Assembly: GCA_028874995.1 (NCBI GenBank)
Contig: JAPPGM010000132.1
Location: forward strand, 18,845-55,006
Reading direction: 5' to 3'
DNA from: Gemmatimonadota bacterium
Lineage (GTDB): Bacteria > Gemmatimonadota > Gemmatimonadetes > Longimicrobiales > Gaopeijiaceae
DNA: 36,162 nt
The notes beneath the pieces were generated by a model. It saw nothing but the letters and a program-made list of their open reading frames with translations, ran no database searches and had not been told where the DNA came from. A program made the translations under genes and the position numbers. Shown here one piece after another: positions 1 to 36,162 of the stretch (positions are counted from its first letter, which is position 1; every line of letters begins with the position of its first letter).

Positions 1-2001
1 CTGCCGCTCGGCGAGACCGGCTTCCTGAACCTGACCGGCGAGTACGGCAACACCTACCCCACCGACCGCAGCACGCAGCGCAACGACGCGATCGCGCTGA
101 TCAATGCGGGCAACGAGCACGTGCGGGCACCCGCGCAGGTCTGGGGCTCTCCCCAGGTCCACGACGAGATCAAGCTGTGGGCCAACATGGGCTACTTCCT
201 CAACGACGACATGCAGTTCTACTCCCACGGCAACTTCGTGAGGAAGCGGGTCGAGGGGGGCTTCTACTTCCGCAACCCGGGGACGCGCAGCGGCGTCTTC
301 GGCACCCGGAACGCCGACGGCCGGCGGATCCTCCTGGTGGGCGATATGCTGGACGCGGCTGACGGCGTGCTGGACGGGTCGGCGGGCTGCCCCGAAGTAC
401 CCGTCACCGACGACGGTGTGGTGCTCGACCAGGCGGCGTTCAGCCATGTCATGAACGACCCCGACTGCTTCAGCTTCCGAAAGCTGTTTCCGGGGGGGTT
501 CACTCCGCAGTTCGGCTCGAATGTCCTGGACGCGTCAGCGGTGGCGGGCCTCGAGGGTACCCGCGGCGACCTGAGGTGGGACGCCAGCGCAAGCTGGGGC
601 AAGTCCAAGATGGACTTCTACATGTACAACACGGTCAACGCCTCGCTGGGGCCGAACCAGCCGTGCGCGGACGACAGCCGGGACATTTCCTTTGTCGTGC
701 CGGATCAGCCCTGCACCCCGTGGTTCAATCCGGGGATCTACGACCAGCAGGAGACCAATTTCAATTTGGACCTCTCCTATGCGCAGAGCGACATGGTCAA
801 CATCGCGGGTGGCGCCGAGTTCCGTAACGAGCGCTTCGAGATCGTCGAAGGCAGTGAGGAATCGTGGACGGAGGGTCCGCTCGCCACCCAGGGCTTCACC
901 CCGGGCTCGAACGGCTTCACCGGGTTCGGGCCGCTCACGGACGGAGAGTGGAACCGGAACAACTTCGCGGGCTATGTCGATGTCGAGTTCAGCGATCCCG
1001 ACGGGGCCTGGCTGCTGGATGTGGCCGGCCGCGTCGAGCGGTTCTCCGACTTCGGCATGACCGCGAACGGGAAGTTCGCGGCCCGCGTCAGTGTTTCGGA
1101 ACAGCTGGGACTGCGAGCCAGCGCAAGCACCGGTTTCCGGGCACCCACGCCCGGACAGCAGAACGCCTTCAACATCTCGACGATCTACGATCCCGAGATC
1201 ATGGACCTGACGAACAACGGGACCATTCCGTCTACGGATCCACTTGCCCTGGAGTATGAAGGCAAACCACTCGAGCCGGAGAAATCCCTCAACCTGGCCT
1301 TGGGTGCGGTGTACGAGAGCGGATCGTTCAGCTTCTCGACCGATTTCTTCATGATCAACGTATCGGACCGCCTCACGACCAGCAGGAACTTCGAACTCAG
1401 CCCCGCGGACATCGAACGGCTGGTCGCGTCCGGCATCATTCGGGAGGGTGGCGTGCTCAAGCGATTCCGCTTCTTCATCAACGACTTTGCGACGCGCACC
1501 ATGGGGATCGACCTGGTGGGCGCGTATGAAATCAGACGAGCAACCGGTGCCTCCACGATCCTGAGCAGCGCGTGGAACTGGACCCGGACCACCGTAACGG
1601 ACTTCAACAGCAGTACGCTCACCGATCACCGGATTCGGATCCTTCAGAACGGACTCCCCGGCGTGCGTGGCAACCTTGCGGCGGATCACGCCTTCGCCGG
1701 CGGATCGCGCCTCCTGTTGCGGGGCAGCTACTGGAGCGGCTACTTCGACGGCGAGCAGCCGTACTACGAGTCCGATCCCGAACGGACGATCGACTACCCG
1801 GCCCGCATCCTCTTCGATGTGGAGGCGTCCCGCCCGTTCGCCGAACGCTGGACGGTCGCAATCGGCGCGCAGAACGCCCTCAACACCTACCCGGAAGAGT
1901 ATCCGGGCGCGGCGGCGGGCGTCGGCAACCGCTTCGGCCAGTTCACGCCCTTCGGGTTCAACGGCGGCTACTACTACACGCGAGTGAGCTACGGCTGGTA
2001 G
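1..2001 (+). CDS. TonB-dependent outer-membrane receptor, 5' end missing
   Basis: The reading frame is open from the first base, so this is the C-terminal two thirds or so of a gene that begins outside the window. The visible 666 residues are rich in alternating, aromatic-bounded beta-strand segments, asparagine/aspartate loops and motifs such as SASTGFRAPTPGQ and LEPEKSLNLALGAVYESG, which are typical of the barrel of TonB-dependent receptors. The protein ends in an aromatic residue (YTRVSYGW), the usual outer-membrane insertion signal. The plug domain and TonB box must lie upstream. Cysteine pairs near residues 130-235 (such as CPEVP, DDPCF-like and PCTPW segments) suggest disulfide-stabilised loops. 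The family imports siderophores, cobalamin, glycans or peptides using TonB energy; the substrate cannot be read from this fragment. The sirtuin follows within 30 bases on the same strand. Confidence 0.9.
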   Translation: MPLGETGFLNLTGEYGNTYPTDRSTQRNDAIALINAGNEHVRAPAQVWGSPQVHDEIKLWANMGYFLNDDMQFYSHGNFVRKRVEGGFYFRNPGTRSGVFGTRNADGRRILLVGDMLDAADGVLDGSAGCPEVPVTDDGVVLDQAAFSHVMNDPDCFSFRKLFPGGFTPQFGSNVLDASAVAGLEGTRGDLRWDASASWGKSKMDFYMYNTVNASLGPNQPCADDSRDISFVVPDQPCTPWFNPGIYDQQETNFNLDLSYAQSDMVNIAGGAEFRNERFEIVEGSEESWTEGPLATQGFTPGSNGFTGFGPLTDGEWNRNNFAGYVDVEFSDPDGAWLLDVAGRVERFSDFGMTANGKFAARVSVSEQLGLRASASTGFRAPTPGQQNAFNISTIYDPEIMDLTNNGTIPSTDPLALEYEGKPLEPEKSLNLALGAVYESGSFSFSTDFFMINVSDRLTTSRNFELSPADIERLVASGIIREGGVLKRFRFFINDFATRTMGIDLVGAYEIRRATGASTILSSAWNWTRTTVTDFNSSTLTDHRIRILQNGLPGVRGNLAADHAFAGGSRLLLRGSYWSGYFDGEQPYYESDPERTIDYPARILFDVEASRPFAERWTVAIGAQNALNTYPEEYPGAAAGVGNRFGQFTPFGFNGGYYYTRVSYGW

Positions 2002-2027
2002 GCGGGGCGCCCCGGATCCACCGGCGG

Positions 2028-2810
2028 ATGGCATGCGGACAAACCGAGGAGAGAACACTGCCGAACGGCGAACTTGAGCGGGCACGCGAACTCGTCGGCG
2101 GGGCCGAGAGGGTGGTGGCCATCACCGGCGCCGGAATCTCGGCCGAGTCGGGGGTGCCGACCTTCCGCGACGCGGGGGGATTGTGGCGCAGCTACCGGCC
2201 GGAGGAGCTCGCCACAATCGGGGCCTTCGAGCGCGATCCCCGGACCGTCTGGGAGTGGTATGCCTGGCGGCGCGGCTTCGTGGCCGCGTGCGAACCCAAC
2301 GATGGCCACCGCGCGCTGGCCCGGTTCTTCCTGCGCCGGGGCCAGGCCGGGATCGTGACCCAGAACGTGGACGGGCTCCATACCCGCGCCGCCCTCGAAG
2401 AGGCGGGGGACCGGCCGGCCGACGCCGCGCTGCCGATCGAGATTCACGGCGCGATCGCGCGCGACCGCTGCAACCGGTGCGGCCTCCGCGCAGAGGCCGA
2501 GCGGCTGGGCGACTCGCTGCCCCGCTGCGCGGAGTGCGGCGGGATGCGCCGGCCCGACGTGGTGCTCTTCGGCGAAATGCTCGACAGCGAGCTGCTCGCC
2601 CGCGCCCACTCGTTGGCCGAGCGCGCCGACGCGTGTCTGGTGATCGGGACCAGCGCAGTGGTCTATCCGGCCGCGGGGATTCCGCTGGCAACGCTGCACG
2701 GTGGCGGCAGTGTCATAGAGGTCAACACGGAGAGGACCGAGCTGACGGGCGCGGCCACGGTGGCGGTGAGGGGGGCGGCGGGGGTGGTGCTCCCGGCGTT
2801 GCTGGAGTGA
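2028..2810 (+). CDS. cobB: NAD-dependent protein deacylase, sirtuin (SIRT5/CobB-like)
   Basis: Sirtuins remove acyl groups from lysines and use NAD as co-substrate. From the ATG at 2028 the 260-residue protein shows GAGISAESGVPTFR (34-47), TQNVDGLH (111-118), the catalytic histidine in HGA (H140), four zinc cysteines (C148, C151, C167, C170) and a C-terminal GTS and EVN NAD-binding segment. Y78 and R81 in the sequence YAWR match the Y-x-x-R pair that marks class III sirtuins, which prefer succinyl or malonyl lysine; that substrate preference is inferred. A purine-rich GAGGAGAG at 2045-2052 lies five bases before an in-frame CTG at 2058, which would give a 250-residue protein starting at PNGELERA. 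This is a serious alternative start, because the family usually begins shortly before the GAGIS loop. Confidence 0.93.
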   Translation: MACGQTEERTLPNGELERARELVGGAERVVAITGAGISAESGVPTFRDAGGLWRSYRPEELATIGAFERDPRTVWEWYAWRRGFVAACEPNDGHRALARFFLRRGQAGIVTQNVDGLHTRAALEEAGDRPADAALPIEIHGAIARDRCNRCGLRAEAERLGDSLPRCAECGGMRRPDVVLFGEMLDSELLARAHSLAERADACLVIGTSAVVYPAAGIPLATLHGGGSVIEVNTERTELTGAATVAVRGAAGVVLPALLE

Positions 2811-2827
2811 CGCGATTCCGTTCGTGA

Positions 2828-3547
2828 ATGAACCGACACGGACAACTGGAGTTGTCATTCTGTAAACCGCGGTTCACATTCCTGCTTGGAACCTGCACGG
2901 CAGACCCTCAGCGGGGCACAGGGGATATGACCAGACTTCGCTCGTTTTGCGGCACGGCACCCGCGCAAGATCGGGGACGGGGTTCGGCCGGGATCCGCAC
3001 GGCTCCATCCACGAACCGTCGGAGGTGGGCAATCATCCTCGTCATATCGAATCTCGCCCCTCCCATCCACCAGGAAAGCGTCCTCTTCCTCTGGGGCGGC
3101 GTCGACGCGGAGGGCACTCCACACCTCGACCCGGCGTTCGTCCTCGATGCGCCGGCCTCCCTCCCGCGTGCCGACGGCGCACACGGGATCACCGGACGCG
3201 CCGCGGATGGCACCGAGCTGTTCTCCCTGAGCTTCAGGATGCCCGTGATCGCCGACGGCGACGGCAGCTCGTCGTTCGTGTTTGCGGTTCCCGTGGAAGA
3301 GGGGTGGGCCGACGCGCTCGCAAGCATCACACTGTCCGGCCCGGGCGGGTCGTTCACCCTGGACAGGAACACCGACCGGCCGATGGCGATTCTGCGCAAC
3401 CCCGAGTCGGGTCAGATCCGGCAGATCATGCGCGATCTTCCTCGCGGTCCCGCGGGGAGAGAGGCGGCGGAACGGGCCGGGACGGAAACGGGGTTCGAGG
3501 TTCTCTTCAGCCGCGGGATTCCCGACCCGGCGGACTGGAAGCGATAG
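2828..3547 (+). pseudogene. Probable C-terminal fragment of a larger secreted protein
   Basis: The frame is open for 239 residues, but only the part from about 3046 looks like protein. That part runs through ESVLFLWGGVDAEGTPHLDP, then ADGTELFSLSFRMPVIADGDG, then LASITLSGPGGSFTLD, and ends RGIPDPADWKR. It reads as a compact beta-sandwich C-terminal domain. From memory, similar tails end long secreted metalloprotease-like proteins in related genomes, but I cannot verify this here. The first 70 codons are arginine-rich, have no signal peptide and overlap the palindromes at 2841-2880, so I think they are not a genuine N-terminus. There is no convincing ribosome-binding site; an ATG at 2927 is the first plausible alternative start. 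I infer a 5'-truncated remnant, although a small intact gene is not excluded. Confidence 0.45.
2841..2880. repeat. Two adjacent palindromes, including 25-base dyad motif copy A
   Basis: 2841-2856 is an inverted repeat with arms GACAACT and AGTTGTC around GG. Five bases on, 2861-2878 is TGTAAACC-GC-GGTTCACA, a dyad with one mismatched pair. The second dyad is the core of a 25-base motif (2856-2880, best read on the minus strand) that recurs at 11929-11974 and 31701-31725. It lies just after the sirtuin stop. The function is unknown; an operator or a recombination site are both possible. Confidence 0.6.
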
Positions 3548-3677
3548 TCAGCAGGGCATCGGTGCCGGTGCGCGGCCCCGAGTAGAATCCCACTCCTTGT
3601 CAGCCCGGCGCCTCAACGCTCTCGGTGGTCGACTGTATCCACGGACTGCCAGGTCTCGACCCCGAGTGTCGCGCTCT

Positions 3678-3715
3678 CGACCACGCGCGCGCACGACCAC
3701 GCGTGCGACCACGCG
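3678..3715 (+). repeat. Three copies of CGACCACGCG in the ispH upstream gap
   Basis: The ten-base unit CGACCACGCG occurs at 3678-3687, 3694-3703 and 3706-3715, with unit starts 16 and 12 bases apart. The surrounding gap (3548-3802) has no convincing gene. A TAGAAT box at 3583-3588 could be a -10 element, but I see no good -35 partner. The repeats may be simple-sequence slippage or binding sites upstream of ispH. Confidence 0.4.
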
Positions 3716-3802
3716 CTTCTTGATCGCGGGCGGAGTCTTCGTTCTCTTGCAGGGTTGGCAGTCCTCCCCGTCACCCTTCGCACCGGCATCCCGGATGCCC
3801 CA

Positions 3803-5107
3803 ATGGAACAGACCTACTTCCGGAAGGGCTTCGGCCTCAAGACCCAGGTCCAACCGGTTATCGACGCCGAGTACCACTCGCGGCTGGTGGATCGCATTCG
3901 TGGTCGCGGGTATACAGATGTCTTCGGCGACGTAACGATCCGCCTGGCTCAGGAGTTCGGCTTCTGCTACGGCGTCGATCGGGCCATCGACTACGCCTAC
4001 GAAACCGTGCGCAAGTTTCCCGACAAGCGGACCTATCTGGTGGGGGAGATCATCCACAACCCTCATGTGAACCAGCGGATGCGCGAGATTGGCATCCGCT
4101 TCATCCACGCGTCCGACGACGGGGGTTTCGATTTCTCGCATCTGACGTCCGACGATGTCGTCCTGATTCCCGCCTTCGGGGTCACGCGCCGCGACTTCCA
4201 CACGCTGCGCGGGGTCGGTTGCGTACTGGTCGACACGACATGCGGCTCGGTGCTGAACGTGTGGAAGCGGGTCGAGAGCTACGCGCGTGACGGTTTCACC
4301 GCGGTCATCCACGGCAAGTACACGCACGAGGAGTCGCGAGCGACCGCGTCCCGGGTGACCCGGTACGATGGAGGCAAGTACCTGATCGTGCGCGACATGG
4401 AAGAGGCCGGGATCGTGTGCGACTTCATCGCCCGCCGCGCCGGGCGCCTGTCGGCGGAGGAGTTCGTGGAGCACTTCCGCGACAAGGCCACCCCCGGGTT
4501 CGACCCGCAGAAGGATCTCGGCAGGGTCGGCGTGGCGAACCAGACCACCATGCTGGCCAACGAGTCGCTCGCCATCGCCGCGAGGATTCGGGCAGCGATG
4601 GCGGCGGGAAACGGAGAGCAATACGCCTCGGAGTGGTTCCGCTCCTTCGATACCATCTGCTCGGCCACACAGGAGAGGCAGGATGCGGTGGAAGCGATGA
4701 TGGCCCGGCCGCCGGACATCATGATCGTGGTGGGCGGCTACAACTCGTCAAACACGAATCACCTGGCGAGCATGTGCCGTGACCACACCGTGACCTACCA
4801 CATCGCGGACGCGGCGTGCATCGACGAGGGGACGGGCGCGGTGCGCCACAAACCGGAACTCGATCCGCACGCGCCCGAGGTGATTGCGCGCGACTGGCTC
4901 CCCGAGGGACCCTTCGAACTTGGAATAACGGCGGGCGCCTCGACCCCGAACAACAAGATCGGAGAGACGCTGGCGCGCCTTCTCGCGATCCGCGGTGTAC
5001 TCTTCCGGGCGGTCGCGCCTGAAGCTGCCGAAGTGGACGGCGACATTGCCCGCGGTCCGGACGGCTCCCGTCTCGCAGGAAGCGGGCAGGTGGCCCTTGA
5101 CCCCTGA
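3803..5107 (+). CDS. ispH: 4-hydroxy-3-methylbut-2-enyl diphosphate reductase, plant/cyanobacterial type
   Basis: IspH is the [4Fe-4S] enzyme of the last MEP-pathway step; it converts HMBPP to IPP and DMAPP. The 434-residue protein has the three cluster cysteines in FCYGV (C55), DTTCGS (C147) and DTICSATQ (C286). It also has GKYTHEESRATAS (171-183), GGYNSSNTNHL (311-321) and the C-terminal TAGASTPNNKIGE substrate loop. Its length, about 100 residues more than the E. coli enzyme, and the GKYTHEE form place it in the long plant/cyanobacterial group. I chose the ATG at 3803 because the 16 codons before it look non-coding and the protein then starts MEQTYFRKGF, as in this group. The last codons overlap the probable TTG start of the RND permease, so the two are likely co-transcribed, although their functions are not obviously linked. 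Confidence 0.95.
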   Translation: MEQTYFRKGFGLKTQVQPVIDAEYHSRLVDRIRGRGYTDVFGDVTIRLAQEFGFCYGVDRAIDYAYETVRKFPDKRTYLVGEIIHNPHVNQRMREIGIRFIHASDDGGFDFSHLTSDDVVLIPAFGVTRRDFHTLRGVGCVLVDTTCGSVLNVWKRVESYARDGFTAVIHGKYTHEESRATASRVTRYDGGKYLIVRDMEEAGIVCDFIARRAGRLSAEEFVEHFRDKATPGFDPQKDLGRVGVANQTTMLANESLAIAARIRAAMAAGNGEQYASEWFRSFDTICSATQERQDAVEAMMARPPDIMIVVGGYNSSNTNHLASMCRDHTVTYHIADAACIDEGTGAVRHKPELDPHAPEVIARDWLPEGPFELGITAGASTPNNKIGETLARLLAIRGVLFRAVAPEAAEVDGDIARGPDGSRLAGSGQVALDP

Positions 5108-8100
5108 GGAGACGGATCAGCCGAACGCAACCGGCGGTCGCGCCGGGCCAATCGCCTTCATGGCCCGAAACAGCGTGGCGGCGAACGTTCTCATGGTGTT
5201 TCTGGTCCTCGCGGGTCTCGCGGCAGCGAGGAACCTGGTTCAGGAGATTCTCCCTGAACTGTCCCTGGACCAGGTCCAGATCCTGGTCGTGTACCCCGGC
5301 GCGACCCCCGGCGAGATCGAGGAATCGGTCGTCACAAAGATCGAGGAGCAGATCCGGGGGGTGGAGGGCCTGGACCGGCTGGTAGCGACCGCCTCCGAGG
5401 GTCTCGGGTCCGTCGTCGCGGAGTTCAAATCGGGGGTCGACATCGATCGCGCGATCAGCGAAGTCAAGGCCGAGGTCGACCGCATCATCACCTTCCCCGA
5501 GGGGGCGGAGCGGCCTCAGGTGCGCGAGATCACGAGCCGGCAGAACGTGATCCGCCTGCTGGTTCATGGTGACGTCTCCGAGCGCACCCTCAAGGAATTG
5601 GCGTACGACATCGAGGAGGGAATCTCGTCCCTTCCCGAGGTGTCGCTGGCGGAAGTCAGCGGTGCCCGTCCGTACGAGGTTTCCATCGAGGTGCCGGTGA
5701 GCCGGCTGCGGGCCCTGGGCCTCACGCTCGAGGATGTCGCCCTGGCCGTGCGGCAGGGTTCGATGGAACTGTCGGCCGGCAGGATCTCCACCGGCGATGA
5801 GGAGATCCTCGTCCGTACCCTGGGCAGGAACTACGACCAGGGCGATTTCGAGGACATCATCGTCCTGACCCGGCCGGACGGAACGTCGATCCGCCTTAGC
5901 GAGATCGCGACCGTGCGAGACGGGTTCGCGGACACCGATCTCAGCGTGCGCTACAACGGACGGCGAGCGGTTGGTATCGATGTATTCCGGGCCTCGAACG
6001 AGAAGGTCCTCGAAATCGCGGAGGCCGTCAGGGAGTATCTCGAAAGCGAGGTTCTGCCCGCCCTGCCACCCGGGGTCGGCGTCGAGATCTGGAAGGACGA
6101 CTCGGTCGAGGTGTCGGGCAGGCTCGGACTGATGATCGAGAACGCGTTGCTGGGGTTGGCGCTCGTGCTCGCGGCCCTCACCCTGTTTCTCGAGGTGCGC
6201 CTCGCACTGTGGGTGGCCGTGGGCTTGGCGGTCTCGTTCATCGGGACCTTCCTGTTCATGGGGTTTCTGGGCGTCTCGGTCAACATGTTCTCGCTGATGG
6301 CGCTCGTTCTCGCGCTCGGGATCGTCGTGGACGACGCGATCGTCGTTGGGGAAAGCGTATTCACCCAACGGGAACGCGGCGTTGGCGGCGTCGCCGCGGC
6401 GATCCAGGGGACCCGGCGGGTCAGTTCGCCGGTCATCTTCTCGGTGCTCACCACGGCGACGGCGTTCGCCGCGCTCCTGCCCGCGCCCGGGCCGCAGGGC
6501 GAACTAGGCCGCCCGATTCCACTGGTGGTGATCACGGTCCTCCTGATTTCCCTGGTGGAGTCCCTTCTAGTGCTGCCGAACCACCTGTCCCACCTGCCCG
6601 CTCCGGGCGCCTCGCGCGAGGGTCGGCTGTCGCGGCGGCTCACCCGTGTCCGAGGACGGGTGGATGTCCTGTTGAAGCGGGTCGTGGATGGCCCGCTGGA
6701 CCGTGGACTGCGGCTGGCGGTCGACCAACCCGCCATCGTGCTGGCCTCCGCAGCCGGACTGCTCGTGCTCACACTGGCGGCCGTCAACGCGGGCGTGGTC
6801 CCGAACCAGTTCCTGACCCCCATCGAGGGTGAAGTCGTATCCGCCAATCTGGAGATGCCGGTCGGGACGCCCGGAGAGCGGACATCGGCGGTCGCAGCGC
6901 AGTTGGAGGCCGCGGGGCATCGCGCCGTTCAGCGCATCTCACGCGAGCGGGACGCGGATGCGGACCCCCTGGAGGTCGGCGTCTCGCTGACCGTCGGCCG
7001 GCCGGCGGAACTCTTCGACCCGCTGGGGGGCAACGCCCTTGAAGCGGCGCGGGGCCACCTCGGCGCCGTTCAGTTCAAACTCATCGGCTGGGAACGCCAC
7101 GACATCGCCCCATCCACCTTCGAGCGGGTTTGGCGGGAAGAGGTCGGACCTCTCCCAGGCGTGAGATCGCTGTCGATTTCCTCGAACCTGATCACGCTCG
7201 GACTTCCGGTTCACTTCGAGCTTTCGCATCCGGACCCCGAACGGCTCGCCGAGATCGCGGACGAGTTCGTCACCGAGCTGAACGGCATCGACGGCGTCTT
7301 CGACGTGCGCAGCAACCTCGACGAGGGGTTTCGGGAATTGCAGCTGAAGCTGAAGCCGGCGGCCCGTACGCTGAATCTGACGGTAGGCCATCTGGCGTCG
7401 CAGGTTCGCTCCGCCTTCTTCGGAGCCGAGGCCCTCCGGGTGCAGCGCGGGCGCGAAGACGTGGGCGTTTATGTGCGCCTGCCCGAAGAGGAACGCAATT
7501 CCGCCGCCGATGTGGAACGATACCTGGTGCGCACGTCCGGCGGCGAGGTTCCGCTGGGTCAGGTGGCGTCGGCCGGCTTCGCACGGTCCGCGGCCACCAT
7601 CCACCGGATGGACGGGCGCCGCGCCGTCACGGTCACCGCGGATGTGGATCCGGTGATCGCGACCGGCCAGCAGGTCAACCGGAGCCTCGAGGAGGGGATC
7701 CTCGAACGACTGTCTGCCCAGGACGGGCTCTTCGAGTACACCTTCGGCGGCCAGCGCAAGCAGCAGGAGCAGGCCAATGCCGATCTGGGCCGCTCGCTCT
7801 TCCTGGCCCTCCTGGTCATGTACGCGCTGATGGCGATTCCCTTCGGTTCCTACACCCAGCCCCTGATCATCCTGGCCGCAGTCCCGCTGGGCGCGATCGG
7901 CGCGGTCGCGGGGCACATGCTTCTCGGGCTGAGCCTCGGCATCTGGTCGATGTACGGACTGATCGGCGTGAGCGGCGTTGTGGTCAACGACTCGCTGATG
8001 ATGATCAAGTTCGTCAACGACCTGAGGGGGTCCGGGATGCCCACCCGCGACGCGATCATCACGGGGGCGAAGGACCGCTTCCGGGCCATTCTGCTGACTT

Positions 8101-8288
8101 CCGTCACGACGTTCGTGGGTGTCGCCCCGCTGGTATTCGAGACCAGCACCCACGCTCAGCACCTCGTGCCGCTGGCCGCCTCGGTAGGATTCGGAGTGCT
8201 CATAGCCACCGCCCTTCTGATGCTGGTGGTGCCGGCTCTGCTGGCGGTGCAGTCCGCGGTGAGGGCCGGGAGGCGAAAGGCGCCCTGA
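5097..8288 (+). CDS. RND-superfamily efflux permease
   Basis: This is an inner-membrane proton-driven exporter of the AcrB/MdtB type, about 1063 residues. The N-terminus GPIAFMARNSVAANVLMVFLVLAG gives TM1. Large periplasmic loops follow, then TM4 with LALGIVVDDAIVVGE, whose paired aspartates are the proton relay. The second half repeats the plan: TM7 is LASAAGLLVLTLAAVNAGV, followed by a porter domain, ALLVMYALMAIPFGSYTQPLIILAAVPLG, and GVVVNDSLMMIKFVNDLR in TM10. The TTG at 5097 is preferred: it gives MTPEETDQPN before TM1, and GCAGG lies just upstream; an internal ATG at 5160 would cut into the conserved N-terminus. The start overlaps the ispH stop by 11 bases. No membrane-fusion protein or TolC-like gene adjoins it, so its partners must be encoded elsewhere. 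The substrate is unknown. Confidence 0.93.
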   Translation: MTPEETDQPNATGGRAGPIAFMARNSVAANVLMVFLVLAGLAAARNLVQEILPELSLDQVQILVVYPGATPGEIEESVVTKIEEQIRGVEGLDRLVATASEGLGSVVAEFKSGVDIDRAISEVKAEVDRIITFPEGAERPQVREITSRQNVIRLLVHGDVSERTLKELAYDIEEGISSLPEVSLAEVSGARPYEVSIEVPVSRLRALGLTLEDVALAVRQGSMELSAGRISTGDEEILVRTLGRNYDQGDFEDIIVLTRPDGTSIRLSEIATVRDGFADTDLSVRYNGRRAVGIDVFRASNEKVLEIAEAVREYLESEVLPALPPGVGVEIWKDDSVEVSGRLGLMIENALLGLALVLAALTLFLEVRLALWVAVGLAVSFIGTFLFMGFLGVSVNMFSLMALVLALGIVVDDAIVVGESVFTQRERGVGGVAAAIQGTRRVSSPVIFSVLTTATAFAALLPAPGPQGELGRPIPLVVITVLLISLVESLLVLPNHLSHLPAPGASREGRLSRRLTRVRGRVDVLLKRVVDGPLDRGLRLAVDQPAIVLASAAGLLVLTLAAVNAGVVPNQFLTPIEGEVVSANLEMPVGTPGERTSAVAAQLEAAGHRAVQRISRERDADADPLEVGVSLTVGRPAELFDPLGGNALEAARGHLGAVQFKLIGWERHDIAPSTFERVWREEVGPLPGVRSLSISSNLITLGLPVHFELSHPDPERLAEIADEFVTELNGIDGVFDVRSNLDEGFRELQLKLKPAARTLNLTVGHLASQVRSAFFGAEALRVQRGREDVGVYVRLPEEERNSAADVERYLVRTSGGEVPLGQVASAGFARSAATIHRMDGRRAVTVTADVDPVIATGQQVNRSLEEGILERLSAQDGLFEYTFGGQRKQQEQANADLGRSLFLALLVMYALMAIPFGSYTQPLIILAAVPLGAIGAVAGHMLLGLSLGIWSMYGLIGVSGVVVNDSLMMIKFVNDLRGSGMPTRDAIITGAKDRFRAILLTSVTTFVGVAPLVFETSTHAQHLVPLAASVGFGVLIATALLMLVVPALLAVQSAVRAGRRKAP

Positions 8289-8326
8289 GCAGCCCGCGGA
8301 CAGACTCCCCCCGGCATTCGACCGGC
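8288..8326 (+). repeat. 39-base 3' tail shared with the esterase gene at 16773
   Basis: Starting in the permease stop codon, this sequence aligns without gaps to 16773-16811 with about seven differences over 39 bases. Both hold AGCAG, then CCGCGGAC, then TCCCCCCG, and end CCGGC. Both follow plus-strand genes. It is probably a dispersed intergenic or terminator-like element. Confidence 0.5.
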
Positions 8327-8364
8327 GATGCATCCGCGCCGGATCGCTTTGCTCACCGTCTTAC

Positions 8365-8407
8365 AATGTAATGCTTACTTTCCATTATGGAAAGTGAAGT
8401 ATACATT
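8365..8407. repeat. Three-part dyad centred on 8386 in a convergent gap
   Basis: The core is a perfect inverted repeat, ACTTTCCAT-T-ATGGAAAGT (8377-8395). Symmetric about the same centre lie outer arms AATGTA (8365-8370) and TACATT (8402-8407). In all, 16 of 21 positions pair. It is AT-rich, in contrast to its surroundings, and lies between the 3' ends of the permease and the DUF2236 gene. There is no T-run on either side, so a simple intrinsic terminator is not the best reading. The rest of 8289-8427 shows no gene. Confidence 0.6.
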
Positions 8408-8427
8408 GGCCCCTCGCAGGACTGATG

Positions 8428-9597
8428 CTACCACTCCGCCGACTCCTCGTCGTACAGGGCTGTCGGCAGACGGTACGAGAATTTGGCCGCGTCAAAACTC
8501 GCGAAGTCCATCAAGGAGACGAACCGGTCCAGCTTCCCTCTGGTTCCGACGCGGGGAAGCACTTTTCCGACGATCCTGCGGAGCCGGTGCTTGAACCGCA
8601 TGGCCGGAACCACTTTTCGCTTCTGGCGCGGAAACATGAAAGTGTCCGCGAGTTCCTCACCGATCAGTTCACGCGACGCCTGGGTCACGACGCGCGCCAT
8701 CTCCCTGCGCTCGGCGGGTTTGCTGACTCCGATGATCACCGGGGCGCTTTCCACGAGGCTGTTGGCCATGATGATCGCGTCATAGTCCGCAGGGGGTTCG
8801 CACAGCGAACCGATTTCGAACGCGTGGCATGCCGACGCTTCGTCGTCGAAGAGGATCTCCTCGGGGATGCCCATCAGCAGTCCCGTGTAGCGCCAGACGT
8901 GGATGTAGGCTTCCCGCTCCTCCTTGCTGAAGTCGCCCCCCAGCGTTGCCACATGCCGCATCAAACGACCGGAAAAGGCCGCGCCGGCCAGCAGAATATG
9001 GGCGGCGCTGATCGGTTCCCCGTGCCGCTCATGGTCCCATTCGTCGGACTGGTTGATCAGGTATCTGGACTGCGCGTGCACCAGACGAACCCGGAGCGTA
9101 AGCCTCCACCCGTCCCCTCCGGGCTCCATTCCACCCGGGAGGTACTGCTCGACCAGTTGCATCCCGTTCTGCTTGAGCCGGCGTACACCTGCGGAAGCAA
9201 CCCGCCCCCGGATCCGGAAGGACTTGCTGATCAGGGTTGAGAACCCCTCGACAATGCTTCCGCCCACCAGGGCCGCCAGGACGATGTCGGAGTTTCGCAG
9301 GAACGCGCGCGAGGCCATTCGGGCGATCCCGGGGTCAAACCAGTCCGGCACGGCGTTGGCATCGGCGACGAACTCACGAAGCGACTCGGGAACGTCCGAT
9401 CCCGCCCCATCGGAGGACTCCAACGCGCTCGTCAGCATCGAGTGAACCTCTTGCGGAGCGAACGACAAGAGATCCTCGACCAGGGTATCCGCCAGCGGAT
9501 CGCCGACCGTCGTGTGGCGGATGTACGCTTCCGCAAGCTCCGGATCGCGCTCGCGGGCGGTCTCGTATCCCGCGAGGTAGGCACTGGGAACTTCCAA
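8428..9597 (-). CDS. DUF2236 / MpaB-family oxygenase-like protein
   Basis: The 389-residue protein matches the MpaB/latex-clearing-protein superfamily, whose studied members bind haem b and oxidise organic substrates such as rubber. Visible marks are the helical segment ASRAFLRNSDIVLAALVGGSIVEGF, the arginine- and histidine-rich stretch TLRVRLVHAQSRYL (167-180, with H174 a likely haem-contact residue), and GEPISAAHILLAGAAFS. After these come YIHVWRYTGLLMGIPEEIL, which is characteristic of the family, and a basic C-terminal region. The start is a TTG at 9595-9597: an in-frame TAG lies about a dozen codons before it, and GGGAGAAG precedes it closely. No signal peptide is apparent. The 3' end faces the RND permease. 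The substrate is unknown; cofactor binding is inferred from the family. Confidence 0.8.
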   Translation of the reverse strand: MEVPSAYLAGYETARERDPELAEAYIRHTTVGDPLADTLVEDLLSFAPQEVHSMLTSALESSDGAGSDVPESLREFVADANAVPDWFDPGIARMASRAFLRNSDIVLAALVGGSIVEGFSTLISKSFRIRGRVASAGVRRLKQNGMQLVEQYLPGGMEPGGDGWRLTLRVRLVHAQSRYLINQSDEWDHERHGEPISAAHILLAGAAFSGRLMRHVATLGGDFSKEEREAYIHVWRYTGLLMGIPEEILFDDEASACHAFEIGSLCEPPADYDAIIMANSLVESAPVIIGVSKPAERREMARVVTQASRELIGEELADTFMFPRQKRKVVPAMRFKHRLRRIVGKVLPRVGTRGKLDRFVSLMDFASFDAAKFSYRLPTALYDEESAEW

Positions 9598-9941
9598 GGC
9601 TTCTCCCGACTTGACCCGGAGAGCCGCCTAACCGGTGCCGCCACAAAGCTTGCGGCCTCTCCGAGGGATTGGGGGTACGTTGGAGTGCTACACCAATCTG
9701 GCAACCCGTGGGGCATAGTACAACCTCCTCACCAACGCGGTGTTTCGGCAACACGCGGGAAACGAGGGCGATGGTGCGGTGACGCCACGAGCACCCCGGT
9801 CTCCGGGAAGCCCCGCACCACCCGCCCTCGCGGAGCAGGACATGCCGGGAGCCGCTCCAGCAGCCGCTCGCCGGGTTGGCGTGGTTTCAGGTGTGTGAGT
9901 AGAATCACGAATCCCGCGTCCCCCAAACCGCTTCTCTCCAT
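9598..9941. other. Divergent intergenic region without a recognisable gene
   Basis: This 344-base gap separates the start codons of the DUF2236 gene (minus) and the secreted amidohydrolase (plus). I see no convincing protein or RNA gene. The only structured signal I can support is the promoter candidate near its right end. Confidence 0.4.
9876..9905 (+). promoter_or_regulatory. Candidate sigma-70-like promoter for the amidohydrolase
   Basis: TTGGCG (9876-9881) and TAGAAT (9900-9905) are separated by 18 bases. Transcription starting just downstream would leave a leader of about 30 bases before the ATG at 9942. The ten bases GAGTAGAATC recur at 3580-3589. Confidence 0.35.
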
Positions 9942-11813
9942 ATGCGCAACTTCCCCTCTTCTCCCAGGTCAGCCCACGCACACCGCAACATTCGGGCACC
10001 GGGCGCCGCTGGCCGCAGATCGGCCCTCCGCGCCCGGCACCACCGCCTCGGCGCGGCTGCCGGCCTGGCGCCTCGCCGCTCTCGCTGCTCGCGTGGGTTT
10101 GTCCACGGACTCCTCGCCGCCCTTCTCGTCGCTTCGGTCTCCACCTCCCCCCCGCTCACCGCCCAGACAACCCGGCACTACGACCTCCTCATCCGCGGCG
10201 GCAGAATCCTGGACGGAACCGGCAACCCCTGGTTCCGCGCGGACATAGGGGTGCGCGACGGCCGCATCGTTGCGCTAGGCATGCTCACGGGCGCCACCGC
10301 CGACCGGGTTGTCGACGCGACGGGCCGCTACGTGTCCCCCGGCTTCATCGACATCCATTCGCACGCGGACGACGGGGGAAGCGGCCGCCGCGCGAGTATC
10401 CGCAATGACTCGACCCACCGCAAGGCGGCGCCCAACGTCGTGTCGCAGGGAGCCACTACCGTCGTCGTCAACCAGGACGGGCGATCGCCGTGGCCCATCG
10501 CCGAACAGCGCGCGACGCTGGAACGCCAGGGCGTGGGACCCAACGTGATGTTGATGGTGGGCCACGGGACGGTGCGGCGCATGGCCATGGGCGACGACTT
10601 CCGGCGGGCCGCGACGTCCGGCGAGACCGCGCGCATGGCGGCGCTGGTGCGGCAGGCGCTGGAAGAGGGCGCAGTCGGGATCTCGGCGGGGCTCGAATAC
10701 GTGCCGGGGCGCTGGAGCACGACCGACGAACTGGTGGCCCTGGTCGCGGAGCTCGCCCCGTACGACGGCGTGTACATCTCGCACGAACGGGCCGAAGGGG
10801 CGGACCCGATGTGGTACCTGCCCAGCCAGCACGAGGGAACTCCCCCCACCCTGCAGGACGCCGTGGCCGAGACCATCGAGATCGGGCGCCGCACCGGCGT
10901 GCGCGTCGTCGCGTCGCATATCAAGGCGAAGGGCGTGGGCTATTGGGGGCAGAGCGCCTCGGCGATCGAGATGATCCAGCAGGCCCGGGATGAAGGCGTG
11001 CGCGTCTGGGCGGACCAGTACCCGTACCCGACCAGCGGTACCGACGGCCGCACCGTGCTGATCCCGCGCTGGGCCCTCGACGACGAGGACGCCGCGAGCG
11101 CCGCTGATGCCCGCCCACCCGCCGACATGCTGGAGATCAGGCTCCGGGATCCCGAGACCGCGGCCCTCATCCGCAGCGACATCACCCACGAAATCGGGCG
11201 CCGGGGCGGCGTGAACCGGATCGTCGTCTTCGAGCATCCCAACGAGGAGTACGTGGGCAAGAATCTCGGCGAGATCGCGGCCGAGCGCGGGGAGAACCCG
11301 ATCGAGACCGCCATCGCGCTGCAGTTGGAGGGCGACCGAACGCGGCCCGGCGGCGGCCGCTTCCGCAGCTTCTCGATGTCCGAGGACGACGTGGAGAACT
11401 ATGCGGGGCAGCCGTGGGTGGCAACCGCGTCGGACGGCGGGATCGCGTGGCCGGGCGACGGTCCCGTGCATCCTCGCTTCTACGGCACCTTCCCGCGCAA
11501 GATCCGCCACTATGCGCTCAACGTGGGCGCCCTTTCGCTGGAGTCGGCAATCCGGGCGCAGACCTCGCTGCCTGCGCGCATCATGGGTCTCACCGACCGG
11601 GGCGAGATCCGCGAAGGCTACTGGGCGGACCTGGTCGTCTTCGACCTCGAGACCATCACCGACCAGGCCACTTTCGAGCAGCCGCACCAACACTCGGCGG
11701 GGATCGATCATGTGCTGGTGAACGGGGAGTTCGTGGTGGACGAGGGGCGGATCGTGATGGCCCTGCCCGGGAAGGTGCTCGTGCCGCGAAACGGGGGACG
11801 GCCGACGAGTTGA
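9942..11813 (+). CDS. Secreted amidohydrolase, N-acyl-D-amino-acid deacylase-like
   Basis: The family removes acyl groups from D-amino acids or acts on related amides with a zinc centre in a TIM barrel. The protein has a composite small beta-domain (HYDLLIRGGRILDGTGNPWFRADIGVRDGRI split at both ends of the barrel), the metal motif IDIHSHAD, and GAVGISAGLEYVPGRWSTTDEL. It continues with YISHERAEG, VVASHIKAKG, TASDGGIAWPGDGPVHPRFYGTFPR and the C-terminal return GLTDRGEIREGYWADLVVFD. All are hallmarks of the D-aminoacylase group. A hydrophobic stretch FVHGLLAALLVASVSTSPPLTAQ ends like a signal peptide, but about 50 arginine-rich residues precede it and I find no better in-frame ATG, GTG or TTG; the true start may be non-standard. 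The exact substrate is unknown; peptidoglycan or D-amino-acid scavenging is possible. Confidence 0.88.
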   Translation: MRNFPSSPRSAHAHRNIRAPGAAGRRSALRARHHRLGAAAGLAPRRSRCSRGFVHGLLAALLVASVSTSPPLTAQTTRHYDLLIRGGRILDGTGNPWFRADIGVRDGRIVALGMLTGATADRVVDATGRYVSPGFIDIHSHADDGGSGRRASIRNDSTHRKAAPNVVSQGATTVVVNQDGRSPWPIAEQRATLERQGVGPNVMLMVGHGTVRRMAMGDDFRRAATSGETARMAALVRQALEEGAVGISAGLEYVPGRWSTTDELVALVAELAPYDGVYISHERAEGADPMWYLPSQHEGTPPTLQDAVAETIEIGRRTGVRVVASHIKAKGVGYWGQSASAIEMIQQARDEGVRVWADQYPYPTSGTDGRTVLIPRWALDDEDAASAADARPPADMLEIRLRDPETAALIRSDITHEIGRRGGVNRIVVFEHPNEEYVGKNLGEIAAERGENPIETAIALQLEGDRTRPGGGRFRSFSMSEDDVENYAGQPWVATASDGGIAWPGDGPVHPRFYGTFPRKIRHYALNVGALSLESAIRAQTSLPARIMGLTDRGEIREGYWADLVVFDLETITDQATFEQPHQHSAGIDHVLVNGEFVVDEGRIVMALPGKVLVPRNGGRPTS

Positions 11814-11902
11814 GCGACATCGGGTTGGCGTTGGCAGTGACCGTCGATCCCCAATCACAAGCCCTTCGTCAGTGACCTGATCGCCGGACGCAGCGGCCAA
11901 AT

Positions 11903-11919
11903 CCGGGTGACGCACCCGG
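11903..11919. terminator. Hairpin between convergent genes
   Basis: CCGGGTG (11903-11909) and CACCCGG (11913-11919) form a perfect seven-base-pair stem with a three-base loop. It lies about 90 bases after the amidohydrolase stop and faces the 3' end of the SusC-like gene. There is no clear T-tract. A terminator is inferred from position. Confidence 0.4.
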
Positions 11920-11928
11920 GGATTGATC

Positions 11929-11974
11929 GATTGTGTAAACTACGGTCGACATTGTGTAAACCGTAGTTGACAAT
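11929..11974. repeat. Tandem pair of the 25-base dyad motif (copies B2 and B1)
   Basis: Two motif copies, 11929-11953 and 11950-11974, overlap by four bases, giving an exact 21-base period (two DNA turns). On the minus strand each has ATTGTCAAC or AATGTCGAC, then four bases, then GTTTACACAAT. They lie in the convergent gap 11814-12099, which has no gene of its own. Further right, 12012-12025 is another inverted repeat (CAGTCC-GT-GGACTG). Confidence 0.65.
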
Positions 11975-12099
11975 CCACCGTACGCACCACTGGGCGAACG
12001 CCGACCCCAGACAGTCCGTGGACTGCGCGGGCCGCGGGCAGGGAGCCCCCCCCACCCGCGGCCCAAACCGCGGCAGTTGCCTTCAACGCCGCCTCGATC

Positions 12100-15039
12100 T
12101 CAGAACCGCGTCCTGACCGACAAGAGAAACCTCCTCGGCTGCGGGAGCCCCATGAACGGCCTGGAACCGAAGTCGCCGGCGTAGTACTTCTTGCTCGGGT
12201 CGTTGCAGTTGCAGTTGTCCCACCAGTGCAGGTTGTACCCCGAGAGGGTGACGGTCGTTCGTTTCAGTCCGATACGCCCTGCCAGGCCCTCCGGAACGGC
12301 ATACGACACCGACACCTCCTGCAGCCGAATGTGGTCTCGCTTGTCGACCGGGTAGGCCGTCGAATGGTAGTCTGCCACCGAGTCGCTCCTGTAGGTCGCC
12401 GACCCGTCCGCGCCAAGATGTACGAGATACTCGTCGTAGCCGCCCTCACGCACACCGTACGCCCTTTCATCATTGACCATCATCGCACCCATCTCGCCCC
12501 TCAGCTGGAACGCCACTCGCAGGTCGTCGCCGATCTGGAAGCTGTTGAAGATCGAGCCCATGTGCACGGGCTGAATCGGGCCATGTCTGAACTGGTGTTC
12601 GGTCCGGATGTGCTTGTTGGCATCCCGATCGTAACCGGCAATCCCATGGTGCCAAACGTTCCCAAGGGATTCACCTACAAACCAGCCGTTCAGCTGCGCG
12701 GCACGCCGCCACCCGACATGCTCCCAAGTCCCGTCCCCTCTCCGTTCATAGAGGGGCATGGAATCGTCGGCGGCGGTGTCGCCCAGGCCGGTGATCCGGT
12801 TCCGGTTCCACTCGTACGTCAGGTTCGAATTCCAGCGGAAGCCGGGCGTGTCGATCAGCCACGCCCGCACAACCGCCTCGATGCCGCGGTTCATGATCTC
12901 GCAGCAGTTCTCGAGTCTTCCGGTCAAGCCCCCGGGGCGGTGCCTGTAGACGGTGAACAGTGCGTTGAGCACTCGCGCGTCGTAGTACGTGAACTCGACC
13001 CCGATCCTGTCGCTCAGGAGCCCGAGATCGAGCCCGGTCTCGAACTCGCGCTTGTTCTCAGGGTCTATTTCGTACCTGGACGGAAGTGACCACCCGTCCC
13101 CTCCCGGGACCCGGGCAGTCGCTTTGAGGGGGAGCTTCCCGGCCATGCCGACGGCGCCACGTACCTTCAGGTTCGAAATCGGAGCGGGTAGAACCGAGCT
13201 TGGCACGCTGTAGCCAATGGCGGCTTTCGGGTACAACTGCGGACCCACATCGTCACCGAAGGCCGAGCGGCCGTCCACGCGAACGGCGGTCGTAAGGGAA
13301 AGGTCCTCGCCGAGGTCCAGGCGGTTCATGGCGAAAACCCCGCGGCCGCGCCTCTCGAACATGCCTTCGTCCGCGACGGTCTCCTCGGCTTCATGCAGGG
13401 TGGATACCGGTCCGTCGTAGCCGCGTCCCGTGGCCATCGCCGTGGATATGTCGTCCCAATACGCCTGCGCACCCACGGAGACGGAGCCACTCAGACCCCC
13501 CATGCCGGCGAGATCCTCGTAGTCGTAGGTCGACAGGAAATCGACCGTGAACTTCCCCGAATACCGGGACCCGACGTTCCTTTCCCCCTGGTCGCCGAGG
13601 TACGTGTAGTAGCGTCCCCAGGGGAGGGTGCGGGTCTTCCGTTCCGACACCCGGTCGGCCCCGATCGTGAGTCTGTGCGTAAAGTTGGGCGTCGCCTGGT
13701 AGTTGACCTGGACTCGCCCGGTCCACCGGTCGGCTTCCGAAACGGTCCTGATCGCCTGGGCGTCGGCCACGGCTACTTCCTGACTCAGCCCGCCGCCGTA
13801 CGGCTCCTCCTCGGTAGCCTCGAACGGGTTGCTCAGCATTGCATTCGTGAAGACGCCCAACCAGTTGTTGCCGGTCTGAAGCGGCCGGATCCTGTTGCGC
13901 ACAAAACCCGAGGCCAAATCGACCGAGAGATTGTCGGCCGCCGACCAGTTGAGGTTGACCCTCAGGTTGGCGCGGGTCTGGTCGCTGGGCTTTACCGAAC
14001 CCTCTTCGTAGGTCAGCCCGCCGGCCGCGAAGTAGGTCACGTCCCGGCCGCCCCCGTAAATCGTCAGATCGTAGTTGTTGACGATTCCGTTCTCGATCAG
14101 GTGTTCGTTCGGATCCCATGCGGCGAAGCCGGAAGGCCCGGTGAAGTTCGGACGCAGCCGGGTGGGCAGGTTCGCCCGGAGCCGGTTGAAACCCATCCCG
14201 GTGCTGACGGTAACGGTGGGCGGGGTGTTGTTCCGGCCTCGCTTCGTGAACACCTGGATTACGCCGGCCGACCCCTCGGAGCCGAAGAGCGCCGCCGCCG
14301 CCGGACCCTTGAGGACCTCGACGCGGTCGATCTCTTCGGGGTTCAGGTCGGATAGCCGGTCTTCGCCCGCGCCGCCGGAGAAAAAGCAACAGGTGACGCC
14401 CTCCATCCCGCCCCATTCCAGCTTCTCGGTGTCAACCCGCACGCCGTCGATCAACACCAGCGGACGCTGGCGCGTGACTCCGAACGAGTCCGTGCCGCGG
14501 ATGCGGAGTTCGCGGCCCGAGCCGATCCCGCCGTTGGTCCCGGTGGAGCGGAGGCCGGGAATGCGTCCTTCGAGTGCGTGGCTGAAGCCGTCGACCGGGA
14601 AATCCTCCCCGATCCTGTCGAAGGCGATGGTCGGCAGCGAGGTGCCGATCTTGCGCCGCTCCGACGGACCCGCCCCCGCCGTGACCGGCTGGTCGAGGTC
14701 AACTCCGGAGACTTCCAGCCGGAAGTCCGCTTCCACGGTACTCCCGTGCGTGACGGTCACCTCCCGCTCCCGGGTCCCGTACCCGAAGATCACGACCTTG
14801 ACGGTCTGCGTGCCCGCGGGGACGCTGCCGAGCCGGTAGCGCCCGTCGGAAGCGGTCAGCGCGCTGATCCGGGTACCCGCGAGACTGACGCGGGCTCCGT
14901 CGAGCGGCTGGCCGGTGGTGGCGTCCGTGACCACTCCGGTCAGGGCGCCCGTCTGCGCGGCAAGGCCGCTGGCTCCACTCGCGACGATCGTGAGTGAGAG
15001 GGCGGCGATCGCGCCGGCGATACAGTAGCGATGGGACAT
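12100..15039 (-). CDS. SusC/RagA-type TonB-linked outer-membrane receptor
   Basis: This is a complete 979-residue receptor. A signal peptide ends near GLAAQ (residue 29). A carboxypeptidase-regulatory-like domain follows (31-110; GVVTDATTGQPLDGARVSL). The plug holds RIRGTDSF, PLVLIDGVRVD and IDRVEVLKGPAAAALFGSEGSAGVIQVFTKRG (to about 268), and the long barrel ends FLLSVRTRF with a terminal phenylalanine. AAAGGAGA lies just before the ATG and fixes the start. SusC proteins normally work with a SusD lipoprotein to import glycans or peptides, but none is present on either side. Oddities are a double cysteine in the plug (C217, C218) and a CNCN cluster near the C-terminus, which could bind metal or form disulfides. 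The substrate is unknown. The 3' end faces the amidohydrolase gene. Confidence 0.93.
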   Translation of the reverse strand: MSHRYCIAGAIAALSLTIVASGASGLAAQTGALTGVVTDATTGQPLDGARVSLAGTRISALTASDGRYRLGSVPAGTQTVKVVIFGYGTREREVTVTHGSTVEADFRLEVSGVDLDQPVTAGAGPSERRKIGTSLPTIAFDRIGEDFPVDGFSHALEGRIPGLRSTGTNGGIGSGRELRIRGTDSFGVTRQRPLVLIDGVRVDTEKLEWGGMEGVTCCFFSGGAGEDRLSDLNPEEIDRVEVLKGPAAAALFGSEGSAGVIQVFTKRGRNNTPPTVTVSTGMGFNRLRANLPTRLRPNFTGPSGFAAWDPNEHLIENGIVNNYDLTIYGGGRDVTYFAAGGLTYEEGSVKPSDQTRANLRVNLNWSAADNLSVDLASGFVRNRIRPLQTGNNWLGVFTNAMLSNPFEATEEEPYGGGLSQEVAVADAQAIRTVSEADRWTGRVQVNYQATPNFTHRLTIGADRVSERKTRTLPWGRYYTYLGDQGERNVGSRYSGKFTVDFLSTYDYEDLAGMGGLSGSVSVGAQAYWDDISTAMATGRGYDGPVSTLHEAEETVADEGMFERRGRGVFAMNRLDLGEDLSLTTAVRVDGRSAFGDDVGPQLYPKAAIGYSVPSSVLPAPISNLKVRGAVGMAGKLPLKATARVPGGDGWSLPSRYEIDPENKREFETGLDLGLLSDRIGVEFTYYDARVLNALFTVYRHRPGGLTGRLENCCEIMNRGIEAVVRAWLIDTPGFRWNSNLTYEWNRNRITGLGDTAADDSMPLYERRGDGTWEHVGWRRAAQLNGWFVGESLGNVWHHGIAGYDRDANKHIRTEHQFRHGPIQPVHMGSIFNSFQIGDDLRVAFQLRGEMGAMMVNDERAYGVREGGYDEYLVHLGADGSATYRSDSVADYHSTAYPVDKRDHIRLQEVSVSYAVPEGLAGRIGLKRTTVTLSGYNLHWWDNCNCNDPSKKYYAGDFGSRPFMGLPQPRRFLLSVRTRF

Positions 15040-15403
15040 GGCACATCTCCTTTCGTGGGGGTGGAAGTGTCCTCGCCAAGGGCTGCCGGAGTGCCTGGCC
15101 GGTGCGGCCGACGATGGTGCACGCCGACGAGCCCGTCATGTCGGATTCGTCCTGGTATGGGACTGATGGTTGACTGGGATTCTGCATCATCTGGTGTGTT
15201 CCACGAAGTCGTCGATCTGTGAATGATACACCGGACAGGTAATGGAGTTCGAGCCGCGCCCCACCTCAGCGCTTTCGGTGGTCCCTCGGCTTTGGCCACG
15301 GATTGCGGCAGTGGGGCTCGGCGGAACCATGCCGGGTATCGACGCGCAGATCGATCCGCCCTAGCTTCCGAATGTCACCCCGCTGGCAGGAGACGTCTCG
15401 CAG
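15040..15403. other. Divergent intergenic region with no gene seen
   Basis: This gap of 364 bases lies between the SusC-like start (minus) and the esterase start (plus). A TTGACT at 15170-15175 has no good -10 partner on the plus strand. On the minus strand TTCGTG and CAGAAT are 17 bases apart and could be a weak promoter for the receptor. Bases 15264-15283 match 3611-3630 at 18 of 20 positions, with CCACGGAyTGC following in both places. Confidence 0.35.
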
Positions 15404-16774
15404 ATGCACCCACCCCACCACCGCTTCGCCATCGCGCCGATCCTGGCGGTCGCCGTCCTGACCGCGTGCGGCGACCCCGATCCGGTCGTCATCGAGCCCG
15501 CCCCCACCACCATCGAAGTGGTCGCGGGAGACGGCCAGCGGGCCGTTCAGGGTCTCCAGCTCGAGGACTCCGTGATTGTGCGGGTGCTCGACCAGGAGGG
15601 GCGAACCCTCTCCGGCACGGAGATCACGTTCACCCCCGGGGCGGGTCACGGCCAGGTCGACTCCGCTTCGGCCACCACCGGCGGCGACGGCCGGGCCACC
15701 GCCTTCTGGACCCTCGGCTCCGATCCCGGCAATCAGACGCTGGCCGTCGCTGCGGGCGAGGCCACCGCCAGCGTCGGTGCGACGGCGCTGGACCTCGAGG
15801 CGGAATTGGACGTGGTTTTCGCCCCCCCCTCACAGGCCGAGATCGACGCGGTTGGAGCCGATTGGGCCGCTCGCGACGTCTCCGCCACCGGCGTGCGGGT
15901 TGAACTCACCGAGGCACTGTCGCTGGTGGGATCTCCCGCCACCCTGAGAATCGTTTCGCATACGGTCACCGGAGCCCGCCACTACGGAGCGATTGTGGTT
16001 CCCGACGGGGCATCCGCGGAGAGCCTGCACGTCCTGACGTACCTGCACGGTGGCGACGGGGGCGTTTCGGTGGCAGACCTGCAGTTCGTCGCCCTGCCGC
16101 TGGGCGAGTTGCGCGACAGCTTCGTGTACGTGGTTCCTTCCTTTCGCAGCGAACCGCTCCGGCACGACGGGCAGAGCTGGATCTCGGAAGGCACGTCGAG
16201 CCCGTGGGACTACGACGTGGATGATGCGATCGCACTCATGACCGTCGCCTTCGAAACCACGCCGGAGGCCAGACCCGGCGGCTACAGCGTCATCGGCGGC
16301 AGCCGGGGCGCCGGGGTGGCCCTGCTCGCCGGGGCCCGGGACGAGCGGATCCGGAGAATCGTCGGTTTCTACGGCCCCACCGACTTCTACGACGACTGGG
16401 TGCGGGAGATCGTGCGCGAGGCGGCGCTCCGAATGCCGCGCAGCCTACCCGGGGTCACCCACCTCGACTCCACGGTGGTGCAGCCCTTCATACGGGGTGA
16501 CCTCGGGCCCGCCGAGGTTCGACTGGAACTGGTGCGCCGCTCGTCGGTCCTGTTCGCGGCCGGCCTGCCGGCGGTCCAGCTCCACCACGGCACGATCGAC
16601 CAGGTCGTCTCCGTGTCGCAGGCCGAATCCATGATCCGCACCATGGAGGCGCTGGGACGCGGGCCGCCCGACTTCGAGGCGTACATCTACGAGGGCGGGG
16701 GGCACGACTTCCTCTCCTTGCAGGAGGCCATCCAGCGCGCCGTCGAGTTCGTGTCGCGGGAGTTCGGCGGATAG
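15404..16774 (+). CDS. Lipoprotein alpha/beta hydrolase with Ig-like domain
   Basis: The 456-residue protein starts with a lipoprotein signal (lipobox LTAC, C22), so it is probably membrane-anchored in the envelope. Residues about 35-128 form a bacterial Ig-like (Big_1-like) domain, with VLDQEGRTLSGTEITFTPGAG and DGRATAFWTLG. After a linker comes an alpha/beta-hydrolase fold: LTYLHGGDGG (211-220) supplies the oxyanion region, GGSRG (298-302) carries the nucleophile S300, D399 in HGTID is the likely acid, and H434 in GGGHDF completes the triad. This layout fits dienelactone-hydrolase/prolyl-oligopeptidase-type esterases or peptidases; the substrate is unknown. The ATG at 15404 is directly followed by the signal peptide. 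It ends facing the amidohydrolase pair on the other strand. Confidence 0.88.
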   Translation: MHPPHHRFAIAPILAVAVLTACGDPDPVVIEPAPTTIEVVAGDGQRAVQGLQLEDSVIVRVLDQEGRTLSGTEITFTPGAGHGQVDSASATTGGDGRATAFWTLGSDPGNQTLAVAAGEATASVGATALDLEAELDVVFAPPSQAEIDAVGADWAARDVSATGVRVELTEALSLVGSPATLRIVSHTVTGARHYGAIVVPDGASAESLHVLTYLHGGDGGVSVADLQFVALPLGELRDSFVYVVPSFRSEPLRHDGQSWISEGTSSPWDYDVDDAIALMTVAFETTPEARPGGYSVIGGSRGAGVALLAGARDERIRRIVGFYGPTDFYDDWVREIVREAALRMPRSLPGVTHLDSTVVQPFIRGDLGPAEVRLELVRRSSVLFAAGLPAVQLHHGTIDQVVSVSQAESMIRTMEALGRGPPDFEAYIYEGGGHDFLSLQEAIQRAVEFVSREFGG

Positions 16775-16811
16775 CAGTCCGCGGACGGAATCCCCCCGCC
16801 ACCCGTCCGGC
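16773..16811 (+). repeat. 39-base 3' tail, second copy
   Basis: This is the partner of 8288-8326, beginning in the esterase stop codon. It contains the ten-base palindrome GTCCGCGGAC (16777-16786). Confidence 0.5.
16782..16809 (+). terminator. Hairpin after the esterase gene
   Basis: CGGACGG (16782-16788) pairs perfectly with CCGTCCG (16803-16809) across a C-rich loop. It sits in the 43-base gap between two convergent stop codons. No T-run follows. The terminator role is inferred. Confidence 0.4.
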
Positions 16812-16817
16812 CTGCAA

Positions 16818-18191
16818 CTACATGATCACCCGCCGCATGTATTGCCGAACCTTCTCCATGTACTTCTCGAAGAAGTACTTCTGGATGTCCATCATGTCGA
16901 GTTCGCGGCCCTGGATGTAGGCCTGCTCGATGTCGCTGGTCATGTCGAGCGGCGTTCCGGTCGTGATCAGGAAGGTCGCCTGCTTGCCCGGCTCCAGGGA
17001 GCCGACGCGGTCGTCGAGCCCGAGGAACCGCGCCGGGTTGATCGTGACCGCCTTCAGCGCCTCTTCCTCGGGAAGCCCGAAGGCGACCGCCACACCCGCT
17101 TCGAAGGGCAGCCGGTTCGAGTACAGCGACCCCGAGCCGCCCGCGATCGCGAAGCGCACGCCCGCCTCGTGCAGGCGCGCCGGCATCGAGTATGCGCCGT
17201 CGTAGCCCTCGTATTGCCGGCCGGGTCCGGCCATCGTCGAGGTCAGGATCACCGGTATGTCCTCGGCGACCAGGCGGTCGGCGACATGGATGGCGTCCCG
17301 TCCGCCGCGGATGACGATGCGGAGATCCTCCTCCTGCGCCCAGGTGATGGCGTCGCTGATCTGCGCCGCGCCGTCGGCCGCGACCACGACGGGGAGATCC
17401 CCGTCGATGACCGGGATCATCGCGGCGTAGCGCGAGTCGCTGCGCACCTCCTCGCCGGCGGCGACCGCGTCGCGATAGGCCCGCGCTTCCGCGAAGAAGT
17501 CCTTCAGCTGCTGTACCTGCTCCTCGTAGCTCGGCGGATCCTCCCGCGGGCCGAACCTGAAGCCGGGGAACCCGCGGAAGCCGCGGCGGTTGGGGTTCGG
17601 CCAGTTCACGTTGAGTGCCGTTGCCGACTGCATCGACATCTCCTCCCAGCTCCACCCCTCCAGGGCCATCGCGGAAGACATGCCGGAGACGAGTCCGCCG
17701 CCGGGAGTCGTGAGCGTGGTGAGCACGCCGGCCGAGCGCGTCGTGCCGATATGGCGGCTCTCGGCGTTCACCGCGACGTCCGCGCGCACGTTCGGATTGA
17801 AGTCGCCCAGTTCGTTGATGTCGTTGGATACGTCGACCGCGCCGATCTCGGCGATCCCCACCGTGCTGTAGGCGTCGATGAGACCGGGGTAGATGTGTTT
17901 CCCCGTGGCGTCGACCACGCGGGCCCCGGCCGGGATGTCCACGTCGGTACCGATCGCGGTGATCAACCCGTTCTCCAGGAGGATCGTCCCGTTTTCGATG
18001 ACACCGCTGGTGACGGTGTGGATGGTGGCGCCGACCAGCGCAACCGGCTCGGATTGCGGGGGCACCGTCATTCGCACCTGGGCTCCCAGGATCGCCGGCG
18101 CCATCGCCCACACGACCGCCACCACCGCCGTGGCCCTGCGCCCGACCCCCGGGAGGGTTCTCTTCGTCGCTCTTCGCTGTGTCGTCGTCAT
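16818..18191 (-). CDS. Secreted amidohydrolase-fold protein lacking metal ligands
   Basis: The 457-residue protein has an N-terminal signal-type segment (TAVVAVVWAMAPAILGAQ) and the usual amidohydrolase beta-domain (VALVGATIHTVTSGVIENGTI). The C-terminal return, VTINPARFLGLDDRVGSLEPGKQATFLI, is also typical of the family. The catalytic positions are changed: the usual H-x-H after PGLID is Y108-S-T110, the mid-barrel histidine before the ADG loop is alanine (about A271), and the final metal aspartate region reads AGGSGS. I infer a pseudoenzyme or scaffold. Its ATG overlaps the stop of the upstream 1002-residue amidohydrolase gene (ATGA, 18188-18191), so the two are translationally coupled and may form a complex. 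The 170-250 region is rich in W, N, P and R (NVNWPNPNRRGFRGFPGFRFG). Confidence 0.88.
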   Translation of the reverse strand: MTTTQRRATKRTLPGVGRRATAVVAVVWAMAPAILGAQVRMTVPPQSEPVALVGATIHTVTSGVIENGTILLENGLITAIGTDVDIPAGARVVDATGKHIYPGLIDAYSTVGIAEIGAVDVSNDINELGDFNPNVRADVAVNAESRHIGTTRSAGVLTTLTTPGGGLVSGMSSAMALEGWSWEEMSMQSATALNVNWPNPNRRGFRGFPGFRFGPREDPPSYEEQVQQLKDFFAEARAYRDAVAAGEEVRSDSRYAAMIPVIDGDLPVVVAADGAAQISDAITWAQEEDLRIVIRGGRDAIHVADRLVAEDIPVILTSTMAGPGRQYEGYDGAYSMPARLHEAGVRFAIAGGSGSLYSNRLPFEAGVAVAFGLPEEEALKAVTINPARFLGLDDRVGSLEPGKQATFLITTGTPLDMTSDIEQAYIQGRELDMMDIQKYFFEKYMEKVRQYMRRVIM

Positions 18192-21100
18192 CGGTTGGTC
18201 TCCGTCTCTGCATTCCGGCCGCCGCCGCCCTCGATGGACAGGATGGCCTGGATGAGTTGTCCGCGTTCCTGCGCGATCCGGTCCCGCATGGCCGCGTCCT
18301 CCTCGAGCGAGAAGTAGCGGCGGCCATCGACCCACGTCTGCTCGGCCCGCGTGAACTGCGAGAGCGGGTCGCCGCTCCAGATCACGAAATCGCCGTCCTT
18401 GCCCGCCTCCAGCGAGCCGACCCGGTCGTCGAGCGCCATCGCCCGCGCCGCCCCGATGGTCACCGTGGACAGCGCCTGCTCGGGCGTCAGCCCCGTGCGC
18501 AACAGCTTGCCCGCCTCCCAGTTCATCCGGCTGGCGATCTGGCTGTTGTCGGAGTGCAGCGAGGTCACGACTCCGGCCTCGATCAGGATCCGGGCGTTGT
18601 ACGCGGTCGCGTCGTAGGCCTCGAGCTTGAAGGCGCCCCAGTCGCTCCACACGACCGCAGCCACACCGGAAGCCGCGAGCTCCGGCGCGATCTTGTATGC
18701 CTCGACGCCGTGCTGAAGCGCCTGGACCCGGAAGCCGAACTCCTCCGCCAGACGGATGAGCGCGAGGAACTCGTCCGCGCGATAACCGTGCGAGGAGATG
18801 AGCAGCTCCTGGTTCAGGATGTCGAGGATCGCCTCCATGCGCAGATCGCGCCGAGGGGGAAGTCCCTCCCCCGTCTCCTCCCACCGCCGCCACTCACGCT
18901 CGTAGTCGCGCGCGGCCATGAAGTGATCGCGGATGATCTCCTGCGTTCCCATGCGTGTGTCGGGGTAGCGTCCCTGGCGCCGCTTCGGGTTCTCGCCCAG
19001 GGCGAACTTCACCGTCCGCGGCGCGTTCTCCAGCTTGAGGTCCTCGGGCAGCGAGCCCCAGCGCATCTTCACGAAGACGTTCTCGCCCCCGATCGGGTTC
19101 GCGGAACCGTGCTTGATGTGTGCGGTGGTGAGCCCGCCGGCCAACTGCCGGTACATCCAGATGTTGTTGTGGGTGACGACGTCGCCCATCCGCACCTCGG
19201 GAACGATCGCGAAGCCGCTCTCGTTCACGGCGCTCACGCCCGAATGGATGTGCGGGTCGATCATTCCCGGCGTGACGTGCTTGCCCGCGGCGTCGATCTC
19301 GACCGCGCCGCGAGGCGCATCGAGGTCCGTGCCGACCGCTTCAACCGTCCCGGCCCGAACCAGGAGGTCGGCGCCTTCCAGTATGCCCCGCGGGCCCATG
19401 GTCCAGACGGTGGCGTTGCGTACCACCACCGCGGCGGGCTGCTCCGGGATCGAGGACCGGCCGTAGTCCATCATCGGGCGGATGAACGGCAGGTCGATCT
19501 CGGGCACGTCCATCGCCACGGTTCCGCGCTCCCGGCCCTCGAAGCCCTCGGTGCGGGTGCCGCGGAAGGACGGGTCCGCCCCGTTCGGGAGCGATGTCCA
19601 TCCGTAGAACTCGTCGCCCCGCACCGAGCCCGACAGGAGCGCCATGCCCTGATAGCCGAGCACTTCGCCGTTGAAGCGGGCGTCGATCCTCCCGGTCTCC
19701 GCGACAGCCCGCGCCGAAGCGAGATCGATCCGTGCGCCGCCCGGAAGCTCGGGGCCGGTGCTAGCTATGTCGAGGTAGCCGCGCAGCCGGTTCAACGAAC
19801 CCTCAAGCACCAGGACGGCGTCGAAGCCCCACTCGTCATCCGAAGCGATCTCCCACGTGCCCCTGGGATCGATCTGGGCCGGGCGGGTGATCCCGTAGAC
19901 TCTTCCCCGCACCCAAACATCGCGGACCGTGGCCTCCTCGGTCAGCAGGTCGCCCTCCGACACGATCAGGTTGGCCACCTTGCCCTCGGCGATGGTCCCG
20001 TGGGTGCGATCGATTCCGAGCCAGGCGGCGGGTGTCGTGGTGAGCGCGGCCAGAGCGTCGTCCGTCGAGAGCCCCCGCGCGACAGCGATCCGCAGATTGG
20101 GCAGAAACTCGTTCAGCGACGACAGGCCGTCCGTCGTGATCGCGAAGCCGACCCCGGCATCCGCCAGCTGAGCCGGGCTGGTCGGCGCCAGGTACCAGTG
20201 GCGCAGGCCGGCAAGCGAGGCATCGAGCGCCGCCCCCGGATAACCCACGTCGGGGGCGTCCGGGAAATCCAGGGGAACGATCAACGGTTCGCTCCGGTTC
20301 CGGAGCAGGTCGATGATCCGGTATTCGTTGCCGTTGCCGCGGTACCAGGCCTCAAGCCCGAACTCCGACGCCAGGGTGTGGGCCCGGAGGTACTCCTCCT
20401 CGCCGCCGGTCTCGAAGACGACCGGCTGGCTGCCCTGCACGACATCCTCGAGCGCCGCGAGGGCCTCGCTCGTCTCCGGGGGGAGGAAGGCGCGCCCGCT
20501 CGATTCATAGGCGTCCCACGCGCGAATGTACCAGTCCGCGTCCATGAGCGTCTGCTTCATGAGCGCGATCGTGCCCATCGCGGAGTTCGGGTACGACCCG
20601 CCGAGCTCGAACGAGCGCCGGAAACCGATCGACTGCGCGATATCGGGCCGCAGCACCCGCTCTCGAACGCCTTCGTCCCCCAGGCTGACCAGCGAGGCCG
20701 TGCCCCGGAAGATCCCCTCCTTCGGAACCACCAGCGCCGCGCCGAAGCCCTGCGAGCGGAGCGCCGCCCGGCGTTCTTCGTCGTCGGCCAGGTTCCGGGT
20801 GGTGGAGAACCAGGCCCGCACCTGCGGGTTCCAGTGCGTGGGCCCGATGTCCCCGCCCTCCGGCACCGCGTCCATGTCCAGATCGGCGTGCGCGTCAATG
20901 AAGCCCGGGTAGACCGTGAGCCCGTCGAGATCCCATACCCGCGCCCCGGGCGGCGCGTCCGTGCCTCGCCCGACCGACTGGATGAGGCCGTCGCGGATCA
21001 CGATCGTTGCGTTGTCCAGGACCTGGCCCGGCCCGGTCACGACCCTGGCTCCCACCAGGGCGTGATAGCCCGTGCCGTTGTCGCGCATTCCCTCGACCGG

Positions 21101-21196
21101 CTGGGTCCGGCTCGCCTGCTGAGCCGCGACGCCCGTCGCCAGGACAGACGCAAGACCCAGCGTGACAGGACCCAGCGTAAACGGTGTCGCTTTCAC
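18188..21196 (-). CDS. Secreted tandem amidohydrolase, two domains
   Basis: The 1002-residue protein has a signal peptide (to about AAQ, residue 26) and two amidohydrolase units. Unit one (about 45-435) starts ALVGARVVTGPGQVLDNATI and keeps only H103 of the metal motif (DAHAD instead of HxH); its mid-barrel histidine is replaced in VVFETGG (259-265), although TTDG (354-357) survives. Unit two (about 585-960) looks intact: DPHIH (H649, H651), KFALGENPKR (K730 may be the bridging lysine), SSH (H803), LQHG (H829) and HSDN (D883). So the second half is the probable enzyme; related secreted proteins act on amides or peptides, and the substrate here is unknown. The start is a GTG at 21194-21196 with AAGGGGGT a few bases upstream. 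The stop overlaps the next gene as ATGA. Confidence 0.92.
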   Translation of the reverse strand: MKATPFTLGPVTLGLASVLATGVAAQQASRTQPVEGMRDNGTGYHALVGARVVTGPGQVLDNATIVIRDGLIQSVGRGTDAPPGARVWDLDGLTVYPGFIDAHADLDMDAVPEGGDIGPTHWNPQVRAWFSTTRNLADDEERRAALRSQGFGAALVVPKEGIFRGTASLVSLGDEGVRERVLRPDIAQSIGFRRSFELGGSYPNSAMGTIALMKQTLMDADWYIRAWDAYESSGRAFLPPETSEALAALEDVVQGSQPVVFETGGEEEYLRAHTLASEFGLEAWYRGNGNEYRIIDLLRNRSEPLIVPLDFPDAPDVGYPGAALDASLAGLRHWYLAPTSPAQLADAGVGFAITTDGLSSLNEFLPNLRIAVARGLSTDDALAALTTTPAAWLGIDRTHGTIAEGKVANLIVSEGDLLTEEATVRDVWVRGRVYGITRPAQIDPRGTWEIASDDEWGFDAVLVLEGSLNRLRGYLDIASTGPELPGGARIDLASARAVAETGRIDARFNGEVLGYQGMALLSGSVRGDEFYGWTSLPNGADPSFRGTRTEGFEGRERGTVAMDVPEIDLPFIRPMMDYGRSSIPEQPAAVVVRNATVWTMGPRGILEGADLLVRAGTVEAVGTDLDAPRGAVEIDAAGKHVTPGMIDPHIHSGVSAVNESGFAIVPEVRMGDVVTHNNIWMYRQLAGGLTTAHIKHGSANPIGGENVFVKMRWGSLPEDLKLENAPRTVKFALGENPKRRQGRYPDTRMGTQEIIRDHFMAARDYEREWRRWEETGEGLPPRRDLRMEAILDILNQELLISSHGYRADEFLALIRLAEEFGFRVQALQHGVEAYKIAPELAASGVAAVVWSDWGAFKLEAYDATAYNARILIEAGVVTSLHSDNSQIASRMNWEAGKLLRTGLTPEQALSTVTIGAARAMALDDRVGSLEAGKDGDFVIWSGDPLSQFTRAEQTWVDGRRYFSLEEDAAMRDRIAQERGQLIQAILSIEGGGGRNAETETNR

Positions 21197-21333
21197 GGAT
21201 TTACCCCCTTGTCACTACTGTAACTGGAACGCTCGCCAACGGATTAGAAATACCACCCGTGCCGCAACCTCTCAAGGTCGAACGCCGTGTTTTTCGGGCC
21301 ACGGCCAGAGGGGACCATAGCCGGCGGACCGGA

Positions 21334-21777
21334 CTACGGCGCGCGGCGCTCCTCCACCCGCACCGTCACCAGGTCGTTCGCACGGTACTGCCGATGCCGC
21401 ACCGACGCGGCGTAGTGCGACAGCAGCCGAAGCGACATCTCCCGCGCGTCGGCGGGCACGCCGCCTTCCCGAATCATCCCCATCTCCTCCTCGAGGTTCG
21501 CCCCCTGCGGCGCCGCCAGAAAGTCGATCACCGCACCCTTCCCGTCGTTGCGCGCAGCCACCCGGAGCCTTCGCGCGCCCCCGGCGTCTTCCCCCTCGCG
21601 CTCCACCAGGCTCATCAGGGTCTCTTCTCCCGCCGCACACAACCGTCGGGTCGCTTCCTCGTCCCACTTCATGCGCGCCGCGAATTCCTCAAGGAACTCC
21701 TCGAGAACCCGCCGGACGCCGGCATCCAGGGACATCTCGACGTTCCCGCGCCGTGACAGCCACCTTCCGAGGCTCAC
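21334..21777 (-). CDS. Small protein, degenerate GHKL/SpoIIAB-like domain, paralogue 2
   Basis: This is a 147-residue soluble protein. Residues 15-140 align by eye along their whole length with the upstream neighbour: MKWDEEATRRLCAAGEETLMSLV, then IDFLAAPQGANLEEEMGMI, then MSLRLLSHYAASVRHRQYRANDLVTVRV. The helix with E-E-x-x-M-x-L, followed by beta strands and the late LRLL-HYA segment, recalls SpoIIAB-type histidine-kinase-like ATPases, but the N-box asparagine is serine and no clear G-boxes are seen. I therefore infer a non-catalytic or nucleotide-sensing fold. From memory, a similar domain forms the cytoplasmic tail of some NCS2 nucleobase permeases; this is unverified. The start is a GTG at 21775-21777; an ATG at 21735 is possible. 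It begins 12 bases after the upstream stop. Confidence 0.75.
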   Translation of the reverse strand: MSLGRWLSRRGNVEMSLDAGVRRVLEEFLEEFAARMKWDEEATRRLCAAGEETLMSLVEREGEDAGGARRLRVAARNDGKGAVIDFLAAPQGANLEEEMGMIREGGVPADAREMSLRLLSHYAASVRHRQYRANDLVTVRVEERRAP

Positions 21778-21789
21778 GAACCGCGACCC

Positions 21790-22302
21790 CTACCTCGACC
21801 CCTTGACCCGCACGGTCAGCAGGTCGATCGCGTGGTACTGGCGGTGGCTCACCGAAGAGGCGTAGTGGCGCAGGAGCCGCAGTGACAGGTCGCGGCCGGT
21901 CGCGGGGGTGTCCCGGTCTCTGATGAGCCCCATCTGTTCCTCCAGATTGGTCCCCTGGGGCGCGGCCATGAACTCCATTTCGGCCGCGTCGGCATCGCGC
22001 CGGACGGCCACGCGCAACTGCCGGTGGCCGGAGTCGGCAACACCTTCGTCCTGGCGGACCAGGCTCATGAAGGCTTCTTCCGCGGCGGAGCACAGACGCT
22101 CGGTGGAGTCGTCGTTCCATTTCATCTTGGTGGCGAAGTCGCGCAGGAAGGCGTCGAGCCTTGGGCGCACGCCGACTTCCAGCTCCATGTCGATGTTCTG
22201 GCGGCTCGACCTCCACTTGCCCCACCCGAAGAAGACGGTGACGAGGACGTACAGGATCACTACGACGGCGCCGATGCCGATGGCCAGCCACAACAGGCTC
22301 AC
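21790..22302 (-). CDS. Membrane-anchored degenerate GHKL/SpoIIAB-like protein, paralogue 1
   Basis: The 170-residue protein opens with one transmembrane helix (LWLAIGIGAVVVILYVLVTVFFGWG, about 4-28), followed by a basic linker (KWRSSRQN). Its cytoplasmic domain is clearly related to the next gene downstream: MKWNDDSTERLCSAAEEAFMSLV, EFMAAPQGTNLEEQMGLI, and LSLRLLRHYASSVSHRQYHAIDLLTVRV. The pair therefore arose by tandem duplication, with gain or loss of the anchor. The strong conservation of SV-HRQY-A-DL-TVRV at the end suggests a functional surface. I do not recognise a named family with certainty and assign no reaction. A good promoter candidate (22465-22493) lies upstream, so the two genes are likely a small operon, perhaps running on into the amidohydrolases 137 bases downstream. 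Confidence 0.8.
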   Translation of the reverse strand: MSLLWLAIGIGAVVVILYVLVTVFFGWGKWRSSRQNIDMELEVGVRPRLDAFLRDFATKMKWNDDSTERLCSAAEEAFMSLVRQDEGVADSGHRQLRVAVRRDADAAEMEFMAAPQGTNLEEQMGLIRDRDTPATGRDLSLRLLRHYASSVSHRQYHAIDLLTVRVKGSR

Positions 22303-22464
22303 GCCGCCGGACCCGCCTTCCTGGACCAGGAGATGACCGGCGTTTTCGAAAAGATGGATGGGAGGACTCTCACTCTGGGATCCGGGACGGTCGCGGGGGC
22401 GAAAAGAGGACAGGCCTGCGACCGCTGATCGCGCGGATCGTGTGCGGTTGATCGGGGTTTGGCC

Positions 22465-22493
22465 ATTCTACCGAGGGGGCAAGCAGCAGACAA
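22465..22493 (-). promoter_or_regulatory. Candidate sigma-70-like promoter for the paralogue pair
   Basis: On the minus strand, TTGTCT (22488-22493) and TAGAAT (22465-22470) are separated by exactly 17 bases. It lies in the 203-base gap after dapD and about 160 bases before the start at 22302. The remainder of 22303-22505 holds no gene I can support. Confidence 0.45.
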
Positions 22494-22505
22494 GATGGCG
22501 GAGGC

Positions 22506-23339
22506 TTAGCGTAACAACTCTTCCAGCCGGATGCGCTCGTCGGTGCGGTCGTCGCGGTACTTCACGATCACCGGGGCCTGCAGCGACAGGTTCCACTCGC
22601 GTCCGAGGCCGCTGCCGATGGGCCGCGATCCCGGGACCACGACCGCCCCTTCGGGAATGACCAGGGGGCCGCCGTTCCCCGCCCGGATCACCTCTCCCCG
22701 CGCGATATCGTAGACCGGCGTGGAGCGGGTAAGGATGACACCCGCCCCCACCACCGCCCCCCGCTTCACGATCGCGCCCTCGTAGACCCCGCAGTTGCCG
22801 CCCACGAGCACATCGTCCTCGACGATCACGGGGAGCGCCCCGACCGGTTCGAGGACCCCGCCGATCTGCGCCCCCGCGCTGATGTGACACCGGCGGCCCA
22901 CCTGCGCGCAGCTGCCCACCAGCGCGTGCGAGTCGATCATGGTGCCGTCGCCCACCCACGCGCCGACGTTCACGTACATGGGGGGCATGCACGTCACGCC
23001 GCGCCCGAGAAACGCACCCTCCCGCACCGCCGAGCCGCCCGGGACCACGCGCGTCCCGCCCCCCGGGGCCGAGGTCTTGGGGGGGAAGGTCGACTTGTCG
23101 CTGAAGTGGAGGAGGCCTTCGCCGAGATCGTACCTGGCCAGGGTGCCGAGCCGGAACCCCAGCAGGATCCCGCGCTTGACCCACGCGTTGACGCGCCAGC
23201 CGCGCGGGGCGGCGGGGTCGGGCTGGGCGGCGCGGATCTCGCCCGCATTCAGAAGGTCGCGGAACTCGGCGAAGAGGTCATGGTCGCTCTCCAGTGGGGT
23301 CGAGCGGGCGAAGGCTTCATTGACGCGGCTGGCGATCAA
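22506..23339 (-). CDS. dapD: 2,3,4,5-tetrahydropyridine-2,6-dicarboxylate N-succinyltransferase
   Basis: DapD transfers succinyl from succinyl-CoA to tetrahydrodipicolinate, the first step of the succinylase branch to diaminopimelate and lysine. The protein of about 277 residues has an alpha-helical N-terminal part (VNAWVKRGILLGFRLG, then DKSTFPPKT) and a left-handed beta-helix of hexapeptide repeats. Landmarks in the helix are PPMYVNVGAWVGDGTMIDSHALVGSCAQVG, HISAGAQIGGVLEPVGALPVIVEDDVLVGGNCGVYEG and VVVPGSRPIG. There is no ATG at the expected place. The start is a TTG whose last bases share TTGA with the dapA stop (23336-23339), and GGAG lies about ten bases before it; length and overlap both fit the family. 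It is the last gene of the overlapping asd-dapB-dapA-dapD operon. Confidence 0.93.
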   Translation of the reverse strand: MIASRVNEAFARSTPLESDHDLFAEFRDLLNAGEIRAAQPDPAAPRGWRVNAWVKRGILLGFRLGTLARYDLGEGLLHFSDKSTFPPKTSAPGGGTRVVPGGSAVREGAFLGRGVTCMPPMYVNVGAWVGDGTMIDSHALVGSCAQVGRRCHISAGAQIGGVLEPVGALPVIVEDDVLVGGNCGVYEGAIVKRGAVVGAGVILTRSTPVYDIARGEVIRAGNGGPLVIPEGAVVVPGSRPIGSGLGREWNLSLQAPVIVKYRDDRTDERIRLEELLR

Positions 23340-24319
23340 GAAAGGGTTCTCCGCCCGCGGGCCCCGCCGGCCGGCGAAACCGGGGAGCGTGCCTGCCGGT
23401 GATCGGACCCGACAAGCCCCACGGACCGCATTACTTCGAGGACGCGCCGCTGGTTGGCGGGGCCGACGGTGCTGAGCGGAAGGCGGCAGCGGTCCTCCAG
23501 CAGGCCCATTTCGGCCATGGCAAACTTCACGGGTCCCGGGTTGGTCTCGAAAAAGTTGGCATCCATGAGGGGAAGCCAGCGGCGGTGTACCCCGCGGGCA
23601 CCGGCAAAGTCCCCCGCCATGCACCGGTCGCAGAGTTCGGCCATCGGCCCCGGAATCTGATTGGAGACCACCGAGATCACGCCGTGCGCCCCCAGGGCCA
23701 TCGCGGGCAGCGTCGCGGCATCGTCCCCGGATAGGACCGCGAAGTCCGAGGGGACCGCTTCGACCATCCGGGCCATCTGCATGATGTCGCCCGCGGCCTC
23801 CTTGACCGCGGCCACTCCGGGGATCGTCGCCAGGCGCGCCAGAGTCCCGGCGGTCACGTTGACGCCTGTCCGGCTGGGCACGTTGTAGACGACCACGGGC
23901 AGGCAGGTGGCCTCCGCAACCGCGGTGTAGTGGAGGAAGAGGCCATCCGGCGTGGGTTTGTTGTAGTACGGGGTGACCACGAGGAGTCCCGCGGCCCCGG
24001 TGCCCTCCAGCGATCTGGCCAGCGCGACAACCTCGGCGGTGTCGTTGCCGCCGCAGCCGGCGATCACCGGAACCGCGCCGTCCGCCGCTTCCACGGCCAG
24101 CTCCGTCACCCGCACCTTCTCCAAGCGGTTCAGGGTGACGCCTTCGCCGGTGGAACCGCCCGGCACCAGGAAGTGAATCCCGGCCGCCACCTGCCGACGC
24201 ACCAGGGCGCGAAAGACCTCCTCGTCGACCCTGCCACCGGCCTGGAAGGGTGTGACCAGGGCGGTTCCGCAGCCCTGGATCCGGGGTCGCCGCCGCAACT
24301 TGTCGTTCGTGGTCTTCAT
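23336..24319 (-). CDS. dapA: 4-hydroxy-tetrahydrodipicolinate synthase
   Basis: DapA condenses pyruvate with aspartate semialdehyde, which commits flux to diaminopimelate and lysine. The 327-residue TIM-barrel protein carries GGSTGEG (54-60), PYYNKPTPDGL (117-127), VVVYNVPSRTG (142-152, with catalytic Y145 and substrate-binding R150) and AVKEAAGD (171-178), whose K173 forms the Schiff base. The C-terminal 25 residues (RQARSPVSPAGGARGRRTLS) are basic, low in complexity and extend past the usual family end, probably because the reading frame was drawn out to reach the dapD start. The ATG at 24319 overlaps the dapB stop as ATGA, which indicates translational coupling; GAAGGCAG provides a ribosome-binding site. 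Confidence 0.96.
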   Translation of the reverse strand: MKTTNDKLRRRPRIQGCGTALVTPFQAGGRVDEEVFRALVRRQVAAGIHFLVPGGSTGEGVTLNRLEKVRVTELAVEAADGAVPVIAGCGGNDTAEVVALARSLEGTGAAGLLVVTPYYNKPTPDGLFLHYTAVAEATCLPVVVYNVPSRTGVNVTAGTLARLATIPGVAAVKEAAGDIMQMARMVEAVPSDFAVLSGDDAATLPAMALGAHGVISVVSNQIPGPMAELCDRCMAGDFAGARGVHRRWLPLMDANFFETNPGPVKFAMAEMGLLEDRCRLPLSTVGPANQRRVLEVMRSVGLVGSDHRQARSPVSPAGGARGRRTLS

Positions 24320-25077
24320 CGGCTGCCTTCGCTCGACGGGCCGTCCGCCGCCACCACCTGCTCCCAGCACTCCGCGAAATCGTACACGCCGGAGCGGCCG
24401 TGGATCCAGTGTGCGGCCGCGAGAGCGCCGCGGGCGAATCCGGCTCGCGACCGCGCGGTGTGGCGGAGTTGCACGGTGTCGGCCGCCGAGTCCCACTGGA
24501 GCTCGTGGGTGCCGGGGACGTGGCCCGTCCGTTGACTGGTGACGTCGATCTCGCCGCTCCAGCCCGCTGCGCGAACCTCCTCCAGCAGGCGCAGCGCGGT
24601 CCCCGAGGGGGCGTCGCGTTTCCCGCGGTGGTGCGACTCGAAGGCGGCCAGGTCGTAGCCGCCGCACCGGGACAGCGTGACGGCGGCGGCGGCCGCGATG
24701 CGGTAGAAGGCGTTGACGCCCACCGAGAAGTTCGCGCCGTGGACGAGGCCGATCCCCGTGTCCGCCGCTCGCGAAAGAATACCCGCGCGCCGGTCGTCCC
24801 ACCCGGTGGTGCCGACCACCGTATCAACACCGAGGTCGCACAGGCGCTCGAGGTTGCCGGACCTCACCGCGGCCGCGGTCGAAAAATCAATAGCCACGTC
24901 GGTATCGCGCAGCGCCGCGCGCGTCATCCCGGCGGCGTTCCGGTTGTTGGACCCGTTCAGCCGCAGGACCACCGCGGCGGAGTGCTCCGGGGCCAGCCTT
25001 TCGATCAGACGCCCCATTCGTCCATGGCCCACCAGTGCGATGCGCAGCGGGGGCCCGGGGTGAGAGTCAGCCTCCAT
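24316..25077 (-). CDS. dapB: 4-hydroxy-tetrahydrodipicolinate reductase
   Basis: DapB reduces the DapA product with NAD(P)H. The 253-residue protein has the Rossmann glycines GHGRMG (17-22), DFSTAAAV (64-71), VVGTTGW (87-93), and NFSVGVN (116-122). The family signature ESHHRGKRDAPSGTA (147-161) carries the catalytic H149 and K153. It is a little shorter than the usual 265-275 residues because the NAD-domain loops are trimmed (LNGSNNRN replaces a longer segment). The ATG at 25077 overlaps the end of asd by 11 bases and is preceded by GGCGGGG; a longer in-frame start 13 codons upstream is less likely because it would lie well inside asd. The stop overlaps dapA. Confidence 0.93.
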   Translation of the reverse strand: MEADSHPGPPLRIALVGHGRMGRLIERLAPEHSAAVVLRLNGSNNRNAAGMTRAALRDTDVAIDFSTAAAVRSGNLERLCDLGVDTVVGTTGWDDRRAGILSRAADTGIGLVHGANFSVGVNAFYRIAAAAAVTLSRCGGYDLAAFESHHRGKRDAPSGTALRLLEEVRAAGWSGEIDVTSQRTGHVPGTHELQWDSAADTVQLRHTARSRAGFARGALAAAHWIHGRSGVYDFAECWEQVVAADGPSSEGSR

Positions 25078-26197
25078 CGCCCCGCCAGTCCGGTGACTCG
25101 CCGTTCCGGGTGCCACGCAGCACCTCCGAATGCGACGCCAGCCACCCCCCCGCCATCAGCAGTTCGGCGTTCAGCACCGACGCCCCCGCCGCACCCCGGA
25201 TGGTGTTGTGCCCGAGGACGGCGAACTTCAGACCCAGCAGCGGACACTCGCGCACACGCCCCACCGTGACCGCCATCCCCTTGCCCGCCATGACGTCGTG
25301 CCGCGGCTGGGGACGGTCGGCGCCCTCCACGACCCGCACCGGCCACAACGGCGCGGTCGGCAAGGCCAACTCCTGGGGTTCACCGCGAAAGGCCGCCATC
25401 GCTTCGCGCGCCTCGTCCGGCGACGGTCGCTTTTCCAGTTCCACCGACGCGCACACCAGGTGTCCGTCGACCGTCGGGACCCGGTTGCAGTGCGCGCTCA
25501 CCGTCACCTCCGCCGGTTCCACCCCGTCTCTCCCTTCCCGCAGCTCTCCCAGCAGCTTGCACGTCTCCACCGCGAGCTTCTCTTCTTCGCCGCCGATGAA
25601 CGGCACCACGTTGCCGAGTATGTCGACCGACGAAACGCCCGGGTAGCCGGCGCCGCTCACCGCCTGCAGCGTCGTCACCAGTACGCGCCGGATGCCGAAG
25701 GGCCGGAGCGGGGCGAGGGCCAGGGTCAGGGTGATGGTCGAGCAGTTGGGGTTGGTGACGATCGCGCCGGGCCAGCCGCGCTCCCGGCCCTGGTGTGCGA
25801 TCAGCTCCACGTGGCCCGGGTTCACCTCCGGAACGACGAGCGGCACGTCGGGGTCGAGGCGGTGGTTGCGCGCGTTCGACACCACGAAGACGCCCGCGCG
25901 GGCAAAGGCCGTTTCGATGCCGCCCGCGACCGACGCGTCCATGGCCGAGAAGACCACCCTGGGACAGTCGTCCGACGCGGCAGCGGGCTGCACGATCATC
26001 CCCGCCACGCTTTCGGGCATGGGACGGTCCTGGACCCAGCGCACGGCCTCGGCGTATGTCCGGCCCGCGCTCCGCTCGCTCGCGGCGAGCCAGTCAAGGC
26101 GGAACCAGGGGTGGCCTTCCAGCTGGAGTACGAACCGCTGGCCCACCATTCCGGTGGCGCCCAGCAACCCGACCCGGATGGGAATCGACAAGGGCAT
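25067..26197 (-). CDS. asd: Aspartate-semialdehyde dehydrogenase, archaeal/fungal type
   Basis: The enzyme reduces aspartyl phosphate to aspartate semialdehyde, the branch-point precursor for lysine, methionine and threonine. In the 376-residue protein GLLGATGMVGQRF (10-22) binds NADP, TNPNCSTI (148-155) carries the nucleophile C152, and QAVSGAGYPG (178-187) and RVPTVDGH (239-246, with H246 the general acid/base) complete the site. The form TNPNCSTITL with a short GEEEKL helix matches the archaeal and yeast group rather than the E. coli group. The start lies 44 bases after the end of the LVIVD-repeat gene; no strong ribosome-binding site is visible before the ATG. It opens the overlapping dap operon; an aspartokinase gene is not in the window. 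Confidence 0.95.
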   Translation of the reverse strand: MPLSIPIRVGLLGATGMVGQRFVLQLEGHPWFRLDWLAASERSAGRTYAEAVRWVQDRPMPESVAGMIVQPAAASDDCPRVVFSAMDASVAGGIETAFARAGVFVVSNARNHRLDPDVPLVVPEVNPGHVELIAHQGRERGWPGAIVTNPNCSTITLTLALAPLRPFGIRRVLVTTLQAVSGAGYPGVSSVDILGNVVPFIGGEEEKLAVETCKLLGELREGRDGVEPAEVTVSAHCNRVPTVDGHLVCASVELEKRPSPDEAREAMAAFRGEPQELALPTAPLWPVRVVEGADRPQPRHDVMAGKGMAVTVGRVRECPLLGLKFAVLGHNTIRGAAGASVLNAELLMAGGWLASHSEVLRGTRNGESPDWRGDGG

Positions 26198-26241
26198 GAC
26201 AGTCGCTTACGCTCGCGGAGGCCGATCGTTTCCCGGCGCGC

Positions 26242-28323
26242 TCAGCTGATCGGCCGGCTTCTCGGAACCAGCCGCGCCGACCACAGCCCCGAGTTCGTGT
26301 CCGAAAAGAAGATGCGCCCCTTGAAGGGCATGACGCTCCAGGCCATCGGCGAATTGGGCACGTACCCGGCCGGGTCGAAGGCCTTGAAGACCGCGATCTC
26401 GCGCCCCTGCGTGTACAGGTTCCCCATCAGCTCGCCCGAAACGTCCACCAGGCGCACACCCCCTTCGTAGTACGCCTGGTACAGGATGTCGTCCTCTACC
26501 CAGATGTTGTGCGTTCCATACTCCGGGACCTCGTACCGGGCCACCATCTCGGGCGCCTCCGGGTCGGAGAAGTCGATGATCTGGATGTAGCCCTGCGTCG
26601 CCAGCGGAATCCCGTGCATGCCGGTTTCGGGATCGTAGGGCAGCTGGTACGACCCGCGCCCCCGCCCCGGCCCCTCCCACGCCAGACCGCGCCGCGACAT
26701 GATCTCGTCGCCCACGAAGACGTAGTGTTTCCCCGTCGACTCCGAAATGTATGGGAAGACCGCGTGCGTGCCCCCCGTCGGCAGCGGGTAGCTGCTCACG
26801 AACACCGGGTTCTCGGGCGATCCGCCCCAGCGCCCGTTGCCCACATCCACCACCACCAGCCCGTTCTCCCACTCGGCCGAATACGCCAGCCCGTCCATCA
26901 CCCAGACGTCGTGGAGGCGGCTGTCCGGGTGGTTGTACTCGCCCACGTAGCGCGGGCTGTAGATGTCGCTCACGTCGAGAATCACGTACTTGTCGCCCCC
27001 GGCCAGCGCGAAGACGTGGTCGTTGGTGGGGAAGGCGTTGTGGACCCCGCCCGTCAGCCCGTGATCGGTGACCTCCGCCGCGATCACCGGGTGGGCGGGA
27101 TCGGCCAGATCGAGGATGACGACCCCGTTTCGCCGGTCCGAGGCGCCCTCCCGCGTCATGGTCGCGTACCGCCCGTCGGGCGACACCTTCATGTCGTTGA
27201 CCGAGCGCGCGTCGACCTGGATCGAGTCCGTCTTGAAGATGTTCGCGGGGTCGGTCACGTCCCACACGAACCCGTAGCCGTCTGAGCGCTTCGCCCCAGT
27301 CACCGCGTAGTCGCGCCCGTCCACCCCCTCGAAGACCCAGAAATCGGTGGTGCGGACCCGTTGTTCGCGACCGTGGCCGTGGATCTCGAGCTGCTGGACG
27401 ACGTCGCGGGGGACGACCTCGACGGTGGTGCGCGCGGCAAGGGGGCCGGCGTGGGCCACCACCGTGTGAAGACCGGGAAGGTCGGCGACGAAGCGGCCGC
27501 CGCGCATTTGGGCGGGGGCGGGCGGGGCGATCGTGCCGGGCGGCGCCTCGTAGGCGTGGGACCACTCGACGGGGACGCGGGAGAGGAGCCGGCCGCTCTG
27601 GTCGCGCACCTCGGCACCGAAATCGATGACGTCGCCGGTTCGGGCCCGGGCCACGCCCCCGGTGATCGTCAGTGTGGTGCCGGTGAAGGCGGAGACGTCG
27701 AAGTGTTCCGTTCCCGCCACGCCGTCCACCGTGGCGCGGATGGCGGCCCTCCCGGGGGCAACGCCGGTCACCCGCCCGAATCGATCGACGGTCGCAAGGT
27801 CGGGGGACATGCTCAGCCACTCGATCTCCGGACCGGGACGTTCGCTGCCGTCCTCGTGCTCGGCCCGGACCCCAAGCCGGATCGTGGTTCCCACCATGAG
27901 ACGGTGGTCGGTGAGAGGAGTGACGACCACGCGGGCGACGGGCGGCCAGTCGATGCGGACCGGCACCCTCACCATGACCGTTTCGCCTGCGGGAGGACCG
28001 CCACCCTGAACCAGCGTCGCGATCAGCGCATACTCCCCTGCCGCCAGCGCGGTGACGACTCCCTGCCGCACCCGCACCGCCGAGCGCGGGCCCACCAGCC
28101 GCACCGACGGGGAATCCACCTGGGCTCCCGACCGGGTCACCCCCGTGACCCTGACCTCGACCTCGTCGCCGACCCTCATGGTCAGCTCCGCGGGTTCGGC
28201 CACCAGCTTCACAACGGGATCGTCGTCGGTCTGGGCGCTGAGGGGAGGGGCGGCGGGGGCGGTTGCGGCCGCCACGGTCAGCGCCAGGGGTCCGAGGCGG
28301 AAGAGCGAGGTGGATCCTGACAT
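26242..28323 (-). CDS. Secreted LVIVD-repeat protein with Ig-like domains
   Basis: The 693-residue protein has a signal peptide (ending about SAQ, residue 31). Several Ig-like/Big_2 modules follow to about residue 325: LVAEPAELTMRVGDEVEVRVTG; then VTPLTDHRLMVGTTIRLGV with SPDLATVDRFGRVTGVAPGRAAIRATV; and GTTLTITGGVARARTGDVI. The second half is a beta-propeller of LVIVD repeats, for example GVVILDLADPAHPVIAAEV, KYVILDVSDIYSPRYVGEY, GLVVVDVGNGRWGG, GYIQIIDFSDPEAPEMVARY and GVRLVDVSGELMG. Such proteins are surface or periplasmic binding proteins of unknown ligand. GGGAGGAG precedes the ATG. It lies directly upstream of asd on the same strand and could share its transcript, although no metabolic link is known. 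Confidence 0.88.
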   Translation of the reverse strand: MSGSTSLFRLGPLALTVAAATAPAAPPLSAQTDDDPVVKLVAEPAELTMRVGDEVEVRVTGVTRSGAQVDSPSVRLVGPRSAVRVRQGVVTALAAGEYALIATLVQGGGPPAGETVMVRVPVRIDWPPVARVVVTPLTDHRLMVGTTIRLGVRAEHEDGSERPGPEIEWLSMSPDLATVDRFGRVTGVAPGRAAIRATVDGVAGTEHFDVSAFTGTTLTITGGVARARTGDVIDFGAEVRDQSGRLLSRVPVEWSHAYEAPPGTIAPPAPAQMRGGRFVADLPGLHTVVAHAGPLAARTTVEVVPRDVVQQLEIHGHGREQRVRTTDFWVFEGVDGRDYAVTGAKRSDGYGFVWDVTDPANIFKTDSIQVDARSVNDMKVSPDGRYATMTREGASDRRNGVVILDLADPAHPVIAAEVTDHGLTGGVHNAFPTNDHVFALAGGDKYVILDVSDIYSPRYVGEYNHPDSRLHDVWVMDGLAYSAEWENGLVVVDVGNGRWGGSPENPVFVSSYPLPTGGTHAVFPYISESTGKHYVFVGDEIMSRRGLAWEGPGRGRGSYQLPYDPETGMHGIPLATQGYIQIIDFSDPEAPEMVARYEVPEYGTHNIWVEDDILYQAYYEGGVRLVDVSGELMGNLYTQGREIAVFKAFDPAGYVPNSPMAWSVMPFKGRIFFSDTNSGLWSARLVPRSRPIS

Positions 28324-28354
28324 GTTGGCTCCTCCCGGGCCGGTGGTTCGAACA

Positions 28355-28377
28355 AACCCTAACGTTACGTCAGGGTT
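28355..28377. repeat. Inverted repeat upstream of the LVIVD gene
   Basis: AACCCT (28355-28360) and AGGGTT (28372-28377) flank an AT-richer centre that holds the palindrome TAACGTTA (28360-28367). It sits about 30 bases before the minus-strand ATG at 28323, so it could be an operator or leader hairpin. No clear promoter boxes are seen beside it. Confidence 0.3.
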
Positions 28378-28452
28378 GAGGCGCCACCATCGTCGGAGTG
28401 GGGCGCTCCAGTGGGCAATCCCAGTTCGGAAAAGTTGTGGCGGATTCGTCCG

Positions 28453-29925
28453 TCAGACAACGCCCGGCACCGGCGGTTCCGTGACACCCGCCCGCACGAT
28501 CCCCCGGAGCATTCCCCTGAAGATCAGCCAGTGCAACGGATAGAGGCCGTACCAGTACGCCAGTCCGGCCACACCCGCCGGATCGAAGACGGCGGTCTGG
28601 GTGATCCGGCTTCCCCCGCCCTCGGGTTCCACCTCGAATTGAAGCCAGGCGCGCCCGGGAACCTTCATCTCGGCCCTCAGCCGCAGCAGCCGCCCCGTCT
28701 CCAGGGCCTCGACCCGCCAGAAGTCGAGCGGGTCGCCGACGCGCAACTCGACCGGATGACGACGGCCCCTGCGCATCCCGACCCCGCCCACGAGCAGGTC
28801 GATCATGCCGCGCACAGCCCACAGCCAGGTGCCGTAGTGCCAACCGTTGCGTCCGCCGATGCGCTGGATGGGCGCGAACGCGCGCACGGGCTCAACCGCC
28901 GTCAGCGCCTGTTGCCGATCGATCAGCCGGGAACCGAAGCGCCTTCCGCCCCAGCTCGGCCGGTTGCCGCTCGACGATACCGCGTCGCTCCAGCGCGTGC
29001 GCGCCAGCTCCCGGTCTTCCTCCGCGAGGGCCCGCTCGATCGCCGGACGCACCGCGAGGGGACGTACGGGCAAGCGCTCGAGCGCGCGCCGGTCGCGAAC
29101 GACCGTATCGTTGCGCAGGCTGTCGATGAGCTTCCTGCCCACCCGCGCATAGAGCGGCGTTACCAGTCCCAGCCACAGGCTCGATAGGCGCGGGCTGAGG
29201 AACGGAACCGGAATCATCAGGCGCCGCACCCCCATCCGGCGTGCGTATTCCCGCATGAGTTCGCCGTAGGTGACGCGCTGAGGCCCCCCGATCTCGAAGA
29301 CTTCGTTGCCATCCGCCTCGAGATCGAGGCCGTACAGCAGATAGGCGATGACATCTCCGATCGCGATCGGCTGCGCTTCGGCACGGACCCAGCGCGGGGT
29401 GAGCATCACCGGCAACCGGTTGACCAGGCCGCGGATCAGCTCGAAGGAGAGCGACCCGGAGCCAATGATGATCGAGGCGCGGAACTCGACGGTGGGTGGG
29501 CCGCCGGAGGCCAGAACGGCTCCCACCTCCTGCCGGCTGGCGAGGTGGGGGGAGAGGTGACCGTCGCCGCCAAGACCCCCGAGATAGATGATCCGGCGGA
29601 CGCCGCACCGGCGCGCGGCGCGCGCGAAGTTGAGCGCACCGGCACGGTCACGCTCCTCGAAGGCCTCCCTGGAACCCATGGAGTGGACCAGGTAGTACGC
29701 CGTGTGGATTCCGTCGAGTGCCGGTTGCAGCGAGCCCGGGTCCAGCACGTCCCCCTCGACGATCTCCGTGCTCGGCGAGAAGCGGCCGGCGAGATAGGCG
29801 GGGGTTCGGGCCAGGCAGCGGACCCGTTCGCCGCGGGCCTCGAGTGCGGGCACGAGACGTCCGCCGACGTAGCCGCTCGCCCCGGTGACCAGGATGATGC
29901 GGGGGTGTTTTCCGGCCTGTGCCAT
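28453..29925 (-). CDS. SDR-family NAD(P)-binding protein with DUF2867 C-terminus
   Basis: The first 300 residues form an atypical extended SDR (NmrA-like). They have the nucleotide-binding GASGYVGG (15-22), DPGSLQPALDGIHTAYYLVHSMG, an IIYLGGLGG strand, and PTVEFRASIIIGSGSLSFELIRGLVNRLPVMLTPRWV. The last 160 residues (from about PVRAFAPIQRIGGRNGWHYGTWLWAVRGMIDLLVGGVG) match the DUF2867/START-like domain often fused to such reductases. The same domain order is common in proteins annotated only as SDR-family oxidoreductases; substrate and reaction are unknown. The classical Y-x-x-x-K pair is not evident, so catalysis is uncertain. GGTGG lies shortly before the ATG at 29925. The gene is divergent from the aldolase, with a 204-base gap in which I find no convincing promoter boxes. 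Confidence 0.87.
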   Translation of the reverse strand: MAQAGKHPRIILVTGASGYVGGRLVPALEARGERVRCLARTPAYLAGRFSPSTEIVEGDVLDPGSLQPALDGIHTAYYLVHSMGSREAFEERDRAGALNFARAARRCGVRRIIYLGGLGGDGHLSPHLASRQEVGAVLASGGPPTVEFRASIIIGSGSLSFELIRGLVNRLPVMLTPRWVRAEAQPIAIGDVIAYLLYGLDLEADGNEVFEIGGPQRVTYGELMREYARRMGVRRLMIPVPFLSPRLSSLWLGLVTPLYARVGRKLIDSLRNDTVVRDRRALERLPVRPLAVRPAIERALAEEDRELARTRWSDAVSSSGNRPSWGGRRFGSRLIDRQQALTAVEPVRAFAPIQRIGGRNGWHYGTWLWAVRGMIDLLVGGVGMRRGRRHPVELRVGDPLDFWRVEALETGRLLRLRAEMKVPGRAWLQFEVEPEGGGSRITQTAVFDPAGVAGLAYWYGLYPLHWLIFRGMLRGIVRAGVTEPPVPGVV

Positions 29926-30129
29926 CTGCCACCTGGTTTCGCGTGTTGAGGCGCTGTTCAGCTCGATGACTTGTGTTCAGGGTACTCGGGCCCATCCGCA
30001 TGGTTCCACGGATCCGCGACACTGGACACGGAAGCCGCCCGTATTCACTCTATCGGACACGGGCCGCTCTGCAGTCCGGCTCGCGTCCGGACACACCACC
30101 CTCTCACCTTTTCCACCCCACGGAACACC

Positions 30130-31191
30130 ATGCCCGCATTCAACCGAATCCACGACCTCCTCGGCGCGGAGGCCGAGAACCTCCTCACCTATCGCGCCGA
30201 GGGCTTCCCTAAAGACCGGCTCCACCTCCCCGGCCCGGATTTCGTGGACCGGGTGGTCGCGGGCACCGACCGAAATCCCCAGGTGATGCGCAGCCTGCAG
30301 CAGATTCTGGGCCACGGCCGCCTCGCCGGGACCGGCTACGTGTCCATCCTTCCGGTCGACCAGGGCATCGAACACTCGGCGGGGGCGTCGTTCGCTCCGA
30401 ATCCGGTCTACTTCGACCCCGGAAAGATCTGCGAACTGGCGGTGGAGGGCGGGTGCAACGCCGTCGCTTCCACGCTGGGCGTGCTGGGCTCCGTTTCACG
30501 CCGGTACGCGCACCGCATCCCCTTCCTGGTCAAGCTGAACCACAATGAGTTGCTGACCTACCCCAACCGCTACGACCAGGTCATGTTCGCGAGCGTTCAG
30601 CAGGCGTGGGAGCTCGGTGCGGTGGCGGTGGGCGCCACCGTGTACTTCGGATCCGGCCAGGGAATGCGCCAGCTCCAGGAGGCGTCCGAAGCCTTCCAGA
30701 TGGCGCACGAGCTGGGCATGGTGACCGTGCTCTGGTGCTACCTGCGCCAAGCCGCCTTCAACACCGGCGGAAAGAACTACCACGCCGCCGCCGACCTGAC
30801 CGGTCAGGCGAATCACCTGGGCGTCACCATCGAGGCCGACATCGTCAAGCAGAAGCAGGCCGAGCTGGACGGCGGCTACCGCGCGGTCGGATTCGGCCGT
30901 ACGCACGACAAGGTGTACTCGGACCTGGTCCCGGGCGCGCATCCGATCGAGATGACGCGTTACCAGGTGGCCAACTGCTACATGGGGCGGGTCGGGCTGA
31001 TCAACTCCGGCGGCTCCAGCGGTGACAACGACTTCGCGCAGGCGGCGCGCACGGCGGTCATCAACAAGCGGGCCGGGGGGATGGGGCTCATCTCGGGGCG
31101 CAAGGCGTTCCAGCGGCCCATGGGTGACGGCGTCAAGCTGCTCAACCTGATCCAGGACGTGTTCCTGGACGAATCGATCGAGGTGGCGTAG
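30130..31191 (+). CDS. fbaB: Class I fructose-bisphosphate aldolase, DhnA/FbaB type
   Basis: The enzyme interconverts fructose 1,6-bisphosphate with dihydroxyacetone phosphate and glyceraldehyde 3-phosphate through a lysine Schiff base. The 353 residues nearly equal E. coli FbaB in length. Landmarks are [22 protein letters not shown] (68-89), [44 protein letters not shown], and EADIVKQKQ (235-243), in which K240 is the probable Schiff-base lysine. [11 protein letters not shown] and [15 protein letters not shown] form the phosphate loops. The ATG at 30130 gives the family N-terminus; I see no strong ribosome-binding site in GGAACACC. Its stop lies only three bases from the stop of the convergent GNAT gene, so there is no room for a separate terminator. 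Confidence 0.95.
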
Positions 31192-31194
31192 CCC

Positions 31195-31698
31195 TCAATC
31201 GACCCCCGCCACCCCGCTCCGCCGCTCCATCAGCACCACGTCGCGCCAACGGCCGTCGTGAAAGCGGCCCAGCCCCTCATGCGTGCCGAGAATGCGAAAC
31301 CCGGCCGTCTCGAAGATCCTGATCGAGGCTGCGTTCTCGGGGAAGATGCCCGCCTGGAGCGTCCAGATTCCGTGTCCCTCGCTCTCCTCCACCAGGCGCC
31401 GCAGCAGCCGTCCCCCCACCCCCCTTCCGCGCGCCGCCGCCGCGATGTAGATCATCGCCTCGCGGACCCCACCGTAGACGCACCGCCCCGACACCGGGCT
31501 CAGCGCCGCGTATCCGATCACCGCGCCGCCGGCCTCCGCCACGAGGCGGCACTCGGGACTCCGCGCCGCGTCCCAGCTCTCCCAATCGGGGACCTCGGTC
31601 TCGAAGGTCGCATTGCCCGACTCGATGCCCTGGCGGTAGATCTCCGCCACGGCGGGCCAATCCCGGGGTGTCATGCGGCGAAAATGTATAGCAGACAT
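31195..31698 (-). CDS. GNAT acetyltransferase, phosphinothricin-acetyltransferase-like
   Basis: The 167-residue protein is a full-length GNAT fold. IYRQGIESGNATFETEVPDWESW (20-42) is the signature of the Pat/YncA subgroup, which acetylates small amines such as phosphinothricin or methionine sulfone/sulfoximine. ARGRGVGGRLLRRLVEESEGHGI is the acetyl-CoA pyrophosphate loop and helix, and FPENAASIRIFETAGFRILGTHEGLGRFHDGRWRDVVLMER is the typical C-terminal end. I prefer the ATG at 31698 (MSAIHFRRMT) over an in-frame GTG at 31722, because the eight extra codons are not family-like and lie inside the palindromic motif 31701-31725. Neither start has a visible ribosome-binding site. The true substrate is unknown. 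Confidence 0.9.
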   Translation of the reverse strand: MSAIHFRRMTPRDWPAVAEIYRQGIESGNATFETEVPDWESWDAARSPECRLVAEAGGAVIGYAALSPVSGRCVYGGVREAMIYIAAAARGRGVGGRLLRRLVEESEGHGIWTLQAGIFPENAASIRIFETAGFRILGTHEGLGRFHDGRWRDVVLMERRSGVAGVD

Positions 31699-31700
31699 TA

Positions 31701-31725
31701 CATTCTGTAAATCAGAGTTCACATT
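31701..31725. repeat. 25-base dyad motif copy C, abutting the GNAT start
   Basis: On the minus strand it reads AATGTGAAC, then TCTG, then ATTTACAGAATG, and ends two bases before the preferred GNAT start codon. It shares CATTCTGTAAA and GTTCACATT exactly with copy A at 2856-2880. In this position it would overlap a promoter or the 5' end of the mRNA, so an operator role is most easily imagined here. Confidence 0.6.
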
Positions 31726-31786
31726 TCAGTCGTGCTACCGCGTCATCCGCCCGGTCGGCAACGGCGCCCGCCCGCGATCCACCGTG

Positions 31787-32563
31787 CTACGCCTCTTCGT
31801 CCTCGTCACGCGCCGTGGCATGCACCGCGAACGCCACCCCCTGCGGATCCATGCACTGCGCGATGACGTCGCCGCCGGGGACCTCCATCGGACCGTTCAG
31901 GATCCGCCCGCCCGCGGCCTTCACCGACTCCACGGCCGCATTCACGTCCTCCACGCGCACGTACAGCAGCCAGCCGACCGCCGGCATCTCAGGCGGGCCG
32001 TTGAAGATGCCGCCGAGCGGGCGGGCACCCCGGCCGAAGGTCTGGTAGAACCCCATGTCGCCCATGTCCATCCGCTCCGCCGCCTCCCAGCCGAACACCT
32101 CGGAGTAGAAAGCCCACGCGGCGTCGGCGTCCGTGGTGGCGAGTTCGTGCCAGGAGAACTGGCCGAGCTCCGGCGGACCGTCGTGACCAGGGGTATCTCC
32201 CTCCGGTTCGAGGACCGCGATGACCCCGCCCTGCGGATCCGCGATCACCGCGAAACGGCCCACCTCCGGCACGGCCATCTCACCGTGAACGGCCCCGCCG
32301 AGATCCTTCACCTTCTTCAGCGTTTCGTCCCGGTCGGGAGTGGAGATGTAGGCCAGCCAGCAGGGCGGCACGTCCGCGGAAGGCAGATCCATGAGACCGC
32401 CGACCGGCATTTCGCCGTTCATCCACATCTCGTACGGCTTTTCCCCGCCGTCCCACATGCTCGTGCCCCAGCCGGTGATCTTGGTGTAGAAGTCGCGGGC
32501 CGCGTCGACGTTCGTGGTCATGAGTTCGTGCCAGGAGAACCGGCCCAGAGGTGTGTCGGACAT
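31787..32563 (-). CDS. Two-domain VOC (glyoxalase/bleomycin-resistance fold) protein
   Basis: The 258-residue protein is two VOC modules in tandem. Module one runs from GRFSWHELMTTNVDAARDFYTKITGWG to FAVIADPQGGVIAVLEP, and module two from GQFSWHELATTDADAAWAFYSEVFGWE to DPQGVAFAVHA. Each starts with F-S-W-H-E-L and a helix with FY, followed by paired beta-alpha-beta-beta-beta units. VOC proteins bind a metal and act as isomerases, dioxygenases or binding proteins; this short pattern with WHEL and GG-F is common in proteins of unknown reaction. I chose the ATG at 32563 because the 46 codons upstream are unlike the family. AAAGGCG lies before it. No partner gene is obvious; the flanking gap 32564-32792 shows nothing I can name. 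Confidence 0.9.
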   Translation of the reverse strand: MSDTPLGRFSWHELMTTNVDAARDFYTKITGWGTSMWDGGEKPYEMWMNGEMPVGGLMDLPSADVPPCWLAYISTPDRDETLKKVKDLGGAVHGEMAVPEVGRFAVIADPQGGVIAVLEPEGDTPGHDGPPELGQFSWHELATTDADAAWAFYSEVFGWEAAERMDMGDMGFYQTFGRGARPLGGIFNGPPEMPAVGWLLYVRVEDVNAAVESVKAAGGRILNGPMEVPGGDVIAQCMDPQGVAFAVHATARDEDEEA

Positions 32564-32792
32564 CGTGTTGTATCGCCTTTCGATTGGGGTTGGGGAGGCG
32601 CAATGGAGCTGCGACTCGGTGTTGGGTCGGGTCCGGAGGTCCGATGGACCCGCGGGCCCGAATTCTACACACGGGCGAGCGGGCGGCCAACGGGAAGACA
32701 CCCGATAGCGGGCTGGCGCGGGCGTCCGTGCGAAGGGAACATTGGGGGGTGTGACCAGCGGTGGACCAACCAGAACGAAGGAATGCAGAGGG

Positions 32793-34385
32793 ATGAAGAA
32801 TCAAAGGCGGATCTCGACGGCCACGCTCTCGGCGCTCATCACCTTGGCAGCGCTTCTCACGCTCACCCCCGCCCCAGGCGCGGCCCAGAACCTGGGATCG
32901 GTGAACTTCCCGACCTCGGGATCGGCCGAAGCGCAGCCGCACTTCGAGGCCGGTCTCCTGTTGCTCCACAACTTCGAGTACGAGGACGCAGCCTCCCGCT
33001 TCCGGAAGGCCCGTGAGATCGACCCGGGCTTCGCAATGGCGTATTGGGGCGAGGCCCAGACCCACAACCACCCGATCTGGATGCAGCAGGACCGCGACGC
33101 CGCGCTGGCCATCCTCTCGGAGTACGCCCCCACCCCCACCGAGCGCCTCGCAAGGGTCCCCACCGAGCGCGAACGTGACTGGTTCGCGACCGTCGAGGTC
33201 CTCTACGGCGACGGCCCCAAGAAGAAGCGCGACTTCCTCTACCGGGACGCAATGCGCCGCCTCTCGGAGAAGTACCCCGACGACCACGACGCCGCCACTC
33301 TCTACGCGCTCGCGCTCCTGGGCACCGCGCACGACGGCCGCGACTTCGCGATCTACATGAAGGCCGCTGCCGTCGCGCAACCCGTCTTCGAGGCCAACCC
33401 GCTGCACCCGGGCGCCGCACACTACATCATCCACGCCTTCGACGACCCCATTCACGCGCCGCTCGGGCTGCCCGCCGCGCACGCCTACTCCGAGATCGCG
33501 CCGGATGCCTCCCACGCGCAGCACATGACATCGCACATCTTCGTGGCAATGGGGCTTTGGGACGATGTGGTCACCGCGAACGTGCGCGCCCGCGACGTGC
33601 AGAACGCGGGGCTGGAGCGGCAGGGGCGGAGGGCAAACGTATGCGGGCACTACACGTCGTGGCTCCACTACGGCCACCTGCAGCAGGGGCGGCTGAAGGA
33701 CGCGGCCGCCGGGATGGAGTCCTGCCGGGAACGCATCGCCGACGGGCCGACACGCGGCGAGGCCGGATACTTCGTGAACATGCGGGCCCGCGCGGTGATC
33801 GACGGCGGGGACCGGGGGGCGGGGGGTGCGATTGCGGCCGACCTCAGGGCGTTCCCGGATCTTGCGCTGCCCTACGACTTCGTGGACGCGCTGGCCGCGT
33901 TGCGCACGGGAGATGCGGAGGGCGCCGCCCGGCTGAGATCCCGCTACGGCAAACCGGACGACGAGCCGGACCCGCGGCGGGGCATCCTGCTCCTCGAACT
34001 GGACGCGTTGCTCGCGTTGGCCGACGGCGACGTCGAGGCCGGAGTCACGCTGCTGGAGGAGGCGGCCGCACGCGAAGAGGCTCTGCCGTACGAATTCGGC
34101 CCCCCCGCGACGCTCATGCCGCCCCACGAACTCCTCGCGACCGAGCTGGCCGCCCTGGGCCGCCACGCGGAGGCCCGGGTCGCCTGGGAGGAGCAGCTCG
34201 CCCGAACTCCAAAGCGCACCCAGTCGCTGCTGGGACTGGCGGGCACCGCCATGGCGCTGGGCGACGAGGTCGCGGCGCACGAGGCCTACGCCGTCCTGGC
34301 GGAGGTGTGGGCCGGGGCGGACGCGGGCGTTTCAGCCCCGACGGGTTCCGGCAAGTCCGGGAACTTCATTCTCTGGCAGTCGTAG
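32793..34385 (+). CDS. Secreted TPR-repeat protein
   Basis: The 530-residue protein has a signal peptide (MKNQRRISTATLSALITLAALLTLTPAPGAAQ) and then a helical-repeat body. The first clear TPR unit is AEAQPHFEAGLLLLHNFEYEDAASRFRKAREIDPGFAMAYWG. Later comes a conserved-looking, histidine-rich section (AQTHNHPIW, HPGAAHYIIHAFDDPIHAPLGLPAAHAYSEIAPDASHAQHMTSHIF). More TPR-like pairs follow to the C-terminus (VEAGVTLLEEAAAREEAL; HAEARVAWEEQLARTPKRTQSLLGLAG). The histidine-rich section is distinctive and might bind metal, but I know no reaction for it. The ATG at 32793 is chosen because it begins the signal peptide; GAAGGA lies ten bases upstream. Function is probably as an envelope scaffold. Confidence 0.85.
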   Translation: MKNQRRISTATLSALITLAALLTLTPAPGAAQNLGSVNFPTSGSAEAQPHFEAGLLLLHNFEYEDAASRFRKAREIDPGFAMAYWGEAQTHNHPIWMQQDRDAALAILSEYAPTPTERLARVPTERERDWFATVEVLYGDGPKKKRDFLYRDAMRRLSEKYPDDHDAATLYALALLGTAHDGRDFAIYMKAAAVAQPVFEANPLHPGAAHYIIHAFDDPIHAPLGLPAAHAYSEIAPDASHAQHMTSHIFVAMGLWDDVVTANVRARDVQNAGLERQGRRANVCGHYTSWLHYGHLQQGRLKDAAAGMESCRERIADGPTRGEAGYFVNMRARAVIDGGDRGAGGAIAADLRAFPDLALPYDFVDALAALRTGDAEGAARLRSRYGKPDDEPDPRRGILLLELDALLALADGDVEAGVTLLEEAAAREEALPYEFGPPATLMPPHELLATELAALGRHAEARVAWEEQLARTPKRTQSLLGLAGTAMALGDEVAAHEAYAVLAEVWAGADAGVSAPTGSGKSGNFILWQS

Positions 34386-34431
34386 TGTAGGGTATGCATC
34401 GCATCCCATTCATCCGACCACGGAGGAAGGA

Positions 34432-35070
34432 ATGAAGAACTACCTTGCCGTTCTGGCCGCACTCGCCCTCGCCGCACCCCTCACCGCCCAGACATCGTTC
34501 GGTATCAGGGGGGGCATGACGCTCAGCACCCTCGTCGCATCGGAGGAGGACGACGAGATCGAGTTGTCCTACGTGACCGGTTTCCATCTCGGCGTCACCG
34601 CGTCCCTGGGGGGCGGGGGATCCGGACTTTTTCTGTCCGCGTCATATGCGCAACGGGGGTCGGCACTGACTGTGGACTTTCCGGGAGGCCTGGACTCCGG
34701 AGAGAGCCTCGACGCCACCATAGACCTGTCCTATGTCGACATCGGTGCGTTAGGAAAGATCGCGGTCGGTACGGGACCCTATCTGCTCGTCGGGCCCACC
34801 CTGGGCCTCAGGATAGCGTGTTCCACATCGTTTTCCGCCGAGGGAGTCAATGCGACCGTGGACTGTGGGGAGGGACTGGAGGATGACCCCTACAAGACCT
34901 TCGACTTCGGGGTCACGGGAGGTGCGGGCATATCCTTCGGCGTGGGCGGACGCGACATGGTTGTCGAGGCTCTCTACGGATTCGGCGTCCTGAACCTCAT
35001 CGACGATGACGACGAGTCGGTCAATAACCGGGGCCTAACCATTCGGGTGGGGATGGACTTCGGCCGGTAG
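34432..35070 (+). CDS. Small outer-membrane beta-barrel protein
   Basis: The 212-residue protein has a signal peptide ending LTAQ (about residue 20), then FGIRGGMTLSTLV, and a series of amphipathic strands with glycine- and aromatic-rich turns: GFHLGVTASLGGGGSGLFLSASYAQRG, GALGKIAVGTGPYLLVGPTLGLRI and GVTGGAGISFGVGGRDMVVEALYGFGVLNL. It ends LTIRVGMDFGR. This fits the 8- to 10-strand porin-like family (outer membrane beta-barrel domain, PF13568 type) of diderm bacteria. Two cysteines (CSTSF and VDCGEG) may form a loop disulfide. A strong ribosome-binding site GGAGGAAGGA directly precedes the ATG. It starts 46 bases after the TPR gene on the same strand, so co-transcription is likely. The role is unknown. 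Confidence 0.87.
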   Translation: MKNYLAVLAALALAAPLTAQTSFGIRGGMTLSTLVASEEDDEIELSYVTGFHLGVTASLGGGGSGLFLSASYAQRGSALTVDFPGGLDSGESLDATIDLSYVDIGALGKIAVGTGPYLLVGPTLGLRIACSTSFSAEGVNATVDCGEGLEDDPYKTFDFGVTGGAGISFGVGGRDMVVEALYGFGVLNLIDDDDESVNNRGLTIRVGMDFGR

Positions 35071-35190
35071 CACACCCTGCGGCTGTTCCTCGCCCACCGC
35101 GCCGGACCGTCGGGAACTTCTGCTCGCGATCACCCGTAGAGCCAGGGCATCGACAGGCAGATGTGGAAATCACAAATGGGAGAGGCACCG

Positions 35191-35871
35191 ATGCAAAGCC
35201 GCTACGTCGTTCGAGGCCCGGCCGTCTTCGCCGAACTTCTCACCGCTGGGGCAGCCTTTTCGGCATTGGCCCTTTTGTTGTCAGGGTGCGCTGCCTCCGA
35301 ACTCCAGAGCGCCCGGCTGGTGGGCCCGGGCAGGTTCGAGATCACCCCCAGCTACACCACGGCATCGTTTTCCAGCGGAGGAGAGACGGAGAGGGCGACG
35401 AACCAGTTCGGGATTCAGGTCGCAACCGGTCTCGCTGCCCGGATCGACGTGCGCTTGCGGTATGAGTACATCGACTTCGTCCCCGAAAGGGGGGAGGGAT
35501 TCAACATCCTCGATTTCGGGCCCAAGTTCGGCCTGGTCGAAGATCGCCTGGCGATCCATGCACCGGTGGGGTTCGCGTTCGGCGGTACCGTCGACGACAG
35601 CAGCGAGTCATGGATGTTTCGCCCCACGGTGCTCTTCACCCATACGATCAACGATCACGCAGAGATCACGACCGCGGGGAAGGGAGTCATCTGGCTGAAC
35701 GAGGATGACATCGACCCCCTCCTTGGAGCCAACCTGGGACTGGGTCTGAGTTCCGACCTGGACCGCTGGGTCGTCCGCCCGGAGTTCGGCTTCCTGAGGG
35801 ATCCGGGCGAGGAGGGCACGCTGTGGCACTGGAGCGTGGGTTTCACGTTCTTTCCCGACGCCGGGGGCTAG
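35191..35871 (+). CDS. Outer-membrane lipoprotein of beta-barrel type
   Basis: The 226-residue protein has a lipoprotein signal with lipobox LSGC (LLLSGCAASELQSA). The mature part is strand-rich: RFEITPSYTTASFSS, NQFGIQVATGLAARIDVRLRYEYIDFV, GPKFGLVEDRLAIHAPVGFAFGG and ITTAGKGVIWL. It ends GTLWHWSVGFTFFPDAGG, which resembles small outer-membrane barrels. I chose the ATG at 35191, since GGGAGAGG lies five bases before it, rather than the ATG at 35161. The gap 35071-35190 has no gene. The stop codon overlaps that of the convergent downstream gene in the four bases CTAG (35868-35871). The function is unknown; the gene may be paired with the barrel gene upstream. Confidence 0.82.
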   Translation: MQSRYVVRGPAVFAELLTAGAAFSALALLLSGCAASELQSARLVGPGRFEITPSYTTASFSSGGETERATNQFGIQVATGLAARIDVRLRYEYIDFVPERGEGFNILDFGPKFGLVEDRLAIHAPVGFAFGGTVDDSSESWMFRPTVLFTHTINDHAEITTAGKGVIWLNEDDIDPLLGANLGLGLSSDLDRWVVRPEFGFLRDPGEEGTLWHWSVGFTFFPDAGG

Positions 35872-36162
35872 CAATCCTCCCGTGCCCGCCGGAGGAACTC
35901 CTCGGCGGTCTCGCATTCGATCACCGCGTCGGCGACGAGCGCGATATCTTCCTGGTCGGAGAGCCCCGCCAGCATCGGCCGGAGCTGTTTGGCGGCCCTG
36001 GGACCGAACCTGCGGCTGACCATCCGGTGAACGAGTTCAAGCTCCCGTTGGATCGATGCTCTCCGTTCCCGCTCGACGCCCTGCTCAATCCCCTTCTGCA
36101 GCCAAAGCTGGTCCCGCTCCTCGCCCCACTTCCGGGCCCGCTCGATCAACGTCATCGTTCCT
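35868..36162 (-). CDS. 3' end of a probable Rpn/PD-(D/E)XK-type protein
   Basis: The frame enters from the right edge and remains open there, so the start is probably beyond the window; an internal ATG at 36155 (MTLIERARK) could otherwise begin a 95-residue protein. The visible part has a charged coiled segment (KWGEERDQLWLQKGIEQGVERERRASIQRELELV), then VSRRFGPRAAKQLRPMLAGLSDQEDIALVADAVIECETAEEFLRRARE. The Q/E/R-rich linker followed by a helical end with RFG and D-x-x-x-I-A-D-x-V-I-x-C matches the C-terminal tails of Rpn-family putative transposase/nuclease proteins as I remember them. The nuclease domain is outside the window, so activity cannot be judged. Confidence 0.65.
   Translation of the reverse strand, partial: GTMTLIERARKWGEERDQLWLQKGIEQGVERERRASIQRELELVHRMVSRRFGPRAAKQLRPMLAGLSDQEDIALVADAVIECETAEEFLRRAREDC

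Follow-up and report, generated by a model that had tools for sequence, protein, structure and literature searches.

It is known that catalytically dead members of the amidohydrolase superfamily can assist a partner chain and that a dead paralogue can activate its living twin. In Pseudomonas aeruginosa, aspartate transcarbamoylase is reported to need a pseudo-dihydroorotase, a dead chain of this superfamily, for its activity (PMC7053772), and in Trypanosoma the dead paralogue prozyme is reported to activate the living AdoMet decarboxylase paralogue in a complex (PMC5201418). A third report deals with a different group of secreted amidohydrolases, PF07969 (PMC13081902). Searches of the open-licence literature gave us no publication on a trio of amidohydrolase domains of which one is live and two are dead.

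Here, we describe such a trio, encoded by two genes in a stretch of 36,162 nucleotides (the window) from a Gemmatimonadota bacterium (contig JAPPGM010000132.1 of assembly GCA_028874995.1). We consider it likely that its products, P0001 and P0002, form an obligate and probably exported hetero-assembly, in which D2 would provide the sole metal centre, D1 and P2 would be pseudoenzyme subunits and a loop of P2 would perhaps act in trans.

Gene pair and domain layout

The first-pass annotation of the window had read three amidohydrolase domains in two genes with an ATGA overlap, and its coordinates, protein lengths and overlap all stand (Table 1). Both proteins score above the Pfam PF01979 cut-off of 25 bits, P0001 with 103.7 and P0002 with 44.9 bits. 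The nearest solved relative of D2 is 3ooq from Thermotoga maritima MSB8 (Z 43.5, 1.9 Å, 367 residues; the next entry scores 23.8), which we take to be TM0814, and the same entry is nearest to P0002. The structure title of 3ooq names no activity.

Table 1. Features of the gene pair, in positions of the window
Feature	Positions	Strand	Remarks
P0001	18188..21196	-	1002 aa, GTG start; D1, beta linker, D2
P0002	16818..18191	-	457 aa; single pseudo-amidohydrolase domain P2
ATGA	18188..18191	-	P0001 stop overlapping P0002 start
D1, pseudo-amidohydrolase domain of P0001	19886..21061	-	residues about 46-437
Beta-strand linker domain between D1 and D2	19442..19885	-	residues about 438-585; from secondary structure of the model
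D2, predicted catalytic amidohydrolase domain of P0001	18302..19432	-	residues about 589-965; 3ooq E 5e-58
P2 domain of P0002	16896..18044	-	residues about 50-432; 3ooq E 9e-39 over 52-431
HxH of D2, H649-I-H651	19244..19252	-	
K730 of D2, invariant lysine	19007..19009	-	172/172 D2
H803 of D2	18788..18790	-	
H829 of D2	18710..18712	-	
D883 of D2	18548..18550	-	
Y108-S109-T110 of P2, at the HxH place	17862..17870	-	
Acidic loop of P2, E115...D124..E127.G129	17805..17849	-	E115, D124 and E127 each in 165/166 P2

Amide or peptide bonds are the default substrate of the amidohydrolase superfamily. A named activity for either protein was considered and rejected, every NCBIfam equivalog among the top 25 per protein lying far under its cut-off; the imidazolonepropionase HutI model (TIGR01224) reached 97.5 bits against a cut-off of 298.15, and the Xaa-Pro dipeptidase model (NF051886) 100.3 bits against 500.

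A further amidohydrolase, which belongs to PF07969 instead, is encoded 5 kb away from the trio (9942-11813, plus strand). Downstream of the trio are a SusC/RagA-like TonB-dependent receptor (12100-15039, minus strand; below the NCBI cut-off) and a gene with weak Peptidase_S9 and Ig-like matches (15404-16774, plus strand). Upstream of P0001, two adjacent small proteins (21334-21777 and 21790-22302, both minus strand) resemble tandem copies by eye, and neither matches a Pfam family at E 0.001.

Distribution, arrangement and phylogeny of the domains

We collected 182 loci from 11 phyla, comprising 102 from the window's genome and phylum (100 regions around P0002 matches and two from its own genome) and 80 named loci, which are the best 80 of 517 matches to a profile of active domains. 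The 80 named loci belong to Bacteroidota (31), Planctomycetota (17), Acidobacteriota (10), Gemmatimonadota (5), Verrucomicrobiota (4), Pseudomonadota (4), Balneolota (2), Ignavibacteriota (2) and, with one each, Fidelibacterota, Krumholzibacteriota and Armatimonadota; two are unplaced. L117, with one domain at a contig edge, was dropped from the first count.

Domains of at least 100 bits were counted, and arrangements are written with an equals sign for one open frame from stop to stop and a slash for separate genes. In this set of 182 loci, including the best 80 of 517, the window's form D1=D2/P2 occurs 123 times, D1/D2/P2 26 times and D1/D2=P2 seven times. All three domains share a frame (D1=D2=P2) in two loci, L166 and L180, and one locus has D2=P2/D1 (L200). 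D1=D2 stands without P2 in six loci, and nine hold pairs of an active A adjoining a pseudo B (A/B pairs, see below). D2/P2 is seen in five loci, where D2 lies no more than 1.3 kb from the locus start, D1 is in pieces in two, and in one the only domain is a P2 at a contig edge. Another 30 short loci, drawn separately from the phylum of genome G202, gave D1/D2=P2 (15), D1=D2=P2 (8), D1=D2 (2) and D2/P2 (1); of the remaining four, two hold tandem B-like genes and two are solos. Two loci from that phylum, L247 and L249, carry three tandem amidohydrolase-like genes, most of which lack full ligands by eye; another expansion of dead copies is possible there.

Since the phylum regions were chosen through a P0002 match, the rate of P2 absence can be read only from the 80 named loci and from counts over 200 genomes of the window's phylum. 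Of the named loci, which were retrieved by their active domain and are the best 80 of 517, 74 contain P2, once as a fragment at a contig end. The genomes of the remaining six all have P2-profile matches elsewhere (E 1e-115 to 9e-149), and these unlinked genes are P2 by profile. Matched synthesis through the ATGA overlap, which the first-pass annotation had proposed, may occur and would be non-essential, because P2 lies away from D1=D2 in these six genomes. P0002 itself has a match at E<=1e-20 in 173 of the 200 genomes. At E<=1e-75, the P2 profile finds 163 of them and the D2 profile 171, and all 163 lie among the 171 (overlap read by eye). Eight genomes of the phylum are active-only at this threshold. 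Four were opened, the others being G027, G083, G094 and G194, and in all four a P2- or B-type domain lies beside D2. Two show D1/D2=P2 and a third D1=D2 with P2 next to it, P2 falling into two stretches in all three; in the fourth, the D1, D2 and B-like genes are separate. The partner at L275, from an opened genome, scores best as B and not as P2. Active and dead homologues are co-inherited, as in enzymes with a dead-paralogue partner of the prozyme type.

A tree of 102 domains from 28 three-domain loci (the window's phylum and seven named phyla) and the nine A/B pairs, built by a quick method with no bootstrap and a midpoint root, places D1, D2 and P2 each on one side of a branch, with SH-aLRT values of 100, 99 and 97. 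In this tree the active domains of eight of the nine A/B pairs stand next to D2, and B falls outside the P2 clade. Matching clades are expected from a shared operon and common descent as well, which tells against taking them as a mark of hetero-assembly.

Another account of the locus is that the domains are ordinary tandem duplicates in one operon with no physical interaction, and homologous neighbours in one operon are indeed commonplace. We hold this to be very improbable in view of the fusions D1=D2, D2=P2 and D1=D2=P2, of the presence of P2 in six of six genomes where it is unlinked, and of the single clade per domain across the window's phylum and seven named phyla.

Metal ligands and selection

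The six ligand places of D2 in P0001 are H649, H651, K730, H803, H829 and D883, which confirms the histidines and aspartate first assigned to the last domain of P0001. K730 (motif KFALGEN) and K710 are both invariant, and by analogy with the superfamily K730 is the probable bridging (carboxylated) lysine. Among the 182 loci, including the best 80 of 517 matches, the full six-ligand set is present in 172 of 172 D2 domains, 0 of 168 D1 and 0 of 166 P2; these counts omit fragments below 150 bits (the P2 of L189 and one D1 piece of L164) and loci L222-L249. D1 and P2 each retain at most two of the six ligands and HxH in no case. Chance is ruled out, because every D2 keeps all six whereas no D1 or P2 keeps more than two.

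At the corresponding places D1 has H103, D105, S189, E262, G287 and D356. Its HxD (H103-A-D105) had been recognised earlier, but the accompanying claim that it lost the remaining ligands is incorrect, since D356 occupies the Asp position. P2 has Y108, T110, N194, A271, G296 and G352, so that YST stands in place of HxH and the other ligands are gone too, just as first described. Orthologues of the 457-residue protein bearing HxH had been named as a result that would refute the idea of a complex with two pseudoenzyme domains, and none is found among the 166 P2.

In eight comparisons with near relatives, dN/dS was 0.09-0.17 for P2, 0.07-0.11 for D2 and 0.09-0.17 for D1; P2 is constrained by purifying selection like D2. 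Such values, near 0.1, with intact frames and the recurrence of the same kinds of substitution across many genomes, lead us to reject sequencing or frame errors and decaying pseudogenes as the origin of the ligand-poor domains. The window offers no instance in favour of that explanation, the probability of which is negligible; L114 has an in-frame stop between two D1 pieces.

The selection on D1 and P2 would also suit a different explanation, namely that each of the two is an independent enzyme, using an altered metal site or metal-free chemistry, and that the locus encodes separate activities. Among the 61 D1 domains of the window's nearer relatives (loci below L100), 33 have H/D/E/D and 15 have H/D/Q/D, and this recurrence (48 of 61) likewise speaks for a function of their own. 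Against it, the ligand places of P2 vary widely (Y, N, G, F, V, H or M at the first-His place), and the H829 place is Gly in 152 of 168 D1 and 152 of 166 P2. Furthermore, the conservation of P2 sits in the E-D-E loop and the fold and not at the old metal site, its most conserved own residues including E115, D124, E127, R152, P163 and P198. We regard separate enzymes as improbable. The recurrent D1 set, H/D/E(or Q)/D, is also that of the window (19886-21061) and could represent either a vestige or an alternative metal site.

Solo relatives and the acidic loop

Solo chains related to the trio comprise 3ooq and eleven more (from Acetoanaerobium, Nonomuraea, Cytobacillus, Monoglobus and others). 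All 12 have the six ligands and a 15-16-residue loop after HxH in one chain, and within this loop the Asp and the last Glu are present in 12 of 12 and the first Glu in 8 of 12. At the same place, D2 has only 7-8 residues (172 of 172, including loci from the best 80 of 517), and P2 has 15-18 residues with a near-invariant E-D-E set (Table 1). The metal site has persisted in D2 and the loop in P2, each domain having lost the other feature. Neither is of the 3ooq type, in which the site and a 15-16-residue E..D.NE loop lie in one chain. Only the three-domain loci show this reciprocity strictly, as A of the A/B pairs retains the Asp.

A P2-profile search of two solo genomes gave no other full-length match. 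For solos L260-L264, the flank seen is about 1.5 kb or less and an unseen partner is possible. Solo relatives were found in none of 298 genomes of the window's phylum at E<=1e-75, a search with no positive control within the phylum.

The loop also bears on whether D1 and P2 are scaffold only, giving a stable exported oligomer and placing the active domain while leaving catalysis unaffected. The natural fusions and the co-occurrence agree with a scaffold, and the conserved loop of P2 might serve as a contact patch. Yet the loop is short in every D2 and the matching P2 residues are near-invariant, which hints, suggestively only, at shared work near the active site. A pure scaffold thus seems to us rather unlikely.

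Active/pseudo pairs

The A/B pairs are like the trio in that an active amidohydrolase lies beside a pseudo partner: all ligands are present in 9 of 9 A and 0 of 9 B. They are unlike it in having two domains and no D1, in the loop Asp that A retains (9 of 9) and in the position of B outside the P2 clade. The first loop Glu is found in 8 of 9 B and 0 of 9 A.

The window's own genome holds a second active/pseudo locus (L009; G000:C30:4115-6690), where B has MSY at the HxH place. On a Qipengyuania citrea plasmid, an A/B pair (L267, 3779-6564) is flanked by genes for a peptide MFS transporter and an FKBP prolyl isomerase, and its A and B genes overlap by 4 bases. A peptide-transporter context was considered as a substrate clue and rejected, PF00854 being absent from the pair's contig in nine other genomes with A/B pairs.

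Predicted structures and export

The model of P0001 alone is confident (pLDDT 88.5, pTM 0.85; built on 54 of 60 fused D1=D2 rows), but its score is not specific to the interface between D1 and D2. The natural fusion D2=P2 of L150 was modelled with pLDDT 79.7 and pTM 0.52, its D2 half being backed by six rows only; the mutual placement of the two halves is not confident, and the model confirms no D2-P2 interface. An alignment with D2-only rows added was dropped, its low identities revealing P2 rows aligned onto D2. The worst-predicted parts of the L150 model include residues 565-577, which correspond to the P2 E-D-E loop, and 82-88, the N-E loop of D2. An invariant yet unplaced P2 loop would fit partner contact in the model; the shallow alignment could also cause it.

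By eye, P0001 has an apparent export signal at residues 1-25 and P0002 at about 18-37. By a crude count, 83% of 168 D1-first and 90% of 157 P2-first frames show a hydrophobic stretch ahead of the domain, but only 3 of 9 B do. In 7 of 11 solo frames, the domain begins no later than residue 23, leaving little room for an export signal. The secretion claimed in the first-pass annotation is probable, judging by these N-termini, inspected by eye, and by the crude hydrophobicity count. Because trio frames mostly have a hydrophobic stretch and 7 of 11 solos have little room for one, the sequences suggest that a move to the cell envelope accompanied the split of a solo ancestor.

A proposed assembly

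In the hetero-assembly that we favour, D2 alone would carry the metal centre and act as the catalyst, probably hydrolysing an amide or peptide bond with two metals (His-x-His, Lys, His, His, Asp). The places of identical neighbours in a presumed homo-oligomeric, TM0814-like ancestor would have been taken by D1 and P2, which would hold D2 in its active form and on which activity may depend. P2 would stabilise or complete the D2 site, perhaps by offering the ancestral E...D..E loop to D2 in trans. We infer the physical complex, the export and the substrate class as steps of this proposal.

That the dead copies are conserved almost as carefully as the live one suggests that the three domains act as one machine. 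The earlier idea that an active domain forms a complex with two pseudoenzyme domains is now strongly supported at the sequence level by conservation, by co-occurrence and by natural fusions in several orders. More tentatively, and with less than even confidence, we suggest that the working site spans the D2-P2 interface, drawing its metals from D2 and its loop from P2, that D1 is a second dead subunit and that this arrangement arose once and now spans at least 11 phyla.

Two dead domains and one live domain have been retained through deep divergence, and 172 active domains, together with fusions, pairs and solos, are available for comparison. They form a natural series for studying the passage from a homo-oligomer to an obligate hetero-complex and the residues that a dead copy cannot afford to lose. 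On the practical side, such genes tend to be annotated simply as 'amidohydrolase', so enzymes may be over-counted, and the active gene expressed alone may yield an inactive protein.

Comparison with known systems

AdoMet decarboxylase and prozyme have a fold other than that of the amidohydrolases. The Trypanosoma system has one dead partner and is eukaryotic (PMC5201418), whereas the present one has two dead domains and is bacterial. In the P. aeruginosa system, the active partner is a transcarbamoylase (PMC7053772); in the trio, the active partner is itself homologous to the dead chains, which contribute two domains. Finally, compared with 3ooq, D2 has the same ligands and P2 the same loop, but in 3ooq both are found in one chain.
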